In this document: positions 1 to 64,000 of the stretch, one piece after another
Position numbering within the stretch: the stretch's first letter is position 1
Layout of the letters: the number at the start of each line of letters is the position of its first letter
Source: Sporolactobacillus laevolacticus DSM 442
Lineage (GTDB): Bacteria; Bacillota; Bacilli; Bacillales; Sporolactobacillaceae
DNA length: 64,000 nt
Assembly (NCBI RefSeq): GCF_000497245.1
Contig: NZ_AWTC01000001.1
Span: forward strand, 180,234 to 244,233
Direction: 5' to 3'
Notes under the pieces: model-generated
Databases searched by the model: none
Told to the model about the DNA's origin: nothing
Seen by the model: only the letters and a program-made list of their open reading frames with translations
Program-made: the position numbers and the translations under genes

Positions 1-53
1 ACTTCCGCAGGATGCGGTGACTTCTGCGTTATGCACAGGACGTGCATGTAATT

Positions 54-93
54 AGCAGAAGATCCTTCTTACCCTTTCCCGGACTTTTTGAAC
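54..93 (-). repeat. partial copy of dispersed TIR repeat (copy 1)
   Basis: The plus strand here ends in CCCGGACTTTTTGAAC, the same end as the 144-bp repeats at 35716-35859 and 42152-42295. It lies 8 bases downstream of the rsfS stop codon. The preceding bases (AGCAGAAG...CTTCTTACCCTTT) resemble the short copy at 55954-56028 more than the 144-bp copies. The other end is not recognisable before the window edge. Confidence 0.6.
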
Positions 94-101
94 TCCCCTA
101 T

Positions 102-455
102 TTAAAGAGGCTTTTTTTCTAATGTATATAATGGGGCATCTCCCCATAATTTTTCCAATTGATAATAATCTCGTTCGTCTTTGTGGAAGACATGAGCGAC
201 CACATCGCCTAAGTCAATCAGGACCCAGCGTGCCTGGTCATAGCCTTCCATTCTGTGGATCGTCAGCCCTTTTTCTTCCGCCGCTTTTCGCAACGCCATT
301 GAGATAGCCTGTACTTGTTTTTCTGAATCGCCGTGGCAAATGATAAAATAATCTGCCATGATTGAGATTCCTTGCATTTTCAGCATCACAAGATCCTGAG
401 CTTTTTTGTCGTCCGCTGCTTCTGCGAGATACTTAACCCATTCCTCACTGTTCAT
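102..455 (-). CDS. rsfS: ribosomal silencing factor RsfS
   Basis: A 117-residue protein of the RsfS/Iojap family, which binds ribosomal protein L14 and blocks joining of the 30S and 50S subunits when nutrients are low. The family core is visible: ADYFIICHG near residues 34-42, WVLIDLGDVVAHVF near 76-89 and YYQLEKLW near 97-104. The length is normal for the family. The start has AGGTG five bases upstream. It is the last gene of the yqeG-yqeH-aroE-yhbY-nadD-yqeK-rsfS run, 22 bases after yqeK, as in B. subtilis (yqeL). A repeat element begins just after its stop codon. Confidence 0.95.
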   Translation of the reverse strand: MNSEEWVKYLAEAADDKKAQDLVMLKMQGISIMADYFIICHGDSEKQVQAISMALRKAAEEKGLTIHRMEGYDQARWVLIDLGDVVAHVFHKDERDYYQLEKLWGDAPLYTLEKKPL

Positions 456-477
456 TCAGTCACCTCATTGATTTTTC

Positions 478-1050
478 TTATTTGTTCTTAAGCTGTTGTA
501 CGAGATCATTATATGCTTCAAATGTCTTCGGATAGACGCTTTGGCTTTTTGACAAAAGATGAGTAATTGTTTTTTGCAATTCCAGAAAAACAGCCTGATT
601 GAGATCCTGCTTGGCAGCTTCCCTTACCTCATCAACGCCTGGGAAATCACGGCCAGGTTCAATATAATCGGCCAAGAAAATAATCTTCTCAAGAAGTGTC
701 ATCTGCTTGCGCCCGGTTGTGTGATAGATAACCGCATTCAGGATATCCGAATCGACAATACCGAAATTTTCTTCAATGTAGATCGCTCCGGCAGGCGCGT
801 GCCAAAGTTTATCCGAATAATCAAGACAGTCGCCCCATGTCCCTGGTTTGCGCAGTATCATCGTCTTCAATTCATCGTCAGAAAAATATTTGACGATATC
901 ATGAAGCATCCCTGCAAGTTTTGCCCGATCTTTGTCTCCGCCATACTGCTCCGCAAGCATGCCTGCCGTTTCCGATACACCGACTGAATGCCGGTATCTT
1001 TTTTCCGGGAGAATAGCCTTTATTGCCTTCTCTGCTTCTTCAATCTTCAT
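478..1050 (-). CDS. yqeK: HD-domain diadenosine tetraphosphatase YqeK
   Basis: A 190-residue HD-superfamily phosphohydrolase of the YqeK family; family members hydrolyse Ap4A symmetrically to two ADP. Metal-binding residues are visible: His21 (RHSVGV), the His50-Asp51 pair (MLHDIVK), a His near 110 (VIYHTTGR) and an Asp near 127 (ADYIEPGRD). The start codon overlaps the 3' end of nadD by 11 bases and has AAAGGAG ten bases upstream, so translation is probably coupled. Linkage to nadD and rsfS is conserved across Bacillales. Confidence 0.94.
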   Translation of the reverse strand: MKIEEAEKAIKAILPEKRYRHSVGVSETAGMLAEQYGGDKDRAKLAGMLHDIVKYFSDDELKTMILRKPGTWGDCLDYSDKLWHAPAGAIYIEENFGIVDSDILNAVIYHTTGRKQMTLLEKIIFLADYIEPGRDFPGVDEVREAAKQDLNQAVFLELQKTITHLLSKSQSVYPKTFEAYNDLVQQLKNK

Positions 1051-1621
1051 AAAGTCGTCGCTCCTTTATGTAATTTATGACTGCGTCGCTAAGAAAGTAG
1101 CGGCATGAACGCCCAAGCTTCAGCCGCTCGCGCAGAAAACTTGAGGACAGATCAACCTTCGGCATGTCGATATACCGCACATCCGCAATATCCGGATGTG
1201 ATTCCGGATAGCCGGGACGCTTAAAAGCAATGAATGAAGTCAATTTGCAAAGTTCTTCGATCTGATGCCATGTTGGAAGATCATCAACCATATCTGCGCC
1301 GAGAATGAAATAAAAGTGATCATCCGGATACATCTCTTTTAATTCACGAAAGGTGTCAACTGTATATGACTTGCCTTTGCGTTCTATTTCCGCAAAATTG
1401 ACTGCGAATCGATCATTGCTTTCAATCGCTAATTGAACCATCTTCGCACGCTGTTCGGCGCTTGTATGCGCCTTTTTCCCTTGTACATGCGGCGGCTGAT
1501 AACTTGGCAAAAACCATACCTGATCCAGTTCACAGGCTTCCAAAGCCTCCTCTGCAATCAGAAGATGCATAAGGTGCGGCGGATCAAAAGTGCCGCCAAA
1601 AATGCCAATTCTTTTAGTCAT
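1040..1621 (-). CDS. nadD: nicotinate-nucleotide adenylyltransferase
   Basis: A 193-residue NadD, which transfers AMP from ATP to nicotinic acid mononucleotide in NAD synthesis. The nucleotidyltransferase signature GGTFDPPHLMH is at residues 9-19 (an HxGH-like motif, here HLMH), FILGAD at 105-110 and the SSSFLRERL phosphate-binding motif at 159-167. Length is typical. It follows yhbY by 11 bases and overlaps yqeK. A NadR/NiaR-type regulator of NAD metabolism is encoded far away in this window (56.1 kb), not beside this gene. Confidence 0.96.
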   Translation of the reverse strand: MTKRIGIFGGTFDPPHLMHLLIAEEALEACELDQVWFLPSYQPPHVQGKKAHTSAEQRAKMVQLAIESNDRFAVNFAEIERKGKSYTVDTFRELKEMYPDDHFYFILGADMVDDLPTWHQIEELCKLTSFIAFKRPGYPESHPDIADVRYIDMPKVDLSSSFLRERLKLGRSCRYFLSDAVINYIKERRLYED

Positions 1622-1632
1622 AGAACTTTAAC

Positions 1633-1929
1633 CTACTTTTTTGGACATTCAATTCGTCTGTGCTCTTTAGACGGCCTGTAAAAGATTGCTGTATGACCAA
1701 TCACTTGCACAAGTTCAGAACCGGTGCGTTCACTAATTTCTTCACCCGCCGCAACCGGATCCTCGAATGTGTTCTGTAAAAATTGAACTTTAATCAGTTC
1801 ACGTTTTTCGAGTACATGATCAATCTCGTCAATGAACTGGTCATGCACACCCGTTTTTCCAACCTGAAAGACAGGTTTCAGTGGATGCGCCAGTTTTTTT
1901 AAATACTTTTTCTGATTATTACTTAGCAT
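1633..1929 (-). CDS. yhbY: ribosome assembly RNA-binding protein YhbY (YqeI)
   Basis: A 98-residue CRM-domain protein, associated with pre-50S particles in related bacteria. The GKTG loop (QVGKTGVHD near residues 22-30) and the KRELIKV strand are visible. Basic N-terminal residues and the small size match the family. It sits between aroE and nadD, the same order as yqeI in B. subtilis. A GGAG lies 11 bases upstream of the ATG. Confidence 0.93.
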   Translation of the reverse strand: MLSNNQKKYLKKLAHPLKPVFQVGKTGVHDQFIDEIDHVLEKRELIKVQFLQNTFEDPVAAGEEISERTGSELVQVIGHTAIFYRPSKEHRRIECPKK

Positions 1930-1956
1930 AATGCTCTTAACTCCTTCATGTTCAAC

Positions 1957-2793
1957 TCAAGACAGAAATGTGCGAATCAAGTAGTCTTCCATTTTTTTTG
2001 TGTCGGGGTATACCCCCGTCCATTTTTGAAAGGCGAGAGCGCCTTGGCAGACCAGCATCGGAAGACCATTCATCACGCGATATCCTAGCCGCTCCGCATC
2101 ATTTAGAAAGGCCGTCCGATTCGGACGGTAGATGAGATCAACGAACAGTGTATTCGAAGCGGCTCCATCAATCTTGATAACCTGGTGATCTGTCTCTGGG
2201 TATAAACCCAATGACGTCGTATTGATAATGATCTGATACTGGTCAATCTGTTTCTCAGCTTGGGCAAAATTTAATGCCTGAGATGTGCAAAATTTCTTGC
2301 AAGACTCACTCAGTATCAGTGCCCGTTCGAATGTGCGGTTACAAATATCAATTCTAGAACAGATTGCCTGCGCAAGCACTAAAGCAACCGAACGTGCCGC
2401 TCCACCGGCGCCGATGATCAGAACTGATGGTTTTTGAGTAGCAAGCATTGGGAAATGAGCCTTCAGACCTTCGAGAAAGCCCATACCATCTGTATTATAC
2501 CCGATTAACCGCCCATTAGATTGAACAACAGTATTCACAGCACCAATCGTTTCTGCCAAAGTGCTGACTTCATCAAGTAATGGCATGATTGCAGTTTTGT
2601 GCGGAAAAGTGACATTAAAGCCATGAATTCCAATTGCTTTTAATCGTTCTACGGTTTCGGCAAGTTCTTGCATTGGTACGGAATACGCCTTGTAATCTCC
2701 TGATACTCCTGATTCCTTGAACCAAAAATTGTGCATGGCTGGTGACAGGCTGTGCTCAATTGGCTCACCAATAAGGCCATACCGTTTTTCCAT
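1957..2793 (-). CDS. aroE: shikimate dehydrogenase (NADP+)
   Basis: A 278-residue AroE, which reduces 3-dehydroshikimate to shikimate with NADPH. Substrate-binding SLSPAMHN is at residues 15-22, catalytic Lys66 lies in NVTFPHKTA and Asp102 in YNTDGMGF. The nucleotide-binding loop GAGGAAR is at 128-134, and the C-terminal QGALAF motif is present. AGGGG precedes the ATG. The gene begins 5 bases after yqeH and continues the cluster toward yhbY. Confidence 0.96.
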   Translation of the reverse strand: MEKRYGLIGEPIEHSLSPAMHNFWFKESGVSGDYKAYSVPMQELAETVERLKAIGIHGFNVTFPHKTAIMPLLDEVSTLAETIGAVNTVVQSNGRLIGYNTDGMGFLEGLKAHFPMLATQKPSVLIIGAGGAARSVALVLAQAICSRIDICNRTFERALILSESCKKFCTSQALNFAQAEKQIDQYQIIINTTSLGLYPETDHQVIKIDGAASNTLFVDLIYRPNRTAFLNDAERLGYRVMNGLPMLVCQGALAFQKWTGVYPDTKKMEDYLIRTFLS

Positions 2794-2798
2794 TTCAG

Positions 2799-3896
2799 TT
2801 ACCCCTTTATGATTGACGGACGCAGAGAAACACCTATGCCTTTCGGCGCATACGCTGAAACTCTAGCCCCTTTGCCCTTGATTGTAATCCAGCCTAAACC
2901 GGAAAAGACAACATCCGAGTCATTTTCTTCGGTGCGGAAATCATACCGTTCCATTTTCGGAAGAATGGTCCCTTCACTTGGCGGCGCCAGCAAATGACCG
3001 AGTTGACGAGCATATAAATCATCCGCCTGGTCGGTCTTCGTCCGGTGAATCAGTAATGAACTTGCGACATAGGCAATTAACGACCGTTTCGATGGGCCGA
3101 TGTAGTCAACTCGAGCAAGTCCTCCTAGAAACAGTGTCTGATTTTCATTAAGCTGAAAGACCTTGGGTTTGATTTCTTTGGCAGGCATAACCTTCTTGTA
3201 ATCACGTGTTTCGATAAAATGTGCCACTTGATGAGCATTGACCACTCCAGGTGTATCATACAAATTGCAACCGTCATCCAGCGGTATCTCAATAAAATCA
3301 AGAGTGGTTCCCGGAAATCTTGAAGTGGTGATAACCGATTCTGAACCCGACTGCTGGATCAGATGGTTAATAAACGTTGATTTCCCAACATTTGTTGCAC
3401 CGACAACATACACATCCCGACCTTGCCGATAATAATCGATTTGTGCAGCAACTTCATCTAGTCCATGGTTTTTGCCGGCGCTCATCAGGAAAATATCCAC
3501 AGGTTTAAGACCTTGTTCACGAGCAGCACGCTGTATCCAGCTGATTAATTTATGCTCATTCGTTGATTTAGGGAATAAATCCTTTTTATTGCCCACGAGC
3601 AAGATTGGATTATTTCCGACAAAACGCTGCAAACCTGGAACCCAGCTTCCGGCAATGTCAAAGAGATCAACGAGATAGACAACGAGTGCGTCCTTTTCAG
3701 CAATTTGCGAGAGCATATTGAGAAAATCATCGCCGGTTAGCGAAACCTCTTGGATCTCATTATAATGGGTCAGACGGAAACACCGCTGGCAGACAACCGG
3801 GTCATGTTGAAGCGCACTTTTTGGCGCATAACCCAGGGCATGTTCATCACTTGTTTGTATCTTAACGCCGCATCCCGCGCAAAATCGTTCATCCAT
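2799..3896 (-). CDS. yqeH: circularly permuted ribosome biogenesis GTPase YqeH
   Basis: A 365-residue GTPase needed for 30S subunit assembly in B. subtilis. It begins with a zinc finger (Cys6, Cys9, Cys36, Cys39). The G motifs come in permuted order: NKKD (G4) at 103-106, then GATNVGKST (G1) at 166-174, then DTPG (G3) at 214-217. The C-terminal domain is intact. GGAGG sits 8 bases before the ATG, inside the last codons of yqeG, so the two are likely co-translated. Confidence 0.96.
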   Translation of the reverse strand: MDERFCAGCGVKIQTSDEHALGYAPKSALQHDPVVCQRCFRLTHYNEIQEVSLTGDDFLNMLSQIAEKDALVVYLVDLFDIAGSWVPGLQRFVGNNPILLVGNKKDLFPKSTNEHKLISWIQRAAREQGLKPVDIFLMSAGKNHGLDEVAAQIDYYRQGRDVYVVGATNVGKSTFINHLIQQSGSESVITTSRFPGTTLDFIEIPLDDGCNLYDTPGVVNAHQVAHFIETRDYKKVMPAKEIKPKVFQLNENQTLFLGGLARVDYIGPSKRSLIAYVASSLLIHRTKTDQADDLYARQLGHLLAPPSEGTILPKMERYDFRTEENDSDVVFSGLGWITIKGKGARVSAYAPKGIGVSLRPSIIKG

Positions 3897-3899
3897 GAA

Positions 3900-4415
3900 T
3901 TATTCCTCCCATTTCAGCCATCCTTTGCGCCTCATAAGTGAAAGTATAAAACGCTCTAGGTGACGATTAAGCTTTGTTGCCCATCCATCCGTTGAAGCAA
4001 TTGGTGCAACTAATATGGTGTGTGCCCCAACCTGATTACCTCCCCAGACATCCGTCATGAGCTGATCGCCGACAACAACCAGTTCATCTTTTTTCACGTT
4101 CATTATCCGCATTGCACGTTTAAAAGCAAAAGGAAGCGGTTTTCGCGCCCGGAAGATATACGGAATATCCGCCGGATGTGAAAAAAGCTTGACCCGTTTC
4201 TCACTATTGTTCGACATGATCATGACCGAAATGCCCGCTTTTTTTAACGAAGAAAACCATGCAACCAATTGCGGTGTAATATTGGGCTCATTCCAGGCCA
4301 CTAGCGTATTGTCAAGATCCGTGACCAGTCCCTTGATTCCTCTCTTTTTCAGCATTTCCGGCTGAATATCTAATATATTTTCTACATGTTCATCAGGTAA
4401 AAATTTTTTCAACAC
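3900..4415 (-). CDS. yqeG: YqeG family HAD-IIIA phosphatase
   Basis: A HAD-superfamily phosphatase of the YqeG subfamily. I place the start at a GTG at 4415, preceded by GAGGTGG 6-7 bases upstream. This gives 171 residues beginning (M)LKKFLPDEH, matching the family's length and N-terminus; a longer reading to 4472 adds residues without homology. Catalytic DxDxT (DLDNT) is at residues 33-37, MIMSNNSE and VVGDQLMTDVWGGN provide later HAD motifs. It is the first gene of the minus-strand cluster and is divergent from the sda/sigK side. Confidence 0.93.
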   Translation of the reverse strand: MLKKFLPDEHVENILDIQPEMLKKRGIKGLVTDLDNTLVAWNEPNITPQLVAWFSSLKKAGISVMIMSNNSEKRVKLFSHPADIPYIFRARKPLPFAFKRAMRIMNVKKDELVVVGDQLMTDVWGGNQVGAHTILVAPIASTDGWATKLNRHLERFILSLMRRKGWLKWEE

Positions 4416-5023
4416 TGAATTAGCCACCTCATATTCTGATCTCATTTTCCCACATGTTGACGTTTTTACCAACCCCTAAATCTCTTTTATCCGGTTCACC
4501 CTTTAAATCTCTAAAAAAACACAATAAATGGTAATACTATGTACAAGCATGTACAAATAGTTCCTAAATATTTCGACAAAACTTGACAGGTTAAATTATG
4601 TGGATAAACTTGTCCACATCTTTCTCCAATAAAATCCTGCTTTATCGCAAATTACCCACACGAAATGCACAGTTTATCCACTTTTGTTGTGGATAAAACA
4701 CGAATTGTTCAAAATCTTTGAACATGATAGAGTGTACTTATTGGAAAAACCGGCGGTATTTTGTACGTAGCAGAAATTCGCTCGTGCTTATGACCTATCT
4801 TTTCACTACTTCATTTCCTAGATCGCTTACGAAGGAGCTGAAAATTGGTAACGGTTGACAATAGACTTTTTCAGGCCGCCGATTGCAAAATTACCAGATT
4901 CTTGAGTTAATTCTAATCTAACAAACCATACTGTAGATTAATCCGTATAAGGATAATTGAGCAGTTCATACGGATTGATTTTTCACGCGATTAAAGGAGC
5001 TGAGAGACCGGAAACGGTTGAGA
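4416..5023. other. yqeG-sda divergent intergenic region
   Basis: About 600 bases without a long reading frame. It holds five DnaA-box-like sites (4599-4696) and an imperfect duplication of the sequence just upstream of sda (4832-4866 against 4994-5030). In B. subtilis the corresponding region is a DnaA-bound site that couples sda expression to replication initiation. I could not assign a convincing promoter. Confidence 0.6.
4599..4696. promoter_or_regulatory. DnaA-box cluster upstream of sda
   Basis: Two perfect 9-mers TGTGGATAA (the reverse of TTATCCACA) lie at 4599-4607 and 4688-4696. Near matches are TTGTCCACA at 4610-4618, TTACCCACA at 4652-4660 and TTATCCACT at 4674-4682. Five sites in 98 bases on both strands is far above chance. 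By analogy with B. subtilis this is where DnaA would act on sda transcription and possibly titrate DnaA away from oriC. Confidence 0.85.
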
Positions 5024-5164
5024 ATGGAGACACTTTCGGATGATCTACTTATTGAATCTTACACTAAAGCCAAGGAATATCATTTAAGCGAAGACTTTAT
5101 CAAGCTCATCGAGAAAGAGATAGAAAGAAGAAGCCTGTGCAACAAGATGCGTCAAACAAGCTAA
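5024..5164 (+). CDS. sda: sporulation checkpoint inhibitor Sda
   Basis: A 46-codon gene starting [13 protein letters not shown] and ending with TAA at 5162-5164. It aligns without gaps to the core of B. subtilis Sda, which begins MRKLSDELLIESY, and keeps the helical-hairpin pattern ([14 protein letters not shown]). Sda binds the histidine kinases KinA and KinB and blocks phosphorelay signalling to Spo0A when replication has just started or is impaired. An in-frame TTG at 5018 is an alternative start. No strong ribosome site lies at ideal spacing; AAGGAG at 4994 is too far. Position next to yqeG is conserved. Confidence 0.9.
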
Positions 5165-5298
5165 TTACCTAACAAGGAACCAGATAACCTGCAAACTGCC
5201 ACGATTCTTTTCGAATAGGACAGACACGGGACAGGACAAATGCCCATACATTAAAAGACAGCAAAGCAAAATCAGATCTCCCGGAGGAGTGGTCGGTC

Positions 5299-6000
5299 AT
5301 GCTGTCGATTGTCGGTGGACTCGCGTATTTGTTCAAAAATGTGTGGCTGCTTGTATCTTACGTAAAAAACAATGCTTTTCCTCAGCCTCTTTCAGAGGAT
5401 GAGGAAGCAAGATGCCTGACATTGATGGCTGAGGGGAACGAAGATGCCCGTAATAAACTGATCGAACACAACTTACGGCTCGTCGCCCACATTGTAAAGA
5501 AGTTTGAGAATACAAAGGAAGACACGGATGATTTAATCTCAATCGGAACCATTGGACTTATTAAAGCAATTAAGAGCTATTCTACCGGAAAAGGAACAAA
5601 ACTCGCGACCTATGCGGCTCGCTGTATAGAAAATGAAATATTGATGCATTTACGCGGCCTAAAGAAAACCCGTAAGGATGTCTCTTTAAATGATCCAATC
5701 GGTCAAGATAAAGAGGGAAATACCATATCTTTGATTGATATCCTTAAATCAACAAATAAGGATATCGTCGATGAAATTTCGTTAAACCTTGAAACAAAAA
5801 AGATATATGGCGCGTTGCATGTCTTGGATCCTCGCGAAAAAGAAGTCATCATCGACCGTTTCGGACTGGACAATCAAAACGAATTGACACAACGGGAAAT
5901 CGCAAAAAAATTGTCTATCTCCAGAAGTTATGTCTCGCGTATTGAAAAACGTGCCTTGATGAAGCTGTTCAATGAAATTTACCGAAGACCAAACAAATAA
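5299..6000 (+). CDS. sigK: RNA polymerase sporulation sigma factor SigK (pro-SigK)
   Basis: A 233-residue sigma-70 family factor that directs late mother-cell transcription during sporulation. Residues 1-20 form a hydrophobic pro-sequence; the conserved mature N-terminus [10 protein letters not shown] begins at Tyr21. Region 2 ([41 protein letters not shown]) and region 4 ([23 protein letters not shown]) are intact. The gene is continuous, unlike B. subtilis where the skin element splits it into spoIVCB and spoIIIC. The start follows GGAGGAG. The processing protease SpoIVFB and its regulator SpoIVFA are encoded at 61-63 kb. Confidence 0.97.
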
Positions 6001-6098
6001 AACTTTTGAAAATAAGCATTCTCATACCCTATCAGGTTGTTCAATGGTACACTTATTTTAGAGAAGTTCAGAATAAGGATGAGAATCGAGGCATTATT

Positions 6099-6431
6099 AT
6101 GAACGAATCAGACAAAAGAAAAGGCTTGAACCTAATGGGCGAGCCGGAGAGAATAATAAGCCTTCACTTAGTTGTCGAGGGTAGAGTGCAAACTGTTGGT
6201 TTCCGATATTTCACATGGCAACAAGCTAATGTATACCGAATTTCCGGTTGGGTGCGCAATCGTGAAGATGGCAGTGTGGAAATCGCTGCCGAAGGTGAAG
6301 AAACCGATATTAAGCAATTCGTCAAAACGATAAAAAAAGGAAGTCCCTTCTCACGGATTAAACACGTGGATATATATGAATATTCAGAACCGAAAAATTA
6401 CAAATTGTTCGAGATAAAAAACTCTATTTAA
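6099..6431 (+). CDS. acyP: acylphosphatase
   Basis: A small acylphosphatase that cleaves carboxyl-phosphate bonds such as in acetyl phosphate. The signature is near residues 27-37 as VEGRVQTVGFR; the usual VQGVGFR has Thr in place of Gly, while the phosphate-binding Arg is kept. The second motif GWVRNREDGSVEI retains the catalytic Asn. I start at ATG 6099 (110 residues), with CGAGG 8 bases upstream. An internal ATG at 6138 would give a shorter protein closer to the usual 90 residues. It lies 98 bases after sigK. Confidence 0.88.
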   Translation: MNESDKRKGLNLMGEPERIISLHLVVEGRVQTVGFRYFTWQQANVYRISGWVRNREDGSVEIAAEGEETDIKQFVKTIKKGSPFSRIKHVDIYEYSEPKNYKLFEIKNSI

Positions 6432-6440
6432 ATTAATGTT

Positions 6441-6530
6441 CCCACAAGCAAACTGAAAGCGATAACGCTTCGTTGTGGGCACACTGAAAATTGGACATCA
6501 GCTTTTTTTCGGGGCTGGGGTCCAATTTTC
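6441..6530. other. pair of adjacent strong hairpins after acyP
   Basis: Hairpin 1: CCCACAA (6441-6447) pairs with TTGTGGG (6473-6479), with an inner AAGCG/CGCTT stem (6457-6470). Hairpin 2: GAAAATTGGAC (6486-6496) pairs with GTCCAATTTTC (6520-6530), with an inner CAGC/GCTG pair. No T-run follows on the plus strand, so this is not a textbook intrinsic terminator. Confidence 0.6.
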
Positions 6531-6834
6531 TTCACAAATAAATCGGTTAATTTACACATAAAAACCCCTTGAACACTGTTGATCAAGAATTGCTTCATGA
6601 ACACTTTTCTGATACTGCTCACGCTTGACTTCTAAAACCCTATTAACTGCTGTTGATTTCCATTCTAAGGTTACAGCCAGCTTTTTAATGTGAAAACAGA
6701 TCATTTTTACTCCCCCTAAGCATTTCTCATTTGCTCTTTACATCAATAATTTTAAATTTAGACGTGCACGGCAGCGACAGACTGATGAACGGTTTTCGTC
6801 TCCTTCCCAAGTCTGAATCTTTTTCATCCCGAAA

Positions 6835-6878
6835 AATAAAAAACCGCTGAACGATTCTTTAATAAATCGTTCAGCGGT
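6835..6878 (-). terminator. intrinsic terminator downstream of yrhC
   Basis: A 12-bp perfect stem, CCGCTGAACGAT paired with ATCGTTCAGCGG (6843-6854 and 6865-6876), is followed on the minus strand by TTTTTTATTT. A T-run on the plus side also makes it potentially bidirectional. Confidence 0.85.
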
Positions 6879-6927
6879 TTTTCGTTACATGAAATGTTCG
6901 AACATTAATTAACTCGAATTACCTCGA

Positions 6928-7149
6928 TTATAACTTTTCTTTGAGCTTTGATGATCGCCAATAAAAAAAGAATGAAAGCACTAAAAAAATGAAACTGGAA
7001 CCGGAAAGAGTTTCAAGTTTCCATTGGATCTCACCAAACTTCGGAATCAGTGTTCCTGTATAAAGAAATGTACTTAAGAATAGGCATAACATGCCAATTC
7101 TACGGCAATCGATAATTTTTTCAAAAATGATTTTCTGTTGTTCTTCCAT
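6928..7149 (-). CDS. yrhC: YrhC-like small membrane protein
   Basis: A 73-residue protein with two hydrophobic segments (about residues 18-35 and 46-64) and charged ends, matching the YrhC family found after mccB in B. subtilis. Function is unknown. Three consecutive ATG codons occur (7155, 7152, 7149). GGAGGG is immediately upstream and best spaced, at 6 bases, for the third, which I use. A strong terminator separates it from mccB, so it may have its own promoter rather than belong to the operon transcript. Confidence 0.75.
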   Translation of the reverse strand: MEEQQKIIFEKIIDCRRIGMLCLFLSTFLYTGTLIPKFGEIQWKLETLSGSSFIFLVLSFFFYWRSSKLKEKL

Positions 7150-7216
7150 CATCATCCCTCCGTCACTAGATTAATATAACATGAGATGAAAGTAAGGAAG
7201 TCAGGTAGTTTCTGAC

Positions 7217-7247
7217 AAAAAAAGAACACTGCCCGTTCCGGCAGTGC
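7217..7247 (-). terminator. intrinsic terminator after mccB
   Basis: On the minus strand CACTGCC and GGGCAGTG form a stem around a short loop, followed by TTCTTTTTTT. It lies 14 bases beyond the mccB stop codon and ends the sulfur operon. Confidence 0.85.
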
Positions 7248-7260
7248 CATGATCTACTCG

Positions 7261-8427
<1,167 letters not shown>

Positions 8428-8435
8428 CTATGTGT

Positions 8436-9350
8436 TCAGTCATAAATATGCTCGCTGAGATAGCGTTCGCTAGAGTCTGGAAAAATGACAACGATATTCG
8501 TACCAGGCGCTGATTTTTCAGATTCGAGCAAAGCTGCGTGCAAAGCGGATCCGGAAGAACTGCCTATTAGCAAGCCTTCTTTCTCAGCAGCTTCTTTTAA
8601 CCGTCGGAAAGCGTCCTGATCGCTAATTGTATAAATTGCATCAAAATACTTGGTTTTCACAAAAGAAGGAATAAACTCCATTCCAATTCCTTCTGTTCTA
8701 TGCGATGCAGGTTTCCCGCCGTTCAATATTGATCCAACAGGTTCAACAACTACCGTTTTCACATTTGGATTTTTCTTCTTCAAATACTCAGCAGTACCTG
8801 TGAATGTCCCGCCGGTACCAGCACCAGCGACAAGAACATCCACCTTTCCATTCAGGTCTTCCCAAATCTCAGGACCTAAGGTTTCAAAATAGGCATTGGG
8901 ATTATCCGGATTTGCAAACTGGTTCGGGCAATAGCCGCCTTTGATCTCCCTCTCTAATTGTCGGGCTTTGGCGACTGCACCCGCCATGCCCTGATCAGTA
9001 GGCGTGTTCACAACCTGTGCACCCAATGCTCTCATCAGAATTTGTTTTTCCATACTGAATTTTTCAGGCACGCAGAAGATCACATGTATACCCTTACCTA
9101 CCGCAGCGAGCGCAAGGCCAATCCCGGTGTTACCGGCGGTCGGCTCAATCAGTGTGCCGCCGGGCTTCAATTTTCCAGATGCCATCGCTTGCCGGATCAG
9201 TTTTTCGCCCAACCGATCTTTGACACTTCCACCTGGATTAAAATACTCGCATTTTGCGTACACCTGCACACCCGCTGGAAGCGGAAACGCATGTAGCGCC
9301 ACGAGCGGCGTACGTCCAACTAATTCGTGGACGTTCTGATATAAAGTCAC
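8436..9350 (-). CDS. mccA: O-acetylserine-dependent cystathionine beta-synthase MccA
   Basis: A 304-residue PLP fold-type II enzyme of the cysteine synthase family. PLP-binding Lys44 is in GGSVKDRLGEK, the phosphate loop is TAGNTGIGLA and GSSSGSA lies near the C-terminus. In B. subtilis the orthologue makes cystathionine from homocysteine. The GTG start has GGGAG nine bases upstream. It sits between luxS and mccB, which argues for the transsulfuration role over plain O-acetylserine sulfhydrylase. Confidence 0.92.
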   Translation of the reverse strand: MTLYQNVHELVGRTPLVALHAFPLPAGVQVYAKCEYFNPGGSVKDRLGEKLIRQAMASGKLKPGGTLIEPTAGNTGIGLALAAVGKGIHVIFCVPEKFSMEKQILMRALGAQVVNTPTDQGMAGAVAKARQLEREIKGGYCPNQFANPDNPNAYFETLGPEIWEDLNGKVDVLVAGAGTGGTFTGTAEYLKKKNPNVKTVVVEPVGSILNGGKPASHRTEGIGMEFIPSFVKTKYFDAIYTISDQDAFRRLKEAAEKEGLLIGSSSGSALHAALLESEKSAPGTNIVVIFPDSSERYLSEHIYD

Positions 9351-9388
9351 AACCTTTCACTCCCTGTAATTCGGGCACAAGGTCTGGT

Positions 9389-9859
9389 TTATGCATAAAT
9401 CTCTTTCCACTCTGCCTTGTGCGCCAACATTTTTTCCGCAATTTTCTTTGCGCCGACAAGATCGTGGCTTGCCGCCCAGCCGCATTGGTAACAGTTTGCA
9501 GCTGGAACTTCAGTTGCGTTCAAGACATCGGTGAGCGTTAGTTCAAGAGCCTGAAGAATTGCATCATAACTGCTGTTATCGATGATCGACACATAGAAGC
9601 CTGTCTGGCAGCCCATCGGTCCGACATCGAATATATTATCAATATGATTACGAATATTTTCTGCCATTAAATGTTCAAGAGAATGTAGTGCGGGCATCTC
9701 CATATGCTCCTCATTCGGTTGGCAAAAACGAACATCATATTTATAAATTTCATCGCCGTGCGGCGCTTTCGTTACACCAACGAGGCGAACATACGGCGCT
9801 TTCACCTTTGTATGATCCAAATTAAAGCTTTCAACGTTCATCTTTCTGCGTTCTGTCAC
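9389..9859 (-). CDS. luxS: S-ribosylhomocysteine lyase LuxS
   Basis: A 156-residue LuxS that splits S-ribosylhomocysteine into homocysteine and DPD, the AI-2 precursor. Metal ligands are visible in HSLEH (His59, Glu62, His63) and in CYQCGW near 124-129; the catalytic Cys84 is in [10 protein letters not shown]. The GTG start immediately follows the mtnN stop codon, with GGAG 9 bases upstream; an ATG 18 bases later is an alternative. Its place between mtnN and mccA puts the enzyme next to those making its substrate and using its product. In B. subtilis luxS is unlinked. Confidence 0.95.
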
Positions 9860-10558
9860 TTAAGCCATCTCCTTTATGAGTGAAAGAATAAATTCAGCTG
9901 AGTGCTTGGCTGCTGTTGGTAAGAATTGATCAAACGAAATATTGGATTCTTTCCCAGCAATGTCTGATAGTGATCGGACAATTAGGAATGGCACGCCAAA
10001 TTGATGGCACACTTGTGCAATCGCAGCTGCCTCCATTTCAACAGCTTTTATCTCTGGAAAGGTATCCTTCAATCCTTGGATACGCTTTGCATCCGCCATG
10101 AACGAATCGCCGGTTCCAATCCACCCATCGACAATCTGATGTCCTGTTAATACGGCTTTTGCGGCTTCTACAGCCTCCTTTGCCAACTTTTGATCCGGCA
10201 GGAAAGCTGGCGGCATGCCCGGAATCTGTCCCGGAACGTAGCCAAATGCAGTTGCATCTGCATCATGATGAACGACCGCCGATGAGATCACTACATCGCC
10301 AATATTTAATGATGGATCAGTTCCTCCCGCTGATCCGGTGTTAATCACAAATTCCGGGTGGAAGTGATCAATTAATAGTGTTGTCCCGATTGCCGCACTT
10401 ACTTTACCGATGCCGGACTGCAACAACACAACGGCTGCACCTTGAAGTTCTCCTGTATAGAAACGGCAGCCGGCAATTTCACTTTCTTCGACTCCGGTCA
10501 TTTGTTTCCTGAGCAAATCAACTTCTTCTTCCATTGCTCCGATAATTCCTAATGTCAC
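9860..10558 (-). CDS. mtnN: 5'-methylthioadenosine/S-adenosylhomocysteine nucleosidase
   Basis: A 232-residue nucleosidase removing adenine from methylthioadenosine and S-adenosylhomocysteine. IGAMEEEV at the N-terminus holds the catalytic Glu, VINTGSAGG forms the phosphate-side loop, EMEAAAIA binds ribose and RSLSDIAG contains the catalytic Asp. I use the GTG at 10558, preceded by AGGAGG 8 bases upstream. The longer frame to 10612 adds a non-homologous extension that overlaps yrrT. Confidence 0.94.
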   Translation of the reverse strand: MTLGIIGAMEEEVDLLRKQMTGVEESEIAGCRFYTGELQGAAVVLLQSGIGKVSAAIGTTLLIDHFHPEFVINTGSAGGTDPSLNIGDVVISSAVVHHDADATAFGYVPGQIPGMPPAFLPDQKLAKEAVEAAKAVLTGHQIVDGWIGTGDSFMADAKRIQGLKDTFPEIKAVEMEAAAIAQVCHQFGVPFLIVRSLSDIAGKESNISFDQFLPTAAKHSAEFILSLIKEMA

Positions 10559-10584
10559 AACTTCTTCCTCCTGAAACGCATCGT

Positions 10585-11223
10585 TCAATTTTTTTCGGCA
10601 ACAATCAGCCAAGCAAATCGGTTCATCTGCTTAAAATACGGCACAAAGTGATGTTTGCGGAAGGCCGTATAAAGCGTCTGACGAATTGGGTAATACTCCG
10701 TGCGAAGGTCTTTCAGCAAATGAGAGTAGCCATGCACTTTCGCCCAACGATGCACCTTTTTCTTTTCGATTTCACTGTCAAATAGTGTATCCGCAAAAAC
10801 TATTCTACCATTAATCGGAAGAAGGCGGCCATAATTCTCAATCGCCTGTTCTTTTTCTTCATCGGTTAGATGGTGGAACGCGAAGGAGCTGACGATCGAA
10901 TCGATTTGATGATCCGGCAGCGGAAAATCGAGAAAATCTCCGTCATACAATTGAAGTTCCGGAATTTTCACTTTTGCTTTCAGTCGCATTTTTTCCGACG
11001 GTTCAATACCGATCACATTCAGTCCTTGCTTCACTAATTCTTTTGTCAAATTACCTGTCCCCACGCCAAATTCGAGTACCTCGCCTTTCGCGTGGCTCGC
11101 TACTGTCTGAAGAATATATTTATAGTCTCTGAAGACCTCCTGGTACTCCAAGTCGCTTCCAGAAACAGATTGGTCATAAACGTCTGCCCACTTTTCAAAA
11201 GTGTCAATAAATTCCCGTCCCAT
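10585..11223 (-). CDS. yrrT: class I SAM-dependent methyltransferase YrrT
   Basis: A 212-residue Rossmann-fold methyltransferase. SAM motif I is VLEFGVGTGNLT, motif II holds the acidic residue in VIGIEPSE, and SSFAFHHLTDEEK follows. It is the first gene of the operon and the B. subtilis orthologue occupies the same position before mtnN; its substrate is not established. A GGGAGG site lies upstream of the ATG. The upstream 60 bases contain a possible CymR-type palindrome. Confidence 0.88.
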   Translation of the reverse strand: MGREFIDTFEKWADVYDQSVSGSDLEYQEVFRDYKYILQTVASHAKGEVLEFGVGTGNLTKELVKQGLNVIGIEPSEKMRLKAKVKIPELQLYDGDFLDFPLPDHQIDSIVSSFAFHHLTDEEKEQAIENYGRLLPINGRIVFADTLFDSEIEKKKVHRWAKVHGYSHLLKDLRTEYYPIRQTLYTAFRKHHFVPYFKQMNRFAWLIVAEKN

Positions 11224-11256
11224 ACGTTTTTCCTCCCATACCGTTTTAATAACCTT

Positions 11257-11284
11257 AAATTCATATAATATTAGTATGGAATAG
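11257..11284 (-). promoter_or_regulatory. candidate CymR operator/promoter of the yrrT operon
   Basis: On the minus strand an AT-rich sequence is flanked by ATTC (complement of 11279-11282) and GAAT (complement of 11259-11262), forming an imperfect palindrome that overlaps a TAATAT/TATTAT -10-like stretch. The yrrT operon is a CymR target in B. subtilis and cymR is in this window. The exact match to the CymR consensus is unverified. Confidence 0.35.
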
Positions 11285-11494
11285 TGGCTTTAATGTCACT
11301 AAATTTATCACACATCCTTTTAATAATCAATAGATAACCTTTGGCTAAAGCAGTCCACTGAGGAAAACGATTGCATCTTTTCACTCACGAAAACCTTGCT
11401 CCATCGCGAGCGATCTTGTTTTGGAAAGATTCGCCGTGATGGGCGTCCATCTATTAATGTATTGCTTCATCTCAATTGACATGTCGTCTAAATG

Positions 11495-11517
11495 AAAAAA
11501 AGCCGCCCAAGGCGACT
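11495..11517 (-). terminator. intrinsic terminator after yrrS
   Basis: On the minus strand AGTCGCC pairs with GGCGGCT (one G-T pair) around a TTG loop, followed by a run of seven T. It starts 26 bases beyond the yrrS stop codon. Confidence 0.85.
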
Positions 11518-11542
11518 CATTTCCTCATAGACTTCATTGACT

Positions 11543-12103
11543 TTAAGGATTTTTTACGTTATCCGCTTGCCAGTGTCCATCTTTATAAATTAAATGAACA
11601 ACATAGATCGCACTTTGATTGTTTTTTGGTGAGACACGCGCTAGTGAGCTGTTTGGCGATCCGCCGTTTCCGAGCCAGCGAATAGTCATATTTGCTTCGT
11701 CAATACCTGTCGCTTGGGCAATCGCGTGCACCTGCGCGTTCCAATCTTCAGATCCCATCTCATAAGATGCCTGGTGATTCTGATCTGACTCTTGAGAGTC
11801 TGAACTCGACGTATCTGAGCTGCTCTCGTTGTCATTCGATGCCTGACTCGTTCCGGAATCCGATGATGATTGATCCGATGACTTGCTCTCTTTCGACTGA
11901 CCGCTTGTGCTTGAAGCTGCATGTGACTGCGACGCCGTTTTATTTGATGATGGCGATGTATTGAAAACGGAAATGAGAATGATACAACCCACTGCAAGAA
12001 TTAACAGTGAGACAATGCCAATCGTCCAGCTCAGCATACGGTCCGCCTTGCTCTTCCGTTGCTCGACGCGAGACGAATAGCCACTCCCTCTCTGGTTTCT
12101 CAT
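11543..12103 (-). CDS. yrrS: YrrS family DUF1510 membrane-anchored protein
   Basis: A 186-residue protein with a short basic N-terminus, one transmembrane segment (about residues 23-47), a long Ser/Asp/Gln-rich low-complexity stretch (about 50-115) and a folded C-terminal DUF1510 region ending in IYVVHLIYKDGHWQAD. B. subtilis yrrS lies beside the penicillin-binding protein gene pbpI; here no pbpI is found between greA and yrrS. Function is unknown, presumably at the cell surface. The start has a GGAGGAT-type ribosome site. Confidence 0.82.
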   Translation of the reverse strand: MRNQRGSGYSSRVEQRKSKADRMLSWTIGIVSLLILAVGCIILISVFNTSPSSNKTASQSHAASSTSGQSKESKSSDQSSSDSGTSQASNDNESSSDTSSSDSQESDQNHQASYEMGSEDWNAQVHAIAQATGIDEANMTIRWLGNGGSPNSSLARVSPKNNQSAIYVVHLIYKDGHWQADNVKNP

Positions 12104-12461
12104 TGGACATCCTCCTTTTTGACAAACAACAATAAGTTCAGATTTATGGCAAATGGCAAAATAAAGGCCACTTTAGACTTTAATAACCTTGAAAACCTAT
12201 TTCTTCCAGGCAGGTTTAATCAGAGCTGATTTGCCAAAACCTATACATACTCAAATAAATGGTTCGCAGCAATGAAGCACATCATGGCTGTCCACTATAA
12301 ACCTGTCTCATATAATCACTGATAAACCTATGCATATTCAAGCGGACTATTCCTATAAAAACAGCGCAAAACTGCTTGGATCAACGATGCCCGTACAGAT
12401 TTTGCGCAGTGTTGGTATTCATCAGGAAAAGATAATCAGCGGCAAAGCCAAGGCCAAATAT
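12104..12461. other. greA-yrrS intergenic region
   Basis: About 360 bases where B. subtilis carries pbpI. It contains the greA terminator (12361-12412) and two 18-bp direct repeats with two mismatches (12237-12254 and 12324-12341). No coding remnant of a penicillin-binding protein is apparent by eye. Confidence 0.5.
12361..12412 (-). terminator. intrinsic terminator after greA
   Basis: On the minus strand ACTGCGCAAAAT and ATTTTGCGC-like arms (GCGCAAAA against TTTTGCGC, extended by CTG/CAG) form a long stem with a loop of about 20 bases, followed by TTTTTAT. Confidence 0.75.
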
Positions 12462-12932
12462 TTATTCAACCTTTAAGATTTTGACGCGGATGTCACCGCC
12501 AGGCGTGCTGACACTGACTTCTTCACCAACTGATAACCCAATCAGACCTTTTGCCATTGGTGAATCATTTGAAATCTTTCCCTTAAACGGATCGGATTCT
12601 GCACTGCCGACAATCTGATATGTTTCTTCTTCGCCATCCGGCAATTCTTTAAAAGTGACTGATTTACCAATTTTAACGACATCTGTGGTTTCATCGTCTT
12701 CAATAATTACAGAATTGCGGATCATAAGCTCCAGCTGCTGGATGCGTGCTTCAACAAATGCCTGTTCATCCTTGGCTGCGTCATATTCTGAGTTTTCGGA
12801 GAGGTCACCAAATCCACGAGCGATCTTTATTCTCTCAACAACTTCTTTTCGTTTTTCTGTTTTCAAATATTCTAATTCATGTTCGAGTTTTGCTTTTCCT
12901 TCGGCTGTCATATAGTGAAGTTTTTCTGCCAT
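12462..12932 (-). CDS. greA: transcription elongation factor GreA
   Basis: A 156-residue GreA, which enters the RNA polymerase secondary channel and stimulates cleavage of backtracked RNA. The N-terminal coiled-coil (about residues 10-75) carries the acidic tip with [16 protein letters not shown], including the conserved Asp and Glu. The C-terminal FKBP-like domain ends with [15 protein letters not shown]. Length is standard. It follows udk by 64 bases and ends in a strong terminator. Confidence 0.97.
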
Positions 12933-12996
12933 TGTGTGCCACTCTCCTGACTAAATTTATCGTAAACTGTTTTTTTTGCATTGCGAATGTCATTCA

Positions 12997-13641
12997 TTAT
13001 AAAACCTGACTGTCCTTGCCTTCTAGAACCGTTCGGATTTTCGTCGCCATCAGATCAATCGCCACGGAATTTTTCCCGCCTTCAGGAATAATAATATCCG
13101 CATAGCGTTTTGTCGGCTCGACAAATTGAAGATGCATCGGCCGAACGGCTGTCAGATACTGGTTGATCACCGATTCAACGCTCCTGCCCCGTTCCTCAGT
13201 ATCACGAAGCAGGCGGCGAATGATGCGAAGATCAGAATCTGTGTCAACGAAAACCTTGATATCCATCAGATTGCGAAGGCGCTCATCTTCAAGAATCAGA
13301 ATACCTTCCAAAATGATTACATCTTTTGGTTCGACGGGTACAATTTTAGCAGATCTTGTATGTACTGTATAGTCATACACTGGTTTTTTTATGGGATGGA
13401 ACTGAAGCAGTTCCTGAATATGGGAAATTAACAAGTCTGTGTCAAATGCAAGTGGATGATCATAATTCGTCAACAGACGCTCCTCAAAGGGTTTGTCATC
13501 TTGAGCCTTATAGTAAGCATCCTGCTGGATAACAGTAATAGATTTATCAGAAAAACTCCGATAAATTTCCCGAGTAACGGTTGTTTTTCCGGATCCAGAA
13601 CCTCCAGCAACCCCAATGACAATTGGCTTGCTCCTTTTCAT
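12997..13641 (-). CDS. udk: uridine kinase
   Basis: A 214-residue kinase that phosphorylates uridine and cytidine. The P-loop [13 protein letters not shown] is at residues 10-22, QQDAYYK follows, and [11 protein letters not shown] and [16 protein letters not shown] supply Walker B and lid residues. It begins one base after the trmR stop codon. In B. subtilis the same operon has the U32 peptidase-like genes yrrN and yrrO between these two genes; they are absent here. Confidence 0.96.
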
Positions 13642-13642
13642 A

Positions 13643-14347
13643 TTAACAATTCCCCCCGCATGCAGTATATTCCTTTTTTGTGCTCACAGCCATTCCGTCC
13701 CCAACCGTCAGAAAAATCGTATCGAAATCTTTCTGTTCAGCAAGAAAATGATTGTACTCATCAACCTTCTTAACGAGTCGGTTCAGCTGTTTCTTTTTCA
13801 CACCCTCAATATTACAGACTAATCCATGAAAAAAGACATTATCAGTTACGATAATTCCTTTTTCCGCAAGAACATCGGTACATTTCTGAAATAAGTGTTC
13901 ATATTGTGCCTTTGCGGCATCGATTAAAATTAGATCATAAGGTGCAGAATCCTGAACCTCCTGAAGATCTTCAGTTGCGTCTCCTTCCACAATGTGGATC
14001 ACACTTTGAAGATTAAGCATTTTAATATTGTTCGCAGCTTCCTCAATCATCGCTTGGTCACGTTCGACCGTGATAATTTTTGCTTCTTTTCCTGCTGCAA
14101 GAGCCATTCTAATCGAGGAGTATCCAATTGCCGTGCCCAACTCAAGGATTTTTCGAGCTCCCGTCCAGCGGATGATTTGCTGCAGAAAAGCCATCGCTGA
14201 AGGTTGCATGATGGGAATATAGATATCCGCTGCTTTTTGTTCCATCTGCCGGAGCAGCTCGTTTTCAGAGCTGGTAAAAGCAGCGGCATATGCCGACAGC
14301 TCTTTAAAATCGACCAACGTTCTCTTCCTTTCTGTAAATCCAAGCAT
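13643..14347 (-). CDS. trmR: O-methyltransferase YrrM/TrmR (tRNA 5-hydroxyuridine methyltransferase)
   Basis: A 234-residue SAM-dependent O-methyltransferase. Motif I is [16 protein letters not shown] near residues 77-92, followed by [11 protein letters not shown] and [12 protein letters not shown], and DNVFFHG is near 165-171. In B. subtilis TrmR methylates 5-hydroxyuridine at position 34 of tRNAs to 5-methoxyuridine. The ATG at 14347 has only a weak ribosome site; an in-frame TTG at 14317 has AAGGAAG six bases upstream and may be the real start. It lies between mltG and udk. Confidence 0.9.
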
Positions 14348-14364
14348 TTTAGTTAGCCTGCTTA

Positions 14365-15453
14365 TTACTTTTCAGCCCATTCATGTCGATACTTAGCAAC
14401 AATTTTCTGATGATCTGTGTATGTTTTTGAATAATAGACTTTTCCATTAGGCCGTGCGTAAAAAAAGAGATTGTTTGATTTGACCGGGTTCAAAACTGCC
14501 TGGATTGCATTCTGTGCCGGCGCTCCGATGGGTCCCACAGTCAAACCTGAACGTGTATAGGTGTTATACGGTGTATCGGTTCGTAAATCTTTTTGTGTAT
14601 AATCACGGATTCTTCTTTGCAGGCCGTAAGCCACTGAAGGATCAGTCTGTAGTCTCATATTTAATTTTAGGCGGTTAAAAAAAACACCGGCTATTTTCTG
14701 ACGATTTCTGCTATCTGGCGCTTCCTGCTCGATCAAGGAGGCAAGGGTTAGAATTTTGTGCACCGACCCGAGTGAACTTGCATCAATTTCCGATGAATCG
14801 TTCGCAATCGTTTCTTTCGTCTGATCAAGCATCTGATCAACCATTCGGTCAATCGTCAGCGGATTTTTTTTATCTGCCTTAAACCGATAAATACCAGGGG
14901 CAAGATAGCCCTCTAAAGGATACTTGATCCCCCTCGTGAAAATTTCATTAGTCAGAAACGGATATTTTTTCATATAATGGGCCTTGATGTACGCATGATT
15001 ACTTAATTTCTGGAGAATATCTTTTTCATCCAGCTTTGATACTTCAGCCATTTGCTGGGCAATTTCACTGACCCACATACCTTGGCGAACATCCACAACT
15101 AGAATAAGTTCATGATGTGCCCCTTTTTTCAGATCATTGATCAGCATGCCGACAGACATAGTTCGGTTGAACACGTAGGTACCTGAACGATAGGTATTCA
15201 GATGGTTCCATCTCGCGTAAAACTCAAAAGCCCAGGCTTTCCGGACCAGGCCTTTTTTCTCAAGAATATGGCTAATATCGCGAACCGATGCCCCGGGTGG
15301 GACAGTAACCGTAATTGTGCGATGGCTGCCTTTATCAACCGGTGTCAGCAAGCTGGCATAATATCGATTAAACCCCCAGGCTGAACCTGCGATTATTCCA
15401 ATCAGCAGGATTGTGATAATGGCAAACAATCGCCAGTGTTTTTTGATAAACAT
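14365..15453 (-). CDS. mltG: endolytic murein transglycosylase MltG
   Basis: A 362-residue membrane-anchored lytic transglycosylase that cuts nascent glycan strands. It has a short basic tail, one transmembrane helix (about residues 9-29), a LysM-like subdomain (TVTVPPGASVRDISHILEKKG) and the YceG catalytic domain. The catalytic Glu is in LASLIEQEAP near residue 237, and LQTDPSVAYG and SGLTVGPIGAPA follow. It stands before trmR as yrrL does in B. subtilis. GGGAG lies about 12 bases upstream of the ATG. Confidence 0.94.
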   Translation of the reverse strand: MFIKKHWRLFAIITILLIGIIAGSAWGFNRYYASLLTPVDKGSHRTITVTVPPGASVRDISHILEKKGLVRKAWAFEFYARWNHLNTYRSGTYVFNRTMSVGMLINDLKKGAHHELILVVDVRQGMWVSEIAQQMAEVSKLDEKDILQKLSNHAYIKAHYMKKYPFLTNEIFTRGIKYPLEGYLAPGIYRFKADKKNPLTIDRMVDQMLDQTKETIANDSSEIDASSLGSVHKILTLASLIEQEAPDSRNRQKIAGVFFNRLKLNMRLQTDPSVAYGLQRRIRDYTQKDLRTDTPYNTYTRSGLTVGPIGAPAQNAIQAVLNPVKSNNLFFYARPNGKVYYSKTYTDHQKIVAKYRHEWAEK

Positions 15454-15565
15454 GAAAATGAGCCGCTCCCTTCAAAGAGTACCTCACCCATTATACACTA
15501 AAAAATATCCATTTTTTTCACAAATCGACACGTTTTGCCCAGTTTTCATTAACTAATTGGGCAAT

Positions 15566-15589
15566 GAAAAAGCCCCGTCTCATGGGGCT
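15566..15589 (-). terminator. intrinsic terminator after yrzB
   Basis: AGCCCC and GGGGCT form the stem, and on the minus strand TTTTTC follows. It lies 4 bases after the yrzB stop codon and closes the alaS-yrzL-ruvX-yrzB unit. Confidence 0.85.
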
Positions 15590-15592
15590 GAA

Positions 15593-15913
15593 TCATTCTT
15601 CAACTTCATCGCTGAATGTGTTGATCATTTCTTCGACAATATCCCATTCCTCGTCTGTTTCAATTGGGAACAGCTTGAAGTCATCGTCATTTCCTTCATA
15701 TCTGAAAGCAAATACTTCCTGCTCTTCATCTTCTTCTGCTTCTTGTTCCGCAGGCACAACGACAACATAAGATTTGTCTGTTTCTGGAACATCGAAATAG
15801 AACAAGACATCAAAGAGATTTTCATCACCATTTTCTTCCGGGATTACAATGCGTTCTTTTTCCTCAGAATCAGGTAAAAAGATCGGATAATGATTGTGTT
15901 CGTGTTCACTCAT
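15593..15913 (-). CDS. yrzB: DUF1292 family protein YrzB
   Basis: A 106-residue, strongly acidic protein of the DUF1292 family, starting [15 protein letters not shown]. The start ATG at 15913 overlaps the ruvX stop by 8 bases with GGAG about 10 bases upstream; a longer frame to 16012 lies entirely within ruvX and is not credible. Family pattern visible: EENLFDVLFYF-type strand and DEEWDIVEEMI near the C-terminus. Function is unknown. The yrzL-ruvX-yrzB order is conserved in Bacillales. Confidence 0.9.
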   Translation of the reverse strand: MSEHEHNHYPIFLPDSEEKERIVIPEENGDENLFDVLFYFDVPETDKSYVVVVPAEQEAEEDEEQEVFAFRYEGNDDDFKLFPIETDEEWDIVEEMINTFSDEVEE

Positions 15914-16343
15914 CGTTTTTTGACTCCATTCTTTTTTTATCAAGATAGCTTTGCAGTATGAGTACTGCAGCTTCTTTATCAATGACTTGCTTCCGTTTTT
16001 TGCGGCTGACATCGGCGGCGATCAGAATACGTTCCGCGGCCATTGTCGTGAGCCGCTCATCCCAAAGTTCAACCGGTATTTTGAATTTGCGGCGTACACT
16101 CTTTGCGAAGGACCGAGATGCAAGTGCGCGTTCGGATTCTGTTCCGATTAAATCTCGCGGAAGACCGACAACCACCGATTCGACGCCATATTCTTGAATT
16201 AATTCGCCAATTCGGTCAAAAAGCAGATTCTTCTTATGTTCGACATAATGCACCGTTTCAATACCTTGAGCCGTCCAGCCAAGTGGATCGCTGATCGCAA
16301 CACCAACGGTCACGGTACCAAAATCCAATCCCATAATTCTCAT
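15906..16343 (-). CDS. ruvX: Holliday junction resolvase-like / pre-16S rRNA nuclease RuvX (YqgF)
   Basis: A 145-residue RNase H-fold nuclease of the YqgF/RuvX family, linked to 16S rRNA 5' maturation in E. coli. [19 protein letters not shown] contains the first catalytic Asp (Asp7), VVGLPRDL is the second strand and [11 protein letters not shown] supplies the later acidic residues; [14 protein letters not shown] ends the domain. The start overlaps the yrzL stop by 4 bases. Confidence 0.94.
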
Positions 16344-16597
16344 TCTTTATCCCATTTCTGTTTGAGGTATGCAGTGACAAGTTCTTCAATGATTTCATCA
16401 CGCTCTAACCTGCGGATTAATTTTCTTGCATCTTTATGTCTCGGGATATAAGCCGGATCACCTGACAATAGATAACCAACGATCTGGTTGATCGGATTGT
16501 ACCCTTTCTCATCAAGCGCGTCATAGACCTGAAACAGCACTTCGCGTGGATTATGATCCCCTTGATCGCCAAAATTGAATTTCATCGTCTTATCCAT
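16340..16597 (-). CDS. yrzL: IreB family regulatory phosphoprotein YrzL
   Basis: An 85-residue DUF965/IreB protein: MDKTMKFNF at the N-terminus and the strongly conserved [21 protein letters not shown] stretch. In enterococci IreB is a substrate of the Ser/Thr kinase IreK, phosphorylated on N-terminal threonines; Thr4 is present here. I start at 16597, where GGGGG lies 9 bases upstream; the frame can extend to 16666 without homology. The gene follows alaS and overlaps ruvX by 4 bases. Confidence 0.94.
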
Positions 16598-16643
16598 AAT
16601 CCTCATCCCCCAGAAGGAATTCTGAATTGCTTGTCGCTCAGAA

Positions 16644-19286
16644 TCAGCGGACAGCCGCTTTGCCAATCAGATCGGAGACCGCAGCCAGCGCATCACGAAC
16701 TTTTTCCGGATGCTTGCCACCGGCTTGTGCCATATCTGGGCGACCGCCTCCGCCTCCGCCGCAAATCGTTGCAACTTCCTTAACCAGCTTTCCAGCATGG
16801 AAACCTTTTTGTATAAGGTCTTTTGTTACACCGGCAACTAAGTGAACTTTTCCATCTTCAACAGACGCAAGCACGACAATCACCGACTGAAGCTGATTCT
16901 TAAGTTCATCAGCCATTGACCTGAGCTGGTTCATATCCATTGAATCAACTTTCTCTGCAATATAAGAAACGTCCCCACTCTTCTGTACCGATTGCTTAAG
17001 TTCACCCGTTTTTGCATTTCCGAGTTTACTCATTAAAGCGGTGTTCTCTTTTTCAAGATTTTTAATCTGTTGCAGAAGGGCATCAATACGTTCCGGAAGC
17101 TGATCCGGCGTTACTTTCAACGACGCGGCAATGCCTTTCATCTGAAGTTTGTCTTGATTCATCTTTTCAAAAGCTTTTTGTCCGGTCAGCGCTTCGATAC
17201 GGCGGGTTCCGGCACCGATACCGCCTTCGGAAATGATCGTGAACAAGCCGAGTTCAGCCGTATTCTTCACGTGGCAACCGCCGCAAAGCTCTAAGCTGTA
17301 ATCGCCGGCATTGACAACACGGACAATTTTTCCGTATTTCTCACCAAACAATGCAATCGCTCCAAGCTTTTTGGCATCGTCGATCGGCATCTCCTTCGTT
17401 GTCACCGGCAGCTGATCCCAGATTTTCTCATTGATCAATTGCTCGACTTGCTGCAGTTCATCTTCAGTGACCTGTCCAAAATGGGAGAAGTCGAATCGCA
17501 GCCGATCAGCTGCAACATAAGAACCTGCCTGGCTTATATGTGAGCCAAGCACATCCTTCAACGCCTGATCAAGCAAGTGTGTCGCCGTGTGGTTCTTCTG
17601 AATAGAAAGACGTGACTGCTGGTCAATCACTGCCTTCAGCCCGTCGCCAACCTTCACCTGGCCGTTCTTTACTAGGCAGGTATGCAGATTTTGCCCATTA
17701 GGCGCTTTCTGGACATCAATCACTTCAAGCTGAACATGCTCATTAGATAGCGAGCCTATGTCGGCAACCTGCCCGCCCATTTCGGCATAGAAAGGTGTCC
17801 GGTCCAGAATCAGCTGAACCTTGTCACCCTCTGAAGCACTGTCCACCAATTCATTATCTTTAACAAGCGCAATCACTTTGACATCATCAACGACAAACTG
17901 GTCATAGCCGACAAATTCACTTGAATCCGTGATGTTGCTGAGCGTGCCGCTTTGAACCTGCATCGACTTCTGATCTTTGCGTGCAGATCTTGCACGGTCG
18001 CGCTGCGCCTCGAGTTCCCGTTCAAAGCCACTCTGGTCAATAGCAAGCCCTGCCTGATTAGCGTATTCTTCGGTTAGTTCAACCGGGAACCCAAATGTAT
18101 CATAAAGTTTGAACACATTTTCCCCAGAAAGTTCCTTCTTACCCTGCTTCTTCGCTTCTTCAATCTGCTGTTTCAGGATGGAAACACCTTCATGAATCGT
18201 TTCCTGGAAGCGCTCTTCCTCGCCGCGAATTACTTTCTGGACAAATGCGCTTTTGTCCTCAACTTCTTTGTAATAATCTCTCATTATTGATGCGACAACA
18301 GGCACCAATTCAAATAGAAATGGTTTATTGAGACCAAGATCCATCGCATAGCGAACGGCCCGGCGAATCAAGCGGCGAAGCACATAGCCGCGCCCTTCAT
18401 TGGAAGGAAGTGCACCATCAGCAATCGCAAAAGTTACCGTACGCGCATGATCGGCAATGACCTTAAATGCCGTATTCTTCTTTCCGACCTGATATTTCGC
18501 TCCGGATAGTTCTTCAATTTTATGAATGATTGGCAGGAAAAGGTCGGTATCAAAATTGGTTTCCGCATTCTGGATTACGCTGACCATGCGTTCCAGACCC
18601 ATCCCTGTATCAATATTCTTTTTGGGGAGCGGCGTATGGCTGCCATCAGGATTATGGTTAAATTGTGAGAACACAAGATTCCAGACTTCCAGATAACGCT
18701 CGTTCTCACCGCCAGGATAAAGCTCAGGATCATCGGGATCATTACCGAATTCTTCACCGCGGTCATAGAAAATTTCGGTATTTGGTCCACTTGGCCCTTC
18801 ACCGATGTCCCAAAAGTTATGTTCAAGCTTGATAATCCGATCTTCAGGAAGCCCAATCTTCTCATGCCAGAGCTTGTATGCATCTTCGTCATCAGGATAA
18901 ATGGTAACGGACAGTTTGTCCGGATCAAAGTCAATCCAATCCGGACTCGTCAGGAATTCCCACGCCCAGGTGATTGCTTCTTCCTTGAAATAATCACCGA
19001 CTGAAAAATTACCTAACATCTCAAAGAATGTATGGTGTCGAGCTGTATAACCCACGTTCTCAATATCGTTCGTACGAATTGCTTTTTGTGCATTGCAAAT
19101 CCGGGGGTTTTTCGGAACCACACGTCCGTCAAAGTATTTCTTCAAGGTTGCAACGCCACTGTTAATCCAAAGCAATGACGGGTCATCTACCGGAATCAGC
19201 GACGCGCTCGGCTCGACTGAATGTCCCTTCCCTTTGAAAAAATCTAAAAACATTTGCCTGACTTCAGATGAACTTAACTGTTTCAT
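16644..19286 (-). CDS. alaS: alanine--tRNA ligase
   Basis: An 880-residue class II synthetase. The catalytic domain starts [17 protein letters not shown], with [11 protein letters not shown] as motif 2 and GMGLERM as motif 3. The editing domain carries HTATHLL and the zinc ligands CGGCHV, and the C-terminal DHHA1 domain ends with a [15 protein letters not shown] glycine-rich motif. The start at 19286 has GGAGG 8 bases upstream and matches family N-termini, so the extra codons upstream are left out. A 340-base leader with a terminator precedes it. Confidence 0.97.
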
Positions 19287-19611
19287 CACAAGAACCTCCA
19301 CTCGATTTGTTCCAACTCACCTATGTAAACCATGATGGCGCTCAACGAAAAAAGCTCTCATCCCCCATCACCAGAAAGGACGAAAGCTTTCAAGCATAAT
19401 CTGCGCCGCAAATGAAAAGAAACACCGCGGCATATGTATCACAGCACTTGGCCCTTCCAATCCGCCGGTATCTTACCATGCGGACCGCCACAGCCGTTTG
19501 TGCAGGGGTCCGGAATAGCCCGTTCCCGAACCCTAACGTATCGTTCAAACGGTCAATCGGCTGATTGCGCTGTCGCTATTCTTTTCGTCTCAGTTTCATT
19601 ATTCTGCCGCT
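19287..19611 (-). promoter_or_regulatory. alaS leader RNA, possible divergent T-box
   Basis: About 320 bases are transcribed ahead of alaS. Near the 5' end GACGAAAAGAATAG resembles the start of T-box stem I, and a long-range GAATAGC/GCTATTC pairing is possible. Close to the gene an intrinsic terminator is present (19346-19390). alaS is a T-box gene in many Bacillales, but I do not find the core AGGGTGGNACCGCG; the nearest sequences are GCCGCGG and GTGGCGGTCCGC. T-box identity is therefore inference. Confidence 0.5.
19346..19390 (-). terminator. leader terminator upstream of alaS
   Basis: On the minus strand AAAGCTTTCGTCC pairs with GGATGAGAGCTTT (with G-T pairs), followed by TTTTC. It lies 60 bases before the alaS start codon, suggesting regulated readthrough. 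Confidence 0.75.
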
Positions 19612-19641
19612 ATTATAGTTGAGTTTCCCCTTATTTGTCAA
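19612..19641 (-). promoter_or_regulatory. sigma-A promoter of alaS
   Basis: Perfect consensus hexamers on the minus strand: TTGACA (complement of 19636-19641) and TATAAT (complement of 19612-19617), spaced by 18 bases. The -35 box overlaps the last codons of the upstream exporter gene, whose stop codon is at 19631-19633. Confidence 0.85.
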
Positions 19642-20692
19642 TGATCCTGAACCGCTTGTTCAAGTGTCGCAAACAGGTGCGAATGATGATGAAGCAAGGG
19701 ATAGCGAGCAGCATGCCCACAATACCTGCTAGTTCACCTCCAACACCAATTGCAAGCATAATATATAAAGGATGAATCTCCGCACTTTTACCAACAACCC
19801 ACGGTTCAACAACGCTTCCTTCAAGAAATTGGATCAGTATGATCATTAGAACCACTCCGGCCATCGCATAGAAGGATTTCGTCGCCGCGACAAGGACAGC
19901 AGGAGCGGCACCAATGAAAGGACCAAAATACGGAATGAGATCCGTCGATCCAATGAACAACCCGAAAACGATCGGATACGGAACTTTTAGAAACCAAAGT
20001 CCGATGGAAGCCATGACAGCCAGAATCGCACAGACCGTCAATTGGCCACGGATGTACATGCCGATCGAGCGATCCATCTCAGCAAAAAGATCCGCCGTTT
20101 GCTTTCTCCATTTCTTCGGTACAACCAGCAAAACATTTTTTCTTATCACATGCGCATCTTTTAATATATAAAAAGACAGAAATGGAATAAGCAACAATGT
20201 GAAAAAGGATTGAACAACACCGGAACACCAGTCCATCGCGTGTTCTGCAGTCAATGTAAGACTGTGCCGTATCCGTGCTACCGCTTCATTCACCTGATCA
20301 TGCACAACCTCGGGCGTTGTGTCATAAAGACGTGCCAGATTCGTCTGATAAAGTTTTTCATAATTTGAGAAGTTGTCGTCCAAGCTCCGCAGTTCGTGGA
20401 TCAAAATGGGTCCGCCTTTGTAAATGGTGAAGCCGATCACTCCGAAGAACACGGCATAAATGCCAAGGATCGCAACTGTTCTCGGCAAACCCAACCTCTG
20501 GCAGCGTCCAACCAGCGGATGAAGCAAGTACGCGATAATGGCGGCTGCAATAAACGGAACTGCAACCTTTGTAAGAAAATGCAGTACGACACCGATTAAC
20601 GGCAGCAGCCTGTAGAACAGGTAGCCATTCAAAAAAAGCAACAGCGCTATCGATAGCCCTTTCATCCACTGCAAGGCGGACCATTTCCGCAT
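19631..20692 (-). CDS. yrrI: AI-2E family transporter (YrrI-like)
   Basis: A 353-residue multi-pass membrane protein of the AI-2E/PerM family, with about eight hydrophobic segments. Conserved PFLSFYILKD and the GxxxxLIPYFGP-type motif (STDLIPYFGPFIGAAPA) are present. Relatives include the AI-2 exporter TqsA and sodium/proton antiporters, so substrate cannot be told. I start at 20692, six bases after GGAGGGATGAAT; upstream ATG codons are too close to the ribosome site. It precedes alaS, as yrrI does in B. subtilis. Confidence 0.88.
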   Translation of the reverse strand: MRKWSALQWMKGLSIALLLFLNGYLFYRLLPLIGVVLHFLTKVAVPFIAAAIIAYLLHPLVGRCQRLGLPRTVAILGIYAVFFGVIGFTIYKGGPILIHELRSLDDNFSNYEKLYQTNLARLYDTTPEVVHDQVNEAVARIRHSLTLTAEHAMDWCSGVVQSFFTLLLIPFLSFYILKDAHVIRKNVLLVVPKKWRKQTADLFAEMDRSIGMYIRGQLTVCAILAVMASIGLWFLKVPYPIVFGLFIGSTDLIPYFGPFIGAAPAVLVAATKSFYAMAGVVLMIILIQFLEGSVVEPWVVGKSAEIHPLYIMLAIGVGGELAGIVGMLLAIPCFIIIRTCLRHLNKRFRIIDK

Positions 20693-20866
20693 ATTCATCC
20701 CTCCAAGCCTAGTTTTGCCAAAAATTAAGCAAAACATCAAGGTGGAACGAAAACACGTTTTAGAAAGCCAGCAGCCAGAAAAAATTCGAGTTCAACTAAT
20801 GAGCCTTCTCGCCATTTTCTCACAAGTCACTTAACAGAGATTCAAAATAGGAACGATAAGCATCGC

Positions 20867-21064
20867 TTAAAAGCCATTTGCTTTCGCTTCAAGTTCAGAC
20901 GACTGAAACAAATCATCTAGAAGTGTCAAACTCCCGTCTTCTTCCACCTGATTTAACGACAATTTTCCATCCTCCAGAGCAAGCTCGATAAAGCAATCCC
21001 AGCAATAAAATTGGTTAACACCAATTTTACCAATATTAGTACTTGAGCAATTTGGACATTTCAT
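20867..21064 (-). CDS. small zinc-ribbon protein (YrzR-like)
   Basis: A 65-residue protein starting MKCPNCSSTNIGKIGVNQFYCWDCFIEL, with two CxxC pairs (Cys3/Cys6 and Cys21/Cys24) forming a zinc ribbon and an acidic C-terminal half. GAGGTG lies 8 bases upstream of the ATG. A similar small protein lies near recD2 and yrrI in B. subtilis. Function is unknown. Confidence 0.75.
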   Translation of the reverse strand: MKCPNCSSTNIGKIGVNQFYCWDCFIELALEDGKLSLNQVEEDGSLTLLDDLFQSSELEAKANGF

Positions 21065-21324
21065 TTGTTTTCACCTCAAAATTCAGTCAGAGCATACCGC
21101 TCTTTTTTAGCTACTCGCATCAATGTCCAAAATCACAATAAAATATACCTTGAAATTAAAAAACCGAGAAAAAGGTGAATTTTCTCAGCTTAAGTTTGAA
21201 GCTCTGTATTATAAACCGCGGGGTAGAAGCACATCATTCGAAGAGAACACACCTGATTTTTGAAGAGGGTTCAGAATGAATAAGGGCAAATTTCACTTGT
21301 TTTGGATCAATAATTGCTCTTCGA

Positions 21325-23661
21325 TTATTCACTTGCTTTATCGATCACTTCCACTAGATGATCTGAATCCTGACCTTTGTTCGCATGCTCATTATCAAGA
21401 TGAAGACGCTCGCGGATCTTTTTCGTCAGACTAGAGTTGCGCTGATCGACGTCATTACGATTCACTGCCTGATTAAAGGCTTCCTCATCGCCGCACAGGA
21501 CAAGAGAGTCTTTGCTTCGGGTCACAGCGGTATAGATTAGATTTCGTTTCAGCATTCGATGATAGCCTTTGACAATTGGCAGGATCACTATCGGAAATTC
21601 GCTACCCTGTGCTTTGTGGATAGAGCAGCAGTACGCAAGAGTGAGCTGATTTAAGTCATGCTTCAAGTATTTTACTTCTATATTGTCAAAAGAGACAATC
21701 ACAGTCTCTTCTTTATCAGTCGTTTCTTTCGCTCTGAAAATGGCTGTAATTTCACCAATGTCGCCGTTAAATACTTGTTCGTCCGGATTATTGACGAGCT
21801 GAAGTACCTTGTCATGCACGCGAAACAGATGATCACCATAAGTAAGCTCGCGCTTCTGCTCATCCGGTGGATTAAATAATTCCTGCAGCGACTCATTAAT
21901 CCGCTCGATACCGGCATTTCCACGATAAATAGGCGCAAGCACCTGAATATCTTTGGGATGGTAGCCTTTTTTCTCAGCTCCGGCAGCAACCTTTCCGATT
22001 ACCTCGATCACCTGATTCTGATGACAACGAAAAAATCTGCGATCATTTTTCGGTTCGGTTACATCTGACAACTTGCCTTCTTTGATCTGATGTGCGAGTT
22101 CGATGATTGAAGAACCCTGAGCCTGGCGAAAAATATCGGTCAATCGAATCACCGGTACAGCCCCTGACTGGATCAGATCACTTAGTACTTGTCCTGGTCC
22201 AACGGACGGCAGCTGATCCTCATCGCCCACGATGACAACTTTCATATCATCTGGAAGCGACTTGAGCAGCTGGTTGGCGAGCCATATATCGACCATCGAC
22301 ATTTCGTCGACAATGAGCAGCTTCCCTTCTACAGGATCGTCTTCATCATGCGCATACCCTGCTCCGCCATTCCAACCAAGCAAACGGTGAATCGTAACAG
22401 CTGGAAGTCCAGTGGATTCCTTCATTCGTTTTGCCGCGCGTCCGGTCGGAGCGACAAGCAGAATCGGATACGGGTGTTCACTGTCATAGTCCTTCGGCTC
22501 AAGCGAATAGCCGTTCAGTTCTGCATAGACTTCCACAATACCGCGGATAACTGTTGTCTTCCCAGTACCTGGACCACCGGTTAGAATCATGATCGGCGAC
22601 TGGATCGCCTCCCGAATGGCACGCTGCTGGCTGTCCGCATACTGCATGGACAACTTGTCCTCAACTTTTCCCAGCGCCTCCAGGAATTCACTTTCCGAGA
22701 ATTCCTCAGCATGCTCTTGCTCTACCAGTTTCTGAATACCGGTCACAATACCTTTTTCCGCATAATAGAGTTCAGGCAGATACAGATGATCTTCATCCCG
22801 CACTAATTTTCCATCCTCTTCCAGGATATCCAATTCGTGTTCAAGATTATCATCACTGATTTCTTCCGAAGACGAAAGTAGCTTCTGAACTTCGATGACC
22901 GATACTTGTTCCGGCATAAACACATGTCCATCATTCATTGCCCGCTCATTGAGCCAATAGAGAAAAGCAGCCTGAATACGATGCGGATGATTGCCGGAAA
23001 TACCCAGTCCCGCAGCAAGCTCATCGGCACGCTGAAAACCGATACCTTCAATATCTTGAATCAATTGATAGGGATTCTCCTGAATCACATCCAAACTTTC
23101 ATTTCCGTACGCCTGGTAGATTTTCATCGCTAATTGTGAACCAAAACCAAAGTCTGAGAGCCCGATTAATATTTTTTCCAGCCCCTCATTTTTCAGCAGC
23201 GTATCAGCAATCATCGAGCCTTTTTCCTCATCAAGCTTCGGTACAGTTTTTAAACAAGCAGGATCATTTAATATTTCAGATATCGCATTTTCGCCAAGTG
23301 CACGAACAATCGCTTCCGCAGTCTTCTTACCGATTCCCGGAAATAAATCCCCGGACAAATAGTTCACAACTCCAGAGCGGGATTTAGGGAGAAGCTTCCG
23401 GTAATTTTCCACATCATACTGCTGCCCGTATCTTGGATGAGTCTTCAACCTGCCTGCAAACTGATACGTTTCATACAGATGGATAGCGGGAAAGAAGCCA
23501 ACCATTGTGATCTCTTTTTCACTGATCGGTTCATTCGTCTCATCAATTTTCACAATCATGACCGTATAGCCATTATCGCTGTTCTGGAAAACGATCCGGA
23601 CCGGTTCGCCCTTAATTGATGGCGTATGCTCCGAAAATAGGTCAAGGCTGGTTTGTTCCAT
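21325..23661 (-). CDS. recD2: ATP-dependent RecD2-like DNA helicase
   Basis: A 778-residue superfamily 1B 5'-3' helicase of the RecD2 type, the form not associated with RecBC. The N-terminal region has the OB-like domain and helix-hairpin-helix motifs (YLSGDLFPGIGKKTAEAIV, IEGIGFQRADELA). Helicase motifs follow: GGPGTGKTT near residue 360, LIVDEMSMVD, VGDEDQLPSVGPG and the C-terminal YTAVTRSKDSLVL. Length is about that of B. subtilis YrrC. It lies directly before the TPR gene. Confidence 0.95.
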   Translation of the reverse strand: MEQTSLDLFSEHTPSIKGEPVRIVFQNSDNGYTVMIVKIDETNEPISEKEITMVGFFPAIHLYETYQFAGRLKTHPRYGQQYDVENYRKLLPKSRSGVVNYLSGDLFPGIGKKTAEAIVRALGENAISEILNDPACLKTVPKLDEEKGSMIADTLLKNEGLEKILIGLSDFGFGSQLAMKIYQAYGNESLDVIQENPYQLIQDIEGIGFQRADELAAGLGISGNHPHRIQAAFLYWLNERAMNDGHVFMPEQVSVIEVQKLLSSSEEISDDNLEHELDILEEDGKLVRDEDHLYLPELYYAEKGIVTGIQKLVEQEHAEEFSESEFLEALGKVEDKLSMQYADSQQRAIREAIQSPIMILTGGPGTGKTTVIRGIVEVYAELNGYSLEPKDYDSEHPYPILLVAPTGRAAKRMKESTGLPAVTIHRLLGWNGGAGYAHDEDDPVEGKLLIVDEMSMVDIWLANQLLKSLPDDMKVVIVGDEDQLPSVGPGQVLSDLIQSGAVPVIRLTDIFRQAQGSSIIELAHQIKEGKLSDVTEPKNDRRFFRCHQNQVIEVIGKVAAGAEKKGYHPKDIQVLAPIYRGNAGIERINESLQELFNPPDEQKRELTYGDHLFRVHDKVLQLVNNPDEQVFNGDIGEITAIFRAKETTDKEETVIVSFDNIEVKYLKHDLNQLTLAYCCSIHKAQGSEFPIVILPIVKGYHRMLKRNLIYTAVTRSKDSLVLCGDEEAFNQAVNRNDVDQRNSSLTKKIRERLHLDNEHANKGQDSDHLVEVIDKASE

Positions 23662-23706
23662 CTTTCCCGTCGTCCTTTCTATGAGATGTTCAAATTAATT
23701 TTTGCC

Positions 23707-24363
23707 TTACTTTCCTTTGTTTAAGGTGCTCAGCCCATTAGCGGCGAGCATGTGGCGGGGATTCAGTTCCAGCGCCTTTTCGAAGAATCCGTGCGCCTTG
23801 TCTTTATTATCTCTGAATGTCGCAATGACGCCAAGATTGTAAAAAGAATCTGCATGTGAAGGATCAGCATCGATCACAGTCTTAAATTGTTTTTCAGCGG
23901 TATCCAAGTCGCCAAGTCGTGCTAGTACGAGCGCATATTGGAAGCGGGCTTCAACATCTTTTGTATTCAGTTCAACGGCACGCTGAAAAGCCGCGAGTGC
24001 TTGGCCGCTATGGCCAAGTTCAAGCGCAGACCGCCCAATCATATAGAAAAGATCGCCATTATCCAAGCCAAATTTCTGCGCATCTGAGAATCGAGTCAAT
24101 GCCTCTTTATGTTGCCCAAGCTCGAACAGCGCGTTTCCATAGCCGAAAACAGCAGATGCGTAAGCAGGATTAATGGACAATGCTTTTTCAAAAAAAGCTA
24201 ATGATCGGCTGCTCTCGCCCATTGCGATGAGCAAATTGCCAAAATTGGTATAACCGGCGGGGTCATCAGGATGTTCAGATATGGCTTTATCAAGAGTGGC
24301 TGCCGCCTGCTCATATTTTTTTTCAGCAATCAATCGCTGGACTTGCTCCATGGTGTGATCCAC
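23707..24363 (-). CDS. TPR repeat protein (YrrB-like)
   Basis: A 218-residue protein built of about six tetratricopeptide repeats from residue 7 onward (for example AGYTNFGNLL, ASAVFGYGNALFELG, DSFYNLGVIATF). The start is GTG with GGGAG 8 bases upstream. No signal peptide or enzymatic domain is visible, so it is probably a scaffold for protein contacts. In B. subtilis yrrB sits in the same place between mnmA and recD2. Confidence 0.85.
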   Translation of the reverse strand: MDHTMEQVQRLIAEKKYEQAAATLDKAISEHPDDPAGYTNFGNLLIAMGESSRSLAFFEKALSINPAYASAVFGYGNALFELGQHKEALTRFSDAQKFGLDNGDLFYMIGRSALELGHSGQALAAFQRAVELNTKDVEARFQYALVLARLGDLDTAEKQFKTVIDADPSHADSFYNLGVIATFRDNKDKAHGFFEKALELNPRHMLAANGLSTLNKGK

Positions 24364-24490
24364 TCTTTACACTCCCAAATCAAAGTTCATTGTTCTGTAC
24401 ACTGCTCAAGTTTAAACGATTAGTTCTGCATTAATCGATCTTTTTCCAAAATTCATCGTTTATCATTGCGATTGCTCTTCCTAAAGCGGA

Positions 24491-26804
<2,314 letters not shown>

Positions 26805-27029
26805 GCCTGATCACTCCTTTAAATTTCCACTAAAAACTGCCCGGCTAACCGAGATCACCCCAGTGCCTTTATACTATAGAAAAGAATTACATTTTTAAGG
26901 ATTATAGTATAAGCGCAATAAATTCGAACATCAACTAAATACGCTCACATTCTGTAAGCAATGTTGAAGCCAACATATTCTGTGAAAATACTGTCTGCAC
27001 CAAAGGCTTGCCCATCGACCGGCTTTTCT

Positions 27030-27452
27030 TTAAATATAGAACATATCCGGATCCTGAACTTGCGGATCCGATTCATAATGAATTAAGTCGTCAAGGGTTG
27101 TGCCTTGTAGTACATCTCGGACCGCATCCCTAATTTTCACCCACAGTTCCCGCTTCGCCGGGTCATCATCTTCCATCACTTCTACCGGTTGAATCGGTCC
27201 TTCAAGGACACGGATCACATCCGCAGCAGTAATTTCACTCGGCATTTTAGAAAGTACATAGCCGCCATATGCACCGCGAATGCTGCTGACAAGGCCTGCA
27301 TTACGCAGTGGAGCAATCAGCTGTTCCAAATAATGTTCCGAGAGATTATGTTCATTAGCAATCGCCTTCAGCGAAAGCGGCCCGCGCCCTTTATTTTTCG
27401 CAAGCGCCATCATAATAGTCAGACCATAGCGGCCTTTCGTTGAGATTTTCAT
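27030..27452 (-). CDS. cymR: Rrf2 family cysteine metabolism repressor CymR
   Basis: A 140-residue winged-helix regulator. MKISTKGRYGL at the N-terminus and LSEHYLEQLIAPLRNAGLVSSIRGAYGGY form the Rrf2 DNA-binding region. There is no cysteine cluster of the kind that holds an iron-sulfur centre in IscR, so CymR is the better call. In B. subtilis CymR with CysK represses sulfur genes including the yrrT-mccAB operon, which is at 7-11 kb here. I start at ATG 27452, 8 bases after AAAGGTG. It lies next to the cysteine desulfurase gene. Confidence 0.93.
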   Translation of the reverse strand: MKISTKGRYGLTIMMALAKNKGRGPLSLKAIANEHNLSEHYLEQLIAPLRNAGLVSSIRGAYGGYVLSKMPSEITAADVIRVLEGPIQPVEVMEDDDPAKRELWVKIRDAVRDVLQGTTLDDLIHYESDPQVQDPDMFYI

Positions 27453-27734
27453 AACGTTCACACCTTTTCATTAGCCCATAATCACAATCAACAAGGGACT
27501 TTACTATAATTTATATTCATTCATTTGTTCCCAAAATCATGATTCTAATTCATGCTTGGTCATACACCCGTAAACCGCTCTGATCGACTGTTTCAAGCAG
27601 CAACATGCAAAAACGGGTGCCAAACTATGGTAAACTATGTTCAGACCTTTAATCATTATAGACGAAATCACTTTGAGTTGCACGTGATGAAGGATCATTC
27701 ATACAAAATATAGAAAAATGAGAGGATGATCGGG

Positions 27735-29081
27735 ATGGATCTTTTCGATTTTCAAACCGATGACCAATCCAATTTAAATGGAAGACCTTTAGCCGACCGG
27801 ATGCGTCCACAAACACTAGACGAGTTTGTCGGACAAGAACAGATTGTTGGAAAAGGAAGATTACTCCGCCGCGCCATTCAAGCCGACAAATTGACGCCGA
27901 TGATTTTCTTTGGACCACCAGGAACAGGCAAAACAACCCTTGCCCATATCATCGCGAAATCTACTTCAGCCTACTATGAACAATTGAACGCGGTGACCTC
28001 AGGAGTCGGGGATTTGCGTAAGATTATCTTTGCGGCAGAAGAACGTCTTAAATTTGATCGACAGAAAACTATTTTGTTCATCGATGAAATTCATCGCTTC
28101 AATAAAGGGCAACAAGATGCGCTGCTCCCATCTGTAGAAAAAGGGACAATTATCTTGATTGGAGCAACAACCGAAAGTCCGATGTTCGAGATCAATGCTG
28201 CCTTACTTTCCCGATCCCGACTGTTTCGTTTTGTTCCATTATCTAATGAAGATATCCGCCAAATTCTTGAAAACGCACTTGCTGATAAAAAAAGAGGTTA
28301 TGGTGACGTGAACATTATCGCTGATGCCAAAGCTCTCGACCATCTGGTCAACGTTGCGAACGGAGACAGCCGGACAGCACTTCACGCGTTGGAACTCGCC
28401 GTACTAACCACCAATCCGGATAAGGATGGGGTTATTCATATCGACCGCAGCGTCGCCGAGGAGTCGATTCAGGAAAAAGTGCTTCAATATGATAAAAAAG
28501 GAGACAACCATTACGACACCGTCTCTGCTTTTATTAAAAGCATGCGCGGCTCGGATCCTGATGCCACGCTCTACTGGTTGGCAAAAATGATCGCTGCCGG
28601 CGAAGATCCGAAATTTATCGCCAGGCGCATATTCATTCATGCTGCAGAAGATGTCGGACTTGCCGATCCGAACGCAATTCTCGTTGCCAACGCTGCCGTC
28701 ACCGCCGTTACATTTATCGGCCTTCCGGAAGCGCGTATTCCACTTGCAGAGGCCGCACTTTACGTTGCCACCGCACCGAAAAGCAACGCTGCCGTTGTCG
28801 GTATCGATCAAGCACTCACCGCAGTAAAAAAAGAGACAAGCGGCGAAGTCCCAATCCACCTTCGCGACGCTCATTATAAAGGAGCAGCCCAGCTCGGTCA
28901 TGGAAAAGATTATCTTTACCCTCACGACTTTGAAGGCGGGTACGTGCCGCAAGACTACTTGCCCGAGCATCTGCGCCACAAGACATTCTACCACCCTTCT
29001 ACGCGCGGCTATGAGCGAACGGTACAGAAGCGGCTCGATTATTTTGCGCAGAGGGATCAAGATGAGAAAAAGAAAAAATAG
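27735..29081 (+). CDS. rarA: replication-associated recombination protein RarA
   Basis: A 448-residue AAA+ ATPase of the RarA/MgsA/WRNIP1 family acting at stalled forks. Walker A GPPGTGKTT is at residues 60-68, Walker B in FIDEIHRFNKGQQD, and sensor GATTESP follows; the C-terminal tetramer domain (GDNHYDTVSAFIKSMRGSDPDATLYWLAKM) is typical. I start at 27735, where GAGG lies nine bases upstream; an ATG at 27726 is too close to the ribosome site. It is divergent from cymR, as yrvN is in B. subtilis. Confidence 0.94.
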   Translation: MDLFDFQTDDQSNLNGRPLADRMRPQTLDEFVGQEQIVGKGRLLRRAIQADKLTPMIFFGPPGTGKTTLAHIIAKSTSAYYEQLNAVTSGVGDLRKIIFAAEERLKFDRQKTILFIDEIHRFNKGQQDALLPSVEKGTIILIGATTESPMFEINAALLSRSRLFRFVPLSNEDIRQILENALADKKRGYGDVNIIADAKALDHLVNVANGDSRTALHALELAVLTTNPDKDGVIHIDRSVAEESIQEKVLQYDKKGDNHYDTVSAFIKSMRGSDPDATLYWLAKMIAAGEDPKFIARRIFIHAAEDVGLADPNAILVANAAVTAVTFIGLPEARIPLAEAALYVATAPKSNAAVVGIDQALTAVKKETSGEVPIHLRDAHYKGAAQLGHGKDYLYPHDFEGGYVPQDYLPEHLRHKTFYHPSTRGYERTVQKRLDYFAQRDQDEKKKK

Positions 29082-29209
29082 CTTTCTTTTTACTTCCTTT
29101 TCATTGTTCCCGCATCTTCATATCTCAAAATCTGATGGCGCGTATAAAAATCTCGCAAGTTGTCAATCCTTTTTACAAATCAGCAAGAATGCAAGAAGGA
29201 GCGTATACC

Positions 29210-29905
29210 ATGACAAAAGTGAGACAAGATGCCTGGTCGCATGAAGACGATCTTCTGCTCGCAGAAACCGTCCTGCGCCACATCAGAGAAGGAAGTACAC
29301 AACTTGACGCCTTTGAAGAGGTAGGCGACCGTCTGAACCGGACCGGAGCGGCATGCGGTTTCCGCTGGAACGCAATCGTCCGTAGAAAATATGAGCAAGC
29401 GATTGAAATCGCGAAGAAACAGCGAAAGCAGAAGAAACGCGCCGAGCAGCGTGAACGAGTTGTACGGCCGACAGCCGCAGCATTTCCTGTAATGGAAACC
29501 GCGCATCTTACAGATCCTTCTGAACTCATCATTGAGGATCAGGAAGCTTTGCCGTTGCCGGCAATTGCCGAAGCCGCCCCTGCTGATCATGGCGGCCTTA
29601 ACCTGACAGATGTGATTCGCTACCTGCAAACACTTCAGAATGGTAGCGCGACAAACGGTCGGCTTGAAAAAGAAAATAATCATCTCAAAGAAGAAAACAG
29701 CCGTCTTCAAAAGAAAGTCGAAGACCTTGAACGCGAAGTTGAATCTCTGACCAACCGCCAACAAACGGTTGAAGACGATTACCAAGCGCTGATCGGTATC
29801 ATGGATCGTGCGCGCCGCATGGTCGCTTTCAAAGATCAGGAAGCAACCTCAGGTCCGACCTTCAAGATGGATCAGAACGGCAACTTGGAAAAAATCGCAA
29901 AATAA
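29210..29905 (+). CDS. rsfA: RsfA family prespore transcription factor
   Basis: A 231-residue protein starting MTKVRQDAWSHEDDLLLAE, a Myb/SANT-like DNA-binding domain (about residues 5-60, with GAACGFRWNAIVRRKYEQ). A leucine-zipper-like coiled coil is at about 150-195 (LEKENNHLKEEN, LEREVESL). B. subtilis RsfA is a sigma-F-dependent forespore regulator. The ATG at 29210 has GGAG 8 bases upstream. It lies 128 bases after rarA and ends in a terminator. Confidence 0.88.
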   Translation: MTKVRQDAWSHEDDLLLAETVLRHIREGSTQLDAFEEVGDRLNRTGAACGFRWNAIVRRKYEQAIEIAKKQRKQKKRAEQRERVVRPTAAAFPVMETAHLTDPSELIIEDQEALPLPAIAEAAPADHGGLNLTDVIRYLQTLQNGSATNGRLEKENNHLKEENSRLQKKVEDLEREVESLTNRQQTVEDDYQALIGIMDRARRMVAFKDQEATSGPTFKMDQNGNLEKIAK

Positions 29906-30281
29906 ACTATTCGCAGGCTTTAGCCTGAATACATACAGCCCCGGGGTCGTTGCCTGGGGCTGTATTTTTGCCTTTCAAAATGCATCACCGCTTAAAATCT
30001 GAGAAACAACTCCTCCGTTCTTTCCACAATTTGCTAGACTCAATCCCTCACATCAAGCTACACCATTAAACTCAAAAATAGCCCTAATTCAACTCTTTGA
30101 AAAAGGGATTTTTTACTTCTCGGACTTTGTCGGAAATTAGACAAATATTTCTAAACATTTTCATTCCAAATTTTTTTGTACTGTACTAATATTGATATAT
30201 TCTTCATTTTCATCCTCGTATTTCCTTCATATCACCTTTCTTAATCATATGAAAATCTATCTCTACGAAAGTAGGCGAACA
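29906..30281. other. rsfA-comC intergenic region
   Basis: About 375 bases. After the rsfA terminator the sequence turns AT-rich. I see no gene; the promoter for the prepilin peptidase is presumably here but no clear hexamer pair stands out. Confidence 0.45.
29935..29970 (+). terminator. intrinsic terminator after rsfA
   Basis: ACAGCCCC and GGGGCTGT form the stem with CC/GG extension, followed by ATTTTTG. It marks the last ordinary-composition sequence before the AT-rich segment. Confidence 0.85.
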
Positions 30282-31064
30282 ATGTCCATTCTAATCGATA
30301 CCTATGTAGCTTTGTTCGGAGTTGTTTTAGGATCTTTCTTCAATGTTGTAGGTTATCGCATTCTCAATAACAGATCCATACTTTTCCCTCGTTCACACTG
30401 TCCACACTGCATGCAAGTCATTCGATCCTATGATTTAATCCCTATTATTTCTTATCTTCTTCTTAAAGGAAAATGCCGAAAATGTCACCATAGAATTTCA
30501 TTAATCTACCCAATTGTTGAAGCAAGTACAGGAATTTTGTTTCTCAGTACCTTTCTGCATGCCACAACTCTCGAAGATTTAATCGCACAATGGCTACTAA
30601 TCGCTCTTATAATGATTACTTTGCTCACCGATTTAAACAAAATGATTATTCCAAATCAGTTAATCCTCTCATTCTTCATCATTTTTGTTCTTTTCAGAAT
30701 GGTTTTCCCCCTAAATCCATGGTGGGATTCTATACTTGCAAGTACCTTAATTTGTATGTTGTTGACCATTTTTGCATTAATAAGTAAAGGTGGAATTGGA
30801 GGAGGGGATATCAAACTTCTTACCATTGTTGGTATCCTGCTTGGAACAAAGCAACTCATGATTGGCCTCTTTTTAGCATTTCTTTTCGGCGCATTGATAT
30901 GTGGAACTGCACGTATTCTAAAGCTATTAAAGAAAAAGCAACCGATCCCTTTCGTCCCTTTCATTGCTATCGGATTGATTTCTGCTCTATTCTTTGGTGA
31001 CCTTCTGTTTATCTATTATTGGAAGGCCATGCTAGGGTTCTCCGATTACTATCTGTCTAATTAA
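30282..31064 (+). CDS. comC: prepilin peptidase / N-methyltransferase (ComC-like, A24 family)
   Basis: A 260-residue polytopic membrane aspartyl protease that trims and methylates type IV pilin-like proteins. The cytoplasmic zinc loop has Cys40, Cys43, Cys65 and Cys68 (CPHC and CRKC). Catalytic aspartates are Asp117 in TDLNKMIIPN and Asp176 in GGGD. I start at ATG 30282, with AGG about 9 bases upstream; longer frames lack homology. In B. subtilis comC lies elsewhere, and composition here is more AT-rich than its neighbours. Confidence 0.92.
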   Translation: MSILIDTYVALFGVVLGSFFNVVGYRILNNRSILFPRSHCPHCMQVIRSYDLIPIISYLLLKGKCRKCHHRISLIYPIVEASTGILFLSTFLHATTLEDLIAQWLLIALIMITLLTDLNKMIIPNQLILSFFIIFVLFRMVFPLNPWWDSILASTLICMLLTIFALISKGGIGGGDIKLLTIVGILLGTKQLMIGLFLAFLFGALICGTARILKLLKKKQPIPFVPFIAIGLISALFFGDLLFIYYWKAMLGFSDYYLSN

Positions 31065-31201
31065 GGTTTGGTATCGTCACATCAAAAATTTCTAACCTCA
31101 ACCTTTCTTAGGGGGTAACATATGAAGCATCTGTTGCTCCCACTATTTATCTTTAACAGTATATATTCCAAGGAAAGAGGCAAGTTCCCAGTAGCCCCCA
31201 T

Positions 31202-31324
31202 CTAAATGCATACTTTTTTGACCTGCTTGCGAACTTCTCTTGTCCAACGAACTCTCGATTCATAAGGCTCTTCTTTACTTACACCAAATTCACTTATATA
31301 GTTGGAATTGTTATGCTCATCCGC
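31202..31324 (-). pseudogene. possible decayed coding fragment
   Basis: A 40-codon open stretch ends at TAG (31202-31204). The predicted peptide, containing SEFGVSKEEPYESRVRW, has balanced amino acid use unlike random AT-rich sequence. It has no start codon with a ribosome site, and further fragments upstream on the same strand are broken by stops. I do not recognise the family. Confidence 0.3.
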
Positions 31325-31713
31325 CTATTTTGTTACGCTTTAAAATTCAATTTTCGTGCCTTCACGACTTTTTCTTGCGAAATAATTAATGCCTCTTTGC
31401 CAAATTTTTCATCTTTGATCTAGTTCCATTATCACATAATTAGGTATGAACTTTTCTTTTTTCAATATAGTTTATCTTTACACGCCGTTTAACGCCTATC
31501 TTAATAATTGTACTGGTTCATTGTATGTAGTTATCGGAGACATCTAAATCGATTAGCTATACCAGTACTCAGCAGCTTCAATTATTCCTAGTAGGTATTT
31601 TTAATCTATTTCTAGTAGCATCTATTCCCTTAATTAATTCAAGTATCAAATTGGAAACTCAAACATTAGCTAATTTCATCCAATTTTTAAGCTTTATAAC
31701 AAACAAAAAAAGA

Positions 31714-31757
31714 AGCTGTCTCATCAGTCGATTTTTCGACTATGAGGCAGCCCTTTT
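31714..31757. terminator. bidirectional intrinsic terminator
   Basis: GCTGTCTCAT pairs with ATGAGGCAGC, extended by AGTCGA/TCGACT, with T-runs on both sides (CCTTTTT on plus; TTCTTTTTTT on minus). It could stop transcripts from comC or from the 6S RNA/aspS side. Confidence 0.8.
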
Positions 31758-31862
31758 TATCTTCCCAAAACATTGATTTATTAACTTTTTGAATTCTTAT
31801 TTTATCGGCTGTTAAACTTTAACAGGCCTTTAACAAATAGTTATTTTCAATAATAAAACAAA

Positions 31863-32058
31863 AAAATCCCGAACGTGCCGTTGCGAAGCCGCAGCTTTGA
31901 AACCCGCACTTATAAGCAGGTGGGTGCCCTGTTCCACAGTTTGCGGGTCCCTTGCGCGGGCATGCGCTCCGAGTGAAAACTTCGGACTCCCTATCAAAAC
32001 ATGTTCGGTCAAAACATAACGACGTTCGACTAACACTTCAGGATCTTTTCTTAACTTA
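31863..32058 (-). ncRNA. ssrS: 6S RNA (BsrA/SsrS type)
   Basis: About 195 bases on the minus strand fold as a long rod. The closing stem pairs TCGAACGT...CGTT near the 5' end with AACG...ACGTTCG at the 3' end, and the 3' half carries GGGCACCCACCT, typical of 6S RNA. A T-run (TTTTTTTG) follows the closing stem. The gene lies just downstream of aspS, where B. subtilis bsrA (6S-1) is located. 6S RNA binds the sigma-A RNA polymerase holoenzyme and mimics an open promoter. Confidence 0.85.
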
Positions 32059-32065
32059 TGTGTTT

Positions 32066-32094
32066 ATTTTAGCATAACTGAAAGCGCTTATCAA
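32066..32094 (-). promoter_or_regulatory. promoter of the 6S RNA gene
   Basis: On the minus strand TTGATA (complement of 32089-32094) and TAAAAT (complement of 32066-32071) are separated by 17 bases. A start about 7 bases downstream would give an RNA of roughly 195 bases. Confidence 0.75.
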
Positions 32095-32123
32095 GTATAT
32101 CTCATCTGGATGTTACTGGGATC

Positions 32124-33896
32124 TTACTTCAGAATCGTTGCAACATCAAGATGCAGTTCGCTCAGCTGTGCCAGACTGACTTCGCTAGGCGCGTGAGTAA
32201 GCAGGTCGGATGCGCTCGCAGTCTTAGGGAAGGCGATCGTATCACGCAGGCTTGAACGTCCGGCAAGGAGCATGACAATGCGGTCGATTCCGAGCGCCAT
32301 ACCGCCATGTGGCGGAGTACCATACTCAAATGCCTCCATCAGGTAGCCGAATTGTTCCTCAGCACGTTCTTTGGTGAAACCAAGCACCTTGAACATTTTT
32401 GCCTGCATCTCATGGTTGCAAATTCGTTCGGAGCCGCTTCCAAGTTCAAATCCGTTCAGCACCATGTCATAGGATTGTGCGCGAACGCTGCCCGGATCGC
32501 TTTCGATATGTTCGAGGTCTTCCAGCACCGGCATTGTGAATGGATGGTGCTCTGCCACGTAACGATGCTCTTCTTCGCTGTACGAGAGCAGCGGGAAGTG
32601 TGTGACCCATAGGAAGTTGAATGCCGATTCGTCAATCAGGCCGAGCGTCTTGCCAAGATGGAGACGCAGTGCACCAAGGCTGTCGGCAACAATTTTCTTC
32701 TTGTCGGCGACAAAAAGCAGCAAGTCGCCAGGTTCCGCGTTCGTACGTTCAATAATGCGGGCTGTCAATGCTTCATCAAAGAATTTGGCAATCGGACCTT
32801 TCATGCCGCCTTCTTCAACCTTCAGCCAAGCAAGTCCTTTGGCTCCATATGGTGTAACAATTGCCTTCAGATCTTCGTCCACTTGCTTGCGTGAGAACTG
32901 CGCGGCAACGCCCTTAGCATTGATTGCTTTGACAAGTCCGCCTTTCTCCTGAACTTCCTTGAACACCTTCAATGTGCTGTCTGCTGCGATATCTGTCAGA
33001 TTGATCAGGGTCATGCCGAAACGGGTATCCGGTTTATCACTGCCGTATAGATTAATCGCTTCCGCATATGAGAGTCGTTGGAACGGACGCTGAATATCAA
33101 TGCCTTTGACTTCCTTCATCACACGTACGAGCATTTCCTCAATCATATTCTGGAAGGCTTCGACTTCAAAGAAGGACATTTCAATATCGACCTGAGTAAA
33201 TTCCGGCTGCCTGTCAGCACGCAAATCTTCATCGCGGAAACAGCGGGCAATCTGGTAATATTTTTCAATACCCGAAGCCATCAACAGCTGCTTGAACAAT
33301 TGAGGAGACTGAGGAAGCGCGTAAAATGCTCCTGGGTGGACCCGACTTGGCACGAGATAGTCTCGCGCACCTTCAGGTGAACTTTTAGTCAGAATTGGTG
33401 TTTCCATATCAAGAAAACCTTTTTCATCAAGAAAAGATCTCAAGGTATGTGTGATCTTATTGCGCATTTTGAATGTTTCAAGCATCTCAGGGCGCCTGAG
33501 ATCCAAATAGCGATATTTCAAGCGAATATCTTCGGAAGCTTCGATACCGTCTTCAATTGGAAACGGAGGTGTTTTCGACTTGTTAAGCAGTGTGATCTCG
33601 CTGATCATCACTTCAATCATTCCTGTTTTAATCTTCTCATTGACGGCTTCAGGAGCACGATTAACGACTTCGCCTGTTACGGTGACGCAGTATTCACTGC
33701 GCAGTTTATCTGCCTTGTTCCATGCTTCTTGATTGACCTGAGGATTGAATACAATCTGGACGATGCCCGTACGGTCACGCAGGTCGATAAAGATAACTCC
33801 GCCCAAGTCCCGTCTCTTTTGTACCCAGCCGGCCAGCGTGACGGTTTTGCCGGCGGATGTTTCATTTAATTCACCGCAGTTCGCATTGCGATACAT
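32124..33896 (-). CDS. aspS: aspartate--tRNA ligase
   Basis: A 590-residue class IIb synthetase. The N-terminal OB-fold anticodon-binding domain contains [19 protein letters not shown], the catalytic core has [16 protein letters not shown] (motif 2) and GIDRIVMLL (motif 3), and the bacterial GAD insertion lies between. It begins 2 bases after hisS and is expected to share the T-box-controlled transcript. GGGGTG precedes the ATG. Confidence 0.97.
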
Positions 33897-33898
33897 TT

Positions 33899-35182
33899 TT
33901 ATTTCACCCCATCAATAGTAGTTAATTTTTCCTTGAGATAATCCGTCAGTGAAGCAAAGGCAACGTCTTCCTGAGTACCGTCCGCCATATTCTTGACAAC
34001 TGCTTTCTGAGCTTCAAGTTCTTCGTCACCAATTACAACAACAAATTTGGCGTGATCTCGGTCAGCCTGTTTGAACTGTCCCTTCACTTTTCGCTCCATG
34101 TAATCTTTGTCCGCGTACAAGCCGGACTGGCGAAGCTGATTGAGGAGTACAGGTGCCTTGTTTTCAGCTTTTTCACCGATCGCGACAATAAAGCAGTCAA
34201 GCGACGGGGCAGCACTGAGCTGAACACCCTCAACTTCAAGTGCGAGCAGAAGCCTCTCAATACTGAGTGCAAAACCGATACCTGGTGTTTCCGGACCACC
34301 AAGCTCGCTGACCAGTCCATTGTAACGGCCGCCGCCCATAAGCGTCGTAATCGCGCCCTTGCTTGCGCCCATGATTTCGAAGGTTGTGTGATTATAATAA
34401 TCAAGCCCGCGAACGAGGGTCGGATCAAGTTCATACGCGATGCCCATTTCATCCAAGATCGCCTTTACCTTAGCGAAATACTCACGGGATTCCTCATTCA
34501 GATAATCAATGATCGACGGTGCAGTCGCCATTAGCGGGTGATCGTGATCTTCCTTGCAATCCAGGATGCGAAGAGGATTTTTCTCCAGTCTGTTCTGGCA
34601 GTCCTCACAAAACTCGCCGATCGACGGCTTGAAGTGAGCGATCAGCGCATCACGATGTGCGGCGCGGCTTTCTGGATCACCTAAACTGTTTAATACAAGA
34701 TTTAAGCTCTTCAAACCAAGCTTTTGGTAAAAAGTCATCGCCAAGGCGATCACTTCTGCATCAATGGACGGATCAGCCGATCCAAGTGCCTCAGCACCAA
34801 ACTGTGTAAATTGACGCATTCTTCCCGCCTGTGGTCGCTCATAACGAAACATCGGTCCAATATAGTACAATTTCTGCGGTTGGCTAGGTAGACCGAACAG
34901 TTTGTGTTCGACATAAGCGCGGACAAATGATGCCGTGCCTTCCGGCCTCAGGGTAAGGTCTCGGCCGCCTCGGTCTTTAAAGTTATACATTTCCTTCTGT
35001 ACAATATCAGTTGTGTCACCAACACCGCGCTGAAATAAATTGGTTGATTCAAAAATCGGTGTCCGCATTTCTTTGTAATTAAACAACGCGCAGACTTCTC
35101 TCGCTGTCTTTTCAATCTTTTGCCATGCAAATGCATCTACAGGCAAGACATCATAGGTTCCGCGGGGAATTTGAATTTGCAC
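33899..35182 (-). CDS. hisS: histidine--tRNA ligase
   Basis: A 427-residue class II synthetase. Motif 1 is in RGTYDVLP..., motif 2 is [18 protein letters not shown], and the histidine-specific motifs [12 protein letters not shown] and GGGRYNGL are present; the C-terminal anticodon-binding domain (about 330-420) is complete. The GTG start follows GGAGGAACAGAAA. Upstream is a T-box leader, so expression should respond to uncharged tRNA-His. Confidence 0.97.
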
Positions 35183-35324
35183 TTTCTGTTCCTCCTTCAG
35201 CTGTTTTCAGGACGATTCCAATCCACTGGAAGCTCGCGCAAAGACAGAAATCTTTGTGACTTTCCAACGTTCGAATCATCTGTCCATCCTTAATTTCTCT
35301 CTGTTCATGAATGATGAATGATTC

Positions 35325-35618
35325 CAGAAAAAAAAATAAAAGCCCTTGTCCATCGGCGAGCCGACAGACAAGGGACGAATTAACATTCGTGGTGCCACCC
35401 TCATTTAAAGCATCTTAACAGACGCTTACTCTGAAAACCGGTTAACGCCCGGTAAACGGTTTTTCCTAATGATAGCTGATTCAAAAATCATGCCTGTTCA
35501 GAAAAACGCCTCCGGAGTGTCTGTTTACAGAAATCAATGCCGACGCGCTTTCAGCCCAAGGCGCGTCTTCTCTTTCGGCTGATTATCCGAAAACCTCTCC
35601 ATCACTGGCTTTGTTCGT
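35325..35618 (-). promoter_or_regulatory. T-box leader of hisS-aspS
   Basis: On the minus strand the T-box core AGGGTGGCACCACG lies at 35388-35401. It is followed by a terminator, GTCCCTTGTCTGTCGG paired with CCGATGGACAAGGGC, and then a T/A-rich run starting TTTTATTTTT. The transcript from the upstream promoter has room for stem I (about 200 bases). Regulation by uncharged tRNA-His is expected. Confidence 0.92.
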
Positions 35619-35624
35619 TCTTCT

Positions 35625-35653
35625 ATACTACGTATCTTCAAAGAAATTGTCAA
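35625..35653 (-). promoter_or_regulatory. sigma-A promoter of hisS-aspS
   Basis: TTGACA (complement of 35648-35653), 17 bases, then TAGTAT (complement of 35625-35630). It is well placed to start the T-box leader. Confidence 0.75.
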
Positions 35654-35715
35654 GGTTTAGCGAAAAAATGTGAAACCAATTATTCCGTCATTTTTACAAT
35701 TTGATTATCAGACTC

Positions 35716-35859
35716 TGTTCAAAAAGGAGGACAAAAAGGGCCGAGAAGGTCAAGGAAACGCAGTTTCGAGCACCGGAGCGTATGTGAAAAATACGTGAGG
35801 AGTGGAGAAACAAGTTGACGCTGAGATTCGACCGCAATTTTTCCCGGACTTTTTGAACA
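35716..35859 (-). repeat. dispersed 144-bp TIR repeat (copy 2)
   Basis: Begins TGTTCAAAAAG and ends CTTTTTGAACA on the plus strand, an 11-bp terminal inverted repeat. It is very similar to the equally long copy at 42152-42295. An internal hairpin CGTAT/ATACG has different loop bases in the two copies, suggesting structure is conserved. It lies 7 bases downstream of the dtd stop codon. Confidence 0.88.
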
Positions 35860-35866
35860 TCCTCTA

Positions 35867-36313
35867 TTAGTGATTTTTGCTTTCTACAATGATTGTAACC
35901 GGACCATCATTCACCAAAGAAACTGCCATATCTGCACCAAAGACACCTGTTTCAACATGGAGACCATGCGCTCTTAGCTTCTCATTGAACACTTGGTACA
36001 GCGGTTCTGCAATTTCAGGCCGTGCCGCTTCAATAAAACTGGGCCTTCTGCCCTTTGATGTGTCACCATACAAAGTGAATTGCGAAACGGATAGAATCGC
36101 ACCGTCTGCATCAATGACCGAACGGTTCATCTTTCCGCCATTATCTTCAAAAATGCGCAATCCTGAAATTTTTTCTGCAGCATATTGAATGTCGTCTTCT
36201 GTATCCCCTGCCTTAATACCGACGAGCAAAAGCAATCCTTGCTCTATTCGGCCGACGGTTTTCCCCTCAATATCTACCTGTGCATGCTTCACGCGTTGCA
36301 AAACAACTCTCAT
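35867..36313 (-). CDS. dtd: D-aminoacyl-tRNA deacylase
   Basis: A 148-residue enzyme that hydrolyses D-amino acids mischarged on t[16 protein letters not shown] starts the fold; [17 protein letters not shown] contains the SQFTL active-site motif; [11 protein letters not shown] near the end is the Gly-cis-Pro-like NxGPV motif. Length is standard. It begins 17 bases after relA and ends just before a dispersed repeat. Confidence 0.96.
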
Positions 36314-36329
36314 TCGTGTTCATCCTTTT

Positions 36330-38510
36330 CTATTGCATCACACGGCGCACCGAGTAAATATCCGGGATCCGCTTGATTTTCTCTACCACGCGATAGAGGT
36401 GATCGATGTTGGTGATGGCGATCGTCATGTGAATCGTGGCCACTTTATTTTTATCTGCCCGTCCGGATATACCGTTAATCGCAGTGTGGGAATCGGAAAC
36501 ACACTGGAGTACTTCGTTCAAGAGGCCATTGCGATCATAGGCAGTGACTTCAATATCGACATTATACTCTTTTGATTTTGATTCGCTGTTCTCCCATTCA
36601 ACCTTCATGAGGCGCTGCTCTTCTTCATTCTTAATATTAGGGCAGTCCACCCGATGAATTGTTACGCCTCTGCCTCGAGTAATATAACCAACAATGGCGT
36701 CACCAGGAACAGGGTTGCAGCAGCGCGCAAGCCGAACAAGCAAATTGTCGACCCCTTTGACTCTGACACCAAGCGATGTCTTACGATGCTGAGTCGGAGC
36801 TGGCTTTGTCTCTGACAGCTGCTTCATTCGTTCCTCGGATTCAGTGGTTTCCGGAGTCTTTCGGTCGTCCTCAGTCAGTCTCGTGACAACTTGTTTTGCG
36901 GTAATGCCGCTGTATCCGATTGCTGCGAACAGTTCATTTTCATGAGAAAAGTTAAATTTCTTCGCAACATTGTTAATTTTTTCCTCAGTCAAATTGTCCT
37001 TAAGGCTCAAGTTCTGACTGCGCAATTCTTTCTCAAGCATTTCTCGGCCTTTTGCCACGTTTTCCTGACGCTGCTGGCGCTTAAACCATTGCCTGATTTT
37101 GTTTTTGAAAGCAGAGCTTTGCGCAATCTTCAACCAGTCGCGGCTTGGTCCGTAGGAATGCTTGGATGTCATCACATCGACAATATCACCGGTTTTCAAC
37201 TTATAATCAAGCGGCACCATTTTCCCGTTGACCTTGGCACCCACTGTCTTATGACCAATTTCCGTATGAATCCGGTAAGCGAAGTCAATCGGCACTGAAC
37301 CAACCGGTAACTCGATTACATCACCTTTCGGCGTAAACACAAATACCGTGTCGGAAAACAGGTCCATCTTCAACGATTCCATGAATTCCTTGGCATCATC
37401 CGTTTCATTCTGATATTCCAGAATTTCTCGGAACCAGGTGAGCTTGTCCTCAAACTTGTTGTTAATGTTCTTGACCTTGCCCTCTTTATAAGCCCAGTGC
37501 GCAGCGATACCGTATTCAGCAACATCATGCATTTCCTCAGTACGAATTTGCACCTCAAGCGGGTCACCCTTAGGACCGATCACGGTTGTGTGAAGAGATT
37601 GATACATATTGGCCTTAGGCATCGCGATATAATCCTTAAAACGTCCCGGCATCGGCTTCCAGTGCGTATGAATAATACCAAGAATGGCATAGCAATCTTT
37701 AATACTCTTTACGATGATCCGGACAGCGAACAGATCATAGATTTCATTAAATTGTTTATGTTGATTGACCATTTTGCGATAGATACTATAAATATGTTTC
37801 GGCCGGCCAGATACTTCAGCCTCAATATGTACGGACTTAACATATTCTCTCAGGTCTTCGACGACCTGTGCAATATACGCTTCACGCTCATCTCTTTTTT
37901 GCTTCATGAGGTTGACAATCTTGTAATATTGCTGCGGTTTCAGATAACGGAGTGAAATATCTTCAAGCTCCCATTTAATCGCAGAAATACCCAAACGATT
38001 CGCCAGAGGAGCGAAGATCTCCAAGGTCTCATTAGCCTTTTGAACCTGCTTCTCTTGGCTCATAAACTTCAATGTTCGCATATTGTGCAGACGGTCTGCC
38101 AATTTGACAATGACGCATCTCAGATCGCGCGCCATCGCAACGAACATTTTGCGATGATTTTCCGCTTGCTGATCTTCTTTCGACGTATATTCAAAATGTC
38201 TTAGTTTAGTCACACCATCAACCAATTCGGTGACATTGTCTCCGAATTTTGCCCGGATATCTTCGAGTGTGATTGGGGTATCCTCCACAACGTCGTGTAG
38301 GAATCCACTGACAATCGTAATCACATCCATTTTCAATTGAACCAGAATACCGGCTACTTCGATCGGATGCATTATATAAGGTTCGCCTGATTTGCGGAAT
38401 TGTCCCTTATGAGCATTGTCCGCAAATTCGTATGCTTCGCGAAGCAAGGCGATATCTTTTTCATCTAAATAGGTAGATGCTTGTTGAATAAGTTCTTCCA
38501 TCGTCATCAT
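36330..38510 (-). CDS. relA: bifunctional (p)ppGpp synthetase/hydrolase RelA
   Basis: A 726-residue long RelA/SpoT homologue. The hydrolase domain has HPIEVAGIL and the HDVVEDT motif, with KLADRLHNMRT; the synthetase domain has YDLFAVRIIV and YQSLHTTVIGP; the TGS domain follows with VFTPKGDVIELP. The zinc-finger and ACT domains (CCNPVPGD, NIDIEVTAYDRNGLL-like) end the protein. Both catalytic halves look intact. AGGTG precedes the ATG. The apt-relA-dtd order is conserved in Bacillales. Confidence 0.97.
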   Translation of the reverse strand: MMTMEELIQQASTYLDEKDIALLREAYEFADNAHKGQFRKSGEPYIMHPIEVAGILVQLKMDVITIVSGFLHDVVEDTPITLEDIRAKFGDNVTELVDGVTKLRHFEYTSKEDQQAENHRKMFVAMARDLRCVIVKLADRLHNMRTLKFMSQEKQVQKANETLEIFAPLANRLGISAIKWELEDISLRYLKPQQYYKIVNLMKQKRDEREAYIAQVVEDLREYVKSVHIEAEVSGRPKHIYSIYRKMVNQHKQFNEIYDLFAVRIIVKSIKDCYAILGIIHTHWKPMPGRFKDYIAMPKANMYQSLHTTVIGPKGDPLEVQIRTEEMHDVAEYGIAAHWAYKEGKVKNINNKFEDKLTWFREILEYQNETDDAKEFMESLKMDLFSDTVFVFTPKGDVIELPVGSVPIDFAYRIHTEIGHKTVGAKVNGKMVPLDYKLKTGDIVDVMTSKHSYGPSRDWLKIAQSSAFKNKIRQWFKRQQRQENVAKGREMLEKELRSQNLSLKDNLTEEKINNVAKKFNFSHENELFAAIGYSGITAKQVVTRLTEDDRKTPETTESEERMKQLSETKPAPTQHRKTSLGVRVKGVDNLLVRLARCCNPVPGDAIVGYITRGRGVTIHRVDCPNIKNEEEQRLMKVEWENSESKSKEYNVDIEVTAYDRNGLLNEVLQCVSDSHTAINGISGRADKNKVATIHMTIAITNIDHLYRVVEKIKRIPDIYSVRRVMQ

Positions 38511-38756
38511 ATCATCACCTGTATGCGCAGCCTCTTTCCGGGCTTTTGCGATCAGAATCTTTTAAACAATAAAATTGAGTAATTTCAGATAAATAATTAT
38601 AAAGTCGGGTACCGATTCTTCGATTACTTTTGACCCAAGCAATCGGAACCTATAATGAATATTATCAGAGAAAGTGCAGTTATTGTAAAGTGTTTACCGT
38701 TCAGTTTACCCATTCCGTGTGTCCATAAAACCTGCAATGCGTCTTGTTCATTAGAG

Positions 38757-38787
38757 AAAAAGAGAGTGCCCTGCTTTCAGGCACTCC
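38757..38787 (-). terminator. intrinsic terminator after apt
   Basis: On the minus strand GAGTGCC and GGGCACTC pair around an 8-base loop, followed by TCTTTTTCT, 12 bases beyond the apt stop codon. Confidence 0.85.
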
Positions 38788-38798
38788 GACGAAACCAC

Positions 38799-39311
38799 TT
38801 AATACTTGATCAGTGACAGCACATCGTAATCTTTAAGTATTTCGCTTCCTTTAAGACCTGTCAATTCAATAAGGAATACGACGCCAGCAACAACACCGCC
38901 CAACTGTTTTACCAGATTAATGGTCGCTTCAATGGTGCCGCCTGTCGCGAGTAAATCATCGGTTATAATGACACGCTGTCCCGGCTTAATTGAATCTTTA
39001 TGGATACATAGGGTATCAATTCCGTATTCTTTTTCGTAGGAAACCGTTTCTACTTCACGAGGAAGTTTTCCAGGTTTACGTACGGGAACAAAACCGATAC
39101 CAAGGGAATACGCGATCGGTCCTCCGATCACAAATCCGCGTGCTTCCGGTCCGACAACAACTTCCGCATTTTTACTCTTTGCGAATGCGGCTAATTCATT
39201 AATGGCAGACTGATAGACAGGTCCCTCCTCCAGTAAAGAGGTAATGTCTCTGAAATTAATGCCTGTTGTTGGGAAATCCATGACTGACATAATATATTTT
39301 TTATAATCCAT
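38799..39311 (-). CDS. apt: adenine phosphoribosyltransferase
   Basis: A 170-residue type I phosphoribosyltransferase that salvages adenine to AMP. The PRPP-binding loop [14 protein letters not shown] is clear, and [16 protein letters not shown] and [11 protein letters not shown] are family motifs. The ATG at 39311 matches the family N-terminus (MDYKKYI); an in-frame TTG 36 bases upstream is possible, as the nearest GGAG is 12 bases from the ATG. It sits between recJ and relA. Confidence 0.95.
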
Positions 39312-39385
39312 GATTCGTTTTCGCTCCGTTTCACTAATTGATTCCAATCTTTATCTATGACTCACTATAAATCATCTATTTTCTT

Positions 39386-41719
39386 TTATTCATCACTTGA
39401 TACGGGCTCTTTCTCCAAATACTTGAGCATCCATGCTTTAATTTCAGCAATTGGCGAGTAACAGAAACGAGCTTCCAGCTCACGCTGATCTTTTTCCCTC
39501 TGATAGGTCTCAGATGCCGTCAGGGGTGCTTTAACCGGTGACGGGATTTCTGTCAAAACGCCCTTCTCTATTTTAACAAAACCAAGTTCAAAAAACACCT
39601 GTGTCATCAATGAAATTGAGTGTTCAGACCAGCCTTTATAACCCGCAATCTGTCTTATCATCGCATTCAAGTCAAATGAATGTCTTTGGCGGATCAGCGC
39701 ATAATACCATACAAAATGTTCACGTGCAGGAAAAGCAGAAAAATAATGATCATTTGCGTGGTAAAAAACACAGTAAAACTGGTTCACATGGGCATTTTCT
39801 TCAATCAATCGCGCGAGCTGGCTTTCTTCATCAGGAAGATCAAGAAGAACTAGCGCATGGTCGTGTATGACCACCCCCGGCTCATAATTGGTGATTGCGC
39901 CGCCAAACTGAAAATGTTCAATGGTTTCCTGATGAAAAGCAAGAAGCGTCACCGAATTTTCAGCAACTTGATCTATTTTTTCACGAATTGCTTTTAATGA
40001 TCGCCAGTCATACACTTGAATATCTTCCACGCGCAGATCTCTGATCAGCAATTGCGGTTTTCTGAATCCATTCCATTCATTTATGGTAAGTTCGCCAACG
40101 GCCGCTACATGATCAATCGGCGAAATCAGATTTAGCCATTCTCCAAAGCCGAATCCGATTGCGTCCAGCTCCTTGTCCTGACCTTTAAACGTCAGTTTTA
40201 AATGGCTGCTGTCACGGCCAACAGCGCCGAACTTCGACAATGGCGCTTTTTCGATTTGAAAAATTGGACGCGGATTATCCGTGCCGAACGGCGCTAAACG
40301 AGACAATTCGTCAATCAGTTCAACCGAAATCTCATCAACGGATGACACACCGTCACAAACCATACGCGGTATAAGATCTTGAGCATTAAGCGATCGATCC
40401 GCGACAGCATTAAAAGCGTCTCTGAATGCATCAATATTTGAGCTTGCCAGCGTCAATCCGGCTGCCATTTTATGACCGCCAAACTGAATGAGATGATCTG
40501 AACTGTCCTGGAGTCCTTGATAAAGATCAAACCCATCAATGCTGCGTCCTGATCCCTTCGCCACTCCTGTCTCCTCATCCACGCTCAGAATAATCACCGG
40601 CCGATAATATTTGCCGACAATTTTCGAAGCCGCAATACCGATCACGCCTTGATGCCAATTTTTTCCGGTAAGAACAAGCGCTTTATCTCCTCGACGGACA
40701 TAACCGGCTGCTTGCTCATCAGCCTCTTTGGCGATTCGGTCCACGATCGACCTGCGTTCCTGATTAAGCGATTCGAGCTGTTCGGCAGCCATTGCTGATT
40801 CATCCGGATCGTCTGAGAGAAGCAAGTCTAGTGCAATCTGTGCATCATCCATACGACCTGCGGCGTTGAGCCTGGGAGCCATCTGAAAACCGATCACATC
40901 ACTGTCAACTGGACCGGTGCCTGATGCTTTCGCTTTTAGTGCGTTAATGCCGGCCAAGGATCCCTCATTGATTTTTATTAAACCTCTCGTGGCGATTAAG
41001 CGATTCTCATCGACCAACGGTACGAGGTCAGCAATGGTGCCAACTGCAGCTAAAGCCACCCAGTTTTCATCAAAGTTCTCTGGGGAGCATATTTTCTGAG
41101 CGAGTTTCAGTGCAACACCTGCTCCTGACAGACCTTTAAAAGGGTAGGAGCAATCCATTTGCTTGGGATTCAGAATAGCATACGCTTCTGGCAATAATTC
41201 TGGTGGTTCATGGTGGTCTGTAACAATGTAATCAATTCCAAGCAAACCTGCTCGTTCAGCAGGTTCGCGGGCAGCAATGCCGGAATCCACTGTTATGATT
41301 AACCGGACACCATCTTTTTTTGCCTGCTCAACGGCTTCTACGTTCGGTCCATAGCCATTCTTAAACCGATTCGGAATATAGCTGGACACTTGGGCACCGA
41401 TAGCCCGCAATGCGCGGACAAGAATTGCGGTGGATGTGACGCCGTCCGCATCATAGTCACCGAAGACACGAATAGGCTCATTATTGCTCACCGCTTCTCG
41501 AATTCTAGCAGACGCTTCGTTCATGCCCTTCATTTTCGTAGAATCATAGAATTCAGTCTCACTGCAATGCAAAAAGCGTTCGGCAGGCACAGCATCCTCA
41601 ATGCCGCGTGCAACAAGCAGCCGCGCAGTGATCACAGAAATATGCAGCGACTCTGAGAGCCGCTGCACCTTTTCTTCATCAACTTTTTTTACAATCCAAT
41701 GATTTTTCGATTCCAGCAT
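39386..41719 (-). CDS. recJ: single-stranded-DNA-specific exonuclease RecJ
   Basis: A 777-residue DHH-family 5'-3' exonuclease used in repair and recombination. DYDADGVTST and VTVDSG hold metal ligands, VTDHHEPPE is the DHH motif and the DHHA1 domain has GGHKMAAGLTL. A Bacillales-type C-terminal extension of about 200 residues follows. I start at ATG 41719, with GGAGG eleven bases upstream; an upstream TTG at 41740 lies in the ribosome site itself. Confidence 0.95.
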   Translation of the reverse strand: MLESKNHWIVKKVDEEKVQRLSESLHISVITARLLVARGIEDAVPAERFLHCSETEFYDSTKMKGMNEASARIREAVSNNEPIRVFGDYDADGVTSTAILVRALRAIGAQVSSYIPNRFKNGYGPNVEAVEQAKKDGVRLIITVDSGIAAREPAERAGLLGIDYIVTDHHEPPELLPEAYAILNPKQMDCSYPFKGLSGAGVALKLAQKICSPENFDENWVALAAVGTIADLVPLVDENRLIATRGLIKINEGSLAGINALKAKASGTGPVDSDVIGFQMAPRLNAAGRMDDAQIALDLLLSDDPDESAMAAEQLESLNQERRSIVDRIAKEADEQAAGYVRRGDKALVLTGKNWHQGVIGIAASKIVGKYYRPVIILSVDEETGVAKGSGRSIDGFDLYQGLQDSSDHLIQFGGHKMAAGLTLASSNIDAFRDAFNAVADRSLNAQDLIPRMVCDGVSSVDEISVELIDELSRLAPFGTDNPRPIFQIEKAPLSKFGAVGRDSSHLKLTFKGQDKELDAIGFGFGEWLNLISPIDHVAAVGELTINEWNGFRKPQLLIRDLRVEDIQVYDWRSLKAIREKIDQVAENSVTLLAFHQETIEHFQFGGAITNYEPGVVIHDHALVLLDLPDEESQLARLIEENAHVNQFYCVFYHANDHYFSAFPAREHFVWYYALIRQRHSFDLNAMIRQIAGYKGWSEHSISLMTQVFFELGFVKIEKGVLTEIPSPVKAPLTASETYQREKDQRELEARFCYSPIAEIKAWMLKYLEKEPVSSDE

Positions 41720-41767
41720 CCGCCTTTGCGCCTCCTTCAACGACCGGATTCTCGCTTAGGCCGGATT

Positions 41768-42115
41768 TTATTTTCTCGACCGCCGTTCAGCGGTCCGTGT
41801 TTCACGGATCTCCGCACCTTCATCGATACCTTCCACCTTTAACTTGTCCGAATCTTCCGGATGAAGTTCAATCATTCTGCGGAGTTCACGTTCCAGTTGC
41901 TTGATCCTGCGCCGCTGCCTATAAATAGCGGAATATGTGAACGAGCCGATCAGTAGAGCGCCGATCAGAACAGATCCGATAATTACAAGAATAAGCGGCA
42001 GCCTGACAACGCCAAACAGAAAGCTGAAGCCTACAGTTTCCACATTAGCAATTGAAAAGAGAACAATGATTAATGTGAAAATAAGTACGAGAAGTATTCT
42101 CCACTGTTTTTTCAT
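41768..42115 (-). CDS. LapA domain (DUF1049) membrane protein, YrvD-like
   Basis: A 115-residue protein with two transmembrane segments (about residues 6-27 and 38-62) separated by the NVETVGFSFLFGVVRLPL motif typical of the LapA/DUF1049 family. A basic coiled-coil-like tail (RRRIKQLERELRRM) and an acidic C-terminus follow. GGGGG lies 7 bases upstream. It stands between secF and recJ, as yrvD does in B. subtilis. Molecular role is unknown in Gram-positives. Confidence 0.87.
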   Translation of the reverse strand: MKKQWRILLVLIFTLIIVLFSIANVETVGFSFLFGVVRLPLILVIIGSVLIGALLIGSFTYSAIYRQRRRIKQLERELRRMIELHPEDSDKLKVEGIDEGAEIRETRTAERRSRK

Positions 42116-42151
42116 TTGACGGCCCCCATCTTTAAATATTCTTAAAAAGTC

Positions 42152-42295
42152 TGTTCAAAAAGGAGGACAAAAAGGGCCGAGAAGGTCAAGGAAACGCCGT
42201 TTCGAGCACCAGAGCGTATGCAAACAATACGTGAGGAGCGGAGAAACAAGTTGACGTAGAGATTCGACAGCAATTTTTCCCGGACTTTTTGAACA
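42152..42295 (-). repeat. dispersed 144-bp TIR repeat (copy 3)
   Basis: Same length and ends as copy 2, TGTTCAAAAAG...CTTTTTGAACA on the plus strand, with only scattered substitutions. It begins 5 bases downstream of the secF stop codon, in the same orientation relative to the gene as copies 1 and 2. No obvious target-site duplication flanks it. Confidence 0.9.
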
Positions 42296-42300
42296 CCCTC

Positions 42301-43257
42301 TTATGCCTCAGTCTGAACGGTTCTCTTTTTCTTACGCTTATCAAGATAACGAACCTTCAATACAGCCCATAGAGGACAAGCAATGCAGATCGATGAATAG
42401 ACACCACAAATCAAACCGACAAATAGGGCAATGGTAAAGGTACGAATCGATTCACTGCCGAAGATGAGCAGGAGAATAACCGGTAACAGTACCGTTAACA
42501 CAGTGTTAATCGAACGAGTCAGAGTCTCGCGAATACTCAAGTTGACGATTTCACTAAATTCCTCGATGGTAGACAACCTTTTCCTACTTAACTTAATGTT
42601 TTCACGTACTCGGTCAAACGTTACGATCGTGTCATTAATGGAATAACCGACAATTGTCAAAACAGCAGAAATGAATAAAATGTCGACCTCAATATGGAAC
42701 AAGCTGAAGACCGTCACAATGAAAAAGGCATCATGAATCAAAGCAAGTACTGCAGTGAGCCCCTGAAGGAATTCAAATCGTATCCAGACATAAATGATGA
42801 TAAAAATTGATGCAAGAATCAACGCGAACAAACCGTTCTTCGCCAGATCACGTCCGACTTGCGGTGATACCGTGCTAACGTTTGGTTCGATTCCAAACTG
42901 ATCTTTGATCTTGCTCTTAACTGCTGCGATTTGGTGCTGATTCAATTCTTCGTTAATACGCACAGTAGCGATATTCTTATGCGTTCCTGATACGACCGGG
43001 CGTTCAGGACTATAATTCATTGCTCGAAATGCCTGATCAACCTTTGTAATGGAAATCGGTTGTTTGCTCTGTACATCCACACGTGTCCCACTTGAGAAAT
43101 CAATACCCAAGTTCAGCTTAAAGACAAAAAGTGAGATGATGCCAAGCAGAATCAGAACAGATGAAATGACAAAGAACACATTTCTGTATTTCATAAAATC
43201 GAAGTGGTCATAAAATTTATTGTAATGTTTATAATTCATTTTTTCATTCATTTCCAC
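42301..43257 (-). CDS. secF: protein translocase subunit SecF
   Basis: A 318-residue RND-type membrane protein with six hydrophobic segments that assists protein export with SecD. LGIDFSSGTRVDVQ follows the first helix, and YSINDTIVTFDRVREN and the downstream NTVLTVLLPVILLL are conserved. I keep the GTG start, six bases after GGAGGG; it overlaps secD by 14 bases, so the subunits are translationally coupled. B. subtilis has a fused secDF. Confidence 0.95.
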   Translation of the reverse strand: MEMNEKMNYKHYNKFYDHFDFMKYRNVFFVISSVLILLGIISLFVFKLNLGIDFSSGTRVDVQSKQPISITKVDQAFRAMNYSPERPVVSGTHKNIATVRINEELNQHQIAAVKSKIKDQFGIEPNVSTVSPQVGRDLAKNGLFALILASIFIIIYVWIRFEFLQGLTAVLALIHDAFFIVTVFSLFHIEVDILFISAVLTIVGYSINDTIVTFDRVRENIKLSRKRLSTIEEFSEIVNLSIRETLTRSINTVLTVLLPVILLLIFGSESIRTFTIALFVGLICGVYSSICIACPLWAVLKVRYLDKRKKKRTVQTEA

Positions 43258-44542
43258 GGATATCCCTCCTCTTCACGCCAAGCAGCCATGGATGATTGTT
43301 AAGAGCACGGCTGTGGACCAGAAGTCCGAGAAGCAAACGTGCGCCATAAATGGAGGTCAAGAACGTGACCACGTTGCTGATCAGTAGCATTACGGCGAAC
43401 CCTTTCACTGCGCTCACTCCAAGCACAAAGAGCACAGCAGCTGCAATAATTGTGGTCAAGTTGGCGTCGACAACGGTCGGCAAGGCGCGATGATTTCCTG
43501 CCTTGAATGCCGAAAGCACCGACTTACCGCTTCGCAATTCATCTTTAATACGTTCAAGCGTGATAATGTTAGCATCAACTGCCATCCCAATACCAAGGAT
43601 CATCGCAGCAATACCCGGCAGGGTAAGAACTGCCTGCAACCCGACAAACACGCCCATTACAATAGCCATGTAAAGTACGAGTGTAAGGTCGGCAATGAGG
43701 CCACCCAAGCGATAGAAGAAAAGCATGAACAGCATAATGGCTGCTACCGCAAGCGCTCCGGCATAAATGGTTTCTTTCATGGAGTCTTGTCCAAATTGAG
43801 CCCCGACAGACGTCGAGTAAATTTCATTCATTCGAACCGGTAATGAACCTGAGTTCAGCAGATCCTTCAACGTGGTTGCTTCCTGCATCGTGAAATTTCC
43901 AGAGATCTGAACATCCGAAGTGTTTAATTGCTGTTCCACGCCCGGGTTGGAAATATATTTATGATTCTTTTTCCCGACTTCTTTTTGGTATGAGTCACCC
44001 TTCTTGTAATCCATCCAAATCACAAGTTGATTGTTGGGATAGTAACTCGCAATTTTCTTTGTCACGCTAGCAAATTTGGCCGGATCCTTCAGCTGCAAGG
44101 TAACCATTGGCTTATTCATTTGGTCGAATGCCACTTTCGCCTTCCCTGGCTTCAGATCTGATCCGTCCAACATCAACCTGTCTTTATAATCACGAAATTC
44201 AAGCTTCGCTGTTGTCGACAGCAGTTGACGGGCACGTTTTTCATTTTTGACCCCTGGTAACTGAACGCGAATCCGGTGTCCGTTCTCAATCGAAATATTT
44301 GGTTCGCTTACGCCTAATACGTTAATACGCTTGTTAATCGCAGCAACGGCGTTGCTCATCGTGTCACTATCGATTTTTTGGCCTGCTTTCAGCGGTTTGA
44401 CCTGATAAAGAACTTCAAAACCACCTTTCAAGTCAAGTCCCAATTTCACATTATGTATGATGGGATTTACTGCAAAACCAATGATGATTCCCAGCACAAT
44501 TAAAAGTGCAAAAAAGGAAAATATCGGTCCTTTTTTTACCAT
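43244..44542 (-). CDS. secD: protein translocase subunit SecD
   Basis: A 432-residue partner of SecF. LGLDLKGGFEVLYQV near the first helix and the six-helix domain with GMAVDANIITLERIKDELR are characteristic. The periplasmic-side P1 region is short, as usual in Gram-positives. SecD and SecF use the proton gradient to complete translocation. It is the first gene of the unit secD-secF, downstream of yrzD/comN. Confidence 0.95.
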   Translation of the reverse strand: MVKKGPIFSFFALLIVLGIIIGFAVNPIIHNVKLGLDLKGGFEVLYQVKPLKAGQKIDSDTMSNAVAAINKRINVLGVSEPNISIENGHRIRVQLPGVKNEKRARQLLSTTAKLEFRDYKDRLMLDGSDLKPGKAKVAFDQMNKPMVTLQLKDPAKFASVTKKIASYYPNNQLVIWMDYKKGDSYQKEVGKKNHKYISNPGVEQQLNTSDVQISGNFTMQEATTLKDLLNSGSLPVRMNEIYSTSVGAQFGQDSMKETIYAGALAVAAIMLFMLFFYRLGGLIADLTLVLYMAIVMGVFVGLQAVLTLPGIAAMILGIGMAVDANIITLERIKDELRSGKSVLSAFKAGNHRALPTVVDANLTTIIAAAVLFVLGVSAVKGFAVMLLISNVVTFLTSIYGARLLLGLLVHSRALNNHPWLLGVKRRDIRGNE

Positions 44543-44614
44543 TGTCTAAGCTTGCTCCCTTCTCTTAATCCGGCTCTCGTCTGCAACGAAAGCATCTCCC
44601 GGTGCGAAATGCAT

Positions 44615-44902
44615 TTATCTGAAGATCGACTGGTCAATAGTGTTCGAGCTGTCTTTGAACAGATCCACGCGCAATTTATTCATGTAATCGTTCACTGTCA
44701 GCGCCATGACAGCAGCAACCACTTCATGTATTCGTTCGGGCTTTTCTTCTTTCTTTTTTTCTAGAGACTCTTTCACGAATTGCCAGAATTCGTCCATTTT
44801 CAAGTGATTAAGACCAAGCAGTTGAAATTCATTCAATTTGCTTTGCAGAAACGGCTCTATGATCGTCCGCCACTTTTCCATATCATTTCTTTCATCCGGC
44901 AT
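44615..44902 (-). CDS. comN: post-transcriptional regulator ComN-like (YrzD)
   Basis: A 95-residue cytoplasmic protein starting MPDERNDMEKWRTIIEPFL and containing FQLLGLNHLKMDEFWQFV and YMNKLRVDLF, the pattern of the ComN/YrzD family. In B. subtilis ComN affects comE mRNA through binding DivIVA and localises near septa. The start at 44902 has GGAGG 7 bases upstream; a longer frame to 45133 is spurious and overlaps spoVB. It lies between secD and spoVB, as in B. subtilis. Confidence 0.85.
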   Translation of the reverse strand: MPDERNDMEKWRTIIEPFLQSKLNEFQLLGLNHLKMDEFWQFVKESLEKKKEEKPERIHEVVAAVMALTVNDYMNKLRVDLFKDSSNTIDQSIFR

Positions 44903-45121
44903 TTCGATTCCTCCCATAATGCCTATAATAGCATATTTGTGAAAGAATACGAAACACAAATTCAATAGACTATTGGGCTTTGAAGAAAATAGAGACAGCT
45001 TGTCATGCTTGGCCCTGTTCGATGCATATACTCCATTAAGCCCGCGGCAAGACACCTGCACAATCGCGGTAAACCGTACATGATTGATTTCATATTTATT
45101 CAGTAAAAAGGCGGACAAACG

Positions 45122-46675
45122 ATGACACGACAATCTTTTTTAAAAGGTTCTTTTATATTAATGGCTGCGGGATTAATCACACGAATTCTCGGCATGATTA
45201 ACGGCATGGTACTTGCGCGCGTCATCGGTGATGAAGGCGTCGGCTTGTTTATGATGGCGTTCCCTGCCATGCTTCTTGTTGTGACTCTGACTGAACTCGG
45301 ATTGCCGGTGGCGATCTCCAAGCTGGTTGCTGAAGCTCAGACCTTCGGCAACTACCGAAAGATTAAGCTAGTGCTTGCATGGTCGCTGACCATTGTAGGA
45401 TTTATCAGTATCATTCTAACTACAGCCATGCTTCTTATCATTCCTATTTCAGCTAAATATCTGTTTGCTGATACGCGAGTCGTCTATCCTCTTCTTGCCA
45501 TTACACCAGTTATTCCGATTGTCGCTGTGAGTTCCGTGTTACGCGGCTATTTTCAAGGTGTTCGTAACATGAAGCCTTACGCGTATTCGGGGATTGTTGA
45601 GCAGATCGTGCGCATTTCGCTCGTTGCCACATTGGCAAATCTCTTAATGCCTTATGGTGTCGCGTTTGCTGCAGCCGGAGCAATGATTGCCGGATCAGCA
45701 GGAGAATGTGCCTCTCTGCTTTACATGCTTCACGTGTTCAGACGTGGAGAGGGCATCAAACTAAAAGGCACAAAGAAAAATTCACTAAAAGGGACGCGTG
45801 AAACACTTAGGGATCTGCTCCGGATTGGTCTTCCTACTATGGGTAGCCGGCTGATTGCATCGCTCAGCAATTTTTTCGAACCGATGATTGTTTCTCATGC
45901 TCTGGTTATTGCGGGCTATTCCATCACGGCATCCACACAACTTTATGGCCAGCTTACCGGTTACGCGATGACGCTGCTCTTGCTCCCGAGTTTCATTACC
46001 CATGCACTCCATGTATCGCTTGTACCGGCGGTCAGCGAAGCTTATGCTCGTAAATCTTTTAACCTAATCCATTACCGATTAAACCAGGCACTGCGTATCG
46101 CCATGCTCACCGGAGGCCTATCCGTTGTCGTAACCTATTTTTTTGCAAAGCCTTTAATGGCTATTATTTATGAGTCACCTGAATCCGCCCAGTTTCTCTA
46201 TCTCATGACTCCGTTTTTCATGATTTTTTATTTTCAAGCACCAATGCATGCCGTTCTCCAGGCGCTTGATCTAGCCAAAGCAGCAATGTACAACACACTG
46301 ATCGGGGCGATTGTCAAAACGATCATGCTTTTTCTGCTCACTTGCCGTCCTGAATTCGGGATCAAAGGAACTGCACTTGCCATCTGCATGAACGTCATTC
46401 TTGTCACAGTGCTGCATGCTGCCGTCATGTTCAAAGCCATTGGCTTTTCGCTGATTATTCGAGACTATATCCGAACCGGGATCCTGATCGCTTTTTCCGG
46501 CTTAGTTGCACATATTCTTATTCAAAGGAGCTTCATGGCATTCTCACTTCTTCCGAGAACACTTATTCTGATCACTTTGATAACCACTTTCTACCTGGTG
46601 CTCGCTTCCTTCCTCGGACTGTTGCAGAAAGAACAGCTGAGTCAGCTTCCGCTGATCGGAAAATGGCTAAACTAA
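45122..46675 (+). CDS. spoVB: stage V sporulation protein B (MOP flippase)
   Basis: A 517-residue polytopic membrane protein of the polysaccharide/MOP exporter family with about 14 hydrophobic segments. SpoVB is needed for spore cortex synthesis, presumably by moving lipid-linked precursor. LITRILGMINGMVLARVIGDEGVG at the N-terminus and VSSVLRGYFQGVRNMKPYA are conserved. AAGGCGG precedes the ATG. It is divergent from yrzD and overlaps the DUF421 gene tail to tail by 4 bases. Confidence 0.93.
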   Translation: MTRQSFLKGSFILMAAGLITRILGMINGMVLARVIGDEGVGLFMMAFPAMLLVVTLTELGLPVAISKLVAEAQTFGNYRKIKLVLAWSLTIVGFISIILTTAMLLIIPISAKYLFADTRVVYPLLAITPVIPIVAVSSVLRGYFQGVRNMKPYAYSGIVEQIVRISLVATLANLLMPYGVAFAAAGAMIAGSAGECASLLYMLHVFRRGEGIKLKGTKKNSLKGTRETLRDLLRIGLPTMGSRLIASLSNFFEPMIVSHALVIAGYSITASTQLYGQLTGYAMTLLLLPSFITHALHVSLVPAVSEAYARKSFNLIHYRLNQALRIAMLTGGLSVVVTYFFAKPLMAIIYESPESAQFLYLMTPFFMIFYFQAPMHAVLQALDLAKAAMYNTLIGAIVKTIMLFLLTCRPEFGIKGTALAICMNVILVTVLHAAVMFKAIGFSLIIRDYIRTGILIAFSGLVAHILIQRSFMAFSLLPRTLILITLITTFYLVLASFLGLLQKEQLSQLPLIGKWLN

Positions 46676-47208
46676 TTTTTGCCAATGTACTTATTTAAAT
46701 CCATATAGAAATTTCCCAGCGAATCCATGGTCAGATAGTTCACCTGGCGAATATTTCGATAACCAAATTTTCGTAATTCCTGCCTGAGCCACAATTGCGT
46801 TTTGCCGATCTGCTTCAGATTGTCTCCGCGAACTTTTCCGTTTTCAATGAGTGATAAGCCCATTCGAGGGGGAGCGTTGTTTGGTCGATACTGGACAGCA
46901 GTTATTTCCGATTTTTTCTCAGTATCGTTGTGATACTGTATCAAATGGTCGCGAGTCGACCAGTTAGCGGTAAATCGGTAAAGCAAAAATCTTGATCTAA
47001 AGGCAAAAATGAGTATCAGTAGCGGTACTAGGAGCGGCATTAACGGTTTGTCGGGCTGAACAACCGCGACTACTGATAATTCTGCAGCAGCGATTATAAG
47101 CAAAAATTCAGCACACGATTGATTCACAATTTTTTCGGACATTGTCTTTCTGAAACCAAAAAGTAAAAGTAACGCCAAAAAGATTACTCTCGTCGCCGAT
47201 GTCTCCAT
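46672..47208 (-). CDS. DUF421 family membrane protein (YrbG-like)
   Basis: A 178-residue protein with three N-terminal hydrophobic segments (roughly residues 5-20, 33-50 and 56-75) and a soluble C-terminal DUF421 domain with SLIENGKVRGDNLKQIG. The family includes YetF-type proteins of spore membranes; function is not known. It is somewhat shorter than B. subtilis YrbG. It converges on spoVB, and GGAG lies upstream of its ATG. Confidence 0.8.
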   Translation of the reverse strand: METSATRVIFLALLLLFGFRKTMSEKIVNQSCAEFLLIIAAAELSVVAVVQPDKPLMPLLVPLLILIFAFRSRFLLYRFTANWSTRDHLIQYHNDTEKKSEITAVQYRPNNAPPRMGLSLIENGKVRGDNLKQIGKTQLWLRQELRKFGYRNIRQVNYLTMDSLGNFYMDLNKYIGKN

Positions 47209-47428
47209 ACCACTCCTCCTCTCAAAATCTTTGTCATACGTTTATTATGAACAAAGCCGCGGATTTCATGAATGGGACATGTGTCATGAAACCGGACTCG
47301 TCCGAATAAGATGAAGTATAAAACGATTTGGGCAACGCATGAATTTACGCACGAGCCTTGATTGTCTAGACCAACAAACTGGAAAACATTTGTGTGAAAG
47401 CCAATTCAATAGTAATGGAGGTGATAAA

Positions 47429-47806
47429 ATGTCCCGACATTGGCTGAGCGCCGTTACTTATGGAATGATCGCAGCAATCATCATTGTGCTTGCATCCGCC
47501 TTTTTGCTCGCTTCACTTCTGCGGTTCACATCATACGCAGAAACGAATGGATCAATTCTCCCTATCATCATATCCATCGTCGCTTTATTTATCGGAGGCG
47601 TGATTTCCGGATCTAAAATGAAGGAAAAAGGACTGCTGATTGGTGCGATCACCGGACTTGCTTATTGCCTGTTCAGTCTATTCTTCCAATACCTCGGACT
47701 TGATCAGCACCCAAGTCTGAACCAGTATCTTTTCTTTGTGGCCAACATCGCTGCTGCGTCTCTTGGTGGCGCGATTGGTGTTAACCTCTTCGCACTTAAG
47801 CATTGA
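47429..47806 (+). CDS. TIGR04086 family membrane protein (YrzE-like)
   Basis: A 125-residue protein with four predicted transmembrane segments and a GGVISGSKMKEKGLLIGAITG motif typical of the TIGR04086/YrzE family. I start at ATG 47429, preceded by GGAGGTGATAAA; the frame could extend to 47339 without homology. Function is unknown. It is convergent with yajC, with a shared terminator between them. Confidence 0.82.
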   Translation: MSRHWLSAVTYGMIAAIIIVLASAFLLASLLRFTSYAETNGSILPIIISIVALFIGGVISGSKMKEKGLLIGAITGLAYCLFSLFFQYLGLDQHPSLNQYLFFVANIAAASLGGAIGVNLFALKH

Positions 47807-47887
47807 AAAGGGTGCCACTGTGTGCTAAGGCGCGATGGATGCAAATGCAATCGGCTAACTACGGTGGTAATCTGCATTTCCACAAAA

Positions 47888-47912
47888 AAAAACGGCCAAA
47901 TTGGCCGTTTTC
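47888..47912. terminator. bidirectional terminator between yrzE-like gene and yajC
   Basis: A perfect stem AAAACGGCCA/TGGCCGTTTT with A- and T-runs on both sides serves both converging units. Confidence 0.88.
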
Positions 47913-47922
47913 CTTTTTGTCT

Positions 47923-48222
47923 TTAGTTTTCGCTTTTTTCCGCTACTTCTGTAGTTTCAGGAGTACCGGACTTCTTCAGGACACCGCGAATCGCATTACG
48001 TTCGAATGTCAGCTTAGTACCGCCGCAGCGAAGTACCGCGGCCTGATCATCGATCGAATCAATCGTACCCTGAAGGCCGCCGACCGTAACCACCTTGTCA
48101 CCCTTTGAAAGCGATGACTGCATTTCCCGAGTTTCCTTCGTCCTTTTTTGTTGCGGGCGAATGAGCAAGAAATAAAAAATCGCCACGAAAACAATTAACG
48201 GTAAAAATGTTGTCAGATTCAA
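47923..48222 (-). CDS. yajC: preprotein translocase accessory protein YajC
   Basis: A 99-residue protein with one N-terminal transmembrane helix and the RPQQKRTKE motif, followed by a small soluble domain (SLSKGDKVVTVGGLQGTI). It associates with SecDF in other bacteria. The start is TTG with AAGGGAAG upstream. It follows tgt by 21 bases, as in most bacteria. Confidence 0.94.
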   Translation of the reverse strand: MNLTTFLPLIVFVAIFYFLLIRPQQKRTKETREMQSSLSKGDKVVTVGGLQGTIDSIDDQAAVLRCGGTKLTFERNAIRGVLKKSGTPETTEVAEKSEN

Positions 48223-48243
48223 TGAAAGTCTTCCCTTCTATTC

Positions 48244-50432
<2,189 letters not shown>

Positions 50433-50450
50433 TTCAGCACTCTCTTCCGT

Positions 50451-50651
50451 TCATCGAAAATGATTTATGACATACATAATAAGTGATAAAACAAGACTAA
50501 TGATGATACAAGTTACTATTGGAAAAATAAACGTGACATTTCCTTTTTTCACAAAAATATCCCCAGGCAACCGTCCGATTAATGGCCAGCAAAGGCCAAT
50601 CAGAAAAATGACCACACCTGCGATCATTAACCCTTTGCCAAAATCACCCAT
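50451..50651 (-). CDS. DUF2905 small membrane protein
   Basis: A 66-residue protein with two hydrophobic segments (about residues 6-24 and 41-62) flanking GRLPGDIFVKKGNVTF, the DUF2905 signature. Its ATG overlaps the ruvB stop codon by one base. Function is unknown; it travels with ruvB and queA in many Firmicutes. Confidence 0.88.
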   Translation of the reverse strand: MGDFGKGLMIAGVVIFLIGLCWPLIGRLPGDIFVKKGNVTFIFPIVTCIIISLVLSLIMYVINHFR

Positions 50652-51658
50652 CAGTCCTGATCCTTCCTCTCAATATTAAAGTGTTCATAGGCAAGGTCAG
50701 TCACCATGCGGCCTCGAGGTGTACGTTGAATATAACCAATCTGCAACAGATACGGTTCATGCACATCCTCAATGGTATGCCGCTCTTCACCAATCGCCGC
50801 AGCTAAAGTGTCAAGACCGACAGGGCCGCCATGAAATTGACGGATGATCCCTGTTAATAATTGATGATCAACCCGATCCAATCCTGCTTCATCGACATGC
50901 AGCCTGCTTAACCCATCACGCGTGGTTGCACGATCGACAATGCCGTCGCTTTCAACCTGGGCAAAATCGCGAATTCGCTTCAGAAGCCGATTGGCAATAC
51001 GCGGTGTTCCCCGCGAACGGCGAGCGATTTCAAAACAAGCATCTTCTTCAATTTCCGTTTGCAGAACAGCTGCTGTCCTTTTGATAATCATCGCCAATTC
51101 TTCAGGACTGTAAAATTGCAGGCGATTAATCACCCCAAATCGGTCGCGAAGTGGAGGCGACAGATAGCCAGCCCGCGTTGTTGCGCCAACCAATGTAAAT
51201 GGAGGTAAGTTGATACGTACCGAATGAGCCGTCTCGTCTTTGCCAATGACAATATCCATACAGAAGTCTTCCATCGCCGGATACAGAATTTCCTCGACAT
51301 GCCGCGGAAGCCGGTGAATTTCATCAATAAACAGCACATCACCAGGTTCCAGTGAGGACAGGACAGCTGCTAGATCACCCGGGCGCTCAAGCGCAGGACC
51401 GGATGTCGTACGAATACCTGCCCCCATCTCTGTGGCGATAATCATTGATAAGGTTGTTTTTCCAAGACCGGGCGGACCATACAGCAAGACATGGTCCAAT
51501 GGTTCCTGCCGTTCTTTAGCTGCACGGATGAACACTTTCAGATTCTGTTTGATTTCGTTCTGACCAATATAGTGGTCCAGATCCGAAGGGCGAATGGATC
51601 GGTCCAGCCCCTGATCCTCAAGAATTGAGTCACTTGAAAGCAAATGATCGTCTTCCAA
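50651..51658 (-). CDS. ruvB: Holliday junction branch migration helicase RuvB
   Basis: A 335-residue AAA+ motor. Walker [10 protein letters not shown], Walker B FIDEIHRL, sensor 1 [18 protein letters not shown] and the arginine finger are clear; the C-terminal winged helix has [10 protein letters not shown]. The start is TTG preceded by GGAGGGCGTCGAA. It follows ruvA by 15 bases; no ruvC is expected in Bacillales. Confidence 0.97.
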
Positions 51659-51673
51659 TTCGACGCCCTCCTT

Positions 51674-52273
51674 TTATACTTTTGATAATCGTTTCAACGC
51701 TTCTTTAACATAATTTTCTGCACTAAGGTCCTGTTCTCTTAAAGCCGGAACAACCTTACGAATTTCCCGTTCGGAGTAGCCGAGCATCGACAAGACATCG
51801 ACTGCTTCGGCAAGCGCATTGTCCAGTCGCTCTTCTGAAGGTTCTGCCTGTGTACCGACTGGACGTACCGCAAATTCCTTGAGTTTTCCCTTCAAATCCA
51901 AAACGATCTGTCCTGCTGTCTTTCGTCCAATTCCTGGAAACCGCGTCAAAAATTTTTCGTCTTCAGCTTCAATCGCTTGAATGACTTCATCAGGATCTCC
52001 AGAGGCAAGGATGGCTAACGCATTCTTGGGACCAATTCCAGATACGGAGAGCAGTCGAACAAAAAGCTCCCGCTCCTCCCTCGTCTGAAAGCCATATAAA
52101 ATATTTGCATCCTCTCGCACATATTGATAGAGATAGACCTTCGTTTCTTTATTCAGCAACGGCTGGTAACTAAACGGATTCGCACAAATTATCCGATAGC
52201 CAAATCCCCCTTGCTCGATAACGATACCGTTTCCGGAAAGGTAGGTCAGGATGCCTCTAATATAATCAAACAC
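51674..52273 (-). CDS. ruvA: Holliday junction DNA helicase subunit RuvA
   Basis: A 199-residue protein with the N-terminal OB fold (MFDYIRGILTYLSGNGIVIEQGG), two helix-hairpin-helix motifs (VSGIGPKNALAIL and FPGIGRKTAGQIVLDLKGK) and the C-terminal RuvB-contacting domain. The start is GTG with GAGGGG upstream. In B. subtilis bofC precedes ruvA; here the upstream neighbour is the YebC gene. Confidence 0.96.
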   Translation of the reverse strand: MFDYIRGILTYLSGNGIVIEQGGFGYRIICANPFSYQPLLNKETKVYLYQYVREDANILYGFQTREERELFVRLLSVSGIGPKNALAILASGDPDEVIQAIEAEDEKFLTRFPGIGRKTAGQIVLDLKGKLKEFAVRPVGTQAEPSEERLDNALAEAVDVLSMLGYSEREIRKVVPALREQDLSAENYVKEALKRLSKV

Positions 52274-52380
52274 TAAATTAACCCCTCATCCGTTCAATTC
52301 TACGTCGCAAAAACCACATCTTTGTCTATCATATCATATGGAGGGCATTTGTCCTAAGAAAAGCCAAATGAACCACACGA

Positions 52381-52408
52381 AAAAAGGACATCCGGCGCCG
52401 AATGTCCC
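52381..52408 (-). terminator. intrinsic terminator after yebC
   Basis: On the minus strand GGACATTCGGC pairs with GCCGGATGTCC, followed by TTTTTTC. It separates the YebC gene from the ruvA-ruvB operon. Confidence 0.88.
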
Positions 52409-52436
52409 TTCCTTTATCATTCAAGTCAAATTTGGG

Positions 52437-53165
52437 TTATGCTTCTTCAAGATTGCTGTAAATATCTTGAACATCATCGTTATCTTCCAGAGTTTCAATC
52501 AGCGTTTCCATCTTTTCGAGATCTGTACCAGTTAGTGCTGTTTTTGTTGTAGGGATCATCGCTACTTCTGCGCGGTCAATTTCATAACCCTTTTCTTCAC
52601 TCAGCACTTTTCTAACTTCTTCAAATGCTGCAGGTGTCGTCACAATAATGAAACGGTCATCTTCCGTTCTCATATCGTCTGCACCTGCGTCAACGGCGTC
52701 CATCATGACCTCGTCTTCGTCTAATCCATCTTTAGCTTCAATCTCGATAATGCCTTGCTTGTCAAACAAGAAAGAAACGCTTCCTGATTCGCCCAAATTG
52801 CCTCCGCTTTTCGAAAATGCGTGGCGAATTTCAGATGCCGAACGATTTCGGTTATCCGTCAGAACATCGACCATAACCGCTACACCACCAGGTCCGTATC
52901 CCTCATAAGTAATTTCCTCATAAGTCACGCCATCCAGATTACCAGTCGCTTTCTTGATTGCCCGGGAAATATTGTCATTCGGCATATTCGCTGCTTTCGC
53001 TTTTTCGATGGCATGCCTTAATCCGGCATTCATGCTTGGATCGGCGCCTCCATGGCGTGCTTCAAGAAAGATATCTTTGGATAACCTCATAAATATTTTT
53101 CCACGTACTGCATCCAATGCATTTTTTTTATGCTGTATGTTATTCCATTTTGAATGTCCAGACAT
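52437..53165 (-). CDS. yebC: YebC/PmpR family protein
   Basis: A 242-residue protein starting [19 protein letters not shown], the invariant family N-terminus; [16 protein letters not shown] and [10 protein letters not shown]-type [16 protein letters not shown] motifs follow. Members act as DNA-binding regulators or relieve ribosome stalling at proline stretches. The start at 53165 has GGAGG 9 bases upstream; an ATG 6 bases earlier is poorly spaced. It stands alone between two terminators. Confidence 0.94.
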
Positions 53166-53372
53166 AGTCATTCTCCTCCCGATGATCATTGCGGTCCGAT
53201 TAACGATTAAAGCATATATCTAGTAAACATGAATGCCAAAAAAGAGCCGACAATAGCCGTTTTCTGATTGCTCAACTCGCGTTCTTTCTCTGGTCCACGT
53301 TCTTCCATCTTATACTTCAACGTACTCCGCAGATTTCATTCCGTTCCCATTATACCCATTTTTTATGCCGAA

Positions 53373-53405
53373 AAAAAGAGCAAGGGCTTTGCCCTTGCTC
53401 TTTTT
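53373..53405 (-). terminator. intrinsic terminator after the YhcN-like gene
   Basis: GAGCAAGGGC pairs perfectly with GCCCTTGCTC around a TTT (AAA) loop, with T-runs on both strands. Confidence 0.9.
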
Positions 53406-53420
53406 CCTGCCAAATGAATG

Positions 53421-53987
53421 TTATTTGGTGTTGTTTTGAAATGGACGTTTTAATGCTTTCGATAAATCATTGATGATGCCGACAACATCTGATCGCGCTT
53501 CGCGAGTAGCTTTGCCTGCATTAAACGTTGTTTCGGTTGCCGTTATTCTTTTTAAATAACGCTTATCGGTGGATACAAGGACTTGTCGGTTACCTGCAAG
53601 CGGAAGAACGGCCAAACGAACTTTTTTTCTTAAATTCGCTTTGTCTGTTACTCCACTTTCAGGAATAGCACCTACAACAACAGTATTTCCGTTAACAAGG
53701 ACATGCGCTTTTTTCACACCGCTAACCGAATCTGCTCGATTAGCGATACGTTTCGCCAGATCTCTTTCATCCTGATAGCTCATCTGGTTAACCTGATTGT
53801 TGTTGTAACCTGTATAATTCGGCGCAGGCACCGCGTTAGGATTATTATAGGGATAATTATAACCCGTTTGATAATTCACATTGCGCGGTGCGGTTGGACG
53901 GTTGTAAGCGGCATTATTCGCACCACAGCCTGCAAGTAGTCCACTCATAGTCAGCACTGTTCCAAGTGTCATTATTACTTTTTTCAA
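53421..53987 (-). CDS. YhcN/YlaJ family sporulation lipoprotein (CoxA-like)
   Basis: A 188-residue lipoprotein. The signal peptide has a basic start (LKKVIM), a hydrophobic core and the lipobox LLAGC, giving lipid attachment at a Cys near residue 20. A Tyr/Asn/Pro-rich linker follows, then the YhcN domain (about 85-180; DRADSVSGVKKAHVLVNGNTVVVG). I use the TTG at 53987, placed just after GGGGGAG; a GTG at 54005 is possible. The B. subtilis relatives CoxA and YhcN are spore proteins; this gene lies after safA, as coxA does. Confidence 0.85.
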   Translation of the reverse strand: MKKVIMTLGTVLTMSGLLAGCGANNAAYNRPTAPRNVNYQTGYNYPYNNPNAVPAPNYTGYNNNQVNQMSYQDERDLAKRIANRADSVSGVKKAHVLVNGNTVVVGAIPESGVTDKANLRKKVRLAVLPLAGNRQVLVSTDKRYLKRITATETTFNAGKATREARSDVVGIINDLSKALKRPFQNNTK

Positions 53988-54073
53988 CTTAACTCCCCCT
54001 TTCACAACTTATCTTGTGTGAAACGAGGCGTTTTTACGCTTAAGAATTTTTTCCGTTAAATTAGCAGATCTTA

Positions 54074-54134
54074 ACAAAAGCAAGTGCTCGAAAATCGCCC
54101 ATATTTGCATGGCGATCATAAGTGAGCACTTGCC
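54074..54134 (-). terminator. intrinsic terminator after safA
   Basis: GCAAGTGCTC pairs with GAGCACTTGC, with an inner ATCGCC/GGCGAT stem, followed on the minus strand by TTTTGTT. It lies about 20 bases beyond the safA stop codon. Confidence 0.82.
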
Positions 54135-54152
54135 CTAAATTTTGTTCATTTT

Positions 54153-55865
54153 TTATTTTTTTGGCTGACCTGATATATTTGGCTGATAAATAGGTGCTAA
54201 GACACCTGGCATTGCAGAATAAGGAACAGGCTGCGGATGCGGTGGCTTGTTTCCTCCATAATAGCCCGCAACCGGCGTCTGACCATAAGGCGAATACGGC
54301 ATTGGACCACCACATCCGCATGGTTTCCCTTGCTGTTTTGCTGCAGGCATATAAGGATAAGGATAACCACCGATTGATCCTGGTCCAGCAGGTGATATCT
54401 TTCCGGTGTTCGATTTGTTCATCGTTGGGCTACTTTGAGTTGGTTTAAATTTAGGTGGTGCCTGCTGGGAGACACCAGCTGTTTGTGGGTTAGACCATGG
54501 GAGCGTACTTTTAATTCCCGCTGTTTTTCCATCTTTGTATGCTTGATCAAGCTCAATTGTCTCATGACTGATCGGATACTGAGGCTGTTGTCCTTTCCAC
54601 GGCTGCAATTGTGGGAAATACGGACTCATCTGTCCCATTTGTCCCGTCGGGTGATAAGGATGCATTGGTTTGAGTTTCGGCGTATAAGCTCCTGCGATTT
54701 CTGTTGGGTAAAGTGAATTCGCTGCACTTTCCTGTGTGGCCGGACTTACTGCACTGCCCATATTTGGATATTTTTGATTAGCTCCACTACCTTGGGCCGC
54801 AGGGCTCACCGCGCTGCCCATATCCGGATATTTCGGATTAGCTCCGCTCTCTTGCGCAGGACTTACTTCATTGCCCATGTTCGGATAATATGGGGCTACT
54901 CCGCTTCCCTGCATTGCCGGACTTACTGCACTGCCCATATCCGGATATTTCGGGTTGGCTCCGTTTCCCTGGGTCGCAGGACTTACTTCATTGCCCATGT
55001 TCGGGTAATATGGGGCTGCTCCGCCTTCTTGTGTGGCCGGACTTACGACACTGCCCACGTTCGGATAATATGGAGTTGCTCCGCTTCCCTGCATTGCCGG
55101 ACTTACGACACTGCCCATGTTCGGATAATATGGAGTTGCTCCGCTTTCTTGCGTTGCCGGACTCACCGCACTGCCGGTGTTTGGATAATAGGGATTGATA
55201 CTTCCTTGAGATACAGGGCTAACTACATTTCCCATATTTCCTGTTGGATAGGGATTGCTTCCAAGTGTATACGGACTCACTACATTTCCCATATTCGGAT
55301 AATAGGGACTTATACCACCTTGCGTTGCCGGACTGACGGCGCTTCCCATATTCCCCTGCGAAGCAGGACTGATCCTAGTTGGATTTTGCGCCGCAGAGAC
55401 AGGCTGCTTTGGATAAAGGATTTGAGGATAATCCGTTGCCGCCTCTCCTGCATTTTGCGACCCGATATTCGCATTTAGATGCTTCTCAGCAGCCTCAATC
55501 TTTACATTTGGCTTCGGTGGAACTGGCTTTGGTGCTGGAGTTTCCACTGCAGGCTGTTGGCTTATCGGTTCCTGCTTTACTGGGGCAGGTTTTGGTTGCG
55601 GTTGTGATTGCACTGGTTGCTGTTTTGGTTTTGGTTGCGGTTGCGGCGGAGCTGGTTGCTGTTGATGGGACACTTCAGATCTTTCACTGGCAGCTATCGT
55701 CCTTTTAAGCGGTTGTTTGCCTATTGCCACTTTCACTTTCATCCCCTGAGCCAATGAATCTTCGGTTAAACCTGTATTCATTTTCCTGAATTCGTCAATT
55801 GTCATGCCATGTTTACGCGCGATTTCTTCAAAAGTATCGCCTTTTTGGACAACATATAATTTCAC
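54153..55865 (-). CDS. safA: spore coat/inner coat morphogenetic protein SafA
   Basis: A 570-residue LysM protein. The LysM domain is at residues 2-46 (LYVVQKGDTFEEIARKHGM) and targets peptidoglycan of the cortex in B. subtilis. A Pro/Gln/Lys-rich linker (about 70-125) follows, then eleven 19-20-residue repeats (172-387) and a Pro/Gly/Tyr-rich tail with a CGCGG motif. B. subtilis SafA has 387 residues, and the excess here is largely the repeat block. The gene has no signal peptide, as expected for a mother-cell protein. Confidence 0.9.
   Translation of the reverse strand: MKLYVVQKGDTFEEIARKHGMTIDEFRKMNTGLTEDSLAQGMKVKVAIGKQPLKRTIAASERSEVSHQQQPAPPQPQPKPKQQPVQSQPQPKPAPVKQEPISQQPAVETPAPKPVPPKPNVKIEAAEKHLNANIGSQNAGEAATDYPQILYPKQPVSAAQNPTRISPASQGNMGSAVSPATQGGISPYYPNMGNVVSPYTLGSNPYPTGNMGNVVSPVSQGSINPYYPNTGSAVSPATQESGATPYYPNMGSVVSPAMQGSGATPYYPNVGSVVSPATQEGGAAPYYPNMGNEVSPATQGNGANPKYPDMGSAVSPAMQGSGVAPYYPNMGNEVSPAQESGANPKYPDMGSAVSPAAQGSGANQKYPNMGSAVSPATQESAANSLYPTEIAGAYTPKLKPMHPYHPTGQMGQMSPYFPQLQPWKGQQPQYPISHETIELDQAYKDGKTAGIKSTLPWSNPQTAGVSQQAPPKFKPTQSSPTMNKSNTGKISPAGPGSIGGYPYPYMPAAKQQGKPCGCGGPMPYSPYGQTPVAGYYGGNKPPHPQPVPYSAMPGVLAPIYQPNISGQPKK
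54705..55352 (-). repeat. 60-bp tandem repeats inside safA
   Basis: Eleven tandem units of about 60 bases encode variants of MGSAVSPATQGSGATPYYPN. Units near the middle are most alike; the first three and the last are more diverged. One unit lacks a codon (SPAQESG). The reading frame stays intact throughout. Confidence 0.93.
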
Positions 55866-55953
55866 GGTATTCCATCCCTCCTGTGAAAGTCATTTTATAT
55901 ATATGGCTTCTTTAGGCTTTTTGCCACTCTTTCCTAAGGAAACTTATAGAGAG

Positions 55954-56028
55954 TGTTCGAAAAGTCTGGAAAAGGTAAGGAGTGGCGTCCTGCTTGACGT
56001 TGGTTCTTGTTGTCCTCTTTTTCAAACA
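55954..56028 (+). repeat. short inverted relative of the dispersed repeat (copy 4)
   Basis: Begins TGTTCGAAAAGTC and ends TTTTTCAAACA on the plus strand, the reverse of the 144-bp copies, with TTGTCCTC inside near the end matching their GGACAA. It is only about 75 bases and its middle resembles the partial copy at 54-93. It sits between safA and nadR. Confidence 0.6.
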
Positions 56029-56137
56029 GACACCTATAAACATTACTTCGAACGATTCTTCAGGAAATAGCTAGTAATGCACAGGAGGTTCATTTTGTTT
56101 TATAATGAAAATAAATGAAACAATGGAGTGTTTATTC

Positions 56138-56674
56138 ATGACTGAGTCAAAATATAAACGAAAAACCGCAAACGAGCGCAGAAAATCCATTATGGCTTGT
56201 CTGAAAAAGGCAACCGACCCCATTAAAGGAAATGATCTCGCTGATGAAATGCAAGTGAGCCGGCAAGTAATCGTACAAGATATTTCTTTGCTCAAAGCTG
56301 AAGGACAGAAAATCATTGCCACTTCTCAAGGCTATCTCTTACTTCAAAAAGCGCAGTCTCATTTCATAACAAAGATTGTGGCCTGTAATCACACTGTCGA
56401 TGAAACCGAGGATGAGTTGACACGGATTGTTACCTGTGGTGTGACTGTGCTCAATGTGACCGTCGAGCATCCGCTCTATGGAGAAATCACTCGTTCTTTG
56501 ATGATCCGCAATCAGTCTGACGTCCACATTTTTGTGAAAAACCTTGAGAAAACCGGTGCATCTCTGCTCTCATCTTTAACGGATGGTGTCCATCTTCATG
56601 AACTAGAAGCGGAATCATCCGATCAGATCGATTGTGCCGTCCAAGCATTAAAACAGGCAGGTTATCTGCTGTAA
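56138..56674 (+). CDS. nadR: NAD biosynthesis transcriptional repressor NadR (NiaR, YrxA)
   Basis: A 178-residue regulator: an N-terminal HTH_11 domain (RRKSIMACLKKATDPIKGNDLADEMQVSRQ) and a C-terminal 3H domain with metal-binding histidines (FITKIVACNHT, EHPLYGEI, DGVHLHELE). It represses nad or niacin uptake genes with nicotinate as corepressor. The ATG at 56138 has GGAG 9 bases upstream. No nad operon is adjacent. It converges on obg with only 9 bases between the stop codons. Confidence 0.92.
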   Translation: MTESKYKRKTANERRKSIMACLKKATDPIKGNDLADEMQVSRQVIVQDISLLKAEGQKIIATSQGYLLLQKAQSHFITKIVACNHTVDETEDELTRIVTCGVTVLNVTVEHPLYGEITRSLMIRNQSDVHIFVKNLEKTGASLLSSLTDGVHLHELEAESSDQIDCAVQALKQAGYLL

Positions 56675-56683
56675 CCTGCCTGT

Positions 56684-57967
56684 TCAATCCGTATATTCAA
56701 ATTCAAAGTCCATAATGCGTACAGTATCGCCTTCAGTCACGCCTTTCTCTCGCAGTGCATCGTCCACACCCATGCCGCGCAATTGTCTAGCGAATCGCCT
56801 GATCGCTTCGTCATGTTGGAAATTGGTCATTTTAAACAACAGTTCCACTTTCGGACCGGACACATTGTAAATACCGTCATCATCCTTTGAAATAACAAAA
56901 GGTACCTCTTCTTTTTCAAAAGTATAGACCGCTTTATCATCTTCTTTTCCTGCCTCTTCCATCGGAAACTCAGGAGTAGTCAGAATGAGTTCATATACAG
57001 CACTCATCAATTCTTTAAGACCCGCTTGAGTTAATGAAGAAATCGGGAAAATTGGAATCTCAGGATCAATTTTCTTTTTAAAAAGCTCAAGATTTTTTTC
57101 TGAATCCGGCATATCCATCTTACTCGCCGCGATCACTTGCGGACGTTCAAGCAAGCGCAGCTGATAACTCTTCAATTCCTCATTAATCTTCGTGTAATCA
57201 TCATAAGGATCTCTTCCTTCGCTCCCGGACATGTCAACGACATGAATGATTACTCTTGTACGTTCAATATGACGCAAGAACTGATAACCGAGTCCCGCGC
57301 CACTGCTCGCGCCTTCTATCAGCCCAGGAAGATCGGCAAGCACAAAGCTTCTCCCTTCATCCACGGACACAACGCCAAGATTTGGAGCAAGAGTCGTAAA
57401 ATGATATGCAGCAATTTTGGGTTTCGCGGAGGTCACAACGGAAAGAAGAGTCGACTTTCCAACACTTGGAAATCCGACAAGCCCTGCATCCGCAAGCAGT
57501 TTCAATTCAAGTTGTACTTCACGTTCTTCACCAGGTTCACCGTTTTCAGAAATATAAGGCGCCGGATTAGCCGGTGTTGAAAATCGGGTATTTCCACGAC
57601 CGCCGCGACCGCCGGCAGCAATGACTGCGGTTTGGCCATTTTCGGTAAGGTCGGCAATGATTTGTCCGTTCGCTTTGTCGCGTACGACTGTTCCCGGCGG
57701 AACTTGCACAACTAATGGGCCGGCGCTTTTTCCATGCTGATTTTTTGTACGACCATTTTCACCTTTTTGCCCTTTAAAGTGCCGTTTATAGCGAAAATCC
57801 ATCAACGTGCGCAGCCCTTCATTTACCACAAACACAACATCGGCGCCTTTGCCTCCGTCTCCGCCTGCTGGCCCACCATCGGGTACATATTTTTCACGTC
57901 TGAAGGCGACCATACCATTTCCGCCATCTCCGCCTTTGACAAACACATTCACTTGATCGACAAACAC
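56684..57967 (-). CDS. obg: GTPase Obg
   Basis: A 427-residue essential GTPase in ribosome assembly and stress control. The glycine-rich Obg fold is at about 1-157 ([20 protein letters not shown]), then the G domain with [21 protein letters not shown] and ASKMD, and the C-terminal OCT domain. I use the second in-frame GTG at 57967, giving the family start MFVDQV, with GAGGTGG five bases upstream. It overlaps spo0B by 19 bases. Confidence 0.96.
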
Positions 57968-58500
57968 ATATTCCACCTCACACTTTTATTACTGTCTTTA
58001 ACTATCATATAGTGTTCAACCCATTGAAAAGAATGATTCATGTTCAGCTTGCTTAATTGCCCATCGGCTTTCGCGTTGTCTTTCAGCTGTCCTTCAAAAA
58101 AGAGATGAATGCGCAGATCCACTTCCGTATCCATAACAACCCGGACCTTATTATCCGCAACCTGAGAAGCATTTTGTTCAAGAAAAGTGAACAATACTTG
58201 AAAAACATCTCTTAGGTCTTCATCATGTGCTGAAAGATCCTTTTCCGGCCCATCAATATCATATACTAATTGAAAAGCATGTGAAGACCAGCCGTACTTC
58301 ATGAGAAAAACTGCGCAATTCGGAATGTGCAAATGTGCGAGCCGAGATTGATTGTATAATTTTTCCGTTACACGCTTAACAACCTCTTCTGCCTTTTCCG
58401 GTTTCTTCAAAAAAAGATATCCCTTAATCAGCTGCAAGTCGTTTAGAAAATCATGCCTCGCCGAGCCGAGCAGCTCTATTCCATCTTTCGCATCGAACAT
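57949..58500 (-). CDS. spo0B: sporulation initiation phosphotransferase Spo0B
   Basis: A 183-residue four-helix-bundle phosphotransferase that passes phosphate from Spo0F to Spo0A. The phosphorylated His is in the first helix ([18 protein letters not shown], His16). The C-terminal half is a degenerate kinase-like fold with [16 protein letters not shown]. The rpmA-spo0B-obg order is conserved. Its 3' end contains the obg start signals, so translation is coupled. Confidence 0.92.
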
Positions 58501-58864
58501 GGCTGCTTGCCATCCTTTCCCATTTCTTCTCCAGTCTCTATTATATCAGAAATAGAAAGGCTCAATATGGTCATAGCGTCACACGACTACCATTACTTTT
58601 TTTCATTGCTGATCATTCGAGAAAGCTTATTTTGAATAAGATAATTTAGATTCACCAATCGTTTAAAAAAAGATTTCTTGCAAAGTAAACAAGCCATCAC
58701 AGTGTTTCCACTATTGTCGCGGTCTTTGTCCAGTATATCTTTAGTTCTTAACTGTACTGTGATTTTATGGTTGCTTACATTATAAAAAGGCGGCAGATGT
58801 CATTCTTTGCCTGAGCAAAAAATCATCTGCCGCCTCAGTTCACTATTCCACACTTAAAGAATAA
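58501..58864. other. spo0B-rpmA intergenic region
   Basis: About 360 bases. The rpmA-side terminator is at 58783-58835. The remainder presumably holds the spo0B promoter, but I see no clear hexamer pair, repeat or small gene. Confidence 0.5.
58783..58835 (-). terminator. intrinsic terminator after rpmA
   Basis: On the minus strand AGGCGGCAGATG pairs with CATCTGCCGCCT around a 24-base loop, followed by TTTTTATA. Confidence 0.85.
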
Positions 58865-59161
58865 TTAAGCTTCTTTAACTGCTTCTACAGGATAGACACT
58901 AACTCTTTTGCGGTCGTGTCCGAACTTTTCGAATTTCACAACGCCGTCCGCTGTAGCGAACAATGTGTCGTCACCGCCGCGTCCAACGTTCGTGCCCGGA
59001 TAAATCTTCGTGCCGCGTTGACGATACAGAATCGAGCCGCCTGTCACAAATTGTCCGTCCGCTCTTTTCGCGCCCAGACGTTTTGAGATGGAATCACGAC
59101 CGTTTTTTGTACTACCAACACCTTTTTTTGATGAAAAAAACTGAAGATCGAGTTTAAGCAT
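58865..59161 (-). CDS. rpmA: 50S ribosomal protein L27 (precursor)
   Basis: A 98-residue L27. It begins [14 protein letters not shown]: the LQFF extension, cut after Phe9 by the protease Prp in Firmicutes, hides the N-terminus that reaches the peptidyl transferase centre. [19 protein letters not shown] and [16 protein letters not shown] are the L27 signature. The start at 59161 has AAGGAGG upstream. prp is the preceding gene. Confidence 0.97.
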
Positions 59162-59174
59162 GTTCAGCACCTCC

Positions 59175-59504
59175 TTAATCACTAATTCTAATATATTGCC
59201 CGTAGGACTTTTCAATCGTTCGCATTGAAACGAGCATCGCTTCCAAGATCAATTGAGCTTTTTCCAGATTGGCATCAGCCGGACAATCGGAAATTCCGCA
59301 TTCAAGATAACCGCCTTCATCCCTTTGTTGCACATCCATTCTCAGGTTGGCCAGGGACTCAACTGCGTTTATTGAGCCAAAAGCAACGGCAGAAACAGCC
59401 GCACAGACCAAATCTTGTCCATAAGGACCGCTGTCTGCGTGCCCTGTCAATTTAAATGCAAAAATTTTTCCATAATGATCCCGCCGAACCGTCAAAATGA
59501 CCAC
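59175..59504 (-). CDS. prp: ribosomal-processing cysteine protease Prp
   Basis: A 109-residue cysteine protease that removes the L27 N-terminal extension. Catalytic His22 is in [13 protein letters not shown] and Cys34 in [10 protein letters not shown]. The start is GTG with GAGGGTG upstream. Position between rplU and rpmA is invariant in Firmicutes and agrees with the LQFF site in the adjacent rpmA product. Confidence 0.95.
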
Positions 59505-59516
59505 TGGAGATCACCC

Positions 59517-59825
59517 TCAGGCATTGATCTTTTCAATAACGACTTTCGTAAACGGCTGCCTATGTCCTTGTTTGCGACGATAATTCTTTCTTTTCTTGAA
59601 CTTGAAGACAATGATTTTCTTGTCACGGCCCTGTTCCACTACTTTCGCAGTGACAGTCGCTCCGTCAACTGTTGGAGCACCAACCTTAACTGTTTCGCCG
59701 CCAACAAAAAGCACCTTGTCAAAAGTAACCGTGTCACCTGCTTCAGCAGCAAGCTTTTCAACAACGATCGATTTTCCTTCTTCAACCTTAAGCTGTTTGC
59801 CGCCAGTTTCGATAATTGCGTACAT
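59517..59825 (-). CDS. rplU: 50S ribosomal protein L21
   Basis: A 102-residue L21, starting [17 protein letters not shown] and ending with [18 protein letters not shown], the rRNA-binding C-terminal motif. AAAGGAGGTG lies upstream of the ATG. It heads rplU-prp-rpmA and has its own promoter and structured leader. Confidence 0.97.
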
Positions 59826-59996
59826 TCAGATGCACCTCCTTTAGGATCATGTTCGGATCACATGAAAGCATATGATTTCCGAACATACTCTGTCATTCTC
59901 AGACTCGCCAGAGAAAGGCTGCCTTTAAAGACATTAAAGCCTTTTCTGAGCGGTTGGAGCGAGATGCTCCTAAGTCCTCTAACAACACAATAACAG
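59826..59996 (-). promoter_or_regulatory. L21 leader RNA
   Basis: About 170 untranslated bases before rplU contain several hairpins, for example GTTCGGA/TCCGAAC around an AT-rich loop (59850-59885) and GGAGCATCTCGCTCC (59968-59982). This is the position and size of the Firmicutes ribosomal L21 leader, which is thought to mediate autoregulation. Confidence 0.75.
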
Positions 59997-60001
59997 TTGT
60001 T

Positions 60002-60031
60002 ATATTAACACAAAGCCTATTCATCTGTCAA
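60002..60031 (-). promoter_or_regulatory. sigma-A promoter of rplU
   Basis: TTGACA (complement of 60026-60031), 18 bases, then TAATAT (complement of 60002-60007). The -35 element lies inside the last codons of the RNase gene, whose stop codon is at 60021-60023. Confidence 0.78.
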
Positions 60032-61202
60032 TGAATCCTTTATTTTTCTTCAGGCGGTCGACAGCTCGATCACGAAGCCCATAGCGTTGCCTTTTCCGTG
60101 TGATTTCCACAAGCCCAAGATTGGAATAGCCATACACATGCACAGCACTTGGATCTGTTTTGGTGCTATTTTCCAATTCGAGTAATAATCTGTTTCTGTC
60201 TGATTCCTCTTTCATTCGCAGAAAGTCAATCACGATCATTCCGCCGATCTGCCTGAGTCTCAATTGCCTAGCAATTTCTCTTGCGGCTATACAATTGATT
60301 TTATAGGCTGTAGCCTCCCAGTTATTCTGAAAGAGCATTGATCCTGAATTAACATCAATAGCTGTCAGCGTTTCGGTGTATTCAATGGCTAGCGATGCTC
60401 CTGACTCCAGCGGCACAAAGGGATGCAGCGCGGCCTGATAGATGGGTTCGAGATGAAGTGCAATGAATGGATTTTCATTATTTTTGATGCGAATGTCCGT
60501 ATGCTCGGGAAGCTCGTCCTCGTTCAGATCAAAATTAGCAACTATTGAGCACGTTGAGGGAAAATGATTTTCATTCAAAATCGCAGAGATGAAGGAAAAT
60601 GGCCGGAGGATGCGTTTCGGCGACGTTTCGCACTCTGCCTGCTGCCTCATTGAGTTCCAAATTTTTTTCAACCTGGAAAATTCCTCATAGAGTGCATCAA
60701 CATCTTGATCCTCTGCATATGTGCGAATGATTGCACCTTCTCCTGCTGAACACCATCCGGACACCTTTGTTTTCAAACGTTCACCGCGTCCTTCCGCTAT
60801 TCGTTTCGATACAGCAACATAGGCGCTCTTTGGCAAAAAAACGATGCTTTTTCCTGTAATCTGCACATGTTCTGTAAGCTCCGCTTCTTTATGATCTCGC
60901 GCTTCTTTATCGACTTGGACAAGCCGGAGCTCACCTGCCTGTGGTGCACAATCCGAAACGTATTTATGGCTGGGCAGAAAACCGCTTCGACCATTACCCA
61001 GATCCATAAACCAGCCGACCTGGCCCAATCGATTGTCCAAGACCTTACCAAGGTAGAGATCACCAACGCGAATGTCTCTTGAGTCTGATTGGAAGTAAAA
61101 AGAAACGACTTTCTGATTTTCCATAAGAGCGGCACGTACTCCTTCCGCCTCTCTTTCCATGACTAGCGTTACTTTTTCATCGGACACAACATCACCCGCC
61201 AT
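60021..61202 (-). CDS. rng: ribonuclease E/G family protein, without zinc-link
   Basis: A 393-residue RNase G-like endonuclease. An S1 domain is near residues 35-110 (GDLYLGKVLDNRLGQVGWFMDLG). Catalytic aspartates are seen in LTAIDVNSGS and MIVIDFLRMK, and LVEITRKRQR marks the end of the DNase I-like domain. The protein stops about 20 residues later with no CPxC zinc-link, the element that holds RNase E/G subunits together. I start at ATG 61202, seven bases after GGGGAG; the longer frame would overlap spoIVFB. B. subtilis has no RNase E/G. Confidence 0.88.
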   Translation of the reverse strand: MAGDVVSDEKVTLVMEREAEGVRAALMENQKVVSFYFQSDSRDIRVGDLYLGKVLDNRLGQVGWFMDLGNGRSGFLPSHKYVSDCAPQAGELRLVQVDKEARDHKEAELTEHVQITGKSIVFLPKSAYVAVSKRIAEGRGERLKTKVSGWCSAGEGAIIRTYAEDQDVDALYEEFSRLKKIWNSMRQQAECETSPKRILRPFSFISAILNENHFPSTCSIVANFDLNEDELPEHTDIRIKNNENPFIALHLEPIYQAALHPFVPLESGASLAIEYTETLTAIDVNSGSMLFQNNWEATAYKINCIAAREIARQLRLRQIGGMIVIDFLRMKEESDRNRLLLELENSTKTDPSAVHVYGYSNLGLVEITRKRQRYGLRDRAVDRLKKNKGFIDR

Positions 61203-61260
61203 CCGTATTCTCCCCACATTATCGCAAATGCCGAAGTAGGGTGCAACACAGAGGGCGGGA

Positions 61261-62103
61261 TCACTGGTAATCGCTGATATTATTTCCTTTACACTGGCCT
61301 TTAAAATAAGCATCGGCGAGTGATTTGCCATCGATATCGGGCTTCTTTGCTCCTCTTATATGGATGTGATGCTCCGCATTCTTATAAAACATTGAAAACA
61401 CATCGGTTAATGAAGCTTCCTTTGGAACCGAAAGATTTTTCAACCTGGCATATCTTTTCTTTGTGCTCGAAAGCGTCAGCAGAAAACGAAGGAAACGGAG
61501 CGGGAGCAAACGTCTTTCTTTATAGATAGCGAAAAGAATGAATGAAATGATAATCCAAAGATTAGCTGAAAATGGATAATGCCACAATGCGAGGGTACTG
61601 AAAGCAAGCAAAGCCGCAATTGAGAAATAAAGTGCTCTTTTATAAGCCTGTTTAAATGGATACACGACTTCTAAAAAAACATGCATCAGCCTCCCTCCAT
61701 CCAAAGGCCATATGGGCAGCAGGTTAAACAGGAGTAATGCACTATTCTGGCTCAAAAAGATCTGATGTTGTGCCGCGCCCCAGAATGGAAAAGCCAGAAA
61801 TCCATACGAAAGCAGCGGCAGCCAGATATTCTGCAGCGGACCGGCAATCAGAACAAGACATTCCTCATGAAACGGATGTTCTTCATGTTCATCCAATTTA
61901 GCAACTCCGCCGAAAGGAAGCAACTCAATTTCCGTCACTTCCCAGCCAAACCAGTGAGCTGTAAAGGCATGTCCAAGTTCATGAATCAAGACAATCACAA
62001 AAGCGATTACCGTCTCCCACAGATGTCCGGTCAATGTTCCTGCCGCAATGACAAGCCAGAAAATCGGATGGATTCTGATTTTAGAAAGCAGCAGTCTAGT
62101 CAA
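61261..62103 (-). CDS. spoIVFB: SpoIVFB site-2 intramembrane metalloprotease
   Basis: A 280-residue polytopic protease that removes the pro-sequence of SigK in the mother-cell membrane around the forespore. The zinc motif is HELGH at residues 41-45 in a transmembrane segment, with the third ligand in NLLPIWPLDGGRL near 135. A C-terminal CBS-like domain (about 215-280) binds ATP in relatives. The TTG start overlaps the spoIVFA stop by 8 bases, with AGGTG upstream. The substrate gene sigK is at 5.3 kb. Confidence 0.93.
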   Translation of the reverse strand: MTRLLLSKIRIHPIFWLVIAAGTLTGHLWETVIAFVIVLIHELGHAFTAHWFGWEVTEIELLPFGGVAKLDEHEEHPFHEECLVLIAGPLQNIWLPLLSYGFLAFPFWGAAQHQIFLSQNSALLLFNLLPIWPLDGGRLMHVFLEVVYPFKQAYKRALYFSIAALLAFSTLALWHYPFSANLWIIISFILFAIYKERRLLPLRFLRFLLTLSSTKKRYARLKNLSVPKEASLTDVFSMFYKNAEHHIHIRGAKKPDIDGKSLADAYFKGQCKGNNISDYQ

Positions 62104-62887
62104 AGGACATCACCTGTATGGGATCGATAAATTTTTCACCTTTTTTCAGCGCAAAGTAGAACGTTCCTTTTTTGTCTTTTCCAGAGGTAATGCCGATCTT
62201 CTGTCCTTTTTTCACCTCCTGATACACTTTTACGTTAGCCTTATCAAGCTTCCCGTACCATGATTCATCGCTGTCCTTGTGTTGGATAACAACGGTTTCG
62301 CCGATATTCTTCTTTTTGCCGACAAAAACAACAAGACCATCTTTGACTGCCCGAACTTCAGAGTGTGATGAAGTCTCGACGGTTACCCCTTTCGTAGTAT
62401 TGCTATATGGAGACTTCACCTCACCGATAACCGGTTCAGCAAAGGACGAAGAATTCGTACGATTTGTACTGATCGAACGACCGCCATCTGCTGATTTCGA
62501 TGTATTGTTGGAAAAGCTGGGCAGAAAACTTATTGGATCTCCCAAATTCTTTTCATACCAATTAGAAACAGCCGCAAATTGGAATTCCTGCGTCATCGCT
62601 GTCTTAATCGAATTTTTCACCGCGTGAAAATGATCACCAGTACTCGTATTAATCAGATAGGTTGAGCCGACGAGCAAAGCAGAGACAAGACATTGAACAA
62701 AGAAACGGCGTGATCGGTGAATAGGCGGGTGCTGCCCCTCATCCGTATGTTCCCAGTAAGGATATGGATCACGCCGATTGCTCGTTTCTCTGTATTTCGG
62801 ATATGACTTGGGTGGTGCCTGCAGCATCATTAGTTTTCTCTTTTTTCGTTCTAAATGTCTCCTTTTATAATCCGTAACGTCTTTCAT
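62096..62887 (-). CDS. spoIVFA: SpoIVFA, regulator of SpoIVFB (M23 domain)
   Basis: A 263-residue protein with a basic N-terminus, one transmembrane segment (about residues 60-80) and a C-terminal M23/LytM-like domain (GVTVETSSHSEVRAVKDGLVVFVG, VIQHKDSDESWYGKL). The domain lacks the zinc ligands of active M23 peptidases. SpoIVFA holds BofA and SpoIVFB in an inhibited complex until SpoIVB cleaves it. I start at ATG 62887 with AGGA 8 bases upstream. Confidence 0.88.
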   Translation of the reverse strand: MKDVTDYKRRHLERKKRKLMMLQAPPKSYPKYRETSNRRDPYPYWEHTDEGQHPPIHRSRRFFVQCLVSALLVGSTYLINTSTGDHFHAVKNSIKTAMTQEFQFAAVSNWYEKNLGDPISFLPSFSNNTSKSADGGRSISTNRTNSSSFAEPVIGEVKSPYSNTTKGVTVETSSHSEVRAVKDGLVVFVGKKKNIGETVVIQHKDSDESWYGKLDKANVKVYQEVKKGQKIGITSGKDKKGTFYFALKKGEKFIDPIQVMSFD

Positions 62888-63098
62888 GTTCGGCTTCCTT
62901 TCCACCTTGTCCTTTTTTCTGATAAGGTTTCAATAAATGGATAGATTGATGGGTTAAAATCTGCAGGTAGCTTGGACATTGAAACAAGCTTCTATGAACA
63001 CTCTATGCGCGTATCATATAAAATATGAACATACAAAAAGCGACCATCACTCGAGAGTTTCTCGAACAATGGCCGCTATTCGCGGTTTTATTTATTTT

Positions 63099-63896
63099 TT
63101 ATCTCATACCTAACAATGATTTAAATCGATGCAAGAATCCATTTTTTTCTTCAATCGCCATAAGCGGCACGGTCTCGCCTAAAATCCGCCTTCCAATATT
63201 TCGGTAGGCCTGCGAAGCCTTTGATGATGGATTAAGGACAACCGGCTCACCCTTGTTCGAAGATGAGATTACTCCGTCATCATCCAAAACTATACCGAGT
63301 AAATCTATTGCCAAAATGTTCATGATCTCATCAATCTCGAGCATTTCGCCCTTTTTCAGCATATGCTGACGAATGCGATTAATAATCAACCGAGGCGGAG
63401 TAATCTGCTTTTCCTGCTCAAGTAAGCCGATAATTCGGTCAGCATCTCGCACTGAAGAAATCTCGGGGGTTGTCACAACAATCGCATGATCTGCACCTGC
63501 TACGGCGTTTCTAAAGCCACGTTCAATACCTGCCGGACAGTCAATAATGATATAATCAAAATCCGCTTTCAATTCATCAACCATTTTTTTCATTTCAGAT
63601 GGATTTACGGCCATCTTATCGGTTGTCTGGGCAGCCGGAAGCATACTGAGACATTCAAATCGTTTATCTTTTACCAGCGCCTGATTCAATTTGCATCGGC
63701 CATGCGCCACATCTACAAGATCGTAAATAATTCGATTTTCCAGCCCCATAACAACGTCTAAATTACGCAAACCGATATCCGTATCCACAAGACAAACTTT
63801 CTTTCCCTGCAATGCCAAAACCGTTCCAATATTTGCTGAAGTAGTTGTCTTGCCGACACCGCCCTTGCCTGAAGTCACAACGATTGCTTCCCCCAT
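63099..63896 (-). CDS. minD: septum site-determining protein MinD
   Basis: A 265-residue ParA-type ATPase that with MinC keeps division from the poles. The deviant Walker A GKGGVGKTTTSANIG is near residues 10-24, VDTDIGLRNLD follows, and IIDCPAGIERG is Walker B. A C-terminal amphipathic helix (GFLHRFKSLLGM) gives membrane binding. The start at 63896 has GAGGGG seven bases upstream. It follows minC by 23 bases. Confidence 0.96.
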   Translation of the reverse strand: MGEAIVVTSGKGGVGKTTTSANIGTVLALQGKKVCLVDTDIGLRNLDVVMGLENRIIYDLVDVAHGRCKLNQALVKDKRFECLSMLPAAQTTDKMAVNPSEMKKMVDELKADFDYIIIDCPAGIERGFRNAVAGADHAIVVTTPEISSVRDADRIIGLLEQEKQITPPRLIINRIRQHMLKKGEMLEIDEIMNILAIDLLGIVLDDDGVISSSNKGEPVVLNPSSKASQAYRNIGRRILGETVPLMAIEEKNGFLHRFKSLLGMR

Positions 63897-63919
63897 GGTT
63901 GCACCCCTCTTCAATAAAA

Positions 63920-64000
63920 TTACATCTTCTCAAGCGCGAACGAAAAATCATGTTTCTTCAATACGGAATGCATCCGGTCAATAACGATTTTTCCAACACT
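63920..64000 (-). CDS. minC: septum site-determining protein MinC (C-terminal fragment)
   Basis: Only the last 26 codons and the TAA stop (63920-63922) are in the window. The peptide VGKIVIDRMHSVLKKHDFSFALEKM aligns with the end of B. subtilis MinC (GNMVIERLQHL...). Position immediately upstream of minD supports this. The rest lies beyond the window. Confidence 0.8.
   Translation of the reverse strand, partial: SVGKIVIDRMHSVLKKHDFSFALEKM

Follow-up and report, generated by a model that had tools for sequence, protein, structure and literature searches.

The window, a 64,000-nucleotide stretch of the Sporolactobacillus laevolacticus DSM 442 genome, carries on its minus strand the gene order minD (TIGR01968), spoIVFA-like, spoIVFB-like, rng, rplU, prp, rpmA, spo0B (SPOB domains) and obg. 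The names spoIVFA and spoIVFB are presumed from synteny. The features around rng, in the direction of the minus strand, are:

63039–63077, minus strand: terminator-like hairpin between minD and spoIVFA, 18 pairs followed by a T run
63000–63028, minus strand: sigma-E-like promoter before spoIVFA, TCATATT-14-CATAGAGT, agreeing at 14 of 15 positions
62096–62905, minus strand: spoIVFA-like gene with an M23 domain (PF01551, 4e-19), first gene of the presumed operon
61261–62103, minus strand: gene of a spoIVFB-like M50 protease (PF02163, 3.6e-21), upstream of rng
60021–61202, minus strand: rng, a short RNase E/G of 393 aa, assigned by PF10150, residue mapping and an AlphaFold2 model
60024–60092, minus strand: basic C-terminal tail of rng, 23 residues with a net charge of +6, in place of the lead-in to the Zn-link
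60002–60031, minus strand: sigma-A-like promoter of rplU, TTGACA-18-TAATAT, with its -35 box inside the last rng codons
59891–59965, minus strand: ribosomal protein L21 leader RNA (RF00559, 51.7 bits)
59517–59825, minus strand: rplU, ribosomal protein L21 (TIGR00061, 4.4e-39)

The open frame that contains rng (61331–60021, minus strand) is 436 residues long, and its residues 158–415 match PF10150 with an E value of 1.1e-62 and 212 bits against a cut-off of 25.5, which places the protein in the RNase_E_G domain family; the genome has no other PF10150 match. The likely start is the ATG at 61202, preceded at a gap of 7 nt by a Shine-Dalgarno-like GGGGAG stretch, which gives 393 residues. In a phmmer search against the PDB, residues 56–417 of the 436-residue frame align to E. 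coli RNase E (E 3e-34). An AlphaFold2 model, for which the window protein together with 41 relatives served as input, has a mean pLDDT of 87.9 and superimposes on 2bx2_L with a Z score of 35.1 and an rmsd of 3.6 over 379 residues, reaching E. coli residue 414 (Foldseek E 1.1e-33); the many structure matches that covered the S1 part alone were set aside. The archaeal FAU-1/RNase W structures (8wo8, 8rza) share the S1 and 5'-sensor-like part (Z 18.2 and 17.4 over 153–154 residues), but their alignment stops short of the DNase I catalytic part.

The protein comprises RNase H-like, S1, 5'-sensor and DNase I subdomains, a retained core that corresponds approximately to E. coli RNase E residues 1–395. 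As an earlier reading of the DNA from its sequence only had stated, the catalytic residues are all present: E. coli Asp303, Asn305 and Asp346 map to Asp283, Asn285 and Asp326. The pocket for the 5'-monophosphate is likewise in place (Val128, Arg169 and Thr170 map to Val121, Arg160 and Thr161), and Phe65, Phe75 and Lys105 are retained as the equivalents of E. coli Phe57, Phe67 and Lys112. The PF10150 match stops 21 residues short of the C-terminus, in agreement with the estimate in the same reading of about 20 residues between catalytic domain and stop. Two NCBIfam models score below their cut-offs: the subfamily domain TIGR00757 at 232.7 against 325.95 bits, with the match reaching position 391 of the 415 in the profile, and the E. 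coli-type RNase G equivalog NF008689 at 174.6 against 594 bits.

No CxxC pair, and hence no CPxCxGxG Zn-link, follows the core of the window protein, and 67 residues lie past the Asp346 equivalent, compared with medians of 62 for the 22 family rows and 151 for the 69 full-length rows from this order. It follows that both the Zn-link and the entire small domain, which provides the tetramer interface, are absent, the protein stopping before that domain. The sequence-only reading was right that the CPxC pair is missing, but understated the loss, as the small domain is gone too. In the AlphaFold2 model the basic C-terminal tail contains a helix at residues 376–391 at low confidence, and the end of the tail overlaps the rplU promoter.

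Sporolactobacillaceae are spore-forming, lactic-acid-making bacteria; NCBI places the genus Sporolactobacillus in this family within the order Caryophanales, and the family and order groups counted here follow the genome collection. PF10150 matched in all 15 genomes of the genus and in 22 of 26 of the family. All 22 family copies are short and have no CxxC pair, and they come from 7 of the 10 family genera sampled, so that the short form is a feature of the clade and not a recent loss, the two options between which the earlier reading had wished to decide by alignment with relatives. Across the order, where PF10150 matched in 260 of 299 genomes, the frames listed outside the window's family are at least 466 aa long (lengths taken from the best rows of the order search and two fully listed sets), with the exception of one short form of 393 aa (L067, genome G032), ten genomes of one other genus with 384–419 aa (f20/g29; L081, L115–L123), two proteins with the Zn-link only (L059 and L108, 422 and 435 aa), a fragment at the edge of a contig (G127), a split frame (G153) and a fragment with a weak match (G039). 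The 125 aligned rows, two of them from E. coli, fall into 71 full-length (FULL), 33 short (SHORT), 19 long without Zn-link (LONG_noZn) and 2 Zn-link-only proteins. As the Zn-link is missing in all 33 SHORT and 19 LONG_noZn rows, it is not universal in the RNase E/G family.

Similar short proteins occur elsewhere. An alignment-based scan of contigs from many phyla, for which a single-protein query had given no match, was evaluated for its 80 best named loci: the C-terminal domain was found by profile in 66 of these and was absent in 14, of which 11 stop directly after the core without a Zn-link. These 11 are three from Sporolactobacillus (S. kofuensis, Sporolactobacillus sp. STSJ-5 and S. vineae), all five loci titled Bipolaricaulota/Acetothermia (L148, L174, L190, L194, L196), and single alphaproteobacterial (L170), Clostridium (L173) and Selenomonadales (L172, within 75 nt of a contig end) bins; the remaining three loci without the C-terminal domain have the Zn-link only (L142, L144) or are long (L177). 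In the phylum, PF10150 matched in 351 of 398 genomes, and nine proteins besides that of the window are shorter than 450 aa among the matches listed; eight of the nine were inspected, and six stop just past the Zn-link and two at contig ends. Six of 14 control genomes have a match; B. subtilis is a control without one, consistent with the earlier statement that it lacks the family.

Two further arrangements were seen. Zn-link-only forms without the small domain (L144, L208–L213, L142, L059, L108) come from several Bacillota families and an Elusimicrobia bin, and are candidates for Zn-linked dimers incapable of forming tetramers. Conversely, the C-terminal domain is present without Zn-link cysteines in L053, L054, L060, L062, L068, L071, L072, L074–L079, L085, L094, L102, L103, L112 and L126. 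The genus f36/g45 is mixed, with Zn-link cysteines in L105 and L111 and none in L094 and L103.

The surroundings of rng are alike in all classes: of 123 loci, 116 have rplU on the downstream side and 109 have spoIVFB on the upstream side. Three of the seven loci without rplU have less than 240 nt of sequence downstream, and the other four (L026, L037, L052, L057) have about 1.2 kb with no rplU there. The distance from the rng stop to rplU has a median of 178 nt in 32 SHORT and 158 nt in 63 FULL loci, and thus shows no increase that would match the missing domains in length. Since full-length relatives share the order spoIVFB-rng-rplU, the short form arose in place. Its simplest origin is probably an internal deletion, which would have removed the missing domains and left the stop at the rplU promoter.

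At this junction, the -35 box TTGACA translates as Ile-Asp-Arg directly before the rng stop. A promoter scan by itself performed no better than chance (5 sites against 5.5 expected from shuffles), so the promoter-like site is identified by its conserved place and not by the scan. The rng stop is a TGA within the -35 box in 9 of 21 family loci, 17 of 68 FULL loci and 29 of 121 loci overall, and in none of the 11 SHORT loci outside the family. In 13 of the 19 long forms without Zn-link the -35 box begins 14 nt before the rng stop; with the box inside the coding end, the recurrent C-terminal peptide of these forms, (V/I)D(K/N)LF, probably represents the promoter sequence in translation. The L21 leader was detected in 17 of 18 loci drawn from all classes, the miss being L008. 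Adjacency, leader and -35 overlap also accompany full-length enzymes and are therefore older than the shortening. The sequence-only reading had the rplU promoter begin at once after rng; the site does indeed start inside the last rng codons, but this is not special to the short form.

We inferred a mixture-model tree of the core from 68 chosen rows of the 125, with the Zn-link and small-domain columns excluded. On this tree the SHORT state takes three changes, two of which are forced by well-supported branches. L067 clusters with L044, a full-length form from the same family (98/93), and the short forms of Sporolactobacillaceae and f20/g29 cluster with a single protein that has only the Zn-link (93/87; the branch is not starred). 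FastTree unites 32 short rows, all but L067, at 0.926. The Sporolactobacillaceae and f20/g29 short forms may accordingly have a common origin, or may have been drawn together in the tree. For the Zn-link cysteines, presence versus absence (the latter in SHORT or LONG_noZn) takes eight changes.

Selection was assessed by dN/dS (Nei-Gojobori) over the open frame, which takes in some codons upstream of the likely start. Family pairs gave 0.202 (L002/L003), 0.162 (L004/L009), 0.199 (L020/L021) and 0.098 (L001/L011, with synonymous sites nearly saturated at a dS of 2.96); the 0.80 of L013/L015 says little, because this pair differs at 4 of 1401 alignment columns. Four f20/g29 pairs lie at 0.14–0.20, four full-length pairs at 0.037–0.207 and one long pair without Zn-link at 0.075, and the four usable family values (0.098–0.202) are not below those of the full-length pairs. 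Within the family the equivalents of Asp303, Asp346 and Arg169 are present in 22 of 22 rows, Asn305 in 21 (Asp in L021) and Thr170 in 18, the other four having serine. The f20/g29 short forms have Asp for Asn305 in 10 of 10 rows and Phe67 in 0 of 10, which makes activity of these enzymes less sure. Replacement of Asn305 by Asp is also scattered outside f20/g29, in L074, L076–L078, L080 and L021. Only 27 of the 43 positions conserved in full forms are equally conserved in the family. A position-by-position comparison of full and short forms identified five conserved positions that are altered in most family rows and no clear compensating change.

Before the gene is taken at face value, its shortness has to be weighed against error and decay. 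A C-terminal part hidden by a frameshift, a missed base or a split gene has, in our judgment, next to no chance of being the explanation. A C-terminal-domain profile, run in three frames over as much as 900 nt beyond the end of rng at 33 short loci, found no remnant (best E 2.4; at L004 just 8 nt of contig lie downstream of rng), and in a control the profile, built without the long forms that lack the Zn-link, detects 18 of 19 of these with E below 0.01. For a detached small domain, a profile search of 25 family genomes gave nothing better than E 0.028 and no match in the window genome. The weak matches in 13 of the 25 (E 0.028–7) are mostly stretches of about 20 residues, many in frames of 374–390 aa that we take to resemble DnaJ zinc fingers, and the best of them (genome G006) sits in a frame that, named by eye, resembles glutamyl-tRNA synthetase. 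A detached C-terminal-domain gene was rejected at the sensitivity of this search, and a recent truncation or missed base was rejected given the agreement of 22 family genomes and the lack of a downstream remnant. The earlier argument that a frameshifted tail would not fit is borne out to this extent, yet the same tightness occurs with full forms. Decay, that is, a half-lost redundant RNase heading for the full loss seen in B. subtilis and some family members, is unlikely rather than negligible: four of the 26 family genomes lack a PF10150 match, the window genome also encodes RNase Y (a single match above the cut-off) and RNase J (two such matches), and the Zn-link or small domain is gone in other lineages. 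Two of 22 family copies are interrupted, both in the N-terminal half; L015 is one C short in a run of five Cs, possibly a sequencing error, and L019 comes from a 75% complete assembly. Elsewhere in the order, the fragment in G039 (L082, f15; 2.8-Mb genome) matches RNase E/G weakly (E 8.5e-4, which does not reach the cut-off), and with its four in-frame TGA codons is perhaps a decayed rng. Against decay stand the dN/dS values of 0.10–0.20 in the four family pairs and 0.14–0.20 in the four f20/g29 pairs, the invariance of the Asp303, Asp346 and Arg169 equivalents, and the spread of the short form over most of the family genera sampled.

Two other alternatives concern what the short enzyme does and how it is assembled. 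The sequence-only reading had suggested specialization for processing the adjoining rplU (L21) transcript, an idea for which the promoter-like site and L21 leader directly 3' of rng speak. However, rplU follows 63 of 69 FULL as well as 32 of 33 SHORT loci, and the leader is found with all classes; we rejected this specialization, which now appears very improbable, since adjacency, leader and -35 overlap are all common to full-length loci. With regard to assembly, a paper on E. coli RNase E states that small domains join dimers into tetramers, that the DNase I/DNase I contact dominates the dimer interface, and that tetramers no longer form and activity drops substantially once the Zn-binding motif is mutated or deleted (PMC2631609). 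As the DNase I contact dominates, a dimer may survive without the Zn-link; the enzyme may also be a monomer or be assembled otherwise, as the sequence-only reading had suggested. In the cleavage model outlined in a 2013 review, one protomer captures the 5' end and the other cuts (PMC3997798). A true monomer would combine 5'-monophosphate sensing and cutting in one protomer by a changed mechanism, a sub-question of the reading that we prefer. Two of the known inter-subunit contacts, Zn-link and small domain, are missing while the Arg169/Thr170 equivalents are retained, which speaks for a monomer; the dimer-dominating DNase I subdomain, on the other hand, is about as conserved in the family as in full forms (mean pairwise identity 0.50 in 20 family rows vs 0.53 in 69 full forms). 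On balance we find a true monomer possible, with the chances somewhat against it.

Based on these comparisons, we propose as the likely reading that rng of the window encodes a functional minimal RNase E/G, with the full catalytic and 5'-sensing core but neither Zn-link nor small domain. The short form is shared by all 22 family copies, occupies the ancestral gene order and retains its catalytic and 5'-sensor residues under purifying selection. The enzyme would cut single-stranded RNA by the same Mg-dependent chemistry with a preference for 5'-monophosphates; an E. coli-type tetramer would be impossible, and a dimer, if any, would form via the DNase I/DNase I surface alone. It shares with the catalytic half of E. 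coli RNase E (2bx2, 2c0b) the RNase H-like, S1, 5'-sensor and DNase I fold, the catalytic Asp303/Asn305/Asp346 and the sensor residues Arg169/Thr170, but lacks the Zn-link, the small domain and the scaffold half. E. coli RNase G (489 aa) likewise consists of the RNase E/G core without a degradosome scaffold, but keeps both Zn-link cysteines and has 142 residues past the Asp346 equivalent. Full-length Rne/Rng of the same order (for example L023, a 505-aa frame) have the same locus, gene order and core, and carry about 90 extra residues with CPxCxGxG and the small domain. A counterpart in design is a minimal peptide engineered from E. coli RNase E, which is said to keep the core functions in the absence of the domain needed for tetramers (Caruthers et al. 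2006). That peptide, presumably ending at residue 395, is artificial, whereas the window form is natural and clade-wide.

The setting of the gene hints at when it may be expressed. The rng start lies 58 nt behind spoIVFB, which makes co-transcription likely, and the sigma-E-like promoter before spoIVFA suggests expression of rng during sporulation. Scored with the sigma-E consensus, the site of the window was equalled by 0 of 500 mononucleotide shuffles; in 8 of 19 family loci the site was reached by at most 10 of 500 shuffles, and in the other 11 it was not so distinct. The terminator-like hairpin came from a scan that found 4 against 3.7 expected. The spoIVFA and spoIVFB genes of B. subtilis are under sigma-E control (PMC517825). 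As the third gene behind such a promoter (spoIVFA-spoIVFB-rng), and beside RNase Y and two RNase J, the enzyme would be an accessory endonuclease, perhaps acting in the sporulating mother cell. A broader conjecture, to which we give rather low odds, is that minimal 5'-sensing RNase E/G evolved repeatedly and that the Sporolactobacillus enzyme, driven by sigma-E from the spoIVFA-spoIVFB operon, is a mother-cell sporulation RNase. If true, 5'-sensing needs no Zn-linked dimer.

Shortness of RNase E/G as such is already known: the 2013 review describes Bacilli RNase E/G as often under 450 aa (PMC3997798), a statement that fits some lineages only, since most listed frames in the sampled order have at least 466 aa. 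The Zn-link cysteines are described as highly conserved in RNase E and retained in the RNase G homologues compared (PMC9841416), and the literature searched, mostly without subscription papers, yielded no description of a naturally missing Zn-link. The ancestral gene order corrects the idea of a tie to rplU. With neither Zn-link nor small domain, this naturally occurring and selected enzyme allows the question of which parts activity and 5'-sensing require to be put directly, and the graded series of forms (with the Zn-link only, the small domain only, or neither) supplies ready comparison proteins. With the cutting core kept and the Zn clip and end domain lost, the short RNase E/G offers a natural test of what the E. 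coli-type assembly is for.
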